This document shows, piece after piece, positions 1 to 64,000 of a DNA stretch of 64,000 bases (position 1 is the stretch's first letter; every line of letters begins with the position of its first letter). The notes under the pieces were generated by a model that did not search any database, was not told the DNA's origin, and saw nothing but the letters and a program-made list of their open reading frames with translations. Source of the stretch: Caldicellulosiruptor owensensis OL (GTDB lineage: Bacteria; Bacillota; Thermoanaerobacteria; Caldicellulosiruptorales; Caldicellulosiruptoraceae). The position numbers and the translations under genes were made by a program. The stretch spans positions 1,170,501 to 1,234,500 of the forward strand of contig NC_014657.1 in NCBI RefSeq assembly GCF_000166335.1, given 5' to 3'.

Positions 1-879
1 CTTATAGAGAATATCCTGCCAATCGCCTCACCTATGGAAGTTGCTGCATATATTGCTAAGAAAATGATACAAAAAGAAAAGGGAATTGAAGAAGGTAAAA
101 TAGGAGTTTTTTTTATCTCTCCATGTGCAGCAAAGATGACATATGTAAACAGTCCCCTTGGTTTTAAACGCTCATATGTGGATGGGGTAATAGCGATAAA
201 AGATGTTTATGGACTTGTAAGAAGTAAGCTAAGAGAAATAAGAGATGTAAAACACCTTTCAATTGCCTCGGGCAAAGGTATTGGTTGGGCAGCATCAGGC
301 GGTGAAAGCTTGGCGTTGGAAATTGAAGAGTATGTAAATGTAGATGGTATTCACAATGTAGTAAAAGTTTTAGAAGAGATTGAAAATGGCAGACTCAAAG
401 ATATTGTATATTTTGAAGGTCTTGCTTGCAGCGGTGGGTGTGTCGGAGGACCGCTTACAGTGGAAAATCCGTATGTTGCTAAAAATCGTATTAAAAGATT
501 GTCTTCCAAATTAAAAGACAAAGAAGAGAGTTTTTCATCGTGGACAGAGGAGATTATTAATAGTTTTTCTCTCAAGCTTGAGGATGTTCTTTTTGAAAAA
601 GAATTAGAAACAAACCCCGTCCTTGAACTTGACTCTGATATTGAGAGAGCTATGGAAAAGTTTGAAAAGTTAAATAATATCCTTAGTATGTTGCCGGGTT
701 TGGACTGTGGGGCTTGTGGTTCACCTACATGCAAAACTCTTGCTGAGGATATAGTGCGTGGTTTTGCCAATGACACAGACTGTATCTTTATTCTCAGAGA
801 AAGCATAAAAGAGCTTGCAAACAAGATGGTTGAGCTTTCAAATAAACTACCACCATCACTTGAAAGGAATGATGAATAG
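1..879 (+). CDS. Sensor-type [FeFe]-hydrogenase-like protein (5' end outside window)
   Basis: The reading frame is open from base 1, so the gene begins upstream of the window; the first internal ATG is at 34. The visible part is the C-terminal half of an iron-hydrogenase H-cluster domain: a PCAAK motif (compare PCxxK) and an ACSGGCVGGP motif (compare ACPGGC). Both are diverged from the catalytic subunit encoded at 5326. Near the C-terminus a CGACGxPTC motif followed by a further Cys looks like a PF04060-type [4Fe-4S] domain, then a short helical tail. Family knowledge: such proteins sit beside DRTGG and PHP proteins next to bifurcating hydrogenases (TM1421-like, HydS-like) and are thought to sense H2 or redox state rather than turn over quickly. 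No PAS domain is visible. Its TAG stop overlaps the next GTG by one base. Confidence 0.8.
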   Translation, partial: LIENILPIASPMEVAAYIAKKMIQKEKGIEEGKIGVFFISPCAAKMTYVNSPLGFKRSYVDGVIAIKDVYGLVRSKLREIRDVKHLSIASGKGIGWAASGGESLALEIEEYVNVDGIHNVVKVLEEIENGRLKDIVYFEGLACSGGCVGGPLTVENPYVAKNRIKRLSSKLKDKEESFSSWTEEIINSFSLKLEDVLFEKELETNPVLELDSDIERAMEKFEKLNNILSMLPGLDCGACGSPTCKTLAEDIVRGFANDTDCIFILRESIKELANKMVELSNKLPPSLERNDE

Positions 880-1229
880 TGCCAAGCATTTTGGATTTAG
901 GCAGGTATTTTGAATTGGCAAATGGGATTGTAAAGGATGAGCAGTATGAAAATGTGTACATTGGAGATGTTTTGAGTTTTGCAATATCGCATATTAAGGA
1001 CAACAGTATCTGGATTACCATTCAAAACAATGTGAATGTGGTTGCCATAGCAACTCTCAGAGAAGTGAAAGCAATAATTTTGACAGAAGGAGTAAAACCC
1101 GACCCTGATATGCTTAAAAAATCAATAGAGCAGCATATTCCAATTTTTACAACAGAACTTTCACATTTTGAAACAGCAAGGCTGCTGATTCTTAAAGAAA
1201 AGGGAGATAAAAATGAAGCTTTATTATGA
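879..1229 (+). CDS. DRTGG-domain-like small protein
   Basis: 116 residues from a GTG that overlaps the stop of the preceding hydrogenase-like gene by one base, so the two are probably translationally coupled. The sequence fits the DRTGG-like proteins found in hydrogenase loci (N-terminal GRYFELANG, central conserved VREVKAIILTEG-like strand, C-terminal helix). The family is assumed to bind a nucleotide or another small ligand; its biochemical role is not known. It has no signal peptide or membrane segment. The 3' end overlaps the PHP gene by 17 bp. Domain assignment is from memory of the family; function is inference from the neighbourhood. Confidence 0.65.
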   Translation: MPSILDLGRYFELANGIVKDEQYENVYIGDVLSFAISHIKDNSIWITIQNNVNVVAIATLREVKAIILTEGVKPDPDMLKKSIEQHIPIFTTELSHFETARLLILKEKGDKNEALL

Positions 1230-1914
1230 CCTTCACATTCATTCGTTGCTTTCTCCATGTGCAGACAATGATATGACCCCGCATAATATAATAAATATGG
1301 CTAAGTTAAAGGGATTAGATGTTATATCTGTGACAGACCATAACTGCACCTTAAACCTTGAAAGTTTTTTAGAAGTGGCAAACTTGCTTGATATCTTGTT
1401 TATACCTGGGGTTGAGATAGAAACAGAAGAGGAGATTCATGTATTACTGTATTTTAAGCACAAAGATGTTTGTATTATAAGAGAATTTCAGGGCATTATT
1501 GAAAAGCATCTACCTTTTATAAAGCTCAGAGAAGATATTTATGGTAATCAGTATATTGTTGATACCCAGGACAATGTAATTGGAAGCTATGAAAAACTTC
1601 TTCTTCAACCGCTTTCACTAAGCTTAAAACAAATTTATGAGATTTCTAAATTCTATAATATGGTTTTTGTACCTGCACACATAAACAGACAGTCTTTTGG
1701 TGTAATTGGGAGGCTTGGCTTTTTGCCCGAAGAGCTAATTGACTTGACCTTTTTAGAGGTTTCTAAGATCACTGAAATAGAATTTGCCAAGTTTCTTCCT
1801 CAAAACAGAAACTATGTCTTCTTACATTCATCAGATGCTCATCATCTGTGGGAGATAAACGAAAGAGAGTTTTTTATTGAAAGTGATATACTGTATACAA
1901 TATTTTTCGATTAA
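1213..1914 (+). CDS. PHP-domain phosphoesterase
   Basis: 233 residues. The N-terminus DLHIHSLLSPCAD is the first PHP metal motif (HxH), VTDHN the second, an acidic GVEIE the third, PAHINR carries another His, and HSSDAHH near residue 215 the last, so the trinuclear metal site looks complete. PHP enzymes hydrolyse phosphate esters; the substrate is unknown. The gene overlaps the DRTGG gene by 17 bp and lies directly upstream of the Rex-like operators of the hydrogenase operon. Homologous PHP genes sit in the same place in Thermotoga (TM1423-like) and other HydABC loci. The start ATG has a GGGAGA site 6 bp upstream. Confidence 0.8.
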   Translation: MKLYYDLHIHSLLSPCADNDMTPHNIINMAKLKGLDVISVTDHNCTLNLESFLEVANLLDILFIPGVEIETEEEIHVLLYFKHKDVCIIREFQGIIEKHLPFIKLREDIYGNQYIVDTQDNVIGSYEKLLLQPLSLSLKQIYEISKFYNMVFVPAHINRQSFGVIGRLGFLPEELIDLTFLEVSKITEIEFAKFLPQNRNYVFLHSSDAHHLWEINEREFFIESDILYTIFFD

Positions 1915-1951
1915 ATTCTCCAAAATTTATACTTCATTTATAACCCTTTGT

Positions 1952-1969
1952 ATGTTACAATATTAACAG
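1952..1969. promoter_or_regulatory. Rex-like operator 1 overlapping the hydC promoter -10
   Basis: TGTTA-N6-TAACA is an exact inverted repeat and matches about 11 of 14 fixed positions of the Rex site TTGTTAA-N4-TTAACAA. It overlaps a TACAAT -10 candidate at 1956-1961 (weak -35 TTCATT at 1933-1938, 17-bp spacer). Binding here would block RNA polymerase. Rex is an NADH/NAD+ sensing repressor of fermentative redox genes; the assignment is motif-based. Confidence 0.55.
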
Positions 1970-1984
1970 TAGTTTTAACTCAGT

Positions 1985-2002
1985 ATGTTAAATTTCTAAC
2001 AA
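1985..2002. promoter_or_regulatory. Rex-like operator 2 upstream of hydC
   Basis: A second TGTTA-N6-TAACA dyad, here ATGTTAA-ATTT-CTAACAA, matches 12 of 14 fixed positions of the Rex consensus. Its centre is 33 bp (about three helical turns) from operator 1. It lies between the promoter and the ribosome site of hydC at 2007-2012, so two Rex dimers could bind on the same DNA face. Confidence 0.6.
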
Positions 2003-2022
2003 TAGAAGGGGGATGCAGACTT

Positions 2023-2505
2023 ATGTCTTGTTGTCAAGGGAAAAATTTAACAGAAGAAAATTTCAAAAAGCTTGATGAGATTATTGAAAAAAATAAATCA
2101 AGAAGAGGGGCTTTAATTCCAGTTTTGCATGAAGCACAAGAACTTTTTGGATACCTGCCATATGAGGTTCAAAAAAGAATAGCAGAAGGACTCAATATAC
2201 CCATGGCAGAGGTTTATGGTGTTGCGACATTTTATACAAGGTTTACCTTAAAGCCAACAGGGGACCATAAGATAAGTGTGTGCATGGGTACAGCTTGCTA
2301 TGTTAAAGGTGCAGACAAGATTTTGGATAAGTTAAAAGAAATTTTAAAGATTGATGTAGGGGAAACAACAGAAGATGGGAAATTTTCAATTGAGGCAACC
2401 AGATGTTTGGGAGCGTGCGGACTGGCACCGGTTGTTGTGATTGACAATACTGTGTATGGCAAATTGAGTGTAGATGATGTTGAAAATATCTTGTCAAGAT
2501 ATTAA
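2023..2505 (+). CDS. hydC: HydC, NuoE-like [2Fe-2S] subunit of bifurcating hydrogenase
   Basis: 160 residues from the ATG at 2023, chosen because AGAAGGGGG lies 9-10 bp upstream and the N-terminus matches NuoE-like proteins; the frame is open further upstream but without homology. The thioredoxin-like fold carries four cluster ligands in the usual pattern, C87, C92, C128 and C132 (CxxxxC and CxxxC). In HydABC this subunit passes electrons between the NADH/FMN subunit HydB and the hydrogenase HydA in the cytoplasm. It is the first gene of a run through 7065, and two Rex-like dyads lie just upstream, which implies NADH-responsive control. Confidence 0.93.
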   Translation: MSCCQGKNLTEENFKKLDEIIEKNKSRRGALIPVLHEAQELFGYLPYEVQKRIAEGLNIPMAEVYGVATFYTRFTLKPTGDHKISVCMGTACYVKGADKILDKLKEILKIDVGETTEDGKFSIEATRCLGACGLAPVVVIDNTVYGKLSVDDVENILSRY

Positions 2506-2547
2506 CTTAACAAATTGACAATGGTGAGAAAATATAAGGTGATGTAA

Positions 2548-3105
2548 TTGAACGAGCTTTCGCTTTATATTCTTGACCTTGTGCAAAATTCGATAGAAGC
2601 AGGTGCAAGTTTGGTTAAGATTGAGATTGCCGAAGATTTAAAAGAGGATCTTTTTACCATTACAATAGAGGATAACGGCAGAGGAATTCCACAAGATGTT
2701 ATTGATAGAGTGACAGATCCTTTTTATACTACCAGAAAAACACGAAAAGTGGGACTTGGACTTTCTTTAGCAAAGCAACTTGCAATGGACTGTGAAGGAA
2801 GCTTTACTATTGAAAGGCTTGAAAAAGGCACTAAAATAGTGCTTAAGATGAAACATTCTCATATAGACAGACCTCCTCTTGGAAACATAACCGAGACCTT
2901 ACTTGCACTTATAACCGGAGCACCAGATGTGGATTTTAAGTTTTGTTACAAAAAAGACCGAAACGAGTTTACTTTTGACACAAGAAGCATCCGAGACATT
3001 CTGGGTGATGATATTCCTTTAAATACTCTGAGTGTACTTGACTTTATTCGAAGCCAGTTAGAAAGTGGTTTATCAAATTTAACCGGAGGTGTAAATAATA
3101 AATGA
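2548..3105 (+). CDS. GHKL ATP-binding protein (histidine-kinase-like ATPase domain)
   Basis: 185 residues from TTG with AAGGTGATG 4-11 bp upstream. It has the Bergerat-fold boxes of histidine kinases and anti-sigma factors: N-box LVQNSIEAG (about residues 10-18), G1 box DNGRGIP (about 47-53) and G2 box KVGLGLSLAK (about 66-75). There is no dimerisation/phospho-His domain, receiver or membrane segment, so it is not a classical kinase; the C-terminal 80 residues are specific to this family. A homologous gene occurs in the same place in other HydABC operons (TM1422-like). Its role (regulation or assembly) is unknown. Its stop overlaps the next start (ATGA). Confidence 0.8.
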   Translation: MNELSLYILDLVQNSIEAGASLVKIEIAEDLKEDLFTITIEDNGRGIPQDVIDRVTDPFYTTRKTRKVGLGLSLAKQLAMDCEGSFTIERLEKGTKIVLKMKHSHIDRPPLGNITETLLALITGAPDVDFKFCYKKDRNEFTFDTRSIRDILGDDIPLNTLSVLDFIRSQLESGLSNLTGGVNNK

Positions 3106-3491
3106 TTAAGTCTATTCAGGAGCTTGAAGAAATAAGGAAAAAGGCGTTAGAAGAGCTTGAGTTCAGAAAACAGCAAGGCGAAGGTATAAGAGTTGTTGTT
3201 GGAATGGCTACGTGTGGAATAGCAGCAGGTGCAAGACCTGTTATGCTCAAGTTTGTTGAAGAGATTCAAAAAAGAAATTTAAAAAACGTTACAGTCGTTC
3301 AAACTGGTTGTATTGGTCTTTGCAAGTATGAACCAATTGTTGAAGTGTATGAGCCTAACAAGGAAAAAGTTACTTACGTCAGGATGACTCCTGAAAAGGT
3401 GGTAAAGGTTGTGACGGAACATTTGGTCAATGGGAAGCCAGTTTATGAGTATACAATTGGTTATGAAGAAAATAAAGAGGTTAATAAATAA
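3102..3491 (+). CDS. Thioredoxin-like [2Fe-2S] ferredoxin (NuoE/HydB-N-like)
   Basis: 129 residues, overlapping the preceding stop by 4 bp. The fold matches the N-terminal domain of the next gene product: a helical N-terminus, then MATCGIAAGA and TGCIGLC. Only three of the four usual cluster ligands are present: C38, C70 and C74; the second position of the first CxxxxC pair is a glycine or alanine. A TM1420-like protein occupies this place in Thermotoga. It may still bind [2Fe-2S] with another ligand, or act as a structural adaptor. Cytoplasmic; probably cotranscribed with hydB. Confidence 0.85.
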   Translation: MIKSIQELEEIRKKALEELEFRKQQGEGIRVVVGMATCGIAAGARPVMLKFVEEIQKRNLKNVTVVQTGCIGLCKYEPIVEVYEPNKEKVTYVRMTPEKVVKVVTEHLVNGKPVYEYTIGYEENKEVNK

Positions 3492-3509
3492 CAGGGAGGG
3501 AAAATAGAT

Positions 3510-5306
3510 ATGCCATTATACAGATCACATGTTCTTGTATGTGGTGGGACAGGTTGTACATCAGGTGGGTCAGATAAAATATATGATGCATTTCTAAAAG
3601 AAATTGAAGCTCAAAATCTAAAGGATGAGGTTCAGGTAATTCATACAGGTTGTTTTGGTCTTTGCGCAGAAGGTCCAATTGTGATTGTTTATCCAGAAGG
3701 GGCTTTTTACAGCAAGGTTACAGACTCTGATGTAAAAGAGATTGTTGAAGAGCATATTTTAAAAGGAAGAATAGTAAAAAGACTTTTGTATAAAGAGTCA
3801 ATAGAAGAAGGTCAGATTAAATCCTTAAATGAGGTCAAATTCTATAAAAAACAGATGCGAATTGCTCTTAGAAACTGTGGTATTATAAATCCAGAAAATA
3901 TCGAAGAATATATCGCATATGATGGATACAAGGCTTTGGCAAAAGTTCTTACAGAGATGACACCTGAACAAGTGATTGACTGGGTGAAAAGGTCAGGTCT
4001 TAGAGGAAGAGGTGGCGGTGGATTTCCAACAGGACTCAAATGGGAGTTTGCAGCAAAAGCTCCAGGTGATGTCAAGTATGTTGTTTGCAATGCAGATGAA
4101 GGTGACCCAGGTGCATATATGGACAGAAGTATCTTGGAGGGCGATCCGCATTCTGTAATTGAAGCGATGGCTATCGCTGGGTATGCAATTGGTTCAAAGC
4201 AAGGTTATGTGTATGTCAGAGCAGAGTATCCTCTGGCAGTAAAAAGGCTTGAGATTGCTATAAACCAAGCAAGAGAATACGGGCTTTTGGGCAAGAATAT
4301 CTTGGGTACAGACTTTGAATTTGATATTGAGATAAGGCTTGGTGCTGGTGCATTTGTTTGCGGTGAGGAAACAGCACTGATGACATCAATTGAAGGACAC
4401 AGAGGAGAACCTCGACCAAGGCCACCATTCCCAGCTGTAAAAGGATTGTGGGGAAAACCTACTTTACTTAATAACGTTGAGACATACGCAAATATTCCAG
4501 TAATAATTCTAAAGGGTCCAGAGTGGTTTGCGTCAATTGGAACAGAGAAGAGCAAAGGGACAAAAGTTTTTGCACTTGTTGGAAAGGTTAACAATACAGG
4601 ACTTATTGAAGTTCCAATGGGAACAACTGTAAGAGAAATAGTTGAGGATATTGGTGGCGGAATTCCTGGTGGCAAAAAATTTAAAGCAGTACAAACAGGT
4701 GGACCATCAGGTGGATGTATTCCAGCATCGCTTATAGACACACCGATAGATTTTGATTCTTTGACTGCGCTTGGTACAATGATGGGTTCTGGTGGAATGA
4801 TTGTCATGGATGAAGATACGTGTATGGTCGATATAGCAAAGTTCTTCTTAGAGTTTACAGTTGATGAGTCATGCGGAAAATGTCCACCGTGTAGAATAGG
4901 TACAAGAAGAATGCTTGAAATTTTGCAGAAGATAACAACCGGAAATGGTACAGAAGAAGATTTAGAGAAGTTAGAAGAACTTGCATATTCAATTAAAGAC
5001 AGTGCTCTTTGCGGACTTGGTCAGACTGCACCAAACCCTGTTTTAAGCACTTTGAGATATTTCAGAGATGAATACGAAGCACATGTAAAAGAAAAGAGAT
5101 GTCCAGCAGGTGCTTGCAAGGCACTGCTCAGGATTGTGATAGACAAAGATCTTTGTAAAGGCTGTGGCATATGTGCTAAGAATTGTCCTGCAAATGCTAT
5201 TACTGGCCAGATTAAAAAGCCATTTGAGATTGATCAGAGCAAATGTATCAAATGTGGCGTTTGCATAGAGAAGTGTCCGTTTAAAGCAATCTCCAAGAAG
5301 GCATAA
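3510..5306 (+). CDS. hydB: HydB, NADH/FMN (NuoF-like) subunit of bifurcating [FeFe]-hydrogenase
   Basis: 598 residues. Domains in order: thioredoxin-like [2Fe-2S] domain with C11, C16, C48 and C52; Nqo1/NuoF core with the NADH motif GRGGGGFPTG and FMN motif CNADEGDPGAY; SLBB domain; NuoF [4Fe-4S] site ESCGKCPPCRIGT; and two C-terminal ferredoxin-type sites CKGCGICAKNCP and CIKCGVCIEKCP. This is the full architecture of HydB, where NADH and reduced ferredoxin electrons meet the FMN so that H2 is made from both. The ribosome site AGGGAGG is 10-16 bp upstream of the ATG; hydA follows after 19 bp. Confidence 0.95.
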   Translation: MPLYRSHVLVCGGTGCTSGGSDKIYDAFLKEIEAQNLKDEVQVIHTGCFGLCAEGPIVIVYPEGAFYSKVTDSDVKEIVEEHILKGRIVKRLLYKESIEEGQIKSLNEVKFYKKQMRIALRNCGIINPENIEEYIAYDGYKALAKVLTEMTPEQVIDWVKRSGLRGRGGGGFPTGLKWEFAAKAPGDVKYVVCNADEGDPGAYMDRSILEGDPHSVIEAMAIAGYAIGSKQGYVYVRAEYPLAVKRLEIAINQAREYGLLGKNILGTDFEFDIEIRLGAGAFVCGEETALMTSIEGHRGEPRPRPPFPAVKGLWGKPTLLNNVETYANIPVIILKGPEWFASIGTEKSKGTKVFALVGKVNNTGLIEVPMGTTVREIVEDIGGGIPGGKKFKAVQTGGPSGGCIPASLIDTPIDFDSLTALGTMMGSGGMIVMDEDTCMVDIAKFFLEFTVDESCGKCPPCRIGTRRMLEILQKITTGNGTEEDLEKLEELAYSIKDSALCGLGQTAPNPVLSTLRYFRDEYEAHVKEKRCPAGACKALLRIVIDKDLCKGCGICAKNCPANAITGQIKKPFEIDQSKCIKCGVCIEKCPFKAISKKA

Positions 5307-5325
5307 TCAAGGGAGGGTATGATAA

Positions 5326-7065
5326 ATGGAAATGGTGAATATAACAATAGATGGCAAGAAGATTCAGGTGCCAAAGGATTATACAGTGCTTCAGGCAGCA
5401 CGCGAAGCAGGAGTTGAGATTCCAACCCTTTGTTATCTTAAAGGTATAAATGAAATTGGTGCTTGCAGAATGTGCGTTGTTGAAGTAAAAGGGGCAAGAA
5501 GCTTGCAGGCTGCTTGTGTTTATCCTGTGTCAGAAGGCATGGAAGTTATCACAAACAGTGAAAGAGTAAGAAGAGCAAGAAAGGTCAACCTTGAACTTAT
5601 TCTTTCGAATCATGACAGGAGCTGTTTGACATGTGTTAGAAGCGGAAACTGTGAACTTCAAAAACTTGCAGAAGATTTAAATGTAAAGCAAATTAGATAT
5701 GAAGGCGAAAATATAAGAAGACCTCTTGATGATTTTTCACCTTCTGTTGTTAGAGATCCAAACAAATGTATACTTTGTAAGAGATGTATCAATGTGTGCA
5801 GAAATGTTCAAGAGGTTGGAGTTATCAATGCAAATTATAGGGGTTTTAAGACGGTTGTATCAACTGCATTTGATAGAAGTTTGAATGATGTTGCGTGTAC
5901 AATGTGCGGTCAATGTATTCAGGCTTGCCCAGTTGGAGCTTTAAGAGAAAAAGATTCAACAGACATTGTATGGAAAGCTCTTGCAGACAAAAACAAGTAT
6001 GTGGTTGTTCAAACAGCTCCAGCTGTCAGAGTTGCACTTGGTGAAGAGTTTGGACTTCCAATAGGTACGAGGGTTACGGGTAAGATGGTAACTGCTCTAA
6101 AAATGCTTGGATTTGACAAGGTGTTTGATACAGACACAGCTGCAGACCTTACTATTATGGAAGAGGGTACAGAGCTTATCAACAGAATTAAAAACGGTGG
6201 TAAGTTACCGTTGATAACCTCATGTTCACCAGGTTGGATTAAGTTCTGTGAACACTACTTCCCAGAATTTTTAGATAATTTGTCTACTTGCAAATCACCG
6301 CATGAGATGTTTGGTGCTATTTTAAAGACATACTTTGCACAGAAGATGGGAATTGATCCTGCGAACATGTTTGTTGTATCTGTCATGCCGTGTACTGCTA
6401 AGAAATTCGAAGCTCAAAGAGAAGAACTTGCGGCAAGTGGATATCCAGACGTTGATGCAGTTTTGACAACAAGAGAGCTCGCAAGAATGATAAAAGAAGC
6501 GGGAATTGACTTTGTGAACCTGCCAGATAGCCATTTTGATGAACCAATGGGAGACGCAACTGGCGCAGGTGTCATCTTTGGAACAACAGGTGGTGTAATG
6601 GAAGCGGCACTACGAACTGTATATGAAGTGCTTACAGGAAAAACACTTGAAAATGTCGAAATTACTCAAGTTCGTGGTCTTGAAGGAATAAGAGAGGCTG
6701 AGATAGACGTTGGCAGTATGAAAATTAAAGCAGCTGTTGCACATGGTCTTGCAAATGCAAAAAAACTTCTTGAGATGGTCAAAAATGGCGAGAAAGAGTA
6801 TCATTTTATAGAAATCATGGCATGTCCTGGTGGATGTATAATGGGTGGTGGACAGCCAATTGTTCATGCAAAAATCAAGGAAAAAGTAGATGTTGCGAAG
6901 CTCAGAGCAAGTGCAATATATGATGAGGATAGGTCACTGCCAATAAGAAAGTCTCATGAAAATCCTACTGTAAAAAGATTGTATGAAGAGTTCTTAGATC
7001 ATCCAAACAGCGAAAAAGCTCATCATATTCTGCATACACATTATAAGAAAAGACCTCTGTACTGA
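5326..7065 (+). CDS. hydA: HydA, catalytic [FeFe]-hydrogenase subunit
   Basis: 579 residues with the M3-type layout: plant-type [2Fe-2S] domain (about 1-75), His-Cys3 [4Fe-4S] site (HDRSCLTCVRSGNC), two ferredoxin sites (CILCKRCINVC and CTMCGQCIQAC), the H-cluster domain and a C-terminal small-subunit domain. The H-cluster ligands are C300 (TSCSPGW), C356 (MPCTAKK), C500 and C504 (ACPGGCIMGG), essentially the numbering of Clostridium pasteurianum CpI. It reduces protons to H2 using electrons delivered through HydB/HydC. It ends the operon, followed by a strong terminator. The ATG has GGGAGGG about 9 bp upstream. Confidence 0.96.
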   Translation: MEMVNITIDGKKIQVPKDYTVLQAAREAGVEIPTLCYLKGINEIGACRMCVVEVKGARSLQAACVYPVSEGMEVITNSERVRRARKVNLELILSNHDRSCLTCVRSGNCELQKLAEDLNVKQIRYEGENIRRPLDDFSPSVVRDPNKCILCKRCINVCRNVQEVGVINANYRGFKTVVSTAFDRSLNDVACTMCGQCIQACPVGALREKDSTDIVWKALADKNKYVVVQTAPAVRVALGEEFGLPIGTRVTGKMVTALKMLGFDKVFDTDTAADLTIMEEGTELINRIKNGGKLPLITSCSPGWIKFCEHYFPEFLDNLSTCKSPHEMFGAILKTYFAQKMGIDPANMFVVSVMPCTAKKFEAQREELAASGYPDVDAVLTTRELARMIKEAGIDFVNLPDSHFDEPMGDATGAGVIFGTTGGVMEAALRTVYEVLTGKTLENVEITQVRGLEGIREAEIDVGSMKIKAAVAHGLANAKKLLEMVKNGEKEYHFIEIMACPGGCIMGGGQPIVHAKIKEKVDVAKLRASAIYDEDRSLPIRKSHENPTVKRLYEEFLDHPNSEKAHHILHTHYKKRPLY

Positions 7066-7090
7066 GCTCAGTTTTAAATCCCTTAAGTAA

Positions 7091-7127
7091 AAGAAGCTGG
7101 TTTGTGAGTTTACCAGCTTCTTTTTTT
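7091..7127 (+). terminator. Rho-independent terminator of the hydrogenase operon
   Basis: An 11-bp perfect stem (AAGAAGCTGGT, 7091-7101, with ACCAGCTTCTT, 7112-7122), a 10-base loop and a T7 run. It lies 26 bp after hydA. Confidence 0.93.
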
Positions 7128-7158
7128 ATCAAAAGTTATTTTTTTTGTAACATATTAA

Positions 7159-7167
7159 TGATATAAT
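7159..7167 (+). promoter_or_regulatory. Extended -10 promoter of the maf-mre operon
   Basis: TGATATAAT is a perfect extended -10 (TGn plus TATAAT at 7162-7167). No good -35 is seen at the right distance, which an extended -10 tolerates. It is the only clear promoter between the hydA terminator and maf, about 80 bp before the maf start. Confidence 0.6.
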
Positions 7168-7246
7168 AGAATATCAGAAAGCCAAGAAGACTACACAAAA
7201 TTCACATTCAAAACACACTGTATGAAAGGGGTTATGTTTAACAAAA

Positions 7247-7846
7247 TTGAGAAGAGTAATTCTTGCCTCCTCATCCCCCAGAAGAATAGAGCTTTTAAAA
7301 CAGTTTGGCATTAAGTTTGAAATAATTCCATCAAACGTTGATGAAAGTATAAATCAAAGCCTGTCAGTTGAAGAAAATGTAATACAGCTTGCTAAGAAGA
7401 AAGCTCAAGAGGTTTTTATTAAACTTGGGGAAGATAGTAAACAAAGTTTAATTATTGCAGCTGATACTGTAGTGTATGTTGAAGGAATTATTCTTGGAAA
7501 GCCCTCTAATGAAGATGAAGCTTTCTGGATGCTCAGGAAAATAAGCGGTAAGTGGCATACTGTTTACACCGGTGTATGTGTAATTGATGGACCAAGCGAG
7601 AGAATTTTGGTGGAATACGAAAAAAGTAATGTTTATATAAAGCAAATGTCCGATGAGGATATATTAAGATATATCTCAACAAAAGAGCCTTTTGATAAAG
7701 CAGGGGCATATGCAATCCAAGGTTTTGGAAGCTTAATTGTTGAAAGGATAGAGGGCTGTTTTTACAATGTAGTTGGTCTTCCCTTGTACAGGCTAAACAT
7801 CATGCTACAAAAACTTGGATATGACTTAATGAAAGGAGAGTTGTGA
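7247..7846 (+). CDS. maf: Maf nucleotide pyrophosphatase
   Basis: 199 residues. The N-terminus [10 protein letters not shown] is the Maf signature that binds the nucleotide triphosphate, followed by an AADTVV motif and [13 protein letters not shown]-like motif containing the catalytic Asp/Lys residues. Maf proteins hydrolyse dTTP/UTP and modified nucleotides and limit septation in Bacillus. TTG at 7247 is the only start in this frame after an upstream stop at 7223; a GGGG site lies rather far (about 15 bp) upstream. As in Bacillus, it precedes mreBCD, and its TGA overlaps the mreB ATG. Confidence 0.93.
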
Positions 7847-8877
7847 TGGGACTTTTAAAGTCACTCTACAGAGATTTGGGGATTGACTTGGGAACTGCAA
7901 ACACTCTTGTACATTTACGAGGCAAAGGCATTGTTGTGAATGAACCATCTGTTGTTGCAGTTCAAAAAGACACCGGAAAGATCTTGGCGGTAGGAAATGA
8001 AGCAAAAGAGATGATTGGCCGAACACCGGGTAACATTGTAGCAATAAGACCATTGAAAGATGGGGTTATTGCTGATTTTTATACAACCCAAGTCATGTTA
8101 AAATATTTTATGGAAAAAGCATATAAAAAATCCTTTCTTGGGTTAAGACCAAGAGTTGTAATCTGTGTTCCATCTGGTGTTACAGAAGTTGAAAGAAGGG
8201 CTGTGGAAGAGTCGGCTTACAAGGCAGGAGCAAAAGAGGTTTATATAATGGAAGAGCCTATGGCAGCAGCGATTGGTGCAGGACTTCCTGTTGATGAACC
8301 CTCTGGCAGTATGGTAGTAGATATTGGTGGAGGTACGTCAGAGGTTGCTGTTATATCGCTTGGTGGAATTGTCACCAGTAAATCCCTCAGAATTGCTGGT
8401 GATGAGTTTGATGAAGCAATTTCAAACTATATAAAGAAAGAATACAACTTAATGATAGGGGATAGAACAGCAGAGGAGATAAAAATAAATATTGGGTCTG
8501 CCTATCCACTTGAAAAGGAAGAATGGTATGAAATAAAAGGGAGAGACCTTATAACAGGTCTTCCAAAGACTATAAAGGTTTCATCCACAGAAATAAGAGA
8601 TGCTTTAAAAGAACCTGTTATGGCAATAGTTGATGCAATAAAACAAACTCTTGAAAAAACTCCACCAGAGCTTGCAGCAGACATTATGGAAAGAGGGATT
8701 ATGCTGACAGGTGGTGGTGCACTTTTAAAAGGGCTTGACAAACTTATAAGCAAAGAAACTGGTCTTCCTGTTCACATAGCTGAAAGACCTCTTGATTGTG
8801 TTGCTCTGGGAGCGGGGAAGGCCTTAGAAGAACTTGAAACTTTGCAAAAGGTGACGATTAACAGGAGCTCAAGGTAG
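7846..8877 (+). CDS. mreB: MreB, rod-shape actin homologue
   Basis: 343 residues from the ATG at 7846, which overlaps the maf stop; GAAAGGAG lies 7 bp upstream and favours this ATG over the GTG one codon earlier. Actin-fold signatures are present: [10 protein letters not shown] (phosphate 1), [12 protein letters not shown] (phosphate 2) and [11 protein letters not shown] (adenosine). MreB polymerises under the membrane and directs lateral wall synthesis with MreC, MreD, RodA and PBP2, all encoded downstream. Length is normal. Confidence 0.97.
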
Positions 8878-8893
8878 TGGAGGATGAAATGTT

Positions 8894-9745
8894 TTGAAAA
8901 GAAAAGTTTTTTTAACCATCGTTGTATTTTTAGCATTTTTATTTAGTATTGTTGCAACTGTAATATCGCTTAAAAATTATGATTCAAATATTGTTTCAAA
9001 AAAATTAAAGGAAGGATATGTTCCTACAAATTCTCAAATAGTTAAGATTATAAGAGATATAAGAGAGTATATTAATGGGATATTTCATCTGAACCAAATT
9101 ATTGCTGAAAACAAACGATTAAAAGAAGAGCTAAACAAATTAAATAGTGACAAAATTACCATTGAAGAGATAAAGAGTGAAAACGCAAAATTAAAAGAAC
9201 TTTTAGGTCTCAAAGATCAAATTAAGTTATCAGCAAGTTATGAAATTGCCAGAGTTGTTCAGAGATCTCAAGAAGCGTGGTTGAACTATTTTATCATAGA
9301 CAAGGGAGAAAAAAATGGCGTAAAGAAAAACATGGTTGTTATCAACAACCAAGGACTGATAGGATATATTATAGACACTGGGAAAAACTGGGCTAAAGTT
9401 ATAACAGTACTTGATCCTGACTTTTCGGCATCTGCGATGATTGTCAGGACGAGGGAGATTGGTGTTGTAAGGGGAAGTGTCAATCTTTTGTCAAAGAGGT
9501 TATGTGAACTGAGATATATTTCCAAAGATTCGAAAGTAAAACTTAACGATATTGTCATAACTTCAGGGATGGGTGAAATATTTCCCAAGGGAATTGCTAT
9601 AGGTAAAGTGGTTCAGATAAAGAATGATAAGTTTGAACTGACAAAAAATATTGTGATAAAACCTTTAGTGGATATAGAAAATGTAGAATATGTTATGGTG
9701 CTAAAACAACTTAAGGATATAAATTTATCGGTAGGTGTTAAGTGA
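8894..9745 (+). CDS. mreC: MreC, rod-shape protein
   Basis: 283 residues from TTG, with GTGGAGG 11 bp upstream. One N-terminal membrane segment (about residues 5-25), a coiled coil (about 65-105, rich in KLKEEL-type heptads), then the paired beta domains typical of MreC (conserved GLIGYI and SGMGEIFPKGI). It links MreB to extracytoplasmic wall enzymes. Overlaps mreD by 11 bp. Confidence 0.94.
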   Translation: MKRKVFLTIVVFLAFLFSIVATVISLKNYDSNIVSKKLKEGYVPTNSQIVKIIRDIREYINGIFHLNQIIAENKRLKEELNKLNSDKITIEEIKSENAKLKELLGLKDQIKLSASYEIARVVQRSQEAWLNYFIIDKGEKNGVKKNMVVINNQGLIGYIIDTGKNWAKVITVLDPDFSASAMIVRTREIGVVRGSVNLLSKRLCELRYISKDSKVKLNDIVITSGMGEIFPKGIAIGKVVQIKNDKFELTKNIVIKPLVDIENVEYVMVLKQLKDINLSVGVK

Positions 9746-10271
9746 GTTGTTTAAAAACAAACTGATTTTGCATGCACTAAATATTGTATTTATAATTTTT
9801 TTTCAAACAGTACTCCAAGAGATTATTCAAGTAAAAGGAATTACTGTATTACTATTTTTACCACTTGTTATTAGCAATGCAATATTTTTTGAGTTCTCAG
9901 ATGCACTGATAGCCAATTTTTTTGTTATTTTTGTTTTTTGTTTTTTGTTTACAAACAATTTCTTCTTAAATCTTTTTTTGATAGTAATTCTTGTGTTTAT
10001 TTCAAGCAAATTAAAAGAGAAGGTCTATTTACAAAGAGTTGAGATGTTTTTGTTGTTTCTTTTAATGTACATTTTTTCTTTGAACTTATTGGAGTATATC
10101 ACTGTGGGGTTGACTTATAAGGAAGTTCCTCTACCCTCAGTATTTTTGAATAATTCAATTATTCAGTTTATTCTTGACTCAGTATTTGGAATATTCATTT
10201 ATTATACAGTGCTCAAAGAAAGTAAATACCTACTCAAACTAAAAAAGGGGAGAAATTTAAGAGAAGAATGA
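9735..10271 (+). CDS. mreD: MreD, rod-shape membrane protein
   Basis: 178 residues, very hydrophobic with about five predicted membrane segments, starting at a GTG inside the end of mreC. The sequence itself is weakly conserved, as usual for MreD; the assignment rests on size, hydrophobicity and its place between mreC and the PBP2 gene. It overlaps the next gene as ATGA. It is a membrane part of the elongasome. Confidence 0.85.
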   Translation: MLSELFKNKLILHALNIVFIIFFQTVLQEIIQVKGITVLLFLPLVISNAIFFEFSDALIANFFVIFVFCFLFTNNFFLNLFLIVILVFISSKLKEKVYLQRVEMFLLFLLMYIFSLNLLEYITVGLTYKEVPLPSVFLNNSIIQFILDSVFGIFIYYTVLKESKYLLKLKKGRNLREE

Positions 10272-12373
10272 AGATATTGTTTATAGAAAAGTTAAGAGAA
10301 AAAAACATATTTAACAGGTGGACTTTTTTATACATACTTTTTATATGTCTTATGTTAATTCTTCTTGTGCGCTTAAGCTATTTGCAGATTGTAAAGGGAG
10401 ACTATTACTATGAACTTTCAGAAAAGAAATTAATGCAAAAAGCAAACTTGGAGGCACCAAGGGGTATTATCTATGATAAAAATGGTAGACCACTTGCTGA
10501 CAACAGGCCTGCCTATGTTCTTCAAATTATGAAAACTCAGCAACTTCGAACTGAAAGTCAAAAAAGAGACTTTACAAAAAAGATAATAGAAATTGTGAAT
10601 ATTCTAAATAAAAATGGAGATAAAATTATAAATCAATTTAAAATTGATATAAATCCAATCAGATTTGACTTTGGTATAACTGACAAGAAACTTGCAAAAA
10701 AAGTGGAAATCCAATGGAAAAAAGACAGAGAAATTCCTTTGAATTTTTCTGCGCAGCAAGCTTTTGAATTTTTGAAAAAGAAATATTATATCCCAGAAAA
10801 TCTTGATCTTCAAACTACTCTTCAAGTAATGGCTATTGAAGATATGCTATTTTATAACTATTATCAAATGTATCAACCTGTTACAATTGCAATTGACATT
10901 TCCATGAAGACTATAGCTGAGATTGAAGAAAGGCGCAGAGATTTTTCGTTTGTAAACATAGAAGCAAAGGCAGTAAGAGTTTATAAGGATGCAATATACA
11001 ACGCGTTCGTGGTAGGAAGAATAGGTAAAATAACTCAAGAACAATACGAAAAGTTTAAAGACAAAGGATATTCTCAGGACAGTTTAATTGGTATTGATGG
11101 AATAGAAAAAAGGTGCGAAGATTATTTGCGTGGCAAAGATGGACTTCAGCTTATTGAAGTTGACAAATTTGGAAGGATAAATAACGTTAAGATCGAAAAA
11201 CAACCAACAAAGGGAGCAAATGTCTATTTAACCATAGATTCTAAACTTCAAAAAGTTGCATATGAGTCACTCAAAAAGGTTTTAGAAAAAATAAGAAATG
11301 GCGATTATGGAGAGAAATTTCCAAAAGCAAATAGTGGAGCCGCTGTAGTAATTGACATAAAAACAGGTAATGTAGTTGCTTTGACGAGTTATCCTTCTTA
11401 CAATCCAAACGTATTCATAAAAGGTATAACTGCCAGTGAATGGAATAAACTTATTAATGACCCTGCAAGACCTATGTTTAACAGGGCAATTGCCGGGGTT
11501 TATCCTCCCGGTTCAACTTTTAAGATACTTACAGCAATAGCAGGACTTCAAGAAGGTGTAATTCGACCAGACGAAAAAATATTAGATACAGGGAGATATC
11601 TATATTACGCAAAGTCTGGATTTGCTCCTGCTTGCTGGATATGGAATAGATATCATACAACACATGGTTGGGTTAATGTGGAGAACGCTCTTAAGGTTTC
11701 TTGTAATGTATTCTTCTATGAGACAGGTAGAAGACTTGGGATAGAAAGAATAGTTAAATATGCACAATTATTTGGATTAGGTGGAAGGACAGGTATTCAA
11801 CTTGATGGAGAATCAAACGGGATTCTTGCCAATGAAGAAAACAAAAAGAAGATTTTTAACCAACCTTGGTATCCGGGGGATACAATTTTAGCAGCTATTG
11901 GTCAGTCTATAAATGCATTTACACCTATCCAGATGGCAAGTTTTATTGCAACTGTTGCAAATGGAGGAACAAGATATCAAGTCAACTTAATAGACAGGAT
12001 TGTAGATGCCAATGGAAAAGTCATTTACAAGTCTGAGCCAAAAGTACTTAGCAAGGTAAAAATGTATGAGTCAACAAAAAAGGCGGTTTTTGAGGGAATG
12101 AAAAGCGTTACAAGTGAAGAAGGAGGAACGGCAAGACAAGCGTTCAAAGATTTGCCATTTACTGTAGCAGGAAAAACGGGAACTTCGCAGTATTCAAACT
12201 CATCAGCTGCTCATGCATGGTTTGTTGGTTTTGCACCTTATGATAACCCCCAGATTGCCTTTGCTATTGTTTTAGAAAATGGTGGGCATGGCTCATATGC
12301 TGCATATGTTGCAAGGGATATAATAGATGCTTATTTTAATTTACCTCAGCAAGAGGAAAAAAAGTTGCCATAA
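10268..12373 (+). CDS. mrdA: Penicillin-binding protein 2 (elongation transpeptidase)
   Basis: 701 residues. N-terminal membrane anchor (about 18-40), dimerisation/pedestal domain starting APRGIIYDKNGRPLA, and a transpeptidase domain with SxxK (S416-TFK), SCN (SxN motif) and KTGTS near residue 635. It crosslinks peptidoglycan during rod elongation with RodA, encoded further down the same operon. Overlaps the mreD stop by 4 bp. Confidence 0.95.
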   Translation: MKILFIEKLREKNIFNRWTFLYILFICLMLILLVRLSYLQIVKGDYYYELSEKKLMQKANLEAPRGIIYDKNGRPLADNRPAYVLQIMKTQQLRTESQKRDFTKKIIEIVNILNKNGDKIINQFKIDINPIRFDFGITDKKLAKKVEIQWKKDREIPLNFSAQQAFEFLKKKYYIPENLDLQTTLQVMAIEDMLFYNYYQMYQPVTIAIDISMKTIAEIEERRRDFSFVNIEAKAVRVYKDAIYNAFVVGRIGKITQEQYEKFKDKGYSQDSLIGIDGIEKRCEDYLRGKDGLQLIEVDKFGRINNVKIEKQPTKGANVYLTIDSKLQKVAYESLKKVLEKIRNGDYGEKFPKANSGAAVVIDIKTGNVVALTSYPSYNPNVFIKGITASEWNKLINDPARPMFNRAIAGVYPPGSTFKILTAIAGLQEGVIRPDEKILDTGRYLYYAKSGFAPACWIWNRYHTTHGWVNVENALKVSCNVFFYETGRRLGIERIVKYAQLFGLGGRTGIQLDGESNGILANEENKKKIFNQPWYPGDTILAAIGQSINAFTPIQMASFIATVANGGTRYQVNLIDRIVDANGKVIYKSEPKVLSKVKMYESTKKAVFEGMKSVTSEEGGTARQAFKDLPFTVAGKTGTSQYSNSSAAHAWFVGFAPYDNPQIAFAIVLENGGHGSYAAYVARDIIDAYFNLPQQEEKKLP

Positions 12374-12389
12374 AGGGGGAGGATTTATT

Positions 12390-13037
12390 TTGAACGAACC
12401 TGTTGTTTTAAAGGGGTTTGGGAAAGGAATAGCTGTGATTTTGGACAGCAGTTGTGATTTTGAGATAATCTGTGATCATTTTAAGCAAAAAGTTATAAAC
12501 GGCAAAAATTTTTTTTCAGGCTATGAAATTCCCATCCAGTTTATAGGAAGAAGACTTAACAGCTATGAGTTACAAAAGCTAATAGAGATAATGAAAACAT
12601 TTGGAGGGGTACATGATATAATATTTCCATGGGACGAGATTAGTTTTCATAATCTTCTCTCAACTGCAGGAGAGAGTGCCGAAGATATAAAAGAAGAGCA
12701 GCTTAATGCAAAGATACATAAAGGAACACTTCGGTCTGGACAGGTTATAACATCCGAGTCTGACTTGATAATTATAGGTGATGTAAATCCGGGAGCTGAG
12801 GTGATATCTAAAAATAACATAATTGTCCTGGGAGCGCTCAGGGGAATTGCACATGCAGGCATTTCTGGTAATAAAAATGCAGTAGTTTTTGCACTTGAGA
12901 TGGACCCTGTTCAGATCAGGATCGCCAATATAATTGCGAGGGCGCCTGATGAAGATAATAAGCATGAAAAAGGGGTTGCTGAGATAGCTTATATAGAAAA
13001 TGAAACAATAGTTGTTAAGCCTGTTACACAATTTTAA
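12390..13037 (+). CDS. minC: MinC, septum-site inhibitor
   Basis: 215 residues from TTG at 12390, with AAAGGGGGAGG 7 bp upstream. The frame is open back to 12327 inside the PBP2 gene but the homologous part begins NEPVVLKG. The N-terminal FtsZ-inhibiting domain is diverged; the C-terminal beta-helix is typical (SGQVITSESDLIIIGDVNPG, then VLGALRGIAHAG). MinC blocks FtsZ rings near the poles when activated by MinD. Confidence 0.93.
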   Translation: MNEPVVLKGFGKGIAVILDSSCDFEIICDHFKQKVINGKNFFSGYEIPIQFIGRRLNSYELQKLIEIMKTFGGVHDIIFPWDEISFHNLLSTAGESAEDIKEEQLNAKIHKGTLRSGQVITSESDLIIIGDVNPGAEVISKNNIIVLGALRGIAHAGISGNKNAVVFALEMDPVQIRIANIIARAPDEDNKHEKGVAEIAYIENETIVVKPVTQF

Positions 13038-13065
13038 AATAATCAAAAAAGGAGAGTTTTAGAAG

Positions 13066-13866
13066 ATGGGAGAGGTTTATGTTATTACATCCGGTAAAGG
13101 TGGAGTGGGGAAAACAACAACCACTGCAAATGTAGGAACATATTTGAGCGTTTTAGGTAAAAGAGTACTTTTGATTGATGCTGATATAGGTCTTAGAAAT
13201 TTGGATGTTGTTATGGGACTTGAGAACAGAATTGTGTTTGATATTGTAGATGTTGTAGAAGGAAGATGCAAACCAAAACAGGCTTTGATTAAGGATAAGA
13301 GGTTTGATGGACTTTACTTACTTCCTGCCGCTCAGTCAAAGGACAAAACTGCTGTATCACCTGAACAGATGAAAGCTTTGTGCGAGCAATTAAAAGATGA
13401 TTTTGATTTTATCTTGATTGACTGTCCGGCAGGAATTGAACAAGGCTTCAAAAATGCAATTGCGGGTGCACAGAAAGCAATTGTAGTAACAACGCCTGAG
13501 GTTTCAGCTGTACGTGATGCCGACAGGATTATTGGTCTTTTAGAAGCTTATGAGCTGCACAATCCTAAGCTCATTATAAACAGGATAAGATTTGATATGG
13601 TCAAACGAGGAGATATGATGGATATTGACGATATTCTCGAAATTCTTTCGATAGAACTTCTTGGCATAATACCTGATGATGAAAAGATTATAATATCTAC
13701 TAACAAAGGAGAACCTGTTGTAATGGACGAAAAATCAAGAGCAGGCCAAGAGTATAGAAACATAGCAAGAAGAATCCTGGGAGAGAATATTCCTATTGTG
13801 AGCGAGGAAGAAAGTTTGGGGTTTTTGGGTAGGATTAAAAAGTTTTTGGGGTTAAATAATTCTTAG
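13066..13866 (+). CDS. minD: MinD, septum-site ATPase
   Basis: 266 residues with deviant Walker A KGGVGKTTTT (residues about 11-20), IDADIGLRNLDVVMG (switch/Walker A') and DCPAGIEQG (switch II). The C-terminus LGRIKKFLGL is the amphipathic membrane-targeting helix. It recruits MinC to the membrane. AAAGGAGAG lies 9 bp upstream. Confidence 0.97.
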   Translation: MGEVYVITSGKGGVGKTTTTANVGTYLSVLGKRVLLIDADIGLRNLDVVMGLENRIVFDIVDVVEGRCKPKQALIKDKRFDGLYLLPAAQSKDKTAVSPEQMKALCEQLKDDFDFILIDCPAGIEQGFKNAIAGAQKAIVVTTPEVSAVRDADRIIGLLEAYELHNPKLIINRIRFDMVKRGDMMDIDDILEILSIELLGIIPDDEKIIISTNKGEPVVMDEKSRAGQEYRNIARRILGENIPIVSEEESLGFLGRIKKFLGLNNS

Positions 13867-13877
13867 GAGGAATTAAA

Positions 13878-14186
13878 ATGTTTGAATTCTTTAACAAGTT
13901 CTTTAACAAACAATCTTCAAAGGATATTGCAAAGGAAAGGTTGAAACTTGTTATTATTCACGACAGGGCAAACGTGTCTCCAGAACTTTTAGAACTGATA
14001 AAGAATGAAGTTTTAAAAGCTATACAAAAATACATAGTGATTGACGACAAGCTCTTGGAAATTCAAATAACCAGAACACCGTCTGAGCAGAAAGGTGAAT
14101 TTGTTCCTGCACTTATTGCCAATATTCCTATAAAATCTGTAAAGAAAACAGAGATTTTAAACAACGAGGCTGACGAATTAAAATGA
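13878..14186 (+). CDS. minE: MinE, topological specificity factor
   Basis: 102 residues with an N-terminal amphipathic segment (FEFFNKFF), the MinD-binding region (SKDIAKERLKLVIIHDRANVSP) and a C-terminal topological domain; somewhat longer than E. coli MinE (88). TAGGAGGAATT precedes the ATG. Its presence means pole-to-pole Min oscillation rather than a DivIVA/MinJ-only system, although a divIVA gene is also present at 50353. Confidence 0.93.
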   Translation: MFEFFNKFFNKQSSKDIAKERLKLVIIHDRANVSPELLELIKNEVLKAIQKYIVIDDKLLEIQITRTPSEQKGEFVPALIANIPIKSVKKTEILNNEADELK

Positions 14187-15292
14187 TGGTCCAAAATGAG
14201 AAAACAATAAAAAAAAGGTTCAATGTTGTCCTAACCATTTTAATGATAATTCTTTGTCTTACTGGATTTATTCTAATTGCAAGTGCAACTAATGTTCTGG
14301 AGACAGGAAAATATAAACTGGTCATTTCACAAGTAATTTGGTTTTGTTTAGGACTTAGCTTGTATCTCATTTTTTCATTAATTGACTATAGAATGTTTGC
14401 AAACTTTTATGTTATTATTTATATGATAATGGTTATTCTGCTTTTGTATGTAGATATAAAAGGCATAAATGTGCTTGGCGGTCAGAGATGGATAAAAATT
14501 GGACCTTTTTCGTTTCAACCGTCTGAGATTTCTAAATTGCTCATGGTAGTGTTTTTTGCAAAAGTTGTTACAATGCAGGAAAATATTAATAAATTCAAAA
14601 CATTGGCCAAAGTATTAATTTTCACTGCAATTCCTATAGTTCTTGTGTTAAAACAACCTGACTTGGGAACAGCTTCTGTCTTTATCGCTATAATTACTAC
14701 AATTTTATTTGTTGCAGGGCTGGACTTGAGATATTTCTATGCAGCAATTGGTGCTCTTTTGGTGTTTATTCCTATTGCATGGGAATTTATTCTTCATGAA
14801 TATCAAAAAGATAGAATAAGAATATTTTTAAATCCTCAGCTTGACCCGATGGGAAAAGGATGGCAGGTAATATATTCTCAGATAGCTATAGGGTCAGGAA
14901 GAGTATTTGGAAAAGGTTTATTTATGGGAACAATCAACAGGCTTGACTATCTTCCTGTAAAGGAATCTGACTTTATATTTGGTGTAGCAGGTGAAGAACT
15001 TGGGTTTGTCGGATGTATAATCATAATAATAGTATATGCATTGCTTATAATGAATCTTATAAAGATAGCTTCTACATGCAAAGATAAGCTTGGTTCTTAC
15101 ATTGTTGCTGGAGTTGCAGGAATGTTTGGTTTTCAGATGTTTGTCAATATTGCAATGACTCTCGGGATAATGCCAGTGACTGGAATCCCTTTGCCGTTTG
15201 TAAGCTATGGGGGAAGTTCTATGCTTACTTCCATGGCATCGCTTGGAATTGTGCAAAGCGTTTATAGGGAAAATATAAAAACTATGTTTTGA
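14183..15292 (+). CDS. rodA: RodA, SEDS peptidoglycan glycosyltransferase
   Basis: 369 residues with about ten membrane segments. SEDS family motifs: [20 protein letters not shown] and the C-terminal [15 protein letters not shown]. It polymerises glycan strands with the PBP2 encoded at 10268. FtsW is the alternative, but the company of mre and pbp2 favours RodA. Overlaps the minE stop by 4 bp (ATGA). Confidence 0.9.
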
Positions 15293-15302
15293 GGTGAAGA
15301 GA

Positions 15303-15728
15303 ATGAATATAGCACTCATTGCTCATGACAAGAAAAAAGGACTTATGGTTCAATTTGCAATAGCTTATAAGTTTATCCTATCAAAACACACACTGTATGC
15401 AACAGGAACTACTGGAAGGTTAATTCAGGAGGCAACAGGACTTGAAGTTCATAGATTTCTTCCGGGTCCACTTGGTGGAGATCAGCAAATAGGTTCTTTG
15501 ATTGCATACAATCAGATTGACATGGTGATATTTTTGAGAGACCCTCTTACAGCCCAGCCACATGAGCCAGATGTAAATGCACTTTTGCGTCTTTGTGATG
15601 TCCATAATATTCCTCTTGCAACAAACATTGCAACAGCAGAACTCTTGATAAAAGCTCTTGACAGAGGAGATTTATCATGGCGCGAAATTGTAAATCCAAA
15701 ATTGCAAAAAAGCAAGAGTGATAAGTAA
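15303..15728 (+). CDS. mgsA: Methylglyoxal synthase
   Basis: 141 residues from ATG at 15303, with GAGGTG 6 bp upstream (a GTG three codons earlier lies within that site). [18 protein letters not shown] and [11 protein letters not shown] (with the catalytic Asp) are the family motifs. It converts dihydroxyacetone phosphate to methylglyoxal plus phosphate, a phosphate-releasing bypass of lower glycolysis. Its place after rodA is common in Clostridia. Confidence 0.95.
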
Positions 15729-16843
15729 TGATAAGAGGGAAGGTTAGAGTTGATAGAAGAACCAAAAACCTGGTAAGAAGACTAAGACCAGGTGAGATAC
15801 CTGTTATATTGCACGAGGATATTGATGAGGTAGCTGCATATTCTCTTTTGGAGAAAAAGGTGAAGGTTGTAATCAACTGTGCTAAATCTTTTACTGGGAG
15901 GTTTCCAGCAGTTGGTGCGAAGATTCTTCTTTCACACGATGTAATTATGATTGACGATTTGGGAGAAGAAGTCTTTAATCGAATAAAAGAAGGAGACATT
16001 ATAGAAATTAAAAACGATAAGATATTTTTGAATGGTGAATACTTGTGCGATGCGAAATATCTCTCCAAACTCGAGTTTGAATCTTTTTATCAAAAGAGTT
16101 TTAAAGAAATGGAAAATCTTTTAGAAGACTTTATTGAAAATACATTAGAGTATGCAAAAAAAGAGAAAGGATTTATCTTAGGGCAATTTGAAATGCCTGA
16201 CATTTCAACAAAAATAGCTGGAAGACATGTACTTGTTGTTACAAGAGGAAGCAATTTTAAAAAGGATATAAAAGCAATTAAAGGTTATATAACCGAGGTA
16301 AAACCGGTAGTGATTGCAGTTGATGGTGCTGCTGACGCATTGCTTGAGGAAAAGATAAGACCAAACATTATAATTGGGGATATGGACAGTGTGTCGGAAG
16401 AAAGTCTTTACAAATGTGATGAGATAATTGTTCATTCGTATCCAAACGGATATGCACCAGGACTTAAAAAAGTAGAGGCTTTGGGGCTGAAAGCAAAAAT
16501 AGTAGCATGTCCTGGTACGAGTGAAGATATTGCCTTGCTTCTTGCTTATGAAAAGGGAGCAGAGCTCATAGTTTCGGTTGGTTCTCACAGCAGTATGCTT
16601 GATTTCTTAGAAAAAGGTCGGAAAGGAATGTCGAGCACTTTTCTCGTCAGGTTAAAAATAGGTCCAAAGCTTGTGGATGCAAGAGGTGTGTCCAAGCTTT
16701 ATACTGAAAAGGTAAGTTTTAAGTATATCGGCGTTTTGTTATTTTCTGCGCTCATTCCTATACTTGCAATCCTTATGGTAACTCCGCCTTTTCAATACTT
16801 TTTCTATTTAATTCAATTAAAACTGAGAGTAATTTTGAGGTAG
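15728..16843 (+). CDS. steA: SteA-like cytokinetic-ring protein with thiamin-pyrophosphokinase-like fold
   Basis: 371 residues. N-terminal domain about 1-150; a thiamin-pyrophosphokinase-like catalytic core at about 150-290 (VVAVDGAAD-like and IIGDMDS motifs); one membrane segment near 335-355 at the C-terminus. This is the architecture of SteA, which in Corynebacterium works with SteB in septal wall disassembly. The start overlaps the mgsA stop by one base; the SteB-like gene follows after 6 bp. Whether the TPK-like site still binds a nucleotide cannot be judged by eye. Confidence 0.82.
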   Translation: MIRGKVRVDRRTKNLVRRLRPGEIPVILHEDIDEVAAYSLLEKKVKVVINCAKSFTGRFPAVGAKILLSHDVIMIDDLGEEVFNRIKEGDIIEIKNDKIFLNGEYLCDAKYLSKLEFESFYQKSFKEMENLLEDFIENTLEYAKKEKGFILGQFEMPDISTKIAGRHVLVVTRGSNFKKDIKAIKGYITEVKPVVIAVDGAADALLEEKIRPNIIIGDMDSVSEESLYKCDEIIVHSYPNGYAPGLKKVEALGLKAKIVACPGTSEDIALLLAYEKGAELIVSVGSHSSMLDFLEKGRKGMSSTFLVRLKIGPKLVDARGVSKLYTEKVSFKYIGVLLFSALIPILAILMVTPPFQYFFYLIQLKLRVILR

Positions 16844-16849
16844 GAAAGA

Positions 16850-17794
16850 ATGAATGGAGTGAGTATAAAGTATTTTGTTATTACTATTGCTTCCATCTTT
16901 GTTGCTCTCGGGGTTGGAATACTTATTGGATTTTCGTTAAATAGCGAAAAATTTGTTCAAAAACAGTTTCAGCAACAGTTAAGCCTTATAGATAAGAACT
17001 TAGTTGAGTTAAAAAAAGAAAATGACAGGCTTGTAAAAAAAATTGATGAGTACAAATCACAGATCAATCAACTGGGAAAAATAAATGACACTCTTGTAAA
17101 TGCATACCTTAAAACATGCAAAAGTAATGCAGTTGTAAGTCTTATTGTAACCTCAACAGATTATTCATACAACGACCTAATAGACTTTTTGAGAAAAAAC
17201 CAAATAAAGTTAGCAAGAATTGTTAAGATAAAACGGGCGTTTGTGGATGTTTTGAATAACAAGACGAGCGATTTTCCAGAATACAAACTCCCAGAAGATG
17301 CGATAAATACTCTAATGTTATATGCGGTATTTGACATGAAGGATGACCTTATAACAAAACTTACAGAAAAAAGATATATAGAAATAAATAGACTATCAGG
17401 AGAAATTGCTGATACAATTTTGATAGCAGGCGGGAATACTCTTCAGAATGATACTTTTAATGCAGTTGATAGAAGATTTATTGAAAAATTGAAAAATATA
17501 AACGATCTCAATATTGTCGGAGTTGAGCAATCGTACAGTGAATTAAACTATTGTGAAAAGTACAAAAGCATGGGTCTGGATACAGTTGATAACGTTGATG
17601 ACCTTACTGGAAAAGTTTCCCTTATAGAGCTTATAAGAGGCGGAAATGGCAATTATGGGACTAAAAAAGAGGCAAACCTTTTGATGCCTAATACCTTTAC
17701 AAGCATTGAGGTTTCTGAAAATTCATTGAAAAAGAGAAGAGAAAGTTTGCTTGAGCAATATCAAAATATACAAGCTACAAATGTTATGCCATAA
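16850..17794 (+). CDS. steB: SteB/MctB-like membrane-anchored coiled-coil protein (copper transporter family)
   Basis: 314 residues. An N-terminal membrane segment with the family motif ALGVGILIG (about residues 18-27) is followed by a coiled coil (about 38-80), then a soluble extracytoplasmic domain. Databases often label the family copper transporter (MctB), but in actinobacteria the SteA partner SteB belongs to it. The adjacency to steA supports an envelope/division role more than copper transport. The stretch contains no Cys/His-rich metal motif that I can see. Confidence 0.78.
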   Translation: MNGVSIKYFVITIASIFVALGVGILIGFSLNSEKFVQKQFQQQLSLIDKNLVELKKENDRLVKKIDEYKSQINQLGKINDTLVNAYLKTCKSNAVVSLIVTSTDYSYNDLIDFLRKNQIKLARIVKIKRAFVDVLNNKTSDFPEYKLPEDAINTLMLYAVFDMKDDLITKLTEKRYIEINRLSGEIADTILIAGGNTLQNDTFNAVDRRFIEKLKNINDLNIVGVEQSYSELNYCEKYKSMGLDTVDNVDDLTGKVSLIELIRGGNGNYGTKKEANLLMPNTFTSIEVSENSLKKRRESLLEQYQNIQATNVMP

Positions 17795-17837
17795 AGAGTT
17801 TGTTTTTACAAACTTCTTATGAGGGGAAGAAATACAA

Positions 17838-18506
17838 TTGAATGTTGTTGTAGTAATTCCTGTGTATAATCCTCCGCAATCTTTTGAAAAGTTATTACAA
17901 GATTTGTCTTATATAGAGTTTATAAAAAATGTACTTATTGTTGATGATGGTTCTAAAAAAAAGATTTTATCTTATTGTGATAAATGCATCGTGCTAACTC
18001 ATAGTAAAAACAAAGGAAAAGGTGCGGCTTTAAAAACAGCATTTGAATATCTAAAAGGAAGGTCATTTGACAGGATAATACTTCTGGATGGTGACTTAAA
18101 GGTAAAAAAAGAAGAGTTGCAAGCATTTTGCGAAAAAGTTTTTATTCTAAATGATAAGCAAGTGGTAATTGGTTATCCTGTAAAGGTGGGAAAAAAGGGT
18201 TTTGGAGTTGTGAAAAAGTTTGCTAAGTTTGTGCTGAGAATTTATACCAGAAAAGAGGTTGAGCATTGTCTCAGTGGTCAGAGGATAATTCCATTTTCTG
18301 TTTTAAAAGATATTAAACACATTCCTGATAGATATGGAGTAGACATTTCAATGTTAATTGATTTTATTAAGATGGGTTGTGAAATAAAAGAAGTTGAGTT
18401 TGTTTTTTCTCACGACGAAAAGGGAAAGAGTTTGAAAGATATATTACATAAAATTCGACAGATGAAAGATATATTTTTGGTTTTTATTACAAAATGGAGG
18501 GTGTGA
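17838..18506 (+). CDS. Family 2 glycosyltransferase
   Basis: 222 residues from TTG, GAGGGG 11 bp upstream. GT-A fold with VVVIPVYNPP at the N-terminus, VDDGSKK (nucleotide) and LDGDLK (DxD-like metal motif near residue 83). No membrane segments, so it is a cytoplasmic transferase of the dolichol-phosphate-mannose-synthase type. Next to a MraY/WecA-type gene it probably builds a lipid-linked surface sugar; donor and acceptor are unknown. Confidence 0.82.
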   Translation: MNVVVVIPVYNPPQSFEKLLQDLSYIEFIKNVLIVDDGSKKKILSYCDKCIVLTHSKNKGKGAALKTAFEYLKGRSFDRIILLDGDLKVKKEELQAFCEKVFILNDKQVVIGYPVKVGKKGFGVVKKFAKFVLRIYTRKEVEHCLSGQRIIPFSVLKDIKHIPDRYGVDISMLIDFIKMGCEIKEVEFVFSHDEKGKSLKDILHKIRQMKDIFLVFITKWRV

Positions 18507-18524
18507 AAAAATCTGACAAAATTT

Positions 18525-19325
18525 TTGTTTATCTCTTTTGGGGTTGAAGCAATAACACTGATGATTTCCACTTTTTATCTAAAAAGATACAATCTTTTGT
18601 TGAAAGAGAATTTTATAGGTATGAAAATTCCTTGTTGTATGGGAATTGTTTTAGCACTGAGCTGGACAATATATTTGTTGCAGATCTTCTTTAGTACTAC
18701 AAATGTCAAATGGCTAATTCTTGGTATTTCAATATGTTGCATATCCTTTATAGGTTTATTGGACGACATCTTTGGTGACAATAAAAGTAAAGGTTTTAAA
18801 GGACATGTTATAAGATTTATAAAAAATGGTGAATTTTCAACTGGACTATTAAAAATGGTGTCAGTGCCAGTTGTGATTTTTGTGTCAAGCGTGATTTTGC
18901 AAAAAGAAGTAGTCGAATCAGTGTTTTATGCTATTTTCGGTTCGCTGTGTGTTAATCTCTTTAACCTGTTTGACCTTCGACCTGGCAGATGCATAAAGGT
19001 GCTATGGATATCCGTTGCTGTGCTCAGCTTTTTTGTGCATATCGACAGGGTAGCAGTTGGTCTTTTAACTTTAACCATTCCGTTTTTTATAGGTGATTTG
19101 AGAGAATTTTATATGCTTGGAGATGCCGGTTCCAACGCAATAGGGTATCTGTTCTTTCTCATTTTGACAAATAGCTATTCTGCAAGTTACAATTTGTTTT
19201 TGATATGGGCTGTGTTTATAGTGGTTTTTGTACTGAATGTTTTATCTGAACGCCTCTCATTTTCAAAGGTTATTGAAAGAAATAAGTTTTTAAATTTTAT
19301 AGACATGTTGGGACGAAAAAATTAA
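18525..19325 (+). CDS. MraY/WecA-type polyprenyl-phosphate sugar-1-phosphate transferase
   Basis: 266 residues with about eight membrane segments. Family motifs: GLLDDIFGD (metal-binding DD), NLFNLFDLRPGR (the usual NxxNxxDG region) and LGDAGSNAIGY. It would attach a sugar phosphate to undecaprenyl phosphate. Start is uncertain: TTG at 18525 lies 22 bp from the GGAGGG site, whereas an in-frame CTG at 18513 is 10 bp from it and would add four residues. The main MraY would be elsewhere, so this is likely for a secondary polymer. Confidence 0.8.
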   Translation: MFISFGVEAITLMISTFYLKRYNLLLKENFIGMKIPCCMGIVLALSWTIYLLQIFFSTTNVKWLILGISICCISFIGLLDDIFGDNKSKGFKGHVIRFIKNGEFSTGLLKMVSVPVVIFVSSVILQKEVVESVFYAIFGSLCVNLFNLFDLRPGRCIKVLWISVAVLSFFVHIDRVAVGLLTLTIPFFIGDLREFYMLGDAGSNAIGYLFFLILTNSYSASYNLFLIWAVFIVVFVLNVLSERLSFSKVIERNKFLNFIDMLGRKN

Positions 19326-19329
19326 CAAC

Positions 19330-19358
19330 TTGAATTTATTTGTCGGATATTGTAATAT
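19330..19358 (+). promoter_or_regulatory. Promoter of speE-speB
   Basis: TTGAAT (19330-19335), 17-bp spacer, TAATAT (19353-19358), 43 bp before the speE start. Sigma-A type; matches 4/6 and 5/6 of the consensus. Confidence 0.5.
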
Positions 19359-19401
19359 ATTCACTGTTGTTTAAAGTTTTCGGCAAGGAGGTAAATAGAA
19401 A

Positions 19402-20238
19402 TTGGCTGAGATGGAACTTTGGTTTACCGAGCAACAGACCCCTGACTTGGGATTTACATGCAAGATAACAAAGACCATTTACACGGCAAAGACTCAATAT
19501 CAAGAGTTGGCAATACTTGAAACCAAACAGTTTGGTAGGATGCTTGTACTGGACGGCGCTGTTCAAACAACAATTGCTGATGAGTTTTGTTACCATGAGT
19601 TAATTTCTCATGTTCCCTTATTCACTCATCCAAATCCCAAAAAGGTTGCTGTCATAGGTGGGGGAGACGGAGGAGTTATCAGAGAAATTCTAAAACATGA
19701 CGAGGTTGAAAAGGCATATTTAATCGAGATTGATAGAGAAGTTATAGAAGCAAGCAAGAAATACCTTCCTGAGATAAGCTGTGCACTTGATGATGAAAGG
19801 GCAGAGGTCATTATAACCGACGGAATAAAATTTGTATCCGAAAACAAAAACATGTTTGATGTTATAATTGTGGATTCAACAGACCCTGTTGGACCAGCAG
19901 TGGGACTTTTTCAGGATAGTTTTTATAAGGCAGTATTTGAATGCTTGAAAGAGGATGGACTTTTTGTTGCACAGACTGAGTCGCCTTTTTATGACCAGGA
20001 CTTGATAAAGAATGTGTTTCATGCAGTGAAGTCTATTTTCCCAATAACAAGGCTTTATCTTGGATTCATTCCAACATATCCAAGCGGGCTTTGGAGTTTT
20101 ACTCTTGGTTCTAAAAGGTATGACCCACTTGAGGTAGATATTTCAAGGATAAAAAGGATTGATACAAAATATTACAATCCAGAGTTGCACAAAGCTCTAT
20201 TTGCACTGCCAACTTTTGTCCAGGAAATTATAAAGTAA
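19402..20238 (+). CDS. speE: Spermidine synthase
   Basis: 278 residues from TTG, with AAGGAGGT 9 bp upstream (an ATG three codons later is 18 bp away). Motifs: [14 protein letters not shown] for decarboxylated S-adenosylmethionine, IEIDREVIE, and [10 protein letters not shown] with the catalytic Asp. It transfers aminopropyl groups to putrescine. Agmatinase follows immediately, completing the arginine to agmatine to putrescine to spermidine route. Thermophiles often make longer or branched polyamines, so an agmatine acceptor is possible. Confidence 0.94.
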
Positions 20239-20255
20239 AAAAGGAGTTAAAATGA

Positions 20256-21113
20256 ATGAGCTTTAATTTCTACAAACCCTTTTTCCTGTGTGCTTCAGAA
20301 AAGTATGAAGATAGTCAAATAGTTTTAGCAGGAATTCCTATGGATTTCACAGTAAGCTTTAAACCTGGTTCGCGTTTTGCTCCTGCAAAAATAAGAGAAG
20401 TGTCAATAGAGCTGGAAGAGTATTCTATCTATCAGGACAAAAGCCTGTATGACAAGACTTTTTGTGATATGGGTGATCTGGAACTTCCTTTTGGAAACAT
20501 CGAAAGAAGTATTGAAACAATATACCAATTTGCTTGTAAGCTGTTTGAAGATAAAAAAGTCCCTATTTTCTTAGGCGGTGAACATCTGATCAGCTTTCCT
20601 CTAATAAAAGCGGCGGCAAACTCAAATGATGGGGAGTTTTATGTACTTCACTTTGATGCTCATGCTGATATGAGAGAGGAGTATATTGGTGAAAAGTTTT
20701 CACATGCCACTGTGATGAGAAGAGTGGGTGAGGTAATAGGTTTTAAGAATATATACCACTTCGGTATAAGGTCTGGGTCTAAAGAAGAAATTGAATTTGC
20801 AAAAAAGAATAGCAATCTTTATTTTGTTGACAAATGGGGTAAAATTGATGATGTAATAAAAAATTTAAAAAGCAAGAAGGTATATCTTTCGATAGATATA
20901 GATGTTTTTGATCCGGCTTTTGCCCCTGGTACAGGAACACCTGAACCAGGTGGAATTCTATCTTCGGACTTTTTTGACATTTTACTTAAATTAAAGGACC
21001 TTGATATAATAGGAGCTGACATAGTAGAAGTTGCACCATATTATGATATTTCTGACAGAACAGCACTGCTTGCTGCAAAAATAGTAAGAGAGCTAATATT
21101 GATGATGAAGTAA
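20256..21113 (+). CDS. speB: Agmatinase (ureohydrolase)
   Basis: 285 residues. The arginase-family binuclear Mn site is complete: GGEH, HFDAHADMR, and SIDIDVFDPAFAPGTGTPEPGG. It hydrolyses agmatine to putrescine and urea; in some thermophiles the relative acts on N1-aminopropylagmatine, which the sequence alone cannot separate. ATG with AAGGAG 9 bp upstream, 17 bp after speE. Followed by a strong terminator. Confidence 0.92.
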   Translation: MSFNFYKPFFLCASEKYEDSQIVLAGIPMDFTVSFKPGSRFAPAKIREVSIELEEYSIYQDKSLYDKTFCDMGDLELPFGNIERSIETIYQFACKLFEDKKVPIFLGGEHLISFPLIKAAANSNDGEFYVLHFDAHADMREEYIGEKFSHATVMRRVGEVIGFKNIYHFGIRSGSKEEIEFAKKNSNLYFVDKWGKIDDVIKNLKSKKVYLSIDIDVFDPAFAPGTGTPEPGGILSSDFFDILLKLKDLDIIGADIVEVAPYYDISDRTALLAAKIVRELILMMK

Positions 21114-21142
21114 AAAAATTCTATTAGGTATTTTTAAATAAC

Positions 21143-21200
21143 AGGGTGTGGACCACTTACAAAAGAGTACCTTAAAAGTCCACACCCTTGTTTTGTTTTT
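21143..21200 (+). terminator. Terminator after speB
   Basis: An 11-bp stem AGGGTGTGGAC (21143-21153) with GTCCACACCCT (21178-21188), a 24-base loop, then TGTTTTGTTTTTTT. Confidence 0.85.
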
Positions 21201-21212
21201 TTCAATTTTTTC

Positions 21213-21241
21213 TTGCTAAAAATATTTGGATGTTATAAAAT
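21213..21241 (+). promoter_or_regulatory. Promoter of the carboxyltransferase operon
   Basis: TTGCTA (21213-21218), 17-bp spacer, TAAAAT (21236-21241), about 70 bp before the first gene. Confidence 0.5.
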
Positions 21242-21312
21242 AGAAATTAGCATAATATATTAATACCAGATGTTAATACTACATGACAAATCACCTTTGA
21301 GGAGGATTTTTA

Positions 21313-22857
21313 ATGACAGATAAGCTCAAAGAACTCAAGCAAAAGAGAGAAAAAATACTGCAACTTGGTGGAGAAGATAAAGTTAAAAAACAGCATGATA
21401 GCAAAAAACTTACCTGCAGAGAGAGGATAGAATATTTACTCGACCCTGGAAGCTTCAATGAAATAGACATGTTTGTTGAGCACAGATGTCAAGAATTTGA
21501 TATGAAAGATACATTTGTCCCATGTGATGGTGTTGTAACAGGTTATGGAACAATCAACGGTAGAAAAGTATTTGTTTATGCCCAAGATTTTACTTCCGTA
21601 GGCGGTTCACTTGGAGAGATGCATGCAAAAAAAATTTGTAAAGTTTTGGACTTAGCACTAAAATATGGTTGCCCAGTGATAGGTATAAATGATTCTGGTG
21701 GTGCAAGAATTCAAGAAGGTGTTGATGCATTAGCAGGGTATGGAGAAATCTTTTATAGGAATACCATGGCATCAGGTGTAATTCCACAAATTGCTGCTAT
21801 CATGGGACCATGTGCAGGTGGAGCTGTATATTCTCCTGCTATTATGGATTTTATCTTCATGGTTGACAAAACAAGCCAAATGTTTGTTACAGGACCTCAG
21901 GTTATAAAGGCTGTCACTGGAGAGGAAATTTCATTTGAAGAGCTTGGTGGTGCTTTTACCCACAGCTCCAAAAGTGGAGTTGCTCATTTTATTGCAGAGG
22001 ATGAGTATCACCTGCTTGATATGATAAAATATTTATTGACATTTATACCTTCAAATAACATGGAAGATCCACCGTTTATAATGTCATCTGATTCAGAAAA
22101 AAGACTTGTTCCCGAGCTTGAAGGCATAATTCCATCAGAGCCAAACAAAGCTTATGATGTCAAAGAAATTATATATAAAATAGTAGATAACGAAGAATTT
22201 TTGGAAGTTCAACCATACTTTGCTCAAAATGCAGTAATAGGATTTGGAAGAATAGGAGGTTTCAGTGTAGGAATTGTGGCAAATCAACCAAAAGTCAATG
22301 CAGGAGTGCTTGATTATGATTCATCTGATAAGATAGCGCGATTTGTTAGATTTTGCGATGCATTCAATATTCCCATAATAACATTTACTGATGTTCCTGG
22401 ATTTTTGCCAGGTGTTAATCAAGAACACAACGGAATAATTCGTCATGGAGCTAAGGTTTTGTATGCTTACTCAGAGGCAACAGTTCCAAAAATAAATGTA
22501 ATTTTGAGAAAGGCATATGGTGGTGCTTACATCGCAATGAGCAGCAAACACATTGGTGCTGACTTTGTGTTTGCATGGCCAACTGCCGAGATAGCTGTTA
22601 TGGGACCAGATGGTGCAGCAAATATTATATTTAGAAAAGAGATACAAAGTGCTCAAAATCCCGAGGAGGAAAGAAAAAGAAGGATAGAAGAGTATACTCA
22701 AAAGTTTGCAAATCCATACATTGCAGCTGCCCGCGGGTATGTTGACGATGTAATTGAACCTCAGCTTACCCGCAACAAAGTCATCGAGGCGCTTAAAATT
22801 TCCATTACAAAAAGAGAGCAAAGACCTCCTAAAAAGCATGGCAATATTCCATTATAA
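21313..22857 (+). CDS. Acyl-CoA carboxyltransferase subunit (MmdA / transcarboxylase 12S-like)
   Basis: 514 residues, the normal length for the crotonase-fold carboxyltransferase family (propionyl-CoA carboxylase beta, MmdA, 12S). Two ClpP/crotonase halves: the first with NDSGGARIQEG and a GPCAGGAVYSP oxyanion motif, the second with FTDVPGFLPG and GGAYIAMSSK. It moves carboxyl between an acyl-CoA and biotin. GAGGAGG lies about 8 bp upstream. It heads a run with a small gamma/epsilon-like subunit, a biotin carrier and an OadA-like subunit. Substrate CoA ester is not determined by sequence. Confidence 0.9.
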   Translation: MTDKLKELKQKREKILQLGGEDKVKKQHDSKKLTCRERIEYLLDPGSFNEIDMFVEHRCQEFDMKDTFVPCDGVVTGYGTINGRKVFVYAQDFTSVGGSLGEMHAKKICKVLDLALKYGCPVIGINDSGGARIQEGVDALAGYGEIFYRNTMASGVIPQIAAIMGPCAGGAVYSPAIMDFIFMVDKTSQMFVTGPQVIKAVTGEEISFEELGGAFTHSSKSGVAHFIAEDEYHLLDMIKYLLTFIPSNNMEDPPFIMSSDSEKRLVPELEGIIPSEPNKAYDVKEIIYKIVDNEEFLEVQPYFAQNAVIGFGRIGGFSVGIVANQPKVNAGVLDYDSSDKIARFVRFCDAFNIPIITFTDVPGFLPGVNQEHNGIIRHGAKVLYAYSEATVPKINVILRKAYGGAYIAMSSKHIGADFVFAWPTAEIAVMGPDGAANIIFRKEIQSAQNPEEERKRRIEEYTQKFANPYIAAARGYVDDVIEPQLTRNKVIEALKISITKREQRPPKKHGNIPL

Positions 22858-22874
22858 AAGGAGAGTGTTTTAAA

Positions 22875-23066
22875 ATGTATGCTCAGGTCAGCACTATTTC
22901 AACCATTACCAAAGAAGAGCTTGCTTGTATTTGTGCATGTCTGCATATTGTGATGGGTGAAGGTCAATATAAAATTACCAACATAACTAAACAGCAAAAC
23001 AAGTGGGTCAAAGGTGCAAGAGAAATGATACTCAATCAGTCACAGATGTTTTATAGATGGAGGTAA
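22875..23066 (+). CDS. Small OadG/MmdE-like subunit of the decarboxylase/transcarboxylase
   Basis: 63 residues. A helix EELACICACLHIVMG is followed by a short strand (YKITNIT) and WVKGARE. This matches the C-terminal tail of sodium-pump decarboxylase gamma/delta subunits (helix, then Wxx(x)xR), like Veillonella MmdE. There is no membrane segment and no proline-rich linker, so it is a truncated, soluble version. It sits between the carboxyltransferase and biotin-carrier genes; AAAGGAGAG precedes it. Probably an assembly or stabilising subunit. Confidence 0.65.
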   Translation: MYAQVSTISTITKEELACICACLHIVMGEGQYKITNITKQQNKWVKGAREMILNQSQMFYRWR

Positions 23067-23074
23067 AGCTTGCG

Positions 23075-23458
23075 ATGAGAAAATTCAAGGTGAAGATCAA
23101 TAGCCAAGAATTTGTTGTAGAAGTGGAAGAAATAGGAGTTGAAAATGCCATTTCTGTCGTGCCAAGGCCCAAAATTGGTCATTTTGAGCCGAGGCAGGAA
23201 AAGTATGAAGATAAAACAAAGCAAAATTCTGTACCTTCTTCTGATAAAAATTCGGTTGTTGCCCAGCTTCCAGGCACTATTGTGAGGGTACTAAAAAATG
23301 AAGGTGATATTGTTGACGCAAATGAACCTGTTATAATTCTTGAAGCCATGAAAATGGAAAATGAAGTAGTTGCACCGGGCAAGGGAAAGATCAAAAAAAT
23401 ATATGTAAAGGAAGGACAGAAAGTGGCAAAAGGAGATTTGCTGTTCGAAATAGAATAG
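23075..23458 (+). CDS. Biotin carboxyl carrier protein
   Basis: 127 residues from ATG at 23075, with GGAGG 11 bp upstream; an upstream in-frame ATG at 23057 overlaps that site. N-terminal strand-rich part (about 1-25), a charged linker (about 30-60), then a biotinyl domain with EAMKMEN; K93 is the biotinylation site. It ferries carboxyl between the MmdA-like and OadA-like subunits, as the 1.3S subunit of propionibacterial transcarboxylase does. Confidence 0.93.
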   Translation: MRKFKVKINSQEFVVEVEEIGVENAISVVPRPKIGHFEPRQEKYEDKTKQNSVPSSDKNSVVAQLPGTIVRVLKNEGDIVDANEPVIILEAMKMENEVVAPGKGKIKKIYVKEGQKVAKGDLLFEIE

Positions 23459-23484
23459 AAAATTTGTTGGAGGTTTAAAGAATA

Positions 23485-24876
23485 ATGGGAGTTAAGATAA
23501 CAGAGACAATATTAAGAGATGCTCATCAGTCACTCATTGCAACGCGCATGACAACAGAACAGATGCTTGAAATTGCTCCTGTGCTTGACCAGGTTGGCTA
23601 CTATTCGGTTGAGTGCTGGGGCGGGGCTACATTCGATGCGTGTCTGAGGTTTTTCAATGAAGATCCATGGGAAAGATTAAAAAAGCTGAGAACTGCTTTT
23701 AAAAAGACAAAGCTCCAGATGCTTCTTAGAGGACAAAATCTTGTTGGTTACAGGCACTACGCTGATGATGTTGTTGAAGAGTTTGTAAAAAAAGCTATAT
23801 ACTATGGCATTGATATTATAAGAATATTTGATGCACTCAACGACATTCGGAATATTGAAATGGCTCTAAAAGCAACAAAAAAAGAAAAAGGACATGCCCA
23901 GGTTGCCATATCGTACACTATCTCTCCTTATCATACTATTGAAAACTATGTAAATTTAGCAAAACAAATAGAAGAACTTGGGGCAGACTCAATTTGTATA
24001 AAAGACATGGCTGGGCTTCTCTCACCATTCGACGCTTACAAACTTATAAAAGCATTAAAAGAACAGATAAAACTTCCTATTCATCTTCACACACATTACA
24101 CCACAGGATTTGGGTCAATGACATATTTGAAAGCTATCGAAGCAGGTGTTGACGGTATTGATACAGCTTTATCTCCACTTGCACTGGGTACCTCCCAGCC
24201 GCCAACTGAAACAATTGTGTATGCTCTTGAAAATACAGAATACGCTCCAAAACTCAATTTAGAAATGATAAACAGGGCAAGTGAATATTTTAAACTACTC
24301 AGAGAAGAGTATATCAAGAAAGGGTTGCTTGACCCGAAAGTATTAAATGTTGATATTAACGCTCTTCATTATCAAATACCTGGAGGGATGTTATCAAACC
24401 TCATCTCTCAGCTAAAGGAACAGGGCCAAGAACACAGATTAGATGAGGTTTTGAAAGAGGTACCAGAGGTTCGAAAAGATTTTGGATATCCACCGCTTGT
24501 AACTCCTACAAGTCAAATTGTGGGGACCCAAGCTGTTTTGAATGTTGTAGCAGGAGAGAGGTACAAGCTTGTCACAAAGGAGACAAAGGCATATTTTAAA
24601 GGTGAATACGGAAAACCTCCAGCTCCTGTGAATGAGGAGGTAAAAAGAAAAATCTTAAAAAATGAAGAAGAAATAACCTGCAGACCTGCAGATTTGATTT
24701 TACCAGAACTTGAAAATGCAAAAGAAAAAATCAAGGAGTATATTGAAAATGATACTGATGTGGTAACTTACTGTTTATTCCCTCAACTTGCAGAGAATTT
24801 TTTCAAGTTAAGGTTTGCAAAAAAATACAAGGTTGACACTGATCTTGTTCGGGGCAACAAAGTGTATCCTGTATGA
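23485..24876 (+). CDS. OadA/5S-like carboxyltransferase (pyruvate-oxaloacetate)
   Basis: 463 residues. HMGL-like TIM barrel starting ITETILRDAHQSLIATRM (metal Asp and substrate Arg), IKDMAGLL (Lys that is carbamylated in the family), HLHTHYTTG (metal His pair), then the PYC_OADA conserved domain. Its C-terminal biotin domain is absent; the separate carrier at 23075 replaces it. It would interconvert pyruvate and oxaloacetate on carboxybiotin. No OadB-type membrane subunit and no biotin carboxylase lie nearby, so a transcarboxylase is at least as likely as a sodium pump. GGAGG lies upstream of the ATG. Confidence 0.9.
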   Translation: MGVKITETILRDAHQSLIATRMTTEQMLEIAPVLDQVGYYSVECWGGATFDACLRFFNEDPWERLKKLRTAFKKTKLQMLLRGQNLVGYRHYADDVVEEFVKKAIYYGIDIIRIFDALNDIRNIEMALKATKKEKGHAQVAISYTISPYHTIENYVNLAKQIEELGADSICIKDMAGLLSPFDAYKLIKALKEQIKLPIHLHTHYTTGFGSMTYLKAIEAGVDGIDTALSPLALGTSQPPTETIVYALENTEYAPKLNLEMINRASEYFKLLREEYIKKGLLDPKVLNVDINALHYQIPGGMLSNLISQLKEQGQEHRLDEVLKEVPEVRKDFGYPPLVTPTSQIVGTQAVLNVVAGERYKLVTKETKAYFKGEYGKPPAPVNEEVKRKILKNEEEITCRPADLILPELENAKEKIKEYIENDTDVVTYCLFPQLAENFFKLRFAKKYKVDTDLVRGNKVYPV

Positions 24877-24880
24877 GAGG

Positions 24881-24911
24881 GGAAGGACATAAAATTTGTT
24901 CTTCCTTTTTT
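24881..24911 (+). terminator. Terminator after the OadA-like gene
   Basis: GGAAGGAC (24881-24888) pairs with GTTCTTCC (24898-24905) with one G-U pair, followed by TTTTTTC. Confidence 0.7.
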
Positions 24912-24946
24912 CTTTTAAAGATACTCTTATAAGAACGTAAGTATTG

Positions 24947-24955
24947 TGATATAAT
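24947..24955 (+). promoter_or_regulatory. Extended -10 promoter before the ypmA-like gene
   Basis: TGATATAAT: perfect TGn-TATAAT extended -10 (TATAAT 24950-24955); the -35 is weak (TTATAA, 17 bp spacer). It has the same nonamer as the maf promoter at 7159. Confidence 0.6.
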
Positions 24956-24996
24956 TAATAAAGAATAAATAAGAAAACAGGATGTGAAATTTTAGA

Positions 24997-25161
24997 ATGG
25001 AAAATGAAAAGCTTGAACTTATCTCTTCGATGGAATTCGAAGAAAATGTTCCAATCTATAAGATAATAGATTTTCTTAACAAAAGCTTAAAAGACAAAAA
25101 TATTATTGTAGGGCTTTCAAGAAGTCACAATAAGATTGTTATAAGTATTTACCAAACATAA
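24997..25161 (+). CDS. YpmA-like small protein (DUF4264)
   Basis: 54 residues, ATG at 24997. The sequence matches the compact YpmA/DUF4264 pattern: N-terminal ELISSMEF, central YKIIDFLNKSLKDKNIIVGLS, C-terminal ISIYQT. Function of the family is unknown. It follows an extended -10 promoter and its TAA overlaps the AAGGAG site of the next gene, an RpiR regulator, so the two are probably cotranscribed. Ribosome site is weak (AGGATGTG). Confidence 0.75.
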   Translation: MENEKLELISSMEFEENVPIYKIIDFLNKSLKDKNIIVGLSRSHNKIVISIYQT

Positions 25162-25174
25162 GGAGAAATGCAAG

Positions 25175-26038
25175 ATGACCCACGATTTAGAAGCCAGGAT
25201 AATTGAACTTATGCCAGAGTTTAGTAAAGGGCAGAAGAAAATTGCCCAGTTCATTTTAGAACATGGGGAAAAAGCAGCATATATGACAGCACTTGCACTT
25301 GGCAATTCGGTAGGTGTGAGTGAGTCAACAGTTGTTAGATTTGCAGAAAGACTTGGCTTTGAAGGTTACCCTGAATTTCAACGGGCTTTGCAAGAACTTA
25401 TGAAAAGCAAGCTTACGTCGGTGCAAAGAGTAGAACTTTCTGCAAGTAGAATAAACGAAAAAGAGGTTTTAAAAAGTGTCCTTCTTTCAGATATGGACAA
25501 AATAAAACAGACCTTGGAACAAATAGACGAAAACATTTTTAACCAGGTTGTGGATGAAATTGTAAATGCAAAAAGGATATATATCATTGGAATTAGAAGT
25601 TCAGCAGCACTTGCTGATTTTTTGGGTTTTTATTTGAACATGATCCTGGACAATGTTAAGGTCATCACAACAAGTGGTATCAGTGATATCTTTGAACAGG
25701 TTTTCAGAATCACAAGCGATGATTTAATTATCGGCATCAGTTTTCCAAGATATTCTAAGCGCACTTTAAAGGTTTTGCAGTATGCCAAAAAACAATCTGC
25801 CAAAATAGTTTCACTAACAGACAGCAAAATTTCACCGCTATGCAGGTACAGTGACTATGTTCTCATTTGCAGGAGTGATATGGTTTCTTTTGCTGATTCG
25901 CTGGTGGCACCACTTAGTGTAATAAATGCATTAATTGTTGCGACAGGTCTTAGGAAAAAAGAAGAGGTTGCAAAAACACTTGAAAAACTCGAAGAAATAT
26001 GGGACGAGTTTCAGGTCTATGAAAAGGAAAACAGGTGA
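25175..26038 (+). CDS. MurR/RpiR-family transcription regulator
   Basis: 287 residues. N-terminal HTH_6 domain (about 1-78; GVSESTVVRFAERLGFEGYPEFQRAL is the hallmark recognition region, given here only in outline) and a C-terminal SIS sugar-phosphate-binding domain (about 125-255; IIGIRSSAALADF, ISFPRYSKRT). Such regulators answer to phosphosugars. No sugar operon is adjacent, so the target is unknown. AAGGAG upstream. Confidence 0.9.
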   Translation: MTHDLEARIIELMPEFSKGQKKIAQFILEHGEKAAYMTALALGNSVGVSESTVVRFAERLGFEGYPEFQRALQELMKSKLTSVQRVELSASRINEKEVLKSVLLSDMDKIKQTLEQIDENIFNQVVDEIVNAKRIYIIGIRSSAALADFLGFYLNMILDNVKVITTSGISDIFEQVFRITSDDLIIGISFPRYSKRTLKVLQYAKKQSAKIVSLTDSKISPLCRYSDYVLICRSDMVSFADSLVAPLSVINALIVATGLRKKEEVAKTLEKLEEIWDEFQVYEKENR

Positions 26039-26044
26039 TGCAGC

Positions 26045-26674
26045 TTGAGAAGGATCTATTTGGTAAGACACGGAGAGACAGACTGGAATAGACTTAACCT
26101 TGTTCAAGGCTCAATTGACACAGAACTCAATTCAACTGGTATTGAACAGGCAAAAAAGATTGCTGAGAGGCTTAAAAATAAAAAGATTGATATAATATTT
26201 TCAAGTACATTAAAAAGGGCTTATACTACGGCAAGTTATATAAAATCTTATCATCCTTATGCTATGTTTGAAACTTCTGAAAAACTCAACGAGATAAATT
26301 TTGGCGAGTGGGAAGGATTGAGCTTTGAAGAGCTTGAAAGAAAATACTCTCATGTCTACTTAATGTGGAAAAACCATCCCGACAAGGCCATTTTCCCGGG
26401 TGAAGGCAATTTGTATGCTGTTATGAAAAGAGTTAAAAGTTTTTTTGATGATATTTTGCAAAAAAATTTTAGCAATATTGTGATTGTTACGCATGGTGGT
26501 ATAGTAAAACTTTCGATTATCTATTTTTTGAACCTTCCCCTTGATTTTTATAAAAAGTGCTGGATTGGGAATGCAAGTTTGAGCATTGTTGATATAAAAG
26601 GAGAAAAGACAATATTAAGTCTTCTAAATGATATGTCTCATTTAACCTCAGAACAGATTCGACCAATAATTTAA
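26045..26674 (+). CDS. Histidine phosphatase (phosphoglycerate-mutase-like)
   Basis: 209 residues from TTG, 6 bp after the RpiR gene. Catalytic RHGETDWN at residues about 8-15, second Arg in STLKRAYTTA, acid FGEWEG, and second His in VTHGG. The family includes CobC-type alpha-ribazole phosphatase and broad phosphatases; the substrate cannot be read from sequence. Confidence 0.88.
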   Translation: MRRIYLVRHGETDWNRLNLVQGSIDTELNSTGIEQAKKIAERLKNKKIDIIFSSTLKRAYTTASYIKSYHPYAMFETSEKLNEINFGEWEGLSFEELERKYSHVYLMWKNHPDKAIFPGEGNLYAVMKRVKSFFDDILQKNFSNIVIVTHGGIVKLSIIYFLNLPLDFYKKCWIGNASLSIVDIKGEKTILSLLNDMSHLTSEQIRPII

Positions 26675-26696
26675 ATAAAAAGAGAGGTAATATAAA

Positions 26697-27119
26697 GTGA
26701 TGGAAAAAAAAGAGTTTGGCAGCAAGGATGTTTCTAGAGCCGCTATTTTGATGGCTTTGAGCCAGAACAGACAGGAAGAGAAGAAGATTCAAGAAGATTA
26801 TTTCAAATCAGGAGTAAAATGTGCAGCTGTGGATTTTGGAGGGGAGTTTATAACTTCTGTTATGAAAATTGTTGAAAGAGCAGTTGTTGCTGCCAAAAGA
26901 GAAGGTGTTATAAACGAGGTACATCAAGAGGAAGGTGCTGTTGCCGGAGCAACAAGAGAAGCAATATCTCAAATTATGCAAAAAGCAATTGGTCTAAATG
27001 TAGGAGGGAAAATTGGCATTGCAAGGTTTGAGGAGCATGTTGCGGTTGCCATATTTTTTGGGATAGGTCTTTTACATTTAAATGAGGTGGCAATAGGACT
27101 TGGTCACAGGGTTATATGA
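26697..27119 (+). CDS. hutP: HutP-family RNA-binding antiterminator
   Basis: 140 residues (GTG at 26697 or ATG one codon later; GAGAGGT 8-11 bp upstream). Matches HutP: FITSVMKIVERAVVAAKREG, then HQEEGAVAGATREA holding the metal/His-binding His-Glu residues, and a C-terminal LGHRV. Bacillus HutP binds L-histidine and Mg and antiterminates the hut operon. Here no histidine-utilisation gene is nearby; the next genes are aroH and cmk. It may regulate a distant transcript or respond to another ligand. Confidence 0.88.
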   Translation: MMEKKEFGSKDVSRAAILMALSQNRQEEKKIQEDYFKSGVKCAAVDFGGEFITSVMKIVERAVVAAKREGVINEVHQEEGAVAGATREAISQIMQKAIGLNVGGKIGIARFEEHVAVAIFFGIGLLHLNEVAIGLGHRVI

Positions 27120-27162
27120 AGGTTTTTTGGCAAAAGATGAATAATTAGTAGGGGGAATGACC

Positions 27163-27537
27163 TTGGTTTTTGCAATAAGAGGTGCTACAACTGTTGAGGA
27201 AGATTCTAAAGATGAGATTGTCAGCTGTACTCAGGAGCTTTTGAATGAAATTATGCTCAGAAACAATCTTAAAAAAGAGGAGATTGTTTTTATTTTATTT
27301 ACAATGACCAAAGACTTAAAATCGGCTTTTCCAGCGTATGCGGCAAGACTTATGGGGTTTGTGGACATTCCTCTTATATGTGCTCAAGAGCTTGATATTG
27401 AGGGAGCACTTACAAAATGTATAAGGCTTCTTATGCTCATTCAAAAAGATAGTAATTTTACTCCCAAACACGTATATTTGAGAGATGCAAAGAAACTCAG
27501 AGAAGATTTGACTGACGAGAAAGGTGAAGATTTATGA
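27163..27537 (+). CDS. aroH: Chorismate mutase, AroH type
   Basis: 124 residues from TTG at 27163, 7 bp from a GGGGG site; the ATG two codons earlier is almost on top of that site. FAIRGATTVEEDS is the AroH N-terminus; later PAYAARLMGF and YLRDAKKLR carry active-site residues. It converts chorismate to prephenate for Phe/Tyr synthesis. Overlaps cmk by 4 bp. Confidence 0.92.
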   Translation: MVFAIRGATTVEEDSKDEIVSCTQELLNEIMLRNNLKKEEIVFILFTMTKDLKSAFPAYAARLMGFVDIPLICAQELDIEGALTKCIRLLMLIQKDSNFTPKHVYLRDAKKLREDLTDEKGEDL

Positions 27538-28214
27538 AGAAAATTAACATTGCAATTGATGGTCCTGCAGGGGCAGGAAAAAGTACAATTTCAAAGCTTT
27601 TGGCAAGCCAGCTTGGGTATATTCATATCGATACAGGAGCAATGTACAGAGCTGTTGGGCTCAAAGTACTGAGAAATAACATCTCCCCGCATGACAGTAT
27701 AAAAATTGTTGAGATTTTAAACTCAACTGATATAAAAATAAAACTTGTTGATGGTAAACAGCTTGTCTTTTTAGATGATGAAGACGTTACAGAAGAAATT
27801 CGCCAACCAGAAGTTTCGATGTATGCATCTGATGTCTCAAAAATAAGAGAAGTTCGAGAAAGACTTGTAAAAATGCAGCAAGAGTTAGCAAAACAAAAAG
27901 GGGTTATAATGGATGGGAGAGATATAGGAACACATGTTTTACCCAATGCTGAACTAAAAATTTTTTTGACGGCCACGGCAGAGGAAAGAGCAAAGAGAAG
28001 ATTTTTAGAACTAAAGCAAAAAGGCTATGACGTAGATTACTATCAACTTTTAGATGAGATAAAGAAAAGGGATCAAAATGATATGACAAGAGAGTTTGCA
28101 CCTTTGAGGATAGCTGAGGATGCCATTGTCATAGATTCGACTTCTCTTTCAATTGAAGAGGTTTTACAAAAGGTTTTAGAGCTTTTTTACAAGGTGGTCA
28201 AAGATGAGGTATAA
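27534..28214 (+). CDS. cmk: Cytidylate kinase
   Basis: 226 residues. P-loop GPAGAGKST (about residues 10-18), DTGAMYRAVG and GRDIGTHVLP (CMP binding), and RDQNDMTREFAPL. It phosphorylates CMP/dCMP. Overlaps aroH (ATGA) and plsC (11 bp). The order cmk-plsC-ispH/rpsA is conserved in Clostridia. Confidence 0.96.
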   Translation: MKKINIAIDGPAGAGKSTISKLLASQLGYIHIDTGAMYRAVGLKVLRNNISPHDSIKIVEILNSTDIKIKLVDGKQLVFLDDEDVTEEIRQPEVSMYASDVSKIREVRERLVKMQQELAKQKGVIMDGRDIGTHVLPNAELKIFLTATAEERAKRRFLELKQKGYDVDYYQLLDEIKKRDQNDMTREFAPLRIAEDAIVIDSTSLSIEEVLQKVLELFYKVVKDEV

Positions 28215-28779
28215 CTTTTTTGTCAACATTATTCGTAAAGTTGCTTTTATTATTTTGAAGTGTATTTTTTTTATAAAAGTTGAAGGAAAAGAAAATATAC
28301 TAGAAGGGCCTTTTATTATCTGCGCAAATCACAGAAGCTATCTTGACCCGGTTTTGATTATACTGATATTTGACAGGCGAGTATATTTTATGGCTAAAAG
28401 CGAGCTTTTTAGAATATGGTGGCTTGCACCAATCATCAAAGCTTTTGGAGCTTTTCCTGTCAAGCGTGGCAAAAGCGATATTGGAGCAATAAAAAGAGCT
28501 ATAGAGGTTATAAAATCTGGCAATATTTTGGGTATTTTCCCGGAAGGAAAAAGAAACAGGACAAAAGAAATCATTTTAAAAGGTGAAAAAGGAGTTGCAA
28601 CCATAATAAAAGCAACAGGTGCAAAGGTCTTACCAGTTGGTATTTCTGGGAAAATAGTTCCCTTTGGTAGGATAAAAGTGAGAATCGGAAGGCCAATGGA
28701 ATTTAAAGATAATAGTCTGGACAATCAAGAGATTGTAGATACAATTATGAATGAAATTAAAGAACTTATCCTAAAATAA
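28204..28779 (+). CDS. plsC: 1-acylglycerol-3-phosphate acyltransferase
   Basis: 191 residues with an N-terminal membrane segment. NHRSYLDP is the HX4D catalytic motif (about residue 43) and FPEGKRNR the glycerol-phosphate motif. It acylates lysophosphatidic acid to phosphatidic acid. It starts inside the end of cmk; AAGGTGG is upstream. Confidence 0.93.
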   Translation: MRYNFFVNIIRKVAFIILKCIFFIKVEGKENILEGPFIICANHRSYLDPVLIILIFDRRVYFMAKSELFRIWWLAPIIKAFGAFPVKRGKSDIGAIKRAIEVIKSGNILGIFPEGKRNRTKEIILKGEKGVATIIKATGAKVLPVGISGKIVPFGRIKVRIGRPMEFKDNSLDNQEIVDTIMNEIKELILK

Positions 28780-28801
28780 AGGAAGAGGGGAAGTAAAAAG
28801 A

Positions 28802-30793
28802 ATGATTATTAAAGTTGCGCAAAGTGCTGGATTTTGTTTTGGTGTTCAAAGGGCAGTAGAAGGCGTTTTGGCATGGGCAAAAGCAAATAAGGGAAAATCT
28901 ATAAAGGTGTATGGAATGTTAATACATAATAGCTATGTTATAGATAAATTGAAAGAGTTAGGTGTAGAAGTTATAGAGGATATTGAACAAATTGGGAAGG
29001 AAGATATGATTTTTATACGTTCTCACGGTGTTTCAATGGAGGAGTATGCCGAGATTGAAAAAAGGGCAAATAAAGTTTATGACTTTACATGCCCATATGT
29101 TAAAAAGATTCATGAGATTGTAATGGAGCATTCAGAAAACGGGTATGATATAATTGTTGTTGGAGATATGAACCATCCTGAAGTAAAGGGAATTGTCGGC
29201 CATGTTAGCAATAATAGAAAATGTTTTGTTGTAGATGGTATTGAAAAAGTAAAAGAAGCGATTAATCAAATTGAAGGCAAAGCTGCAGTTGTCTGTCAGA
29301 CCACGTTTGACAGCAAGAAGTGGACCAGTATAAAAGATTTTTTAGAGTCTCATACCAATTATAAAGTATTTGATACCATATGCAAAGCAACAATAAACAG
29401 GCAAAAGGAAGCAGCAGAGCTTGCACAGCATGTAGACACAATGTTGGTGGTCGGTGATAAGAAAAGTTCTAATACCAACAAATTGTATCAGCTTCTGAAG
29501 GAGATAAAACCTACATTTTTTATTGAAAAAGTTGAAGATTTAGATTCAATAAAATTAGATAGCAGTGCAAAAAGTATCGGGGTAACAGCAGGAGCTTCTA
29601 CTTCTCCTGAGCAGATTGAAGAGGTGGTAAAACATCTGGAAGAAAAGTTTAATGAGATGAATCTGAAAGATTTTGAGAGACTTATTGATAGAAGTTTTTT
29701 GACAGTGCAAAGAGGTGAAGTTGTAAAAGGCAGGATAATAAAAGTTGAGGAAGATTATGTACTTGTTGATATTGGTTACAAGGCAGAAGGTATAATTTAC
29801 AAAAACGAGATAATTAAAAACGGAAATGTAATTTTGAAGGAAATGTTTGAGATAGGTGATACAATTGAAGCTGTTGTGGTAAAAGAATCAGATGAAGAAG
29901 GAAATGTGGTTTTATCAAAGTATCGGGCAGATGTACTTCACGGGTTTGAAGAGCTGCTTTCGAGGTATGAAAATAAAGAACCTGTAAGAGTGGTTGTAAA
30001 GTCAATTAAAGAAAAAAGTGTTGTTTGTGACTTTAGAGGGACAAATGTGTATGTGCCAATTTCTCAGTGGGGTGAAGACGTTCAAACTTCGGATATAGGA
30101 AAGATATTTGAAATAGAAATTACAGATGTCAACAAAGAAAAAAAGATAGCTTTTGGTAGTCGGAAATCTTTGCTAAAACAAAAAGAAGAAGAGAGATTTA
30201 TTAAACAGATTGAGTTTTTAGATTTTTCCAGAGAATATGAGGGCATTGTTGTTGAGATAAGACAAAAAGGCATTGTGGTAAATTTTGAGAACCTGTGCGG
30301 TTTTGTACCTGCAAGTGAAGTTGGATACTTGAAAAAAGGTACAGACCTTAAAAAATTATTTGAGATTGGTGAAAAAGTCAAGGTGAAGATTCTTGATATA
30401 GACAAGAATAAAAAACAGATTTATCTTAGCATAAAAAAGACTCACGACGATGAGTGGGCAAAAAGGATTAAAAACTTGTATTTAGGGATGCTTGTTGACT
30501 GTGAGGTGACAAAGGTGTTACCTTTTGGACTTGTTGTGTGGATTATAGAATATGATGTTGATGGTTTTGTTCACATTTCAAATATTCCACTTGGATACAA
30601 CCAAAGACCACATAACGTATATAAAGTTGGAGATAGCTTGAGAGCAAAGGTTATAGAGATTGATGAAGAAAAGCGAAGGGTTGCGTTGTCTTTAAAAGAT
30701 TTGTACGAAGAAGAAAACATAGACACTGAGCATAACGAAGACTTTGTGATAACACTTGCTGATTTTGTGAAGAATATAAAGTTAGAACAATAA
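28802..30793 (+). CDS. ispH: IspH-S1 fusion: HMBPP reductase with ribosomal-S1-type repeats
   Basis: 663 residues. Residues 1-about 285 are 4-hydroxy-3-methylbut-2-enyl diphosphate reductase, with iron-sulfur ligands C12, C97 and C194 and the THxxHPE-like VVGDMNHPEVKG motif; it makes IPP and DMAPP in the MEP pathway. Residues about 300-640 hold four S1 RNA-binding repeats (for example GEVVKGRIIKVEEDYVLVD and VDGFVHISN). The fusion is known in Clostridia. The link between the two activities is not established. GAAGAGGGG lies upstream. Confidence 0.95.
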   Translation: MIIKVAQSAGFCFGVQRAVEGVLAWAKANKGKSIKVYGMLIHNSYVIDKLKELGVEVIEDIEQIGKEDMIFIRSHGVSMEEYAEIEKRANKVYDFTCPYVKKIHEIVMEHSENGYDIIVVGDMNHPEVKGIVGHVSNNRKCFVVDGIEKVKEAINQIEGKAAVVCQTTFDSKKWTSIKDFLESHTNYKVFDTICKATINRQKEAAELAQHVDTMLVVGDKKSSNTNKLYQLLKEIKPTFFIEKVEDLDSIKLDSSAKSIGVTAGASTSPEQIEEVVKHLEEKFNEMNLKDFERLIDRSFLTVQRGEVVKGRIIKVEEDYVLVDIGYKAEGIIYKNEIIKNGNVILKEMFEIGDTIEAVVVKESDEEGNVVLSKYRADVLHGFEELLSRYENKEPVRVVVKSIKEKSVVCDFRGTNVYVPISQWGEDVQTSDIGKIFEIEITDVNKEKKIAFGSRKSLLKQKEEERFIKQIEFLDFSREYEGIVVEIRQKGIVVNFENLCGFVPASEVGYLKKGTDLKKLFEIGEKVKVKILDIDKNKKQIYLSIKKTHDDEWAKRIKNLYLGMLVDCEVTKVLPFGLVVWIIEYDVDGFVHISNIPLGYNQRPHNVYKVGDSLRAKVIEIDEEKRRVALSLKDLYEEENIDTEHNEDFVITLADFVKNIKLEQ

Positions 30794-30813
30794 ATTTAAT
30801 GTTTTAAGAGCCT

Positions 30814-31260
30814 ATGAAGATTTCATTTTCTATCTTGAAAAACAAACCCGTCCTTAATTTAGATAATAATATAACAGGAAAAGTAGAAGACATGTTACTC
30901 AGAGATGACAAAGTGATTGGGTTTAAGGTACGAGTCAAAAACTCACTTAAAATACCATCGTGCGCATATGTGCCGACAGAGGACATTGAGTCTATAAACA
31001 ATCAACTTATGATTGTCCGCAGCATCCATACTTCCATTGACAGCTTGCCATTTTTAAGAGCACAAGAAATTTTTTTGAAAGAAGTAATAGATGAAAATGG
31101 ATTTTTAATTGGGATTGTAATTGATATAGTATTTGATTCTGACAACTTTAAAATAACAGAATATCAGGTTTCAGAGAGTATTTGGAGCTATATAAAAAAT
31201 AAAAAAATAATATTGAGCCCTGAGGAAATAATATTAAAAGAAAATAAAATATTAAGCTGA
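30814..31260 (+). CDS. PRC-barrel-like protein
   Basis: 148 residues with two similar beta-rich halves (about 1-70 and 75-140), each with a GxVxD(I/M) core (GKVEDMLL, GIVIDIVFD), typical of tandem PRC-barrel proteins (YlmC/YrrD-like). No membrane segment. Such small proteins are often linked to sporulation or RNA/ribosome metabolism, but no function is assigned. It lies 20 bp after ispH and before a small basic protein gene. Confidence 0.7.
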   Translation: MKISFSILKNKPVLNLDNNITGKVEDMLLRDDKVIGFKVRVKNSLKIPSCAYVPTEDIESINNQLMIVRSIHTSIDSLPFLRAQEIFLKEVIDENGFLIGIVIDIVFDSDNFKITEYQVSESIWSYIKNKKIILSPEEIILKENKILS

Positions 31261-31271
31261 GGTGTCATACC

Positions 31272-31433
31272 TTGAAAAGAATTTCTGCAAAACACGTATT
31301 AATAGGAAGTATAGTAGGCGGGATTATATCTGCCATGCTGTCTCAGTCATCTCCAAAGAATATGAAAAATAAGCTTTTAAAAAGAATGATTGCTAAAAAG
31401 CTGATGGCTATGCTAAATAAGCTTTTGCGATAG
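31272..31433 (+). CDS. Small basic membrane-anchored protein, unknown function
   Basis: 53 residues from TTG, with GAGGTG 7 bp upstream. N-terminal hydrophobic, glycine-rich segment (VLIGSIVGGIISAML), then a strongly basic helix rich in Lys/Arg. The pattern resembles short YtxH-like proteins, but I do not recognise a family. It follows the PRC-barrel gene by 11 bp and its stop codon lies inside the terminator stem, marking the operon end. Confidence 0.6.
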   Translation: MKRISAKHVLIGSIVGGIISAMLSQSSPKNMKNKLLKRMIAKKLMAMLNKLLR

Positions 31434-31458
31434 GGAAGGTTTTCTTCCCTACTTTTTT
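31431..31458 (+). terminator. Terminator after the small basic protein gene
   Basis: TAGGGAAG (31431-31438) pairs with CTTCCCTA (31444-31451), a 5-base loop, then CTTTTTT. The stem includes the upstream stop codon. Confidence 0.9.
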
Positions 31459-31502
31459 AATATTTTAAGGGATAAGAATAATTCTATCTGAGGTGTTAAA
31501 AA

Positions 31503-32567
31503 GTGCACATAATAAAATTGGTAAAAAGGTATTTTACAGATATATTGTTCATAGCTATAATTGCAATCGTTATTTATTTTTTTGCGAATATGAAGGCATT
31601 TTGGCCGATTCTGATTCCGTTTTTGATTGCACTATTTTTGTCATATCTATTAAAACCTTGCGTAGATTTTTTAGAAACAAAGATTCGGTCAAGAGATATT
31701 TCAATCCTGATTTGGTTTGCAATAATCTTTGGTATCACCGTTATGGTCTGTGTATATTTTATTCCTTTATTTGTTAACGAAACTAAGCAGCTTATTCAAA
31801 ACGTTCCTGAATATATTGCACTTATTCAAAAGTGGTTTTATGAGATTGATTCCAAGCTTTTAAACAAATTAAATATTGATATCAAAGAAATACTAAATGC
31901 TAATTCCATCAATACAGAGGCAGTTTCTAAACAAACTTTGTCTATATTTTTGAACATTGTAAAGAGTATTTCCTCTAACATTTTGTATTATCTTCTTATT
32001 CCTATTATATCTTTTTACATTTTGAGAGATTGGAAGAGATTAGTTATGTGGATAAAATGGTTATTACCCGAGAAATATAGAAAGGAAGGACTTTATATAT
32101 TTGCTGATATAAATAGGGTTCTTCATCAGTATATCCGAGGACAGCTTCTTGATGCCGTTATAGTTGGGCTGTTGAGCTTTTTTGGGTTTTCACTACTTTC
32201 AGTAAGATATGCAGCTCTTTTGGGTGTGATAACCGGTATTGGCAATTTGATCCCCTATTTTGGACCAATATTTAGCAGTATTCCAGCAGTGATAATAGCG
32301 CTGTCTGACTCCTACATAAAGGCTATATTGGTTGTAGTTTTTTTAGTTTTACTTCAGCAGGTGGATAGTTTTATCATATCCCCACGAGTTATTGGCTCAA
32401 AAGTCGGACTTCATCCTCTTACAATCATTATAGTTATCATCTTAGCGAACAAAATATTTGGATTTGTAGCCATGTTCTTTGCTATTCCCATTGCTGCAGT
32501 GATAAAAATTATATTTATTAACATTATGAAAAGGATAAAATCTGAAAAGATTGAGTGCTTAGTGTAA
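31503..32567 (+). CDS. AI-2E-family transporter (PerM/YtvI-like), C-terminus altered by an IS
   Basis: 354 residues from GTG, GAGGTG 7 bp upstream. About eight membrane segments with the UPF0118 layout and motifs GxxxxIPYFGPI-like (IGNLIPYFGPIFSSIP) and PRVIGSKVGLHPL. Family members are permeases or antiporters; substrate unknown. The last three codons and the stop lie in the left end of the inserted IS (from 32558). The target repeat on the far side still shows the old end: ATT GAG TGA. The insertion therefore changed the tail from KIE to KIECLV and probably left the protein functional. Confidence 0.88.
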   Translation: MHIIKLVKRYFTDILFIAIIAIVIYFFANMKAFWPILIPFLIALFLSYLLKPCVDFLETKIRSRDISILIWFAIIFGITVMVCVYFIPLFVNETKQLIQNVPEYIALIQKWFYEIDSKLLNKLNIDIKEILNANSINTEAVSKQTLSIFLNIVKSISSNILYYLLIPIISFYILRDWKRLVMWIKWLLPEKYRKEGLYIFADINRVLHQYIRGQLLDAVIVGLLSFFGFSLLSVRYAALLGVITGIGNLIPYFGPIFSSIPAVIIALSDSYIKAILVVVFLVLLQQVDSFIISPRVIGSKVGLHPLTIIIVIILANKIFGFVAMFFAIPIAAVIKIIFINIMKRIKSEKIECLV

Positions 32568-32596
32568 AATATTTATAGGACTTGAGATGGAAAAAA

Positions 32597-32694
32597 TGCT
32601 CCCTCCTCTTGGGAAAAATGAGAGAATGATATAAAATAATGAGCAAAAAAAGAAGAAGAAAACTGAAAGGAAAAACAAACCAAAGGAGGGAGCA
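32597..32694 (+). promoter_or_regulatory. IS 5' inverted repeat that masks the transposase ribosome site, with internal promoter
   Basis: TGCTCCCTCCT (32597-32607) pairs perfectly with AGGAGGGAGCA (32684-32694); after one bulged C, TTGG (32609-32612) pairs with CCAA (32680-32683). The right arm contains the Shine-Dalgarno sequence of the transposase. A promoter lies between the arms: TTGGGA (32609-32614), 17 bp, TAAAAT (32632-32637). Transcripts from it should start near 32644 and lack the left arm; transcripts reading in from outside would fold and hide the site. Confidence 0.65.
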
Positions 32695-32696
32695 AA

Positions 32697-34135
32697 ATGT
32701 TTGATAATATTATAGCAAAAATAGAGGAACTTTTAAATAGATTTGGAGAAGGGATAGTGGAGATATTAAGAGGTGAGAAAGATATAGCGATGTATTCAAT
32801 GGAATTGAAGGAGAAGATGGATGAGATAGGGAAGGAGATGATAAAAGAGGCATGCGGACTTGTAGATGAGATTGTAAGGAATGAAAAGAAGAGGAAGGCA
32901 AGGTATGAGGTTGTAAGGAAAGATAAGAGGAGCATAAAGACAATATTTGGAGATGTGGAATATATAAGGACGTACTACAAGAATAAAGAAGAGGGAGGGT
33001 ATGTGTATTTAGCAGATGAAATTTTGGGGATAGAGAAATACCAAAGAATAGACAAAGCAGTCAAAGCAGCAATAGTTGAGAAAGTAGTGGAAATATCATA
33101 TGAAAAAGCAGCCAAAGAAGTATTAGGAGAAGAGAAAATGACAAGACAAAGTGTAATGAATATTTTGAGGAGGATAGAGGCAGCTCAGTTAGATAGAATC
33201 GAGCATAATAAAAAAGGAGTTGCAGGCAGTAAAAAAGTGGTAAAAGAACTTTATATAGAGGCAGATGAAGATCATATTTCGTTACAAAACGGAGAAGGGA
33301 AGATAGCGAAGCTTGCGTACATAAATGAGGGATATAAAGAAGAGAAAGGGATTGTCAAAAGAAAGGAATTAAAAGGGGTGCATTATTTTAGCAGTATTAA
33401 AGAGAGACCAGAAGATTTTTGGTCAAAAGTAAGTGAATATATAGAGGAGCACTATGAAACGGAGAAGATAGAGAAGATATATTTGTTAGGGGATGGAGCG
33501 GCATGGATAAAGGAAGGGCTTGAATGGATAGTGGGTGCAGAATTTGTATTAGACAGGTTTCATCTAATGAGAGAGGTAATCAAAATAAGCGGTGGAGATA
33601 AGAATATTTTTGCTGGGATAGTAGAAGCATTGAGGGATAAGGATAGAGAGAAGTTTGAGGGATTGGTAGCTAAAGCGATGGAAAAGGCTGGAGAGGACAA
33701 AAGAGCGTTGAAGAGGATAAATGAAAGTAGGAGATATATAGCCAATCATTGGGATAATATAGTATTAGAGTTAGATAATAGGATTATAAAAGGATGTAGT
33801 GCAGAAGGGCATGTAAGCCACGTATTAGCAGATAGGATGAGTTCAAGACCAAGAGGATGGAGCGAACAAGGAGCAGAAGTGATGGTAAAGTTATTGAGCT
33901 TGAAGTATAATGGTGTAAACTTGAAAGAAGCATATTTAAAAGAGATTTGTGGCAAGGAAGAGAAAGAAGAAAAATATTGAAAGAAATTGTGAGAAAAAAT
34001 GTTAAGAAGATAAGGAAACAGATTGAGGAGACGAGGAATAATGTGCCAATTTTAGCAAGAGGAAAAGTTGATTTGACGTTTAGAGTACTGAAAGGCCTAA
34101 GTACTGGAGATTTCTTAAATGCAGTCGTATTTTAA
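32697..34135 (+). CDS. ISLre2-family transposase, frame split near 33976
   Basis: The zero frame gives 427 residues ending at TGA 33978-33980. The conserved C-terminal part (KEIVRKNVKKIRKQ to the C-terminal NAVVF) continues in the -1 frame to 34135, for about 479 residues in all. The switch would occur at GAA-GAA-AAA-TAT, an A5 run; one extra A restores a single frame. Central DDE-type region includes LYIEADEDHISLQ, YLLGDGAAWIKEG and FVLDRFHL. Either a one-base deletion disabled the gene or ribosomes slip there. Start ATG has AAAGGAGGG 6 bp upstream. Confidence 0.8.
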
Positions 34136-34184
34136 TAAAAAATTTCCCTACAAACTCTTGACACTATCGATTGAGTGAATATTG

Positions 34185-34213
34185 TTGACTTTGCATTTTT
34201 GCTTTAATAAAAT
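34185..34213 (+). promoter_or_regulatory. Promoter of the alaS operon
   Basis: TTGACT (34185-34190), 17-bp spacer, TAAAAT (34208-34213), outside the IS right end and its target repeat, about 75 bp before alaS. No T-box sequence is seen in the leader. Confidence 0.65.
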
Positions 34214-34288
34214 TTTGATTGTGTTGAAAAAATATAAAAAACCATTTTTCAAAAAATACCATAAAGAAAGGCTGATTGAAGGATGTAC

Positions 34289-36928
34289 ATGGCTACTGAT
34301 GAAATAAGAGAAAAATTTCTCCAATTTTTTGAATCAAAAGGTCATTTGAGACTGCCAAGTTTTTCGCTTATTCCTAAAAATGATAAGAGCCTTCTTTTGA
34401 TAAACGCTGGTATGGCACCACTAAAACCGTATTTTTTGGGGATTGAAGAACCTCCTCGTCGAAGAATCACAACATGCCAGAAATGTATAAGAACACCTGA
34501 TATTGACAGAGTAGGTAAAACAGCAAGACATGCTACTTTCTTCGAAATGCTGGGCAATTTTTCGTTTGGTGATTATTTTAAGAGAGAAGCTATTATCTGG
34601 GCATGGGAGTTTGTTACAGAAGTTTTGAAACTTCCAAGAGAGAGGTTATGGGTTACAATATATGAAGAAGACGACGAAGCGTTTGAAATTTGGCACAAAG
34701 AGGTAGGCTTAGAGCCGCAGCGAATCAAGAGAATGGGTAAAGAAGATAACTTCTGGGAAATAGGAACAGGACCATGTGGACCGTGTTCTGAGATATACTT
34801 TGACAGAGGCGAAGATAAGGGTTGTGGTAAGCCAACTTGCGGTATTGGATGTGATTGTGATAGATTTGTTGAGTTTTGGAATTTAGTTTTTACTCAGTTT
34901 GATAAGGATGAGAATGGTGTATACCACAGGCTGAAAAATCCAAATATTGACACAGGTATGGGCCTTGAGAGAATCGCAGCAATTATGCAAGAGGTTGACT
35001 CTCTTTTTGACATTGACATAGTAAAAGCTATTCGTGACAAGGTATGTGAAGTCACAAGCTATGAGTACCGAAAAGATACAGAAAAAGATGTGTCGGTACG
35101 TGTTATCACAGACCATATTCGTGGCATAGTGTTCATGATTGGTGATGGTATTTTGCCTTCAAACGAAGGAAGAGGGTATGTTTTGAGAAGGCTTATAAGG
35201 CGTGCTTCACGACATGGTAGGATGCTTGGCAAAAAAGAAGCGTTCTTGCACCTTATTGTAGATACAGTTATAGAGTCTTACAAAAATTCATATCCAGAAC
35301 TTGTTCAAAAGGTTGAGTATATAAAGAAGGTGCTCTATAACGAGGAGAGCAGGTTCAATCAGACAATTGATGTTGGGCTTGAGATACTTGAAAATGAGAT
35401 TGAAAAGCTTAAAAAGAACAAGGAAACTATTCTAAATGGTGAGATTGCATTTAAGATGTATGACACTTATGGATTTCCTCTTGACCTTACAAAGGAGATA
35501 GCTGCAGAAAAGGGAATTATTGTTGACCAAGAAAGATTTGATGAGCTTATGCAGCAGCAAAAGGAAAGAGCGCGTGCAGCTCAAAAAGAGCTTGAAAATG
35601 TTGGGTGGAAGGATATAAATATTGTCATTGATGAGGATATTGAAACAGTTTTTGTTGGCTATGAAACATTAAAGCAAGAGTCAAAGATACTAAAGATTTT
35701 TATGGAGAGCGAAGAGGTAGCATACGCCAAAGAGGAAGATGTGTGCTTTGTTATATTAGATAAAACTCCTTTTTATGCAGAAAGTGGTGGACAAATTGCA
35801 GATAAGGGTATTTTAGAAGGTGAAGGAGTTTTAGCAGAGGTTTTAGATGTCAAGAAAGGACCGAAAGGAACAATCCTTCATAAGGTAAAGGTTTTAAAAG
35901 GTGAGATCTCTGTTTTGTCAAGTGTGGTTGCCAAGGTGGATGAAGATTTGAGATTTGCAACAATGAAGAATCATACAGCAACACATCTTTTACACAGCGC
36001 ACTCAGGAAAATATTGGGGCAGCATGCACAACAAAGTGGTTCGCAGGTTAGCCCTGACAGACTCAGATTTGACTTTGCTCATTACGAACCATTATCTGAG
36101 GAACAAATAATTGAAATTGAAAAGATGGTCAATAATGTTATTCAACAGGCTATACCAGTTGAAAAAATTGTAACAGATCTGGACAGCGCCTTGAGAATGG
36201 GTGCTATTGCTTTATTTGATGAGAAGTATTCGAATTTAGTAAGAGTTATAAAAATAGACGATTTTAGTATGGAGCTATGTGGTGGAACACATGTTGATAA
36301 CACAGGTCAGATAGGAATGTTCAAGATAATATCTGAGTCGAGTGTAGCTGCAGGTGTTAGAAGAATTGAAGCAATTACTGGAAACAAGGTCTATGAGTTT
36401 ATTCTAAATACCCAGCAGACGTTAAAACAGTTAAGAAGTAAAGTGAAAGCCAGCACTGATTCTGAGATAGTGTCGAAGATAGAACAGCTTGAAAACAAAA
36501 TAAAGAACCTTGAAAACGAGGTAGAGAAATATAAACTTTTGGTTGTTGAAAATGAACTTTCATTGCTTTTCAGTAAAGCGATTGATTATGGCGAGTTCAA
36601 GCTGATTGTAAACAGAAAAGAGACAGACGATATGGACTATGTAAAACTTCTTACTGACAAGATTAAGGAAAGAGATTCAAAAGCAATTGTGCTCAATATC
36701 TTAGAGCAGGGTAACAAGGTCACTGTACTCATGTCATGTTCAAAAGAGGCAGTTAAAAAGGGAGTTGATTGTGGGAAAGTAGTAAGAGAAGTGTGCTCAG
36801 TAGTTGGTGGGAAAGGCGGTGGAAGACCGGATTTTGCCCAAGGCGGTGGAAATGATATATTGAAGATAGACATAGCAGTTCAGACAGCTGAGAATATTTT
36901 GAAAGATATATTAAAGGGGAGTGCTTGA
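34289..36928 (+). CDS. alaS: Alanyl-tRNA synthetase
   Basis: 879 residues from ATG at 34289, 6 bp after GAAGG; an ATG two codons earlier touches that site. Class II core with INAGMAPLKP (motif 1 region) and CGPCSEIYFDRG; editing domain with HTATHLLHSALR and the zinc motif CGGTHV; C-terminal coiled coil and GGKGGGRPDFAQGGG. It charges tRNA-Ala and edits Ser/Gly. It heads the operon alaS-hinT-nadK-argR-recN. Confidence 0.97.
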   Translation: MATDEIREKFLQFFESKGHLRLPSFSLIPKNDKSLLLINAGMAPLKPYFLGIEEPPRRRITTCQKCIRTPDIDRVGKTARHATFFEMLGNFSFGDYFKREAIIWAWEFVTEVLKLPRERLWVTIYEEDDEAFEIWHKEVGLEPQRIKRMGKEDNFWEIGTGPCGPCSEIYFDRGEDKGCGKPTCGIGCDCDRFVEFWNLVFTQFDKDENGVYHRLKNPNIDTGMGLERIAAIMQEVDSLFDIDIVKAIRDKVCEVTSYEYRKDTEKDVSVRVITDHIRGIVFMIGDGILPSNEGRGYVLRRLIRRASRHGRMLGKKEAFLHLIVDTVIESYKNSYPELVQKVEYIKKVLYNEESRFNQTIDVGLEILENEIEKLKKNKETILNGEIAFKMYDTYGFPLDLTKEIAAEKGIIVDQERFDELMQQQKERARAAQKELENVGWKDINIVIDEDIETVFVGYETLKQESKILKIFMESEEVAYAKEEDVCFVILDKTPFYAESGGQIADKGILEGEGVLAEVLDVKKGPKGTILHKVKVLKGEISVLSSVVAKVDEDLRFATMKNHTATHLLHSALRKILGQHAQQSGSQVSPDRLRFDFAHYEPLSEEQIIEIEKMVNNVIQQAIPVEKIVTDLDSALRMGAIALFDEKYSNLVRVIKIDDFSMELCGGTHVDNTGQIGMFKIISESSVAAGVRRIEAITGNKVYEFILNTQQTLKQLRSKVKASTDSEIVSKIEQLENKIKNLENEVEKYKLLVVENELSLLFSKAIDYGEFKLIVNRKETDDMDYVKLLTDKIKERDSKAIVLNILEQGNKVTVLMSCSKEAVKKGVDCGKVVREVCSVVGGKGGGRPDFAQGGGNDILKIDIAVQTAENILKDILKGSA

Positions 36929-36930
36929 AA

Positions 36931-37275
36931 ATGAGTGAATGTATCTTTTGCAAAATCTTAAACAAAGAAATTCACTCTGAGATTGTGTACGAGGATGAGC
37001 TTGTCTGCGCTTTTAAAGATATAAATCCCACTGCACCTGTACACATCCTTGTAGTTCCAAAGCCACATATAGAAAATTTAAACGCTGTCCAGCAGCAACA
37101 CGAAGAACTCATAGGTCATGTATTTGTTGTAGCAAAAGAATTGGCAAAAAAGTTCGGAATCGACGAGAAAGGATATAGAATTGTGGTAAACTGTGGAGCT
37201 GACGGGGGCCAAACTATTGACCATTTGCACTTCCACTTGCTTGGCGGCAGAAAATTTTCCTGGCCAGCTGGTTAA
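36931..37275 (+). CDS. hinT: HIT-family nucleotide hydrolase (HinT)
   Basis: 114 residues from ATG at 36931, AAAGGGGAG 9 bp upstream. N-terminal CIFCKILNKEI and the histidine triad HLHFHLLGG at the C-terminus, plus HILVVPKPH. HinT hydrolyses adenosine phosphoramidates and acyl-AMPs, including those made by aminoacyl-tRNA synthetases, consistent with its place after alaS. Confidence 0.94.
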   Translation: MSECIFCKILNKEIHSEIVYEDELVCAFKDINPTAPVHILVVPKPHIENLNAVQQQHEELIGHVFVVAKELAKKFGIDEKGYRIVVNCGADGGQTIDHLHFHLLGGRKFSWPAG

Positions 37276-37315
37276 ATAAACAATTTGCTTTGGACATGAT
37301 TAAAGGAGTATGGTT

Positions 37316-38107
37316 TTGCAAATGATAGTTGGAATTTTTGTTAATTTTCAGAAAGAACACAGCAGCGAAATCTTAGAAAATATTGTATCTATTTTTAACC
37401 ACAACAGAGTTAATTGGTTACTGGTAAATGAAGAGAACAAAAAAGCCAAAAATTTTGACCTCCTTATCACAATAGGAGGAGATGGCACACTTCTGAATGT
37501 GGTTGAAAAGGCTTCTATAGAAGCCACACCAGTTCTTGCCATTAACTGTGGAAGGCTGGGGTATCTTACCGAAGAGGTAGAAGAGGATATTGAAAAAGTA
37601 ATTTTTAAGCTGTTAAAAAAAGAGTATTTCATTGAAGAGAGGCACATTGTTGAAGCTGAAGTAAAGGAAAAGGTTTTCTTTGCACTGAATGATGTATGTG
37701 TTGTGAGAAATACTTTTAATATAGTGGATCTTTGTCTTTATATTGATGGTGTGTTTGCTCAGGAGTATAGAAGTGATGGTATCATAGTAGCAACGGCTAC
37801 TGGGTCGACTGCATATTCACTTTCGGCAGGCGGACCTATAGTTGAGCCACAGCTGGGGGTGATTTTAGTCACCCCTATTTGTCCTCATTCTTTGAGTTCA
37901 AGAAGTCTTGTACTCGGCAGCACAAGAACAATAAAAGTGGAAAATTCATCTTCTGAAAAAGTTCAGGTAGTAGTAGATGGTAGATTGGTGGATGAGCTTG
38001 TGCCAGAAGAATTTGTTGAATGTAAGATTTCTCAACACAAGTTAAAACTTATAAGGCTCAAACAAAGAAATTTTTATGAGATTCTTAGAGAAAAAATAAA
38101 AGAGTAA
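37316..38107 (+). CDS. nadK: NAD kinase
   Basis: 263 residues from TTG at 37316, 7 bp from AAGGAG; ATGs at 37310 and 37322 are worse spaced. GGDGTLL (about residue 54), NCGRLGYL and DGIIVATATGSTAYSLSAGGPIVEP are the ATP/NAD motifs. It makes NADP from NAD. The block nadK-argR-recN-spoIVB-spo0A is classic for Clostridia and Bacillus. Confidence 0.95.
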   Translation: MQMIVGIFVNFQKEHSSEILENIVSIFNHNRVNWLLVNEENKKAKNFDLLITIGGDGTLLNVVEKASIEATPVLAINCGRLGYLTEEVEEDIEKVIFKLLKKEYFIEERHIVEAEVKEKVFFALNDVCVVRNTFNIVDLCLYIDGVFAQEYRSDGIIVATATGSTAYSLSAGGPIVEPQLGVILVTPICPHSLSSRSLVLGSTRTIKVENSSSEKVQVVVDGRLVDELVPEEFVECKISQHKLKLIRLKQRNFYEILREKIKE

Positions 38108-38135
38108 CAGTAAAAGATAGAGGTGAAATTTTGCT

Positions 38136-38594
38136 ATGAAGTCTGAAAGACAACAAAAAATTTTAGAAATAATTCAAAATGAAGATATAGAAACACAGGA
38201 AGAGCTTGTAGAAAGACTCAAGGCACTTGGTTACGATGTGACACAGGCTACAGTCTCAAGAGACATAAAAGAACTAAGACTTACCAAGGTTTTGACTGAA
38301 ACAGGGAAGTACAAATATGCAGTTTTATCAGGTCCAGAAGCAAATATTACCGAAAAACTTATCAAGGTCTTTTCTGAGTCGATAGTCAGATACGACACTG
38401 CTGATAACCTTGTTATTATAAAGACAATAACAGGTGCTGCCCAGGGTGCTGCTGCTGCTATTGATTCACTGAGCTGGCCCGAGGTTGTGGGAACAATTGC
38501 AGGTGATGATACCATTTTCATAGCAACTAAAGGCAGTGCAGCAGCTGACAAGATAGTTGAGAGGATAAAAGCTATCATAAGCCAAGGTGAGTAG
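38136..38594 (+). CDS. argR: Arginine repressor
   Basis: 152 residues. N-terminal winged helix (about 1-70; VTQATVSRDIKELRLTKV) and C-terminal hexamerising arginine-binding domain (about 80-150; GAAQGAAAAIDSLSWPEVVGTIAGDDTIF). It represses arginine synthesis and activates catabolism. Target genes are not in this window; speB uses an arginine product but shows no obvious ARG box. Confidence 0.95.
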   Translation: MKSERQQKILEIIQNEDIETQEELVERLKALGYDVTQATVSRDIKELRLTKVLTETGKYKYAVLSGPEANITEKLIKVFSESIVRYDTADNLVIIKTITGAAQGAAAAIDSLSWPEVVGTIAGDDTIFIATKGSAAADKIVERIKAIISQGE

Positions 38595-38599
38595 ATATC

Positions 38600-40255
38600 A
38601 TGTTAAAAAGATTATTAATCGAAAACATTGCTATAATTGATAGACTTGACATTGAATTTGACCAAGGTCTGACTATACTGACAGGTGAAACTGGTGCCGG
38701 CAAGTCGATTATAATAGATTCTTTATCCTTGCTTTTGGGAACAAAATTTAAAAAAGAGGTTATAAGAACAGGATGTTCAAAGGCTTGCGTGTCTGCAATT
38801 TTTGAAATTGAAAAAAAGAGTACTATTGATGCGCTGATTCAAATGGGAATTTCTCTTGAAGACAATTTTTTGATTGTTAGCCGTGAAGTGTACAGCAGTG
38901 GCAAAAATATCTGCAGGGTTAACAATCAGTTTGTATTGCTCTCAACTTTAAGAGAAATAACTAAGCACATCTTTGAAATTCATGGACAGAATGAGACTCA
39001 TCTTCTAAACGATAAAAGAACTCAACTTTTGTACATAGATAGGTTCTGTGGGAAAGAACTTGAAGAGTTAAAAGCTGAGTATAAGGATTTGTACCATGAT
39101 TATCAAGAGAAAAAAAGGATTTATGAACAGATAATAACAAAAGAAGAAGAGCGGGAAAGACAACTTGATTTACTAAACTATCAAATAAATGAAATTGAAA
39201 GTGTAAAACCACAAATAGGTGAGGATACAGAACTTGATAAAAGAAAGGAAATTATCCAAAACAGTTGGAAACTTAAGCACAACAGCGAAAAGATGCTTGA
39301 TAATATTAACAACACAATCATAGACTCTCTTGAGACGTGTATAAAACTTGCTAACGAAAATTCAAAGTTTGACAAAGAATTTGAGACAATATCAGAAAGA
39401 CTCAATAGCATCTACTATGAAATAGAAGACATCTTATTTTCTGTATCCAAAAAAAGTCAGAGCTATGAAGTAAGTAAAGACGAAATAGAGCAAATAGTGG
39501 ACAGGCTTGATAAGATCAACAGGCTAAAGAAAAAATATGGTAACACAATTGAAAAGATACTGGAATACAGACAAAATTTGTTAGAAGAGAAGAAAAAAAT
39601 TGAAAACTGCACTGAACAGGTTCTGGAACTAAAAGAGTATTTGAGTAAAACCAAAACAAGACTTGAAGAAATTTCTAAGAAAATGTCGGAGATCAGACGG
39701 AAAAAGACTAATGAGTTTGAACAAAAGGTATTAGAAATTCTTTCACAACTTGAAATGAAAAATGTAAAGTTTTATATTAAGTTTCTTGAAAGAGAACTTT
39801 ATGAAGAGGGAATTGACGAAGTTGAATTTTTGATAGCAACAAACGTTGGTCAGCAGCCAAAGCATCTTTCTGCCATTGCTTCAGGCGGTGAACTTTCAAG
39901 AATAATGCTTGCAATAAAATCCATCATGGCAGAGAAAGATGACGTGGAGCTGATCATCTTTGATGAGATAGACAGCGGGCTGAGTGGAGTTGTCGCCAAC
40001 AAGCTTGCAAAACTTTTAAAGGAACTTTCTAAGAAACACCAAATTATTTGTATTACACATCTGCCCCAGGTTGCTGCTGCTGCAGATATTCATTATTATG
40101 TATATAAAGAGGTTAAAGAAAACTCAACCATTTCCAATATAAAAAGACTTGAGGGAAATGAATCGCTTATGGAGATTGCCAGAATGTTTTCAGGAGAAAA
40201 TGTTACAGAAAGTTCTCTTCTCCATGCAAAACAGCTAAAGTCCCAGTTTGCCTAA
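38600..40255 (+). CDS. recN: RecN DNA-repair ATPase
   Basis: 551 residues. SMC-like: Walker A GETGAGKS (residues 30-37), long coiled coils (about 150-380), C-terminal signature LSAIASGGELSRIMLA and Walker B IIFDEIDSGLSG. It acts early in double-strand break repair. ATG 5 bp after argR; CAAGGTGAG upstream. Confidence 0.95.
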   Translation: MLKRLLIENIAIIDRLDIEFDQGLTILTGETGAGKSIIIDSLSLLLGTKFKKEVIRTGCSKACVSAIFEIEKKSTIDALIQMGISLEDNFLIVSREVYSSGKNICRVNNQFVLLSTLREITKHIFEIHGQNETHLLNDKRTQLLYIDRFCGKELEELKAEYKDLYHDYQEKKRIYEQIITKEEERERQLDLLNYQINEIESVKPQIGEDTELDKRKEIIQNSWKLKHNSEKMLDNINNTIIDSLETCIKLANENSKFDKEFETISERLNSIYYEIEDILFSVSKKSQSYEVSKDEIEQIVDRLDKINRLKKKYGNTIEKILEYRQNLLEEKKKIENCTEQVLELKEYLSKTKTRLEEISKKMSEIRRKKTNEFEQKVLEILSQLEMKNVKFYIKFLERELYEEGIDEVEFLIATNVGQQPKHLSAIASGGELSRIMLAIKSIMAEKDDVELIIFDEIDSGLSGVVANKLAKLLKELSKKHQIICITHLPQVAAAADIHYYVYKEVKENSTISNIKRLEGNESLMEIARMFSGENVTESSLLHAKQLKSQFA

Positions 40256-40275
40256 TTATTCAAGAATATTTTAAG

Positions 40276-41568
40276 ATGGTGGCGGAGAAGATAACTTATA
40301 GAAATTTCAAATTGACAGGTGCTAAACAAGTGAAAAGACTGATAGGTGGACTTTTTCTTTTTTACATGTTGCTTACTATCTTTTTTGTTATTTACCTTTA
40401 CATTACTCCAGATTGTTTGACTTGCTACAGCTCAGATAAGGCTATCTCTATTAAAACTCCTGTTTTTATTAATGTAAATCTAAATCCTTCAAGTATTCGA
40501 AGTAGCACGCAAATAAATTTTTTTTACAGAACAAACAAGATTTATATTTCAAAAAAGGTTTCTTCAGTTTCATGTGAGCTAAAAATTGGCTCAATACCAC
40601 TTAAAAGGGTAAAAATCTCCATTCTTGAGTCAAACAATATTTATGTTTCTGGAAAATTTGTGGGGATTAAGGTTATGACAGATGGAATACTTGTTATCGG
40701 GTATTCTTACGTAAACACTGGAAAATCGAGTTCCCAAATTCCTGCCAAAGAAGCAGGTATTCAAATAGGTGATAAGATTGTATATGTAGATGGACAAAAG
40801 GTAAAAGACTGCAGTCAGCTTTTTAAAATTATAAACTCATCAGGTGGCAAGTCATTGGTTTTCGTAGTTAAAAGAGGACAACTATACAAACAACTCAATA
40901 TAAAACCAGTTCTTAGCAGTGAAGGTGTGTACAAAATAGGACTGTGGGTCAGAGACGGTACAAGCGGCATTGGAACAGTTACATTTATAGATACCAAAAG
41001 AAAGGTATTTGGCGCTCTTGGCCACGGCATATCAGACATAGATACCGGCATTCTTCTGGATGTTAAAGAAGGTCAAATTTACGCAGCGGAAATAGTTGAT
41101 ATAAGGAAAAATGATAAAAATGAGATTGGGGAAGTTATAGGCAGAATTAATGAACACTGTGCGGTGGGAGATGTGATTATTAATTCTCCATATGGAATTT
41201 ATGGGAAAGTTGCTCAGAGTAATTTTTGGAGTGATCTTCAGGATATGGAGATTGCAAGGGTTCAGGATATTCACATAGGTAGTGCATATATCTTGAGCGG
41301 GATCTCTGGTAATGTGGAAAAGTTTAAAATAAAAATAGAAAGGATCTTACCTCTTTACAGAAATTCGACAAAAGCATTTGTTATAAAGATTACTGACAAG
41401 AGACTTCTTCAGCTCACATCTGGGATTGTTCAGGGAATGAGTGGTTCTCCAATTATACAAGATAACAAACTTGTGGGCGCTGTTACTCATGTGTTTTTGA
41501 AAGAACCAGAAAAAGGATATGGCGTTTTTATAGACAATATGCTAAATATCACAAACCTTATTAAATAA
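40276..41568 (+). CDS. spoIVB: SpoIVB-type serine peptidase with PDZ domain
   Basis: 430 residues as drawn; a GTG at 40330 with AGGTG 8 bp upstream is an equally good start and would give 412 residues beginning at the membrane anchor. Order: membrane segment, PDZ domain (IPAKEAGIQIGDKIVYVDGQ), then the SA-clan peptidase with GALGHGISD (catalytic His) and GMSGSPI (catalytic Ser). In spore formers SpoIVB is secreted by the forespore and triggers pro-sigma-K processing. It lies between recN and spo0A as in Bacillus. Confidence 0.9.
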   Translation: MVAEKITYRNFKLTGAKQVKRLIGGLFLFYMLLTIFFVIYLYITPDCLTCYSSDKAISIKTPVFINVNLNPSSIRSSTQINFFYRTNKIYISKKVSSVSCELKIGSIPLKRVKISILESNNIYVSGKFVGIKVMTDGILVIGYSYVNTGKSSSQIPAKEAGIQIGDKIVYVDGQKVKDCSQLFKIINSSGGKSLVFVVKRGQLYKQLNIKPVLSSEGVYKIGLWVRDGTSGIGTVTFIDTKRKVFGALGHGISDIDTGILLDVKEGQIYAAEIVDIRKNDKNEIGEVIGRINEHCAVGDVIINSPYGIYGKVAQSNFWSDLQDMEIARVQDIHIGSAYILSGISGNVEKFKIKIERILPLYRNSTKAFVIKITDKRLLQLTSGIVQGMSGSPIIQDNKLVGAVTHVFLKEPEKGYGVFIDNMLNITNLIK

Positions 41569-41649
41569 ATTTATGGAAAAATACTAAAAGGAAGTTTCGG
41601 TTAGCTGTTGAATTTTTATGTATATAACACATCAAAAAGAGGGAGATAT

Positions 41650-42453
41650 ATGGAAAAATTAAAGGTAGTAATTGCTGATGATAATAGACAGTTCAACATG
41701 CTTTTAACAGAAGTTTTTAATTCCCAGCCAGATTTCTTGGTGGTTGGCAATTCGTATGACGGTATAGAAACTTTAAAAGTGGTTGAGGAAAAGAAACCTG
41801 ATCTTCTGATGCTGGATATCATAATGCCATACCTTGATGGAATTGGTGTAATAGAAAATCTTTCAAACGTGGAAAAACGTCCAAACATAATTGTTATCTC
41901 TGCAGTTGGTCAAGAGAATATATCACAAAAAGCAATTAACATGGGAGCTTTGTACTACTTTGTTAAACCTTTTGATTTGAATATTATGATAGAAAGGGTA
42001 AGGCAGCTTTTATCAAACTCATCTTCAAAGTCGGAGGCTGTCGACGCAAATTTCTCAAAATCTGCTGAGAAAAAACCTGTAAGCGAAGTGGACCTGGAAG
42101 CTGAGGTTACAGAAATTCTCAAAGAGGTCGGAATTCCTGCACACGTAAGAGGTTATCAGTTTTTGAGAGATGCAATTGTTGCAGCAACAATGGACGCCGA
42201 CCTCTTAAATGGCATCACAAAGGTGTTATATCCTCTAATTGCAGAAAAGTACAACACAACACCAACAAGGGTAGAAAGAGCAATAAGACATGCTATAGAG
42301 ATTTCATCAACAAGGGGTAAGGCAGACACGCTTTACAAGTATTTTGGATATTCCACATCACAAGATAAAGGAAAGCCGACTAACGCCGAGTTTATAGCTA
42401 TGATAAGTGACAAGCTAAGGCTAAAGATAAAGAAGTCTTCCCAAACAAAATGA
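41650..42453 (+). CDS. spo0A: Spo0A, sporulation master regulator
   Basis: 267 residues from ATG at 41650 (AGAGGGAG 6 bp upstream), the same length as Bacillus Spo0A; the frame is open back to 41608. Receiver domain with acidic pocket ADD (10-11), phospho-acceptor D56 (LMLDIIMP) and K at VKPFD. C-terminal DNA-binding domain ends with the near-invariant RVERAIRHAIE recognition helix. Phosphorylated Spo0A binds 0A boxes and drives entry to sporulation; it may have other roles if the host does not sporulate. Confidence 0.96.
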   Translation: MEKLKVVIADDNRQFNMLLTEVFNSQPDFLVVGNSYDGIETLKVVEEKKPDLLMLDIIMPYLDGIGVIENLSNVEKRPNIIVISAVGQENISQKAINMGALYYFVKPFDLNIMIERVRQLLSNSSSKSEAVDANFSKSAEKKPVSEVDLEAEVTEILKEVGIPAHVRGYQFLRDAIVAATMDADLLNGITKVLYPLIAEKYNTTPTRVERAIRHAIEISSTRGKADTLYKYFGYSTSQDKGKPTNAEFIAMISDKLRLKIKKSSQTK

Positions 42454-42527
42454 ATGAGAATTTAAAAGAGGGCCTTTTACATACACTTTTAATATGGAAC
42501 AACAATTTGGTGTGAAAGCTTAATTTC

Positions 42528-44072
42528 ATGAAAAAGGGATTAGTGTATTCAGCAGTTATCTTGACAGTGGGCTCACTGTTTGCAAAGTTTGTGGGTGTGT
42601 TTTTAAAGCTCCCTCTAATAAATATTGTTGGTGATTATGGGATAGGGTTGTATCAACTGCCTTATCCCATTTATACTACTGTGTTGACGTTTACAATGAC
42701 TGGTTTTTCATTCGCAGTTTCAAAACAGATTTCCTCCTCTCATGCAGAAAAAGATTACAGGGCTTGTAAACTCACATTTTACACAGGTTTGATTGTTATA
42801 ACAGCTATTTCTTTTATATTTTCGCTTGCATATGTGCTTTTATCTAAAAAGATTATAGAAATCTTCAAGTGGCCCAAAGAGGCTTATATTCCATACTTGT
42901 CTTTAGCTCCTGCACTTTTTCTTGTCTCTGTGCAAGCATCATACAGAGGGTATTTTAACGGTGTTAAAAAGATGTACATTACATCAATCTCCCAGATAAT
43001 AGAGTCGGTTGGACGAGTTTGTTTTGGACTTTTGTTTTGTATTTTGTTTTTAAAAAAAGGGATTCACTTTTCGATTGCGGGAGCACTCGCAGGAAGCAGT
43101 GTAGGTGCTTTGTTTTCTTTAATCTACCTTGTTGTAGCTTTACGTAAAGACGAGACTATAAATGATATGGAAAATGGTGCAAAAAATGTACAGTTATACC
43201 ATGATATGTTTTTGACATGTAAAAACATTCTTTTGCTTACCATTTATTTTTCGCTGTCCTCCCTTTTGATGTCAGTAATATCAATTGTTGACTCTTTGCT
43301 TTTTCCATATTTCATGCATATGAGAGGGTATCATGATAGAATAATCTCACAGCTGTTTGGAATATTTTCTGGCAAGGCAATGACTCTTATACATGTTCCA
43401 CTCACATTCAGTGTGTCGATGGCTGTAAGTATAGTTTCGTATGTTGTGGCTGCAAAGGAACAGAAAGAAAGAAGAGAGCTTGTCTCTGCAGCTTTTGAGT
43501 ACATTATTCTTGTGACACTGCCTTCTTGTGTGGCATTTTACTTTTTTTCAGATACGATATTCAAACTTGTATTTTTCAATGCTATTGCAGGAGATGATGT
43601 GCTTAAAATCTCTGCTTTTCTTACTATCTTGATCTCTCTTGTTCAATTTACAACGTCGGTGTTGCAAGCGATTGGACATTTTATGGCACCTGTAAAAAGT
43701 ATCCTTTTAGGTGTGATCATAAAGATTCTGTGTATGTTCGTGTTTATCGTGGTATACAACCTGAATATATCGGGTCTTATCTTGGCTAATATCATATGCT
43801 ACTTTGTGGTCTTTGTGATGAACTTAGATAAGTTAAAATCTTTTGGTTTTGCCCATTTTAATACATGGAAGATGTTTTATATTGTCCTTTCAAGTGTTAT
43901 AATGGTTATTGTAGGAAAGACCGTCCTTTGCGTTTTCAAAACCTCTGTTTTTATCGAAGGTATTGTTATGATAATTTGCAGTATATGTGTGTATTTTATG
44001 TGTGCCTTTATATTCGGTATATTGAAGGTTTCAACAATAAAAGATTTTATTTTTGAGGTGAAAAGAAAATGA
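42528..44072 (+). CDS. SpoVB-like lipid/polysaccharide flippase (MOP superfamily)
   Basis: 514 residues with about fourteen membrane segments. The N-terminus GLVYSAVILTVGSLFAKFVG and GLYQLPYPIY match the SpoVB/YtgP/MurJ-like branch. It probably flips lipid-linked peptidoglycan or polysaccharide precursors. Its place just after spo0A suggests SpoVB, but vegetative YtgP-like function is possible. Overlaps proC by 4 bp. Confidence 0.82.
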   Translation: MKKGLVYSAVILTVGSLFAKFVGVFLKLPLINIVGDYGIGLYQLPYPIYTTVLTFTMTGFSFAVSKQISSSHAEKDYRACKLTFYTGLIVITAISFIFSLAYVLLSKKIIEIFKWPKEAYIPYLSLAPALFLVSVQASYRGYFNGVKKMYITSISQIIESVGRVCFGLLFCILFLKKGIHFSIAGALAGSSVGALFSLIYLVVALRKDETINDMENGAKNVQLYHDMFLTCKNILLLTIYFSLSSLLMSVISIVDSLLFPYFMHMRGYHDRIISQLFGIFSGKAMTLIHVPLTFSVSMAVSIVSYVVAAKEQKERRELVSAAFEYIILVTLPSCVAFYFFSDTIFKLVFFNAIAGDDVLKISAFLTILISLVQFTTSVLQAIGHFMAPVKSILLGVIIKILCMFVFIVVYNLNISGLILANIICYFVVFVMNLDKLKSFGFAHFNTWKMFYIVLSSVIMVIVGKTVLCVFKTSVFIEGIVMIICSICVYFMCAFIFGILKVSTIKDFIFEVKRK

Positions 44073-44851
44073 AGATAGGAATAATTGGCTGTGGAAATAT
44101 GGCAAGTTCAATTGCTCATTCAATAAAACAATCTCTTGAGCCCCAGCTTTTTTGCTATGACATAGACCTTGACAAGGCTCACATGTTTTCCCGAGTTTAT
44201 GGTGCCACCAAAGTCGATAGTGAAATGGAGATTGTAAATAATAGCAACATAATTATAATCGCTGTAAAACCAAAAGACATCTTTGATGTGCTTGAGAAAA
44301 TAAAAGATGGTATCTCTGAAAAGATAATAGTTTCTATTGCAGCGGGGATTTCGATTTCAAAAATTAAAGAGGTTGTAGGGGGCAAAAAGATAGTGCGAGT
44401 AATGCCGAATATAAATATAAGCGTACAGAAAGGCGTTATGGGAATATGTTTTTCTGAAGAAGTGACTGCTGATGAAAAAGAAAAGATACTCAACCTTTTT
44501 AAAAGTATGGGTGAGGTTATAGCTACTGATGAAAAACATATGGACGCGATAACAGCCCTGTTTGGAAGTGGCCCTGCATTTGTTGCCCACTTTATTGAAA
44601 GCTGTGCCGATGCAGCAGTCAAACTCGGATTTTCAAGACAAGAAAGTCTAAACCTGATCTTGACATTATTTGAAGGTACTGTTGTTAACATGAAAAATAA
44701 TATGTTAACTACACAGCAGGTAAAGGATATGGTAACATCTCCTGGGGGTACAACAATTGAAGGGCTTGTGGAGTTTGAAAGAAGAGCGGTAAAAGGGGCA
44801 ATAATAGATGGGATACTCAAGGCATATGAAAGAGCTAAAAATATATTGTAG
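44069..44851 (+). CDS. proC: Pyrroline-5-carboxylate reductase
   Basis: 260 residues. Rossmann motif IGIIGCGNMASSI, then VKPKD, VRVMPNINISVQKG and the C-terminal DMVTSPGGTTIEGL signature. It makes proline from pyrroline-5-carboxylate with NAD(P)H. Starts inside the flippase stop codon (ATGA); TTGAGGTG upstream. Confidence 0.95.
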   Translation: MKIGIIGCGNMASSIAHSIKQSLEPQLFCYDIDLDKAHMFSRVYGATKVDSEMEIVNNSNIIIIAVKPKDIFDVLEKIKDGISEKIIVSIAAGISISKIKEVVGGKKIVRVMPNINISVQKGVMGICFSEEVTADEKEKILNLFKSMGEVIATDEKHMDAITALFGSGPAFVAHFIESCADAAVKLGFSRQESLNLILTLFEGTVVNMKNNMLTTQQVKDMVTSPGGTTIEGLVEFERRAVKGAIIDGILKAYERAKNIL

Positions 44852-44860
44852 GTGTAAAAA

Positions 44861-45301
44861 GTGATGAAAGAAGTGACAATTTACACTGACGGTGCTTGCA
44901 GCGGAAATCCTGGACCAGGCGGATGGTGTGCTATACTCATATACAAAGGAATCAAGAAGGTGTTAAAAGGCTTTGAAAGGCACACAACCAATAACAGAAT
45001 GGAGCTCAAAGCGGTTGTGGAAGCTCTAAAAGCATTGAAAGAACCATGCAAAGTAGTAATCTATTCAGACTCTGCTTATATTGTAAATGCTGTCAATCAA
45101 AATTGGATAGAAAGATGGCAGAAAAATGGATGGAAGACATCTGAAAAGGAAGAGGTCAAAAACATTGATTTGTGGAATGAGCTTATAAATCTTCTCAAAA
45201 TTCATAAGGTTACTTTTGAGAAAGTAAAGGGTCATAGTGACAATGAACTTAATAATCTTTGCGACCAGATTGCAAGAAGTATGATAAAAGGGGAGCAATA
45301 A
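44861..45301 (+). CDS. rnhA: Ribonuclease HI
   Basis: 146 residues (GTG 44861 or ATG 44864; AGGTG upstream). Catalytic DEDD set: YTDGACSGNPGPGG (Asp), NRMELKAVVEAL (Glu), YSDSAYIVN (Asp), and GHSDNELNNLCD (His and Asp). It cuts RNA in RNA-DNA hybrids. Full length with the basic handle region (WIERWQKNGWKTSEKEEVKN). Confidence 0.95.
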   Translation: MMKEVTIYTDGACSGNPGPGGWCAILIYKGIKKVLKGFERHTTNNRMELKAVVEALKALKEPCKVVIYSDSAYIVNAVNQNWIERWQKNGWKTSEKEEVKNIDLWNELINLLKIHKVTFEKVKGHSDNELNNLCDQIARSMIKGEQ

Positions 45302-45307
45302 GATAAA

Positions 45308-46360
45308 GTGTTTGAAATAAAAAAAGGGATTGTGACAAGAAAGATAAATACCACAGGATTTTGCCAGTATGTTGAAGTAAAATATCACGACGGCAATGTG
45401 TCCATTGCTGTAAACTTTTTGGATATAAATCACGAAGTAGAAGAGGGACAAGAGGTTTTAGTGAATACAACAGCAAGAGTGCTTCAGCTTGGAACGGGTG
45501 GGTATGATTATATTTTACCTTTTGATGCTTTTAAAAACCTGTCAAAAGGTCATATAATGAAGCTCAGATACACACCATTGCAATTTTCTGTGTTGACAGA
45601 AGAAGAAAAAAATCCTGACCTTTTTGATAAAGTTCCAAATTTTAATGATATAATTGTTATTGTGTGTGAGCTTCACAGCATGCTTTTGCCTCTATGTATT
45701 TACCTTAAAGAAAAAGTAAAAGGAATAAAGATTTCTGTTATATTAAATGACTGGGGAATGTTAAATGCAAAGCTTTCGCACAACTTAGAGTTTTTAAAAG
45801 AAAACAAATTTGTAGACTACATAATAACATGTCAGGAAGCATTCAATGGTGAATTTGAATGTATAAATGAAATAGATTCTCTCACTTTTTCCCAAAGCTT
45901 AGGATGTGATGTTGCTATAATTTCTCCCCTGCCCGGAATTGTGGGAACAGGAACAAAATTTGGGTTCAGTAGTTATAAGGCTGTCCACGTTATTGAGGAT
46001 GTAGTTAGATTTGGTGGCAGAGTAGTCTTTCCAGTGAGGGTATCGAAAAAAGAAAAAAGACAGCGGCATAGGTTCATAAGTCATCATTCTCTTACAATAT
46101 TAAATTATGTGAATTGTTCTGTAGAAATTCCAGTTTTTGATTTTGAAGATAAAATCTTTTTCGCGAAAATCTATAAGACATTAAACAATTACCGCGCAAA
46201 GCACACTGTGGCCGTGGTGAACGAAATAGATAAAATGATAGTAGAAAAATACAAGTCAATTATGAGCACAATGGGAAGGAGTTATGAGCAAGACAGTGAA
46301 TACTTTTTGGAACTTTTTGCTACAGCAGAATATGTCTCAACAAAACTAAAAGGGAGATGA
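45308..46360 (+). CDS. DUF3866-like protein
   Basis: 350 residues from GTG. It resembles DUF3866 proteins found before ADP-ribose pyrophosphatase genes in Firmicutes and actinobacteria: N-terminal strand-rich part (about 1-60), a Rossmann-like core with VCELHSMLLP and GPGIVGTGTKFGFSS-like glycine-rich loop, and HRFISHHSL near residue 255. No membrane segment. The function is unknown. It lies 6 bp after rnhA and 9 bp before the nudix gene, so a nucleotide-related role is a guess from context. Confidence 0.7.
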   Translation: MFEIKKGIVTRKINTTGFCQYVEVKYHDGNVSIAVNFLDINHEVEEGQEVLVNTTARVLQLGTGGYDYILPFDAFKNLSKGHIMKLRYTPLQFSVLTEEEKNPDLFDKVPNFNDIIVIVCELHSMLLPLCIYLKEKVKGIKISVILNDWGMLNAKLSHNLEFLKENKFVDYIITCQEAFNGEFECINEIDSLTFSQSLGCDVAIISPLPGIVGTGTKFGFSSYKAVHVIEDVVRFGGRVVFPVRVSKKEKRQRHRFISHHSLTILNYVNCSVEIPVFDFEDKIFFAKIYKTLNNYRAKHTVAVVNEIDKMIVEKYKSIMSTMGRSYEQDSEYFLELFATAEYVSTKLKGR

Positions 46361-46369
46361 AGATTAAAG

Positions 46370-46921
46370 ATGGATTTTTATGAAAAGACTATAGAGTCCA
46401 CACTAATATATGATGGCTCATTTATATCATTAAAAATAGACAAGGTTTTACTTCCAAACGGCAATATTTCTCAGCGTGCTATTGTACTTCACTCTGGTGC
46501 AGCTGTGGTTGTTCCTGTCGATGATGAGAACAACGTCATCTTTGTAAAACAGTTTAGAAAACCAATTGAAAAGGTAATAATTGAACTTCCTGCAGGCAAA
46601 CTTGACAAAGATGAAAATCCACTTGAATGTGCCAAAAGAGAGCTTGAAGAAGAAACAGGTTATAAAGCAAGAGAATTAATAAAACTTACCGAGATTTATA
46701 CTACACCAGGATTTTCAAACGAAGTGATACATGTGTACCTTGCAACAGGTCTTTTTAAAGGAAAGGCTCATACAGATGCTGACGAGTTTGTTGAAGTACT
46801 AAAAATTAAGATGGCTGATGCCATTTCGATGGTCAGAAAAGGTGAGATTAGGGATGCAAAGACAATAATAGGACTTCTTCTTGCAAATATGTATTTGCAG
46901 GAGCAAGATCTGATAAAATGA
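46370..46921 (+). CDS. nudF: Nudix hydrolase, ADP-ribose pyrophosphatase type
   Basis: 183 residues. The Nudix box (GX5EX7REUXEEXGU) is at about residues 82-104: GKLDKDENPLECAKRELEEE. Upstream VKQFRKPIEKVIIELPAG is typical of ADP-ribose pyrophosphatases, which give AMP plus ribose-5-phosphate. Its stop overlaps the start of the next gene by 4 bp. Confidence 0.92.
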   Translation: MDFYEKTIESTLIYDGSFISLKIDKVLLPNGNISQRAIVLHSGAAVVVPVDDENNVIFVKQFRKPIEKVIIELPAGKLDKDENPLECAKRELEEETGYKARELIKLTEIYTTPGFSNEVIHVYLATGLFKGKAHTDADEFVEVLKIKMADAISMVRKGEIRDAKTIIGLLLANMYLQEQDLIK

Positions 46922-48063
46922 GGGTATATGCCGATTTACACGTGCACATTGGATTTTCTAATGGAAAGTACATAAAGGTACCTTCTTCAAAAACTCTTAC
47001 ACTTGAGAATATCATAAAAACAGCAAAAGATGAAAAAGGCCTTGATGTGATTGGTATTGTTGACTTTTTATGCAAGGATGTAATTAAAGAAACTGAAGAG
47101 TTGTTAGATAAAGGAAAGTTTGTATTGAAAGATGGTAGTTTGTATTCTGAGGGGCTTTTGATAATACCTGCAGCCGAGATTGAATTGAGGTTTTACTCAA
47201 ATGATTTTCACTGTCTTGTCTTTTTTGAAGATTATGAAAAGTTAAAAGACTTCAGAAAAATAATTAAGACCTACTTTAATCAAATTGATTTTAGCTGCCC
47301 GGTTTTCAGAGGGGAGATTTGCGATTTTGAAAAGATTGTATCATATTTTGGACTTTTAGCTGTGCCTGCACATGCTTTTACTCCTTATAAAGGTTTTTAT
47401 TCAGCGGCGCAAAGAATTGAAGAGGTTTTCAAAAATACAGAGGTTTTTGCAATAGAACTTGGTCTTTCCACTGATTCTTATATGGTAAATGCACTTTGCG
47501 ATGTGCAAAAAAGGAGCCTGCTTTCTAACTCAGACGCTCATTCTTTGAAAAATATTGCAAGAGAGTTTAATGAAATTGAGGTTGAAAATCTTTCTGCAAA
47601 GGATATCATAAAAAGTATAAAAGAAAACAGAGTAGTTGCAAACTATGGTATAAACCCAAGACTTGGAAAATATCATAAATCGTATTGCCATAAATGTAAT
47701 AGTTCATTTAATTTGAAAAGCCAAGATTCAATATTATGTCCATTTTGCAAAAGCAATGACATTGTAATAGGTGTTGAGGATAGAATTTCATGGCTCTGCA
47801 AAATAGAAAATCCTGTTGAAAAACCGCCTTATTTTTACACATTCCCTTTTGAACTTGTACAGGGATTTGGACAAAAAACAATCAAAAAAATAATTGAGAT
47901 ATTCAAAAATGAAATAAACTTCATTAAATCTATAAATGATGGTACTTTTAGGAATTACTGTATTGATAAAAGTATAGTCCAAAAACTAACAAAGTTTGCA
48001 AACCAAGATTACACTATTAAGTTTGGTGCGGGAGGACATTTTGGAAGGGTCATATTTGAATAA
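46918..48063 (+). CDS. Endonuclease Q-like PHP protein
   Basis: 381 residues. PHP domain with YADLHVHIG (metal HxH), VDFLCKD, AAEIELRF, PAHAFTPY and LLSNSDAHS, then a four-Cys zinc ribbon (CHKC...CPFC, about residues 258-280) and a C-terminal helix-hairpin-like part (GFGQKTIKKI). This matches endonuclease Q (TIGR00375-type), which cuts DNA 5' of deaminated bases and abasic sites; it is common in Thermococcales and sporadic in bacteria. Hyperthermal deamination pressure fits a thermophile. Overlaps the nudix gene as ATGA. Confidence 0.85.
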   Translation: MRVYADLHVHIGFSNGKYIKVPSSKTLTLENIIKTAKDEKGLDVIGIVDFLCKDVIKETEELLDKGKFVLKDGSLYSEGLLIIPAAEIELRFYSNDFHCLVFFEDYEKLKDFRKIIKTYFNQIDFSCPVFRGEICDFEKIVSYFGLLAVPAHAFTPYKGFYSAAQRIEEVFKNTEVFAIELGLSTDSYMVNALCDVQKRSLLSNSDAHSLKNIAREFNEIEVENLSAKDIIKSIKENRVVANYGINPRLGKYHKSYCHKCNSSFNLKSQDSILCPFCKSNDIVIGVEDRISWLCKIENPVEKPPYFYTFPFELVQGFGQKTIKKIIEIFKNEINFIKSINDGTFRNYCIDKSIVQKLTKFANQDYTIKFGAGGHFGRVIFE

Positions 48064-48080
48064 AAATGGGTGATGATATT

Positions 48081-48782
48081 ATGGTTGACAAAGAGATTCT
48101 CAAAAAAAATATTGAAGATATAATGAACAGAATAGAAAAGGCCTGCCTCAGAAGTGGTAGAAATCCCAGTGAGGTCAGTTTGCTTGGTGCAACTAAGGGA
48201 GTAAACGTAGATACTATAAAGCTTGCAAACCAGTTGGGTTTAAAGATTTTTGGTGAAAACAGGGTACAAGAATTCTTACCAAAATTTCAAGTACTTCCTT
48301 ATCTTGAGTGGCATTTTATAGGAAGGCTTCAAACAAACAAGATCAAATATATTTATGATAAAGTAAGTCTTATTCATTCAATTGACAGTCCTCAGCAAAT
48401 TGATGAACTTGAAAAAAGATGTGCAAAGGCAGGAAAAGCATGTAACGTGCTGATAGAAATAAACATAGGTGGTGAAGAGTCAAAGGGTGGAGTTAGTGTA
48501 GAGAAAGTAGATGATTTGATTGAAAAGATCAGTAATTGTTCCCATATCATTCTTAAGGGTTTTATGACCATACCTCCAATTGAAGATGATGACAAGAAAT
48601 TGAGATGGTACTTTAGAATGATGAAAGAAATCTTTGAAAAATATAAGAAATTAAATTATAATAATGTTAAAATTGAAGTCCTATCTATGGGTATGAGCAA
48701 TGACTTTGAGGTGGCAATAGAAGAAGGTGCCACCTTGGTGAGGATAGGAACAAAAATCTTTGGTGAGAGACCAAAAAAATAA
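48081..48782 (+). CDS. yggS: PLP homeostasis protein (YggS/YlmE)
   Basis: 233 residues from ATG at 48081, after GGTGATG; an upstream ATG at 48066 precedes that site. PLP lysine in LLGATKG, then FGENRVQEF and WHFIGRLQTNK, and C-terminal LSMGMSNDFEVAIEEGATLVRIGTKIFG, all family hallmarks. It is the ylmE member of the conserved ylmE-sepF-ylmG-ylmH-divIVA division cluster. Confidence 0.93.
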   Translation: MVDKEILKKNIEDIMNRIEKACLRSGRNPSEVSLLGATKGVNVDTIKLANQLGLKIFGENRVQEFLPKFQVLPYLEWHFIGRLQTNKIKYIYDKVSLIHSIDSPQQIDELEKRCAKAGKACNVLIEINIGGEESKGGVSVEKVDDLIEKISNCSHIILKGFMTIPPIEDDDKKLRWYFRMMKEIFEKYKKLNYNNVKIEVLSMGMSNDFEVAIEEGATLVRIGTKIFGERPKK

Positions 48783-48801
48783 TAAGGAGGGTTTTTTGGT
48801 C

Positions 48802-49239
48802 ATGTTTGATAACCTACAAAGAAAGTTTTTAAACCTTATTGGCATTGAGATTGAAGAGGAGGACAGGCCTCAGGAGGTTTCAAAAACAAAAGAGGAAAAC
48901 GCCAAACAAAAGCATGAAACTCCAAAGGTAGTGACAATTGGAAAAGCAAGCCAGACAGAAGTTACAGTGTATAATCTCAAACTCTTTGATGAGGTTGTTA
49001 AAGTTTGCGATGCTCTCAGAGAAAACAAAATAGTTGTTTTCAATTTGGAACAAGTAGCAGAGGAGCACATTCAGAGAATAATTGATTTTGTAAGCGGGGC
49101 TGTTTATGTTCTGGATGCCAAGATTCATAAGATTAGCAAAAAGATATTTGTGGTTGTTCCAAGAAGTATTGAACTTGAAGTTGATGAACAGCTCAAAGAA
49201 GAGTTCAGGTCAAAAGGTGTATTTGCCTGGTTGAAGTAA
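48802..49239 (+). CDS. sepF: SepF, cell-division protein
   Basis: 145 residues from ATG at 48802, AAGGAGGG 10 bp upstream. N-terminal amphipathic membrane-binding helix (FDNLQRKFLNLIG), acidic linker, and C-terminal DUF552 domain (KIVVFNLEQVAEEHIQRIIDFVSGAVY). It anchors and arranges FtsZ filaments. Length equals typical SepF. Confidence 0.93.
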   Translation: MFDNLQRKFLNLIGIEIEEEDRPQEVSKTKEENAKQKHETPKVVTIGKASQTEVTVYNLKLFDEVVKVCDALRENKIVVFNLEQVAEEHIQRIIDFVSGAVYVLDAKIHKISKKIFVVVPRSIELEVDEQLKEEFRSKGVFAWLK

Positions 49240-49266
49240 TCAAAACAAAATTTTTGGGGGAGTTTT

Positions 49267-49542
49267 ATGATAAGATTTTTATTTGGACTTGCAGACAAGG
49301 CAATTTCGTTTGTTGAATTTTGTATAATAGTTGATGCAATTTTGTCATGGGTAATAGTTGACCCATACAATAAATACAGAAGAATATTAGGTACTATTGT
49401 GAATCCAATTCTTGACCCTGTGAGGAGGGTAGCTTCGCGATACATTCGGATAGGTTTTATTGACTTTTCACCTATGATTGCTATAATTCTTTTAGAAGTT
49501 CTTAGATGGCTACTGAGACTACTTCTTATAATCTTAATATAA
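49267..49542 (+). CDS. YggT-family membrane protein (YlmG)
   Basis: 91 residues with two membrane segments and the YggT loop motif NPILDPVRRV followed by IDFSPMIAIILLE. GGGGGAG lies upstream. Function unclear (linked to osmotic stress, division and chloroplast nucleoids in relatives). Confidence 0.9.
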   Translation: MIRFLFGLADKAISFVEFCIIVDAILSWVIVDPYNKYRRILGTIVNPILDPVRRVASRYIRIGFIDFSPMIAIILLEVLRWLLRLLLIILI

Positions 49543-49545
49543 AAA

Positions 49546-50328
49546 ATGGGGCAGCAGGTAATGTACTATATTCCTGAAGAAAACAAACATGAAATATTAA
49601 AAGTTAAAAACTTGATAGAGAAAATAAGGTGGGGTATTGAATATTCTGATTTTCTTTCACCATTTGCAATAAAGTATGCTGTTGATTTTCTTCTGAAAAA
49701 AGAGAATCAAATTTTATACAAAATTTGGGGTGGATACGAAGGCAGCGAAAGAAATATATTGGCTCTTTTTAGTAGGGATTTTGAGGAATATGCTGAAAAT
49801 CTAACGTATCCTATAAAAACCATTTTGATTGAAGCCAAAGACAAACTTTTTCACAGGCAAGTTCTCGGTAGCTTTATTGGTAATGGAATTAAAAGAGATA
49901 AGATAGGCGATATCCTTGTCAAAGAAAACAGTGCGCTTGTGTTTGTAAAAGATGAAGTGGCAACGTATATTGTAACCAATATAGACAAAATCGGCAAGGA
50001 AAAGGTAAAATGTAGTATTGTTAGAGACAATGAAGTTGATATAAAATATTTTTTCAGTAATGAAGGCAAGAGGATTACTTATACTGTAGCCTCCCTCAGG
50101 GCTGACAGTGTTATAAGTCATGGATTTGGAATTTCGAGAGAAGAAGCAGCAGATTTAATCAGACAGATGAAAGTGGCAGTAAACTGGATATACATTGATA
50201 AACCTTCATATCCTATAAAAGAAGGAGATTTAATCTCTGTTCGTCACCATGGACGATTGAAAATAGATAAGGTATTGACCCAAACTAAAAAGGGAAGAAT
50301 TAGTATAGAAGTTTTGAGATTTTCATAA
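49546..50328 (+). CDS. YlmH, S4-domain RNA-binding protein
   Basis: 260 residues as drawn; ATG at 49561 is an alternative with AGGT nearby. N-terminal mixed domain (VLGSFIGNGIKRDKIGDILV core) and C-terminal S4 domain from about residue 180 (SLRADSVISHGFGISREEAADLI, then VNWIYIDKPSYPIKEGDLISVR). YlmH is implicated in ribosome quality control and lies in the division cluster by convention. Confidence 0.92.
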   Translation: MGQQVMYYIPEENKHEILKVKNLIEKIRWGIEYSDFLSPFAIKYAVDFLLKKENQILYKIWGGYEGSERNILALFSRDFEEYAENLTYPIKTILIEAKDKLFHRQVLGSFIGNGIKRDKIGDILVKENSALVFVKDEVATYIVTNIDKIGKEKVKCSIVRDNEVDIKYFFSNEGKRITYTVASLRADSVISHGFGISREEAADLIRQMKVAVNWIYIDKPSYPIKEGDLISVRHHGRLKIDKVLTQTKKGRISIEVLRFS

Positions 50329-50352
50329 TTTTTATGCGGAGGTAAAATATTG

Positions 50353-50814
50353 ATGTTAACCCCTCAAGATATTGAATCTAAGACCTTTAAAAGGGTGTAT
50401 ATAGGTGGATACAGTGTTGAAGAGGTAGAAGAGTTTTTGGACCAGGTTTTAAAAGATTATGAGGCTCTGTATAAAGAAAACCTTGAATTGAAAGACAAGA
50501 TTGCTCTTTTAAACGAGAATATTCAAAACTACAAGACAATTGAAGAGACTTTACAAAATACTCTAATTGTTGCACAATCTACTGCTGAAGAAATCAAAAA
50601 GGTAGCGTATCAAAAAGCTGAGACAATAATCAAAGAAGCTGAGATGAAGGCTTCAAAGATGATAGAAGAAGCAAATAGTAAAGTTTTGCAAATCACATAT
50701 GAGTATGGCGAGCTTAAAAAGAGGTATCAACTTTTTCTAAACAAGTTCAGGAATTTACTACAAACTGAACTTAGTGCACTTGAAATGGTAGATAAAGAAC
50801 TACAAAACGACTAA
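50353..50814 (+). CDS. divIVA: DivIVA-family protein
   Basis: 153 residues (ATG 50353, or TTG one codon earlier; GGAGG upstream). N-terminal lipid-binding domain with LTPQDIESKTFKRVYIGGYSVEEVEEFLD, then coiled coil to the end. DivIVA marks curved membrane at septa and poles. Coexistence with MinCDE is typical of Clostridia. Confidence 0.94.
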   Translation: MLTPQDIESKTFKRVYIGGYSVEEVEEFLDQVLKDYEALYKENLELKDKIALLNENIQNYKTIEETLQNTLIVAQSTAEEIKKVAYQKAETIIKEAEMKASKMIEEANSKVLQITYEYGELKKRYQLFLNKFRNLLQTELSALEMVDKELQND

Positions 50815-50842
50815 TATTTTTAGCAGGGGGATGAAACACAAG

Positions 50843-53605
50843 ATGGACTGGAGTCAAACATTGAACTTACCAAAAACCGATTTTCCAATGAGAGCAAACT
50901 TGGCGCAAAGAGAACCTCAATTTTTAAAGTTTTGGTACGAAAATGACATCTTTAAAAAAATGCTTGAAAAAAATAAAAACAATAAAAAGTTCATCCTTCA
51001 TGATGGACCACCTTACGCCAACGGCGACATTCATTTAGGACATGCCTTAAACAAAGTTTTAAAAGACATAGTAAATAAATACAAATCGTTGCAGGGCTAT
51101 TACACACCTTATATTCCTGGCTGGGATACACACGGTCTTCCGATCGAGCAGCAGGTTATCAAAAAGCTTGGAGTAAACAGGCATGAAGTCGAACCAGTAG
51201 AGTTTAGGAAAAAGTGTAAAGAGTTTGCCCTCAGCTATATTGACATCCAAAGACAACAGTTCAAAAGACTTGGCGTGTTTGGTGAATGGGAAAATCCTTA
51301 CATGACTTTAGACCCAAAGTTTGAGGCAAGACAGATTCGTGTATTTGGAGAAATGGCTAAAAAAGGTTATATCTATAAAGGGCTAAAACCTGTTTACTGG
51401 TGTCCGTCTTGCGAAACTGCACTGGCAGAAGCAGAGATTGAGTATCAAGAGGATAGGACATACTCTATTTATGTTAAGTTTGAAGTGATCGATGACAAAA
51501 GGTTGTTTTCAAATTTGCCCATAGGAGATAAAAAGGTATACATTGTAATTTGGACAACCACAACATGGACGCTTCCGGGTAACCTTGCAATTGCTTTAAA
51601 TGCTGATTTTGATTATAGTTTGATTGATATTGGAAATGAAATATTAGTTGTGGCATCTGAGCTTGTAGAAAGAGTAATGAAGACAAATAAAATTGAGCAG
51701 TACCATGAGATTGCAAGGTTTAAAGGCAAAGATTTAGAATATGTAAAATGCAAACATCCGTTTTTAGACAGAACTTCTTTAGTAATTTTAGGCGAGCATG
51801 TAACTTTAGAAGCAGGAACAGGTTGTGTTCACACAGCACCAGGACATGGTGAAGAGGACTTTGAGGTCTGTCAAAAGTATAATATACCTGTAATTGTTCC
51901 AGTTGATAATAAAGGATATTTAACAAAAGAGGCTGGAAAATTTGCAGGTCTCTTTTATGAAGATTCAAACAAAGAGATTGCAAAGGAATTAGAAAACTCA
52001 GGTAATCTTCTTGGTGTCGAAAAGATAACTCACCAATACCCGCATTGCTGGAGATGCAAAAATCCTGTTATATTCAGAGCAACTGAGCAATGGTTTGCTT
52101 CAGTAAAAGGTTTCAGAGAAGAGGCTTTAAAAGCTGTAGACAGCGTTAAGTGGGTACCAGAGTGGGGAAGAGATAGAATTTACAATATGATTGCAGACAG
52201 GCAAGACTGGTGTATCTCAAGACAGAGAATTTGGGGTGTGCCAATTCCAATCTTCTATTGCAAAAATTGCAGGAAAGAGTTAATAAATGATGAGACAATT
52301 GACCATATAGCAAAGATATTTGAAAAAGAAGGCTCTGATGCATGGTTTTCTAAGGATGTAAAAGAGCTTTTGCCAGAAGGTACAAAGTGCCCTGTTTGTG
52401 GATGCAGCGAGTTCGAGAAAGAAACCGACATCATGGATGTGTGGTTTGACTCAGGTTCTTCTCATGCTTATGTTTTAGAAAGCAGAGAAGATTTAGAGTG
52501 GCCATGTGATATGTACTTAGAAGGAAACGATCAGTACAGAGGATGGTTCCAGTCATCGCTTTTGACAGCTGTTGCAACAAAAGGAAGAGCACCTTATAAG
52601 ATTGTACTCACACATGGTTTTGTTGTTGATGGTGAAGGCAAAAAAATGTCAAAATCAGAGGGAAATGTAATATCACCATTTGATATTATTGATGAATTTG
52701 GAGCAGATATATTAAGACTGTGGTGTGTTTCAGCTGACTACACAACTGATATGAGAATTTCAAAGGATATTATAAAACAGCTAACAGAAATTTATAGAAA
52801 GATAAGAAACACAGCAAGATTTTTGCTTGGTAATCTTTTTGACTTTAATCCAAAGACAGACAAGGTAGGATATGAAAACTTGAAAGAGATTGATAAGTGG
52901 GCACTACAAAGGCTGTATACATTGATTGAAAAGGTGACAAAAGCATATGAAGAATATGATTATAATCAGGTATATCATCTTGTTCATAACTTCTGTGTAA
53001 TTGACATGAGCAATCTGTATCTTGATATAAACAAAGATAGGCTTTATGCATCAAAAAGTGAAAGTCTTGACAGAAGAGCTGCACAGACTGTTATGTACGA
53101 AATACTTGTTGCGCTCACAAAACTAATTGCACCAATTTTGTCTTTCACAGCAGAGGAAATTTGGCAGAATATTGCTTACAAAGAAGAAAACGTTGAATCA
53201 GTATTTTTAACAAGCTGGCCAAAGGTTAACGAAGGTATATTAAAAGATGAAACCTTGAGAGAAAAGTGGGATAAGATAATTGAAATAAAAGACATTGTTG
53301 CAAAACAGCTTGAGATTGCAAGAAATGAAAAGCTTATTGGAAGTTCACTGGACAGTAAAGTAAAGATTTTTGCTAAAGGTATTGATAAGAGGTTTATAAA
53401 AGAAAACAAAGACATCATTCAGGAAGTGCTAATTGTTTCCCAACTTGAGGTTGAAGAAGGCGACAGCGACCAAATGAAAGTAGAAGTTTACAAGGCTGAT
53501 GGTTCAAAGTGTGAACGATGTTGGAAATTCGATACAATGGTTGGAAAGAATGAAGAAAGTTTAAATGTATGTCCGAGGTGCTATGAGGTTTTAAAAGGTA
53601 AATAA
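50843..53605 (+). CDS. ileS: Isoleucyl-tRNA synthetase
   Basis: 920 residues from ATG at 50843, chosen because MDW...LPKTDFPMRANL aligns with Bacillus IleS; the ATG at 50831 abuts the AGGGGG ribosome site. Class I motifs: HLGH in GDIHLGHALNK, KMSKS in GKKMSKSEGN; editing domain with TWTLPGNLAIALN and HTAPGHGEEDF; C-terminal zinc finger CERCW...CPRC. Bacterial type. No T-box is seen in the short upstream gap. Confidence 0.97.
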   Translation: MDWSQTLNLPKTDFPMRANLAQREPQFLKFWYENDIFKKMLEKNKNNKKFILHDGPPYANGDIHLGHALNKVLKDIVNKYKSLQGYYTPYIPGWDTHGLPIEQQVIKKLGVNRHEVEPVEFRKKCKEFALSYIDIQRQQFKRLGVFGEWENPYMTLDPKFEARQIRVFGEMAKKGYIYKGLKPVYWCPSCETALAEAEIEYQEDRTYSIYVKFEVIDDKRLFSNLPIGDKKVYIVIWTTTTWTLPGNLAIALNADFDYSLIDIGNEILVVASELVERVMKTNKIEQYHEIARFKGKDLEYVKCKHPFLDRTSLVILGEHVTLEAGTGCVHTAPGHGEEDFEVCQKYNIPVIVPVDNKGYLTKEAGKFAGLFYEDSNKEIAKELENSGNLLGVEKITHQYPHCWRCKNPVIFRATEQWFASVKGFREEALKAVDSVKWVPEWGRDRIYNMIADRQDWCISRQRIWGVPIPIFYCKNCRKELINDETIDHIAKIFEKEGSDAWFSKDVKELLPEGTKCPVCGCSEFEKETDIMDVWFDSGSSHAYVLESREDLEWPCDMYLEGNDQYRGWFQSSLLTAVATKGRAPYKIVLTHGFVVDGEGKKMSKSEGNVISPFDIIDEFGADILRLWCVSADYTTDMRISKDIIKQLTEIYRKIRNTARFLLGNLFDFNPKTDKVGYENLKEIDKWALQRLYTLIEKVTKAYEEYDYNQVYHLVHNFCVIDMSNLYLDINKDRLYASKSESLDRRAAQTVMYEILVALTKLIAPILSFTAEEIWQNIAYKEENVESVFLTSWPKVNEGILKDETLREKWDKIIEIKDIVAKQLEIARNEKLIGSSLDSKVKIFAKGIDKRFIKENKDIIQEVLIVSQLEVEEGDSDQMKVEVYKADGSKCERCWKFDTMVGKNEESLNVCPRCYEVLKGK

Positions 53606-53610
53606 AATAA

Positions 53611-53655
53611 AAAAGACAAAGCCGGTATTATAAGAAGTGCCGGCTTGTCTTTTAT
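53611..53655 (+). terminator. Terminator after ileS
   Basis: AAAAGACAA-A-GCCGG (53611-53625, one bulged A) pairs with CCGGCTTGTCTTTT (53640-53653), followed by ATTTTAT. The A-run before and T-run after make it potentially bidirectional. Confidence 0.88.
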
Positions 53656-53685
53656 TTTATAAAATTTACAAAAAGGATGGGTAGG

Positions 53686-54771
53686 ATGGAAGATAGGATT
53701 TACTTAAATTTAAAGAGGAATGAAAAAAACATTCCAATTGTTTTTGTTGAGAGAATAGAAAAAATTAGAGAATATATTTTATCTTTTAACTGCTCAAATC
53801 TTGTAATATTTACTGACAGGTTGGTCTACAGGCTCTACAAAGATTTTATTGATAGCCTGCAGCACTCTTACCTCTATCTTTTTGATAAAGGTGAGGAATC
53901 AAAGTCAATAGAGTCTTACCTGAAAGCCATTGATTATCTTTTGGATAGAAATGTGGATAGAAGAGCTTTGTTTATTGCAATCGGTGGCGGGGTTGTTGGG
54001 GATGTAGTAGGGTTTATAGCATCTACATATAAACGTGGTGTAAGGCTCATTCACATTCCAACAACTCTTCTTTCAATGGTTGATAGTAGTATTGGTGGTA
54101 AGACTGGAATTAATTATAAATCTTATAAGAACCAGATTGGAACATTTTATCAACCTGAGATGATAATAATTTGCCCTCAGTTTTTAGGAACACTTCCAAA
54201 AAGCGAGGTTTTATCTGGCTTTGGTGAAATAATAAAATATGGTTTTACTTTAGACAAAAGTATATTGGATATTAAAGATAGATTTGAAAAAGATGTTTTT
54301 GAGATTTTTCAAGATAAAATACTTGCTATGCAGTTGATAAAGAAATCTATTAACTGTAAAGTTAAAGTTGTTGAAAAGGATGAAAAAGAATCATTTTTGA
54401 GAGAAATTCTGAATTTTGGCCACACAGTAGGTCATGCATTAGAGACGTATTACAATTACTATTTTTCTCATGGTATATTCGTTATTTTGGGAATGGTTGC
54501 TGAGATGATACTTTCAAACATTCTATTTAATTTTGATTTGTCAAACTTAGATTTTTTAATAAGAATTTTGGAGAAGAATAGTATAAAACTTCCTCAAAGA
54601 TTTGAGAAGAGCCAAATTATCTCAATTATGAAGTATGACAAGAAAAATATAAGTTCTTCTATAAGAATTGTTTTATTGAAGGATGTATGTGATTATGTTT
54701 TAGGTTACGAAATTAATGAAGATATTTTATATGAGGCACTTGATAAGTTCGAAAAAATTGTTTTATCTTAA
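53686..54771 (+). CDS. aroB: 3-dehydroquinate synthase
   Basis: 361 residues from ATG at 53686, 9 bp from AAAAGG; the ATG at 53677 touches that site. GGGVVGDVVGFIASTYKRGV (NAD), PTTLLSMVDSSIGGKTGIN (substrate Lys/Asn) and HTVGHALE (zinc His) are intact. It closes DAHP to 3-dehydroquinate in the shikimate pathway. Alone between terminators; other aro genes are elsewhere apart from aroH at 27163. Confidence 0.94.
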   Translation: MEDRIYLNLKRNEKNIPIVFVERIEKIREYILSFNCSNLVIFTDRLVYRLYKDFIDSLQHSYLYLFDKGEESKSIESYLKAIDYLLDRNVDRRALFIAIGGGVVGDVVGFIASTYKRGVRLIHIPTTLLSMVDSSIGGKTGINYKSYKNQIGTFYQPEMIIICPQFLGTLPKSEVLSGFGEIIKYGFTLDKSILDIKDRFEKDVFEIFQDKILAMQLIKKSINCKVKVVEKDEKESFLREILNFGHTVGHALETYYNYYFSHGIFVILGMVAEMILSNILFNFDLSNLDFLIRILEKNSIKLPQRFEKSQIISIMKYDKKNISSSIRIVLLKDVCDYVLGYEINEDILYEALDKFEKIVLS

Positions 54772-54799
54772 AATGCCTCAGTCTGACAAAGTCAAGAAG

Positions 54800-54868
54800 A
54801 AGCTCCCTTGTCTTGGCTATATAGCTCACGAATTATAAAAATAAATGCCAAGAAAAGGGAGCTTTTTT
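54800..54868 (+). terminator. Terminator after aroB
   Basis: AAGCTCCCTT (54800-54809) pairs with AAGGGAGCTT (54855-54864), and the inner TCTTGGC (54811-54817) with GCCAAGA (54847-54853), followed by TTTT. A long two-part stem closing a 29-base loop. Confidence 0.85.
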
Positions 54869-54901
54869 ATGTGTTAATTCTAATTTCTGCATCGTTATAC
54901 A

Positions 54902-55127
54902 TTATATCAAATACGAATCATTTTTGGTTTTAGTATTTTTGTCGATATAAATTTCTTCAAAGCCATCATTTGAAAAATAATTTTTTCTTATCTTTTCCTC
55001 ATTTTGAGATGAAATAATTTCCGTTTTTAAATTTATTATACTACTTTTGTTGTTTATTAGATGTATTTTCAGCAGCAACAATATTCAAGTTGTACAGAAT
55101 AGGAAATAACACCAGAAGTGAAATTAA
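54902..55127 (-). pseudogene. Remnant of a secreted-protein gene
   Basis: On the minus strand two open segments in different frames read like one broken protein: a hydrophobic signal-like stretch (LISLLVLFPILYNL, then AAENTSNKQQK) ending at a stop, then about 46 residues in another frame (INLKTEIISSQNEEK ... NDGFEEIYIDKN) ending at TAA 54902-54904. Neither has a ribosome site of its own. No family recognised. I see no intact gene between 54869 and 55170. Confidence 0.4.
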
Positions 55128-55174
55128 TACTGTTGTTTACAGAATTTTACAATTATTGATTTTTCTAATTTGCA

Positions 55175-55367
55175 TTACAAATCAACTCCCTTGAATATAA
55201 GCATCAATAATCTTTTACTAATAATACAAAAGTAAAATCCCACAATTCCGCCTATTGTATTCGCTATAATATCGTCTATGTCAAAACATCTGCCAGAATT
55301 GTTTGTCATTATCATACTAATTAACTGCAATACTTCTATGCATAAAGAAATCGGTCTAAGTTCACAG
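55175..55367 (-). pseudogene. VanZ-like protein fragment
   Basis: The minus strand encodes about 60 residues ending at TAA (55175-55177) that match the C-terminal half of VanZ-like membrane proteins: ISLCIEVLQLI, then GRCFDIDDIIANTIGGIVGFYF. The N-terminal half and start are missing; upstream sequence changes character near 55370. The stretch 55380-55479 holds no recognisable gene. VanZ relatives affect teicoplanin susceptibility. Confidence 0.65.
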
Positions 55368-55479
55368 TTTGATTTGAAGAGCTTGGAGGATTAACTCCGA
55401 AGGGTTGATTTTTCTCATCGATATCTACTGTTGACAGCGTTATCAAGTATTTTAAACTGCCGAAATTACCCATTAATTT

Positions 55480-55644
55480 TCAAACATTTTCGACTTACCT
55501 CTTGAGTGGTTTATTTATTTTATCATTATTATACCACACATGTAGAAACCTTACAATTGTAAGATCAGACAAAAAAAAATAAGCACATTCTCTCAATTTT
55601 TTGGTAAAATATCATACTATAAGTTCTAGTAACTAATTTTCAGC
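55480..55644. repeat. Promoter repeat, copy A
   Basis: About 163 bp nearly identical to copy B at 59466-59627 in the same orientation. The most conserved part is 55555-55640, a long AT-rich stretch. On the minus strand it carries a promoter, a TTACAATTGTAA dyad, a ribosome site and a four-codon frame (M-F-E-N-stop, start codon at 55487-55485). What follows on the minus strand is gene debris. Confidence 0.85.
55528..55562 (-). promoter_or_regulatory. Minus-strand promoter with BlaI-type operator (copy A)
   Basis: Reading on the minus strand: TTGTAA (55556-55551), 17-bp spacer, TATAAT (55533-55528). The 12-bp perfect palindrome TTACAATTGTAA (55551-55562) overlaps the -35. BlaI/MecI repressors bind TACA-N-TGTA-type dyads; the same core TACAATTGTA recurs at three other promoters here. 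Confidence 0.6.
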
Positions 55645-55755
55645 TTTCATCAATAATATGTATCCTTAACAGGTTTGTGTTATAATATATATAAATTTTG
55701 TTTTCCACCTCCTTCTTATATTCCACTTTCAGTACATTTTTATTTTATCATCAAC

Positions 55756-55965
55756 ACAGAAATAAGTAGAGTTTCTGAATTTCGCAGATGTATAAGGGTT
55801 TTCAGTGATTGGTTTTCAGAGATAGTGAATTCCTTTGATGTTCCGTATACAAATAGCACAACAGAAGGTTTTAACAACAAGATAAAGGTGTTAAAGAGGA
55901 ATGCATTTAGATATAGAAATTTTGAAAGATTTAGAAAGAGGATTTTATACAGTTGTGGTAGTTAG
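55756..55965 (+). pseudogene. ISL3-family transposase, C-terminal fragment
   Basis: The last about 65 codons match the C-terminus of ISL3 (DDE_Tnp_ISL3) transposases: FRRCIRVFSDWFSEI, then PYTNSTTEGFNNKIKVLKR and FRYRNFERFRKRILY. The frame is open back to about 55675 but that part (PPPSYIPLSVHF...) does not resemble the transposase. Catalytic N-terminal two-thirds are missing, so it is dead. Confidence 0.8.
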
Positions 55966-56131
55966 AAGTTGGAAAGTAAATATTTAAAACCCGCCGGAGG
56001 GATGGGGAAAGGTAGTATTAACTTTTTAAAATTATTTTCCTATAAGAGGTATATATGATATTAAATGTATGGTTGATAAAACTAAAAAGGTGGGCATTCA
56101 GAATACCCACCCCAACTCTTGACAAAGAACC
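55756..56131 (+). mobile_element. Right-hand remnant of an ISL3-family element
   Basis: Contains the transposase tail and, at 56116-56131, the sequence whose reverse complement is GGTTCTTTGTCAAGAG, the usual start of ISL3 terminal repeats. A small hairpin, GGTGGGCATTC with GAATACCCACC, lies just inside the end. The left end is not in the window at the expected distance. 56132-56292 holds no gene that I can see. Confidence 0.65.
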
Positions 56132-56292
56132 GTTTTTTCTTATAAATTCTAAGAGCTGCTCTTTTGTTAAAACATTTTACATAACAAAAGACTTCCCTCT
56201 TGGAAATTTTTGTTTATATTCTTTCTTACCAAGAAGGAGGTCCTTATACTTTACATAGTCTAAAATATTTAAATTTTGTCGAAAATGAAAAA

Positions 56293-57510
56293 TTAATTTT
56301 TAATAACATCATAATTCACTAAATTACCATTAACTTTGAACAAACGCTTAACTGTTTTACCTTCCAGTTTATAAATTGTACAACCCTCAGATGTCAAAAA
56401 AGAGTTTTTATCAAGAAAATAAATTTCTCCATTTACATAAATAGGCCAGTATGCATTCAAATCTTTTGAAATTTCCTCTATAAACTCTAAATTTCCTCTC
56501 TTAAAATCAAGAAAAACCAATTTCGCTCTAAAAGGTTCTTTGATATTAGAATAATCGCCAAATCCTTTATACTGTGGTTCACCCTGCGAGAAAATAAACT
56601 TATCTTCGGAAGTAAAACAACCCGGTGGATTACATAGCCCTGTATTTTTCGTAAACTCTGTTATTTTCCCTGTTAACACGTCTGCAACTGAAACCCAAAT
56701 ACATGCTGGATCAGCAGGAGTTGTAGTACTGATAGCAACATATCTGCTATCCCTGCTCCATGCAATAGAGTAAATGATTCTATATACATTATTGATTGGC
56801 AAATCTCCAAATCTTTCGGAAAGCAATTTCTTCTTGATATTTTTATTTAAATCAATCACAACCAATGATGTAGCAAGTTCATTTTCTTTATTATCGTTCT
56901 CTCCACAAGCTATATATCTTCCATTTGGTGATAGAACAGGCCAGCAAAATGACCCCTTTGCAACTTGTTTTAATATAAAACTGTTATTCGCAGAAGACTC
57001 TTTATTTTTTGAAGCAGGTTGAGACTTTAGAAGATACAGCCCTTTTTGAGTTGCAATAACAAACACATTTCTTTCTTTATTTACACTAATATATTCTATT
57101 TCCTCTGGCATTTGCTTGCAATAAACCTCTTTTTTGGATTTATAATCCACTAAAATTAGCTTTTTCAGATTTGCACTACAATATGCTACCTGTTCTATTC
57201 CCCATGCAAAAAAACGAGTTGGGAAATAACCCCATTCTGAAGTCATTTTATAGTCTATTTTAATTCTGAAAAGTAAATCTTCTCTACCACTACTATGCCT
57301 GATTTTGCCATAAAATAAAGCAAAAAAGTTACCATTTTCAGTTTTATCAAAACGCTCTACATAGCCTACTTTTTCTGAAATATTCCCTATTAAATGACTT
57401 ATAATAGCATAATAAATTATTCCTACTATTATTAATGTTATAAGTATACTTAAAAGTAAACTCTTATAGATATTTTTTATTTTTAAAACATTTAGTTTCA
57501 TATTACACAT
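56293..57510 (-). CDS. Membrane-anchored TolB-like beta-propeller protein
   Basis: 405 residues on the minus strand. One N-terminal membrane segment (about 15-40, LLLSILITLIIVGIIYYAII) and a large extracytoplasmic part with WD40/PD40-like repeats, for example WPVLSPNGRYIACG and SIAWSRDSRYVAIS. No catalytic motif is visible. It lies 123 bp downstream of the broken propeller-hydrolase gene and may be read from the same BlaI-type promoter. A paralogue-like protein is encoded at 60182-61415. Function unknown; a ligand-sensing or protein-binding surface role is a guess. Confidence 0.7.
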   Translation of the reverse strand: MCNMKLNVLKIKNIYKSLLLSILITLIIVGIIYYAIISHLIGNISEKVGYVERFDKTENGNFFALFYGKIRHSSGREDLLFRIKIDYKMTSEWGYFPTRFFAWGIEQVAYCSANLKKLILVDYKSKKEVYCKQMPEEIEYISVNKERNVFVIATQKGLYLLKSQPASKNKESSANNSFILKQVAKGSFCWPVLSPNGRYIACGENDNKENELATSLVVIDLNKNIKKKLLSERFGDLPINNVYRIIYSIAWSRDSRYVAISTTTPADPACIWVSVADVLTGKITEFTKNTGLCNPPGCFTSEDKFIFSQGEPQYKGFGDYSNIKEPFRAKLVFLDFKRGNLEFIEEISKDLNAYWPIYVNGEIYFLDKNSFLTSEGCTIYKLEGKTVKRLFKVNGNLVNYDVIKN

Positions 57511-57633
57511 TCTACCCCTTTTTAAAGCAACTATTCTAATATCAGTAAATAAATACTATTTGGCTGTATTTCTGGATAGTTCTATTAAAAATATAACTAT
57601 CTAACAGTCATTAATGTTCTTTATTATTGATTA

Positions 57634-59314
57634 TCAATCAGTTACATACTTATAGCGCCATAGCTCATACTTATTGTTAACTAAATTAGTATAAGTATGC
57701 CATCGACAGATTACTCGGTCATACCCACCCGTAGTGCTTTCATATACCACATATTCATTATTAGCATTTCTTGTGTAATACAACATTACATGGTAAGAGA
57801 ATATCTCCTTGTTTTAATAAAGAATAATCTCCTATATTGCCCAATGAAATTGACACACTTTTTAACTGTGTTGTACTGTGATGACTAGCTAGTCCCCAAC
57901 ATCTACTTACAAATCCTGAGCAATCAACTCCTGCTGTTCCTCCTACATAACCATGCTGAGAAGATGTATCAACATTTCCAGCTGCATATCCCTGACTAAT
58001 CTCACTATCAAAACCAGTCAAAGAGCTAAAACCACCCCAACAATAAGGAACTTGGTAATAGGATGTGTTATATGATTTTATAAAACAAGGTCTTTTCCAC
58101 CAATTTGGATTTGCTACTTTTGAACCATCATAGTTCTCCTTATTACAATACCACTGATGCCACTGATAATTTTGAGCCGTTGAAATTATTCGAGATCTGC
58201 TTATGCTGCTATTTGTAATAGAAGAAAAATATTTTTCTACCGATTTTTCAGATTGAACTACTGTATCATTTGGAATATTTTAATTTTTGTATTTTTCTGT
58301 ATATTTAATAAATTCTTCAAAAGATTGCCAAGAAGTAACCGTAAGTACATCAACACTCTTTTCAGAAGGTACCAGTACATAGACATTTCCTTCATCAATT
58401 ACAATAGGCCGTTGAGGAATAATATAATAAATATCAAGAGGAATTTGAACAGCTCTTTCAATTTTACCACTTTCACTGTCAAATCCAACTATCGAAATTC
58501 CATCTTTGTTTTCCAATTTCCAATATACTATATTTCCACTCATTCCAATATAGCGGTTAGTTCCTTGCTCAAATCCTGAAGGAAATTCAAAACGTATAAT
58601 TTTTCCTGTTAATGTATAAATCTGCCCTCCTATTACTTTTCCATTTTCCCAATTAAGCTTCCATACAATTTTATCATAAGACATATTATTTTTTTTCTCT
58701 TCTGCAATCGTAAGAGTTTTTGTGCCATTAGAATCTGGTATAAAGTTATTTATTTTCTTATCTTTTAATATCACTGTTTTAATTCCTCTTTCATCTGAAA
58801 TTACGACATATGGTCCATCTTCACTAACTCCAAAATCAGATAATGGCTCCAAATAAACTTGTCTTTGTAAGGATTTGATTTCGACTTGACCATTCAATAT
58901 TGTAATCAAACTGTTTAACCCAGCATCAAATAAATATATCTTCCCTACCTTATCAACTGCCATATTGTAAATCCAATAATTCTCTGGGAAAAATATTCTA
59001 TCAATTAAGTTTCCATTGGTTTTACTGTATATTAAAACCCTATGATGAACATTGTCAAGTACATATACTTTGTCTCCTTTGACATCAAAGGCATTTGGAC
59101 CTTCGGGACCACTTAGCCCAGCTGAACCCGTGTATTCGATTCCCTCTTCAGATACAGGAATACTTACAATTTTCTTAAAGTTGGAAAGCTTAAAGTCTTC
59201 TTTAACTTCTTTACTATCAGTTGCACTGGTTTTGATAGTTAAAAAAGATAAAGAAGAGAATAAAATCAAACTACAGATTATCAAACACGCTATCATTTTC
59301 TTATAATTTTTCAT
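57634..59314 (-). pseudogene. Secreted NHL-type propeller fused to NlpC/P60 hydrolase, broken gene
   Basis: Minus strand. ATG at 59314 follows AAGGAGTG; the first 344 codons give a signal peptide and an NHL/SMP-30-like propeller (GPEGPNAFDVKGDKVYVLD, ENYWIYNMAVDKVGKIYLFD). TAA at 58280-58282 interrupts the frame, but the same frame goes on for about 155 codons into an NlpC/P60-type domain with Cys in GVDCSGFVSRCWG. After GDILL (near 57800) the frame shifts by one base; the next frame supplies HVMLYYTRN (catalytic His) and runs to TGA at 57634-57636. One ancestral protein of about 560 residues, now with two lesions. The propeller part may still be made as a truncated secreted protein. Confidence 0.8.
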
Positions 59315-59465
59315 TACAGATTCACTCCTTCCTTGATATATCTCTAAATTTTAACAATAATATGAAGATCCTTGTCACATTGAGTAATTTTGCCTTTGTA
59401 TTACTATTGTTGCTATTTTGTTTTGCTTAATATTAGAGTCATTTTAAATCTACTTTTACTAATTT

Positions 59466-59627
59466 CCTAACATTTTTGACTCACCTCTTGAATAGTTTTT
59501 TGTTTATTATTATTATACCACGCATGTAGAAACACTACAATTGTAATATCAGACAAAAAAAATAAGCACATTCTCTCAATTTTTTGGTAAAATATCATAC
59601 TATAAGTTCTAATAACTAATTTTCAGC
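59466..59627. repeat. Promoter repeat, copy B
   Basis: About 162 bp, nearly identical to copy A (55480-55644), same orientation. The minus-strand promoter in it points at the propeller-hydrolase gene starting at 59314. It also encodes a four-codon frame (M-L-G-N-stop, start codon at 59473-59471) after AGAGGTGAG. The two copies differ by scattered substitutions and small indels, with the block around 59550-59610 almost unchanged. Confidence 0.85.
59512..59546 (-). promoter_or_regulatory. Minus-strand promoter with BlaI-type operator (copy B)
   Basis: Minus strand: TTGTAG (59540-59535), 17-bp spacer, TATAAT (59517-59512). The palindrome TACAATTGTA (59536-59545) overlaps the -35. It drives towards the gene at 59314 with a leader of about 190 nt. 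Confidence 0.6.
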
Positions 59628-59704
59628 ATAGAAGAATAGAAAGACATGTTTAGGCTTGAATCTTTTTGTATAAAAATCTCCAAAAAAACTTTTCAAAAAC
59701 CTCT

Positions 59705-59754
59705 TTACAAATTGGTTTTTACTATTGTAAAATATATATGTAACTACAATTGTA
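59705..59754 (+). promoter_or_regulatory. Promoter with two BlaI-type operators before a blaI stub
   Basis: TTACAA (59705-59710), 17 bp, TAAAAT (59728-59733). TACTATTGTA (59720-59729) overlaps the -10 and TACAATTGTA (59745-59754) lies 15 bp further on. The layout and much of the sequence (59690-59822) repeat the blaI promoter at 61533-61660. Confidence 0.6.
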
Positions 59755-59772
59755 AAAGAGAGTAATGTAAAA

Positions 59773-59835
59773 ATGAAAAAGGATTTATTAAAGCCATTAA
59801 AAGCAGAGTTAGAGGTGAGATTAAAAAAACATTAA
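59773..59835 (+). pseudogene. blaI stub (first ~17 codons only)
   Basis: ATG at 59773 begins MKKDLLKPLKAELEVRLKKH then TAA. Residues 2-16 repeat the start of the intact blaI at 61611 (NKDLLKPSEAELEV), then the sequence decays. A duplicated blaI reduced to promoter plus N-terminus. 59836-60028 shows no gene. Confidence 0.75.
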
Positions 59836-60028
59836 ATGGGAGTGAAGAAAGGTTTATCAATAAAAATTGTTTTAATAAGGAAGAGAAATTAAATAAGAAT
59901 GATAAACATGTTTAGCATAAATAACTATGTTTTTGAAATATATGTATAAAACAGGGGTGATAGTTATGTTTTGTTGTAGTTTCGATACTTCTTGAACATC
60001 CTAAAAACACTGAAATATTCTATTTTGA

Positions 60029-60136
60029 GCTCAAAAATTTGATTCAGATTCATCTAAATACAATAACGGATGTAAATTGACTGATAATTATAGCGAATTT
60101 GTCAAATTATGCAAAGACAGAGGTATCGTTTGGTAA
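60029..60136 (+). other. Possible C-terminal coding fragment
   Basis: An open stretch of 35 codons with no start, between TGA 60026-60028 and TAA 60134-60136 (contains KLTDNYSEFVKLCKDRG). Codon use looks coding but no family is recognised and no ribosome site is present; perhaps debris of a lost gene. Confidence 0.2.
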
Positions 60137-60181
60137 TTTAAAATTAGATCATACAAATCACAGAAACGAGGAGAAGTAAAA

Positions 60182-61415
60182 ATGTGTAATATATCAAAAA
60201 CGACAAAAAAAATATTTATTTTGATAACTGTTTTTATTTTATTTTCTTTTCTTAAATTTATTAATAGTCAACCATTATTGCAAATAGTATATTGTAAAGA
60301 TCTTTTTGAATATTTTCCCAAAATGAAAGGAAATTTTAATAATATCCTTTTGAAAACATTTAAAAAGGATAAAGATGAAAATTTGATTATTGCTATTGAC
60401 TCAAACAGATTTATTGGACTTTCTAACAATGAAGATGCATATTTTATTAAAGACTTTGAGAAAAACTATACAAAGTTGATATACAAAATTACTGAAAAAA
60501 AACTTTCTTAGCATTGCCGAAAACTTTGATGGAAGATATTTTTATTGGATAGATGGAAAAAGAAGAAAAGGATATTTATATCAAAGTTGTAATTGGAAGT
60601 TATATGCATATGATATTAATACCAATACTATCTGCTTGATTGATAAATGTAATGAAACAAGTATTTCAGCTAATGATGATATGAAAGCCAAAGCAAGTGT
60701 TATGTGGAGAGATATATTTGCACACAATGGCAAAGTTGTTTACTTAAATTACGAAAAGGATAAGAAAGGAATTATCTATTTAGTTGTAAAGTTATATGAT
60801 CTAAAAACAAAAAAATATTCCATAATTGAAAAAATACCTGAAAAAGAAAATAGATTAATATATCCTCCATCTATTTATGGTGATAATATAGTTTGGTGTA
60901 TATCAAATATTATAGAAACTCATACAATGAGGATAGAAAGTGGAGAAATATACTTATATAATATCGAAAAAAAGATAAAAACGAAAATTTCTCCAAATAA
61001 CGAACTTGTAATGCCAAGGATTTACAAAAATTATGTTATTGCTCTTCGCCATATAAATGGCATAAGTTCTCAAGATCAAATAGTTTTATGTGATATATCA
61101 AAAGCACCAATTAGATGGAAAATAATAGTATACCCTGAATTGTATTCTATGAAAAATTCAAATATGATTACATTTGCAGACCCATATGTTTCAGGAGGAT
61201 ATTTGTCTTGGTACGGCAATTACTTAAAAGACGGTATTTATATATTTTCATTAAAAGGTTTAAAATATTACAAGATTCCATATTTAAAACTGCAGAAGGG
61301 ATATTCCAATTATATCATGCTTTATTCTGAAACTCCTTCTACTAATTTATTTATAAGAAATTATTTTAAAGAAAACACTAACAAAAAATATAGTGAGTAT
61401 TTAATTTTAAAGTAA
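60182..61415 (+). pseudogene. Secreted beta-propeller-like protein split at an A8 run
   Basis: ATG at 60182 follows GAGGAG. The first frame gives an N-terminal hydrophobic segment (KKIFILITVFILFSFL) and 109 residues, stopping at TAG 60509-60511. The protein clearly continues in the -1 frame (NFLSIAENFDGRYFYWIDG... DIFAHNGKVVYLNYEKD) to TAA at 61413-61415, about 411 residues in all. The switch is at A8, 60495-60502; one more A would restore the frame. The sequence has propeller-like repeats and shares its start pattern (MCNxxK plus membrane segment) with the protein at 56293. It may be dead or rescued by polymerase slippage. Confidence 0.65.
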
Positions 61416-61461
61416 ATAGCCAACAATTGTAAATTGATAATGGCAATTGATTAAGATAACA

Positions 61462-61494
61462 GGGGCTGTCCAAAAGGACAGTCTCATTATTTTT
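61462..61494 (+). terminator. Probable terminator before blaI
   Basis: GGGGCTGTCC (61462-61471) pairs with GGACAGTCTC (61476-61485) around a 4-base loop with a G-U pair and mismatch near the base, followed by ATTATTTTTAC. Confidence 0.55.
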
Positions 61495-61543
61495 ACTTTT
61501 CAGTTATAAAAAAAGAAATAAAAATCATTTCAAAAAACCTTCT

Positions 61544-61593
61544 TTACAAAATACTTTTTACTATTGTAAAATATATTTGTAATCACAATTGTA
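61544..61593 (+). promoter_or_regulatory. blaI promoter with BlaI-type operators
   Basis: TTACAA (61544-61549), 17 bp, TAAAAT (61567-61572). TACTATTGTA (61559-61568) overlaps the -10 and ACAATTGT (61585-61592) lies downstream, just before AAGGAGAG. Suggests autoregulation of blaI and the protease gene. Confidence 0.65.
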
Positions 61594-61610
61594 AAAGGAG
61601 AGTGAAGCAA

Positions 61611-61991
61611 ATGAACAAGGATTTATTAAAGCCATCAGAAGCTGAGTTAGAGGTTATGAAAGTTTTGTGGGAAGAAGGAAAGGCGCTCAGTGCACCAGAG
61701 ATAGTGCAAAAGTTAAAAGAAAAAGACATCAAATGGGAAAAGTCAACCATATACACCTTGATTGACAGGCTGGCAAAGAAAAAGGCAATAAAACAAGAGA
61801 AAAAGGATAAGCTTTACTATTACAGTCCATCAATTAGCAAAGAGGAATACGCAAAGATAGAAACAGCAAGGGTATTGAATAAGCTATTTAATGGCTCTGT
61901 AAAAGATTTAATAGCAGCATTAATTGAAAGTGGAAACTTAAAAAAAGAAGAGCTTGAGGAGATTAAGAAGTTATTAGGAAAAGAGGAGTAG
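61611..61991 (+). CDS. blaI: BlaI/MecI-family repressor
   Basis: 126 residues from ATG at 61611, AAGGAGAG 8 bp upstream (a GTG three codons earlier overlaps that site). Winged-helix Penicillinase_R protein: LLKPSEAELEVMKVLWEEG, then KWEKSTIYTLIDRLAKKKAI as recognition helix, and a C-terminal dimerisation helix set. Relatives are cleaved when a membrane M56 protease is activated, which releases target promoters. The protease gene follows after 7 bp. Operators for it occur at this and three other local promoters. Confidence 0.92.
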   Translation: MNKDLLKPSEAELEVMKVLWEEGKALSAPEIVQKLKEKDIKWEKSTIYTLIDRLAKKKAIKQEKKDKLYYYSPSISKEEYAKIETARVLNKLFNGSVKDLIAALIESGNLKKEELEEIKKLLGKEE

Positions 61992-61998
61992 AGATGAG

Positions 61999-63558
61999 AT
62001 GAATATAGAAGTTATATTCAAATGGATTTTAGTAATGACAGTAGGTGGTAGCATAGCTGTTTTGATATTTGCTATTTTGAGCAAAATCTTTAAAGAGCAT
62101 TTGAGCGCAAGGGCAAGGTATTATATTTGGATGATAGGGCTTTTTTGTTTTACCATTCCATGGAATGTATTGATTAAATTTTGTAAGAAAGATAGTAGAG
62201 TACTAAATCAGAGTATTATATTAGGCAACAGCAGTCATATGACCTCAAAATTAAATAACAACAATGCATTGAACTTACAACTAACAGAAAATACAGCACA
62301 AGGTGGGGCTTTAACTGCCCTGCCTTATAAAAATATTAGTTATTTTAACCCTGAAAAATTTGTAGAATTTATTGGTTATGTTTGGCTTGTAGGTGCCATA
62401 GTATTTTTTGCATGGTTTTTGATAAGGTATATTTGGTTTAAAGTGATACTTATAAGAAGTTCACGAAAATGTTCAAATGAATATTGCAGAAGAATGATTG
62501 AAAGGTATTGCAATCTAAGAAAAATTCCAAGAAAGATAAAGATATTAGAAAGTGATATTATACAAACACCTATGCTAATCGGAATAATTACTCCGATCCT
62601 AGTAATACCTACAAAGGACATAGTAAGAGAAGATTTAAGATTAATCATAAGACATGAACTTGTACACTTCAAGAGAAAAGATGTACTTGTTAAATGGCTA
62701 AGCAAATTAATAAATGCACTTCATTGGTTTAACCCCTTGGTATACTTTGCAGTTTTAAAGCTAAATAGAGAATGTGAATATTCATGTGACGAAGAAGTAA
62801 TAAGAAAGCTTAAGAAGGATGGCAAAAGAAGGTATGCAGAGGTACTTTATAACACACTTTTGGTGAGTATAGGCAGTGGAGCAGGCGCGGCATTTGGTCT
62901 GGTAGGTAGAAAAGAAAGCATTGTTGAGAGATTTAGGTTTATTATGAGTTTGGAGGCAAGGAAAATGAGCAAAGGTGCAAAGGTGTTTGTTGTGGTGTTA
63001 GTATTGACAACAATATTCTTAAGTGCATTTGTTCAAATTTGGGCAAAAGATATTTTGAGTTTTGATAGCGATGAAATAGAGGCAATCAAATCAACTATAG
63101 AAGGATTTTATGAAACACAGTACAAAGCTTATCTTCAAATGGAGTATATAGATATAACACCGTACTTGGATATGTCAAAGATACAGAATCATAATAAAGT
63201 TGTTGCATTAAAAATGTTAGTATTCAGAAGAAAATATACAGACGAAAAAAAATATTGTTATGTTGAGAAGAGACATTTTCCATATGAACTTCATTATAAG
63301 AACATAGAGCTTGATGGCAACAAAGCCAAGGTAGTTATTGACTTAGAGATAAAACTGAAAGAAGCATATCCATCATTTATTTCTTATGGTGATAATATTT
63401 TTGAATTAGAAAAGCAGGATGGGACATGGAAAATTACAAAGCATATCTATGACAAATGGGCCTTAATGCATTATGAATTCTCTATTGACCAAAAGTTACC
63501 AGAACCTGATTACGAGCAAATAAAAAGGCAAATAGATAGAGATTTTGGAATTAAGTAA
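61999..63558 (+). CDS. M56-family (BlaR1-like) membrane metalloprotease with non-PBP sensor domain
   Basis: 519 residues. Membrane segments near 8-28, 38-55 and 125-148, zinc motif HELVH (H219-E220-H223) followed by FKRKD, and the third-ligand region ECEYSCDEEVI. A membrane segment near 328-345 is followed by an outside domain (about 350-519). That domain is only about 170 residues, has no SxxK/KTG transpeptidase set, and looks alpha+beta, NTF2-like (IEGFYETQYKAYLQ, then IELDGNKAKVVIDLEIKL and KQDGTWKITKHIYDKW). So the protease half is classic but the signal is probably not a beta-lactam. Paired with blaI upstream. Confidence 0.88.
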   Translation: MNIEVIFKWILVMTVGGSIAVLIFAILSKIFKEHLSARARYYIWMIGLFCFTIPWNVLIKFCKKDSRVLNQSIILGNSSHMTSKLNNNNALNLQLTENTAQGGALTALPYKNISYFNPEKFVEFIGYVWLVGAIVFFAWFLIRYIWFKVILIRSSRKCSNEYCRRMIERYCNLRKIPRKIKILESDIIQTPMLIGIITPILVIPTKDIVREDLRLIIRHELVHFKRKDVLVKWLSKLINALHWFNPLVYFAVLKLNRECEYSCDEEVIRKLKKDGKRRYAEVLYNTLLVSIGSGAGAAFGLVGRKESIVERFRFIMSLEARKMSKGAKVFVVVLVLTTIFLSAFVQIWAKDILSFDSDEIEAIKSTIEGFYETQYKAYLQMEYIDITPYLDMSKIQNHNKVVALKMLVFRRKYTDEKKYCYVEKRHFPYELHYKNIELDGNKAKVVIDLEIKLKEAYPSFISYGDNIFELEKQDGTWKITKHIYDKWALMHYEFSIDQKLPEPDYEQIKRQIDRDFGIK

Positions 63559-63622
63559 TAATTTGTATGATATTAGAAAAATGGGGGCGAAAAGTTATGC
63601 CATACATTCTTATTTTCAATAG

Positions 63623-64000
63623 TTCCTGATTAAACAGAAGATAATAGTTTCAAAAAATTTATTATTTAATCAAGAATTTTCTCCTGATTTGAAAAAAGAA
63701 TATAAAAACTTCAGTGATGTTGAATTGAAAAACAATATTGGAATTTTCAGTTTGCCAGCAGTAAATCATTATTATAGTACATCAAGGGCTGTTGAATATG
63801 CAAACAAATACGTATTTAACCGTAATACCAAGTTTTATGATACAACCTCTGGAGGAGGAGATTATACAAACTTTGCATCTCAAGTTTTATGGTATGGATT
63901 TGGAGCAAATGATACTATGAACGATATATTAAACAAAGTGATGATGGTTCCTGGTTCATATGAAGAAGGGTGGTATGCTGGTCCTGGTGGAGGCTCAAAA
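63623..64000 (+). pseudogene. Amidase_6-like wall-hydrolase frame, no start, catalytic Cys replaced
   Basis: The frame is open from after TAG 63620-63622 to the window edge, 126 codons. From about codon 55 it matches the putative amidase domain PF12671: YYSTSRAVEYANKYVFNRNT, then GGGDYTNFASQVLWYG. Family members have GGDCTNFxSQ; here the Cys is Tyr. No ribosome site or good start is present; an ATG at 63581 in the same frame is cut off by the TAG. The gene continues past 64000. Probably decayed, perhaps the former tail of the locus controlled by blaI. Confidence 0.6.

What the first reader, a model, noticed from the sequence alone, without database searches (positions are those of the whole stretch)
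54902..64000. A local BlaI regulon of secreted propellers and wall hydrolases, largely in ruins
Four promoters (55528, 59512, 59705, 61544) share TACAATTGTA-type dyads at the -35 or -10, facing genes for a VanZ-like protein, propeller-NlpC/P60 protein, membrane propeller, secreted propeller, and the BlaI/M56 pair followed by an amidase-like frame. Together they look like an envelope-sensing cassette in which surface propellers and hydrolases are induced by an M56 signal. I do not recognise it as a described system. Several members are broken here, so an intact version in a relative would be the place to study it.
Basis: partly seen in the sequence, partly recalled or inferred. Interest (0 to 1): 0.72.

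Follow-up and report, generated by a model that had tools for sequence, protein, structure and literature searches.

The report
BlaI-controlled wall-enzyme cluster, partly decayed
This is a small gene switch of the kind that controls penicillin resistance, but here the sensor carries, instead of a penicillin-binding part, a copy of a domain of the secreted wall enzyme it appears to switch on; the copy in this genome is partly broken, while sister species keep intact versions.

Summary
All four promoters are real, but they are two duplicated types: two TACA-N2-TGTA dyads about 25 bp apart near the -10, or one dyad over the -35. The exact dyad occurs nine times in this genome: three are promoters here, six lie inside unrelated coding sequences. 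Across 12 genomes of the genus, all 42 matches to the two composite operators lie in this one locus, and the only genome without the M56 gene has none. Intact clusters exist in sister species between aroB and mtnA: propeller, blaI-M56, amidase_6, lipoprotein, propeller-NlpC/P60, membrane propeller, VanZ-like. Here the VanZ-like, propeller-NlpC, secreted propeller, amidase and a second blaI are broken; blaI and M56 are intact and under purifying selection. New: the M56 ectodomain (about 165 aa, probably NTF2-like) is 51% identical to the N-terminal domain of the co-operonic secreted amidase. In one species it is instead the propeller of the NlpC/P60 protein (possibly a deletion product). Two unrelated lineages show the same sensor-neighbour sharing with other domains. 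This extends BlaR1 logic (sensor resembles beta-lactamase) beyond beta-lactams. BlaI binding, the signal and the enzyme activities are untested.

The parts
55528..55562 (-). class II promoter/operator: dyad TACAATTGTA over the -35 (TTGTAA-17-TATAAT), second half-dyad TACATGTGTG in the spacer; faces the VanZ-like/secreted-protein remnants
55175..55375 (-). remnant of a VanZ-like gene (172 aa in relatives)
   Evidence: 51-aa ORF PF04892 at 1e-7; tblastn 81% over residues 100-172
55342..55443 (-). remnant of a 177-aa secreted protein gene intact in relatives
   Evidence: tblastn 85% over 34 residues
56293..57510 (-). membrane-anchored propeller-like protein, 405 aa, open
   Evidence: ORF; 65% to the relative's 402-aa protein; weak WD40/PD40 hits
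57761..59314 (-). propeller-NlpC/P60 gene, broken: propeller ORF 58280-59314, NlpC part in shifted frames downstream
   Evidence: intact 564-574 aa in relatives
59512..59546 (-). class II promoter/operator facing the propeller-NlpC operon
59704..59754 (+). class I double operator and promoter (dyads 59720-59729 and 59745-59754), a duplicate of the blaI promoter
59773..59815 (+). truncated duplicate of the blaI 5' end
   Evidence: aligned with the blaI start
60182..61415 (+). secreted propeller-like gene, frame broken (60182-60511 and about 60444-61415); 410 aa intact in relatives
   Evidence: tblastn 86% and 93% in two frames
61543..61593 (+). blaI promoter with class I double operator (dyads 61559-61568 and 61584-61593)
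61602..61991 (+). blaI repressor, intact (129 aa from GTG; ATG at 61611)
   Evidence: PF03965 at 2e-31; 89-97% in 10 other genus genomes
61999..63558 (+). M56 (BlaR1-type) receptor protease, intact, 519 aa; HELVH at residues 219-223 and E260xxxD264
   Evidence: PF05569 at 2e-55; motifs and dN/dS 0.16-0.34
63058..63555 (+). M56 ectodomain (about 165 aa, probably NTF2-like), 51% identical to the N-terminal domain of the downstream amidase in relatives
63662..64000 (+). amidase_6 gene, broken: signal peptide and N-terminal domain missing, GDC motif reads GDY; runs past the window end

Best explanation
A local BlaI/M56 regulon of secreted cell-envelope proteins. BlaI represses its own operon and neighbouring operons through TACA-N2-TGTA dyads placed over the -35, the -10 edge and the start region (sites shown, repression inferred). 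M56 is a BlaR1-type membrane protease. Its C-terminal ectodomain, a probable NTF2-like domain shared with the secreted amidase it controls, senses an envelope ligand, probably the same wall or surface polymer that the amidase docks on (inferred). Ligand binding activates the cytoplasmic metalloprotease, BlaI is cleaved, and the amidase, NlpC/P60 enzyme, propellers and lipoprotein are made (inferred from BlaR1). Operators spread to new genes by duplication of the blaI promoter (duplication shown). In this genome the regulatory pair persists while most targets have decayed (shown).
For: All 27 class I and 15 class II composite operators in 12 genus genomes lie in this locus, with zero control matches, and none in the one genome lacking the M56 gene. 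Only one bona fide BlaI in the genome. Out-of-locus exact dyads lie in coding sequence. Intact syntenic clusters in relatives. M56 catalytic motifs intact, with the same 41-residue spacing from HEXXH to the glutamate as S. aureus BlaR1 (PMC9834060). Purifying selection on M56 core, ectodomain and amidase. M56 ectodomain 51% identical to the amidase N-terminal domain. Similar sharing in two unrelated lineages. TACA/TGTA is the reported BlaI/MecI operator (PMC7253601).
Against: No binding or expression data. The composite patterns were written from this locus, so their exclusivity is partly built in; the unbiased dyad count supports the claim less strongly. C. thermocellum BlaIs bind a different motif (PMC8457756), so family membership does not dictate the operator. 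TACANNTGTA alone is necessary but not sufficient for CopY (PMC7253601). The NTF2-like label is weak: Pfam only at 0.005-0.01, no PDB match, poor model. The ligand is unknown.
Confidence: 0.78

Rival explanations
1. A conventional beta-lactam-responsive bla system whose beta-lactamase has been lost; the wall enzymes are a repair response.
For: BlaI and M56 are the beta-lactam regulators of S. aureus and B. licheniformis, and authors read similar C. thermocellum operons that way (PMC8457756). A wall dipeptide can release BlaI from DNA (PMC3305447).
Against: M56 matches the BlaR1 model only over residues 16-349; the penicillin-binding sensor is absent and replaced by an unrelated domain. No beta-lactamase or PBP gene seen in the clusters.
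Confidence: 0.12
2. An envelope toxin/immunity or self-versus-non-self module: secreted hydrolases act on other cells, and stand-alone domains or lipoproteins give protection, switched on by M56.
For: Rapid turnover, duplication and decay at one locus; lower synonymous divergence of ectodomain and amidase than of the M56 core, suggesting exchange between species; free-standing lipoprotein copies of the domain in another genus.
Against: No recognised toxin, immunity or dedicated export domain; the targets look like ordinary secreted or membrane-anchored proteins.
Confidence: 0.15
3. The dyads belong to the duplicated repeat and not to BlaI control; the cluster is simply a decaying insertion hot spot.
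For: Promoters are duplicates of two types; IS fragments and pseudogenes around.
Against: The dyads persist with the -35/-10 geometry in 11 species, in front of different genes, and the composite operators are absent where the BlaI/M56 pair is absent; the regulators are under purifying selection.
Confidence: 0.06

Closest known systems
S. aureus bla/mec divergons (BlaI-BlaR1, MecI-MecR1)
   Same: Winged-helix repressor plus M56 gluzincin receptor in one operon; TACA/TGTA dyads; autoregulation; sensor domain related to a secreted effector (BlaR1 sensor resembles class D beta-lactamase, PMC9834060, PMC7593790).
   Different: No penicillin-binding sensor and no beta-lactamase or PBP2a target; the sensor is a probable NTF2-like domain (a propeller in one species) shared with a secreted wall amidase; targets are amidase_6, NlpC/P60 and propeller proteins.
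[quoted passage not shown]
   Same: Thermophilic Firmicute BlaI/BlaR1 operons with pairs of inverted repeats and small, well-defined regulons.
   Different: Different operator motif (GTCTAT/GACTAT repeats); no report in the passages read of sensor-effector domain sharing or of propeller/NlpC targets.
CopY/CopR copper repressors
   Same: Same repressor superfamily and the TACANNTGTA operator core (PMC7253601).
   Different: This BlaI contains no cysteine, hence no CXC metal site; it is paired with an M56 protease, not a copper exporter.

Membership tests
BlaI/MecI repressor family | Penicillinase_R winged-helix domain over the whole protein | tested here: met
   PF03965 109 bits against a cut-off of 22.6
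BlaI/MecI repressor family | TACA-N2-TGTA dyads at its own promoter | tested here: met
   61559-61568 and 61584-61593, one mismatch each; perfect dyads at the blaI promoter of relatives
BlaI/MecI repressor family | Binds these dyads and is cleaved by the cognate M56 protease | not testable with these tools
   needs EMSA and a cleavage assay
BlaR1/MecR1 receptor | M56 metalloprotease with HEXXH and EXXXD motifs | tested here: met
   PF05569 188 bits; HELVH at 219-223 and E260xxxD264 (and sequence)
BlaR1/MecR1 receptor | Several membrane helices, the last one leading to a C-terminal ectodomain | tested here: met
   hydrophobic windows starting at residues 3-14, 43, 120-135, 185-191 and 323-332, then about 165 residues; exact helix count not fixed
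BlaR1/MecR1 receptor | Penicillin-binding, class D beta-lactamase-like sensor domain | tested here: not met
   BlaR1 model matches residues 16-349 only, below cut-off; ectodomain has no such Pfam hit
NTF2-like superfamily (ectodomain) | Profile match above curated cut-off | tested here: inconclusive
   SnoaL_4 and Lumazine_bd_2 at 0.005-0.01, below cut-offs; helix-then-sheet order in a low-confidence model
NlpC/P60 (propeller protein, relatives) | NlpC/P60 profile and DCSGF catalytic motif | tested here: inconclusive
   17 bits against a cut-off of 23; DCSGF motif present
Amidase_6 (relatives) | PF12671 over the catalytic domain with GDC motif | tested here: met
   87 bits against 23 in relatives; the window copy is truncated and reads GDY

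The most novel reading that the evidence does not exclude
M56 receptors in general sense with a membrane-tethered copy of the extracellular domain of the secreted enzyme they control. The ectodomain is swapped together with the target, so the ectodomain of any M56 predicts its effector and vice versa, and BlaR1/beta-lactamase is one case of this rule. Supported here by a probable NTF2-like domain with amidase, a propeller with propeller-NlpC/P60 (one species), a NAGPA ectodomain with NAGPA neighbours, and an unnamed domain with a 209-aa secreted neighbour; but only 2 of about 26 other M56 proteins surveyed showed a sequence-detectable match within 9 kb.
Probability: 0.35. Interest if true: 0.75.

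Novelty: new variant of a known kind. Interest (0 to 1): 0.58.

Why it matters
BlaI/M56 pairs are common in Firmicutes and are usually labelled beta-lactam resistance regulators. This locus shows a well-bounded putative regulon whose sensor lacks any penicillin-binding domain and shares its ectodomain with the secreted amidase it appears to control. It gives a concrete way to predict what orphan M56 receptors sense, a candidate wall-hydrolase control circuit in a thermophile, and an example of a regulon growing by duplication of the repressor's own promoter.

Tried and rejected
Chance dyads: rejected by genome and genus scans. Copper (CopY) system: this BlaI has no cysteine. Plain beta-lactam system: no penicillin-binding sensor, no lactamase. 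Other BlaI paralogues as owners of the dyads: in this genome the other hits are weak and partial; the paralogues of two relatives have no M56. First versions of the composite operator patterns had wrong spacers and found one or no match; corrected. Structure: single-sequence AlphaFold models of M56 and of the ectodomain were too poor to use (pLDDT 39 and 46), so no fold search was run. PDB profile search of the ectodomain: no hit. The M56-propeller fusion in G008 was considered as independent proof of the sensor-effector rule but kept as suggestive only: it is followed at once by a remnant of the next gene, so a deletion could have made it. The genome-contig scan found only distant M56 proteins outside the genus. 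Literature searches found no description of the cluster.
Full report
Setting. The window is bases 1170501-1234500 of a single 2,428,903-base contig. The size fits Caldicellulosiruptor owensensis, and two relatives fit C. bescii (G002) and C. saccharolyticus (G011); these names rest on remembered genome sizes only. The locus lies between a dehydroquinate synthase-like gene (53677-54771) and, beyond the window, genes read as mtnA and an MTA phosphorylase from their sequence (own reading, not tested with a family search).

Observation. All four promoters exist at the stated coordinates. They are of two kinds, each present twice. Class I (59704-59754 and 61543-61593) has TTTACA, an 18-bp spacer and TAAAAT, with one dyad abutting the -10 and another 25 bp downstream. 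Class II (59512-59546 and 55528-55562, minus strand) has a perfect TACAATTGTA over the -35, a 17-bp spacer and TATAAT, with a half-dyad in the spacer; in some relatives that half-dyad is a perfect TACATATGTA. The alignment shows that the members of each pair are copies. The 59705 copy still carries the first codons of blaI behind it. So the four promoters are two duplications, not four independent inventions.

More than chance? Within the window alone the evidence is modest. Genome-wide, TACAATTGTA occurs nine times (reversed control 2). Three are these promoters; the other six all lie inside open frames of 251-825 codons. For TTACAATTGTAA in 12 genomes of the genus, the in-locus sites fetched are intergenic, while 11 of 12 out-of-locus sites examined are inside coding sequence. 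The composite class I pattern matches 27 times and class II 15 times in the 12 genomes; every match lies in this locus and the reversed-pattern controls give zero. These composite patterns were derived from the locus, so exclusivity is partly expected. The informative parts are that the geometry recurs in front of different genes in 10-11 species and is missing from the one genome (G009) that lacks the M56 gene.

Who owns the dyads? The genome has one bona fide BlaI (61602-61991); the other hits are weak and partial. Orphan BlaI paralogues in G003 and G011 have no M56 partner.

Intact clusters. Eleven of 12 genus genomes carry the M56 orthologue (74-100% identity) in the same place. Intact members in relatives, oriented with blaI forward: a 410-aa secreted propeller-like protein; blaI; M56 (517-519 aa); a 382-397-aa secreted protein with an Amidase_6 domain; a 210-aa lipoprotein; a 563-574-aa propeller-NlpC/P60 protein; a 401-aa membrane propeller; and, in reverse orientation, a second Amidase_6 protein (421 aa), a 208-aa protein, a VanZ-like protein (172 aa) and a 177-aa secreted protein. 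Three relatives also hold a C39-like peptidase frame. Operators precede most of these units. No single relative holds all of them; gene order, copy number and integrity vary from species to species.

What is broken here. VanZ-like and 177-aa genes: fragments. Propeller-NlpC: propeller half open, NlpC half out of frame. Secreted propeller: two frames. Amidase: N-terminal domain gone and GDC reads GDY. Second blaI: only its 5' end. Intact: blaI, M56, the membrane propeller and, just beyond the window, the 210-aa lipoprotein.

New finding: sensor and effector share a domain. M56 keeps the gluzincin motifs (HELVH at 219-223, E260xxxD264) but matches the BlaR1 model only over residues 16-349. Residues 354-516 are instead 51% identical to the N-terminal domain of the downstream amidase. 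No Pfam or PDB family covers this domain; weak hits to SnoaL_4 and Lumazine_bd_2 and the helix-then-sheet order suggest an NTF2-like fold. Both copies are under purifying selection, dN/dS about 0.16-0.3. In several species pairs the ectodomain and amidase are less diverged at synonymous sites than the M56 core, which suggests that they have been exchanged together (suggestive, short segments). In G008 the ectodomain is replaced, in frame, by the propeller of the propeller-NlpC protein, giving a 677-aa open protein; a fragment of the next gene follows, so this may be a deletion product. In other genera of the same class the domain stands alone as a protein of about 200 aa, lipoprotein-like in most, at 65-77% identity, and one genome keeps an M56 tail next to an amidase remnant.

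Is this wider? Among about 26 other M56 proteins with ectodomains drawn from 110 genomes of the phylum, two had an ectodomain clearly homologous to a secreted neighbour. L175: a NAGPA ectodomain, 62% identical to the next gene and 44% to another, with tandem TACA-N2-TGTA dyads at the blaI promoter. L188: 65% identical to a 209-aa neighbour with no Pfam family above cut-off. BlaR1 itself fits the pattern, since its sensor resembles class D beta-lactamases (PMC9834060, PMC7593790). Most of the surveyed loci did not show it at the sequence level.

Mechanism proposed. BlaI bound to the dyads blocks RNA polymerase at its own and neighbouring promoters (sites shown; repression inferred). A ligand at the cell surface binds the M56 ectodomain. 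Because the amidase carries the same domain, the ligand is probably the wall or surface structure on which the amidase acts (inferred). M56 then cleaves BlaI as BlaR1 does (inferred by homology), and the secreted hydrolases and propellers are made. Wall fragments may also act on BlaI directly, as gamma-D-Glu-mDAP does in B. licheniformis (PMC3305447; not tested here). The regulon has grown by copying the blaI promoter, with the copied blaI body decaying and a new gene taking the operator.

Verdict. Observation confirmed; interpretation supported, with the qualifier that regulation is inferred. It is a new variant of the BlaI/BlaR1 kind: the switch is familiar, the sensor and the targets are not.

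Noticed in passing
L175:8490-18468 (G039:C13): BlaI/M56 pair with a phosphodiester-glycosidase (NAGPA) ectodomain and two secreted NAGPA proteins nearby; tandem TACA-N2-TGTA dyads at the blaI promoter.
   Followed up: partly
L188:4356-6949 (G142:C93): M56 whose ectodomain is 65% identical to a neighbouring 209-aa secreted protein; domain not in Pfam.
   Followed up: partly
L057 (G008), 9185-11218 when turned so that M56 is on the + strand: 677-aa open frame fusing M56 to the propeller of the propeller-NlpC protein, replacing the usual ectodomain; an IS-like gene sits between blaI and M56.
   Followed up: partly
L052 (G003) and L058 (G010): In G003 two blaI-M56 copies flank inserted secreted-protein genes; in G010 one M56 is reduced to a 139-aa ectodomain frame behind an operator.
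   Followed up: no
L157, L158, L159, L161, L162: Stand-alone copies of the M56/amidase ectodomain, most of them lipoprotein-like, in other genera of the class, without BlaI nearby.
   Followed up: partly
window 55675-55965: ISL3-family transposase fragment between the VanZ-like remnant promoter and the membrane propeller.
   Followed up: no
L122:7092-7539 and L124:7233-7653: Orphan BlaI paralogues in two relatives, each with its own TACACATGTA dyad just upstream and no M56 gene.
   Followed up: no
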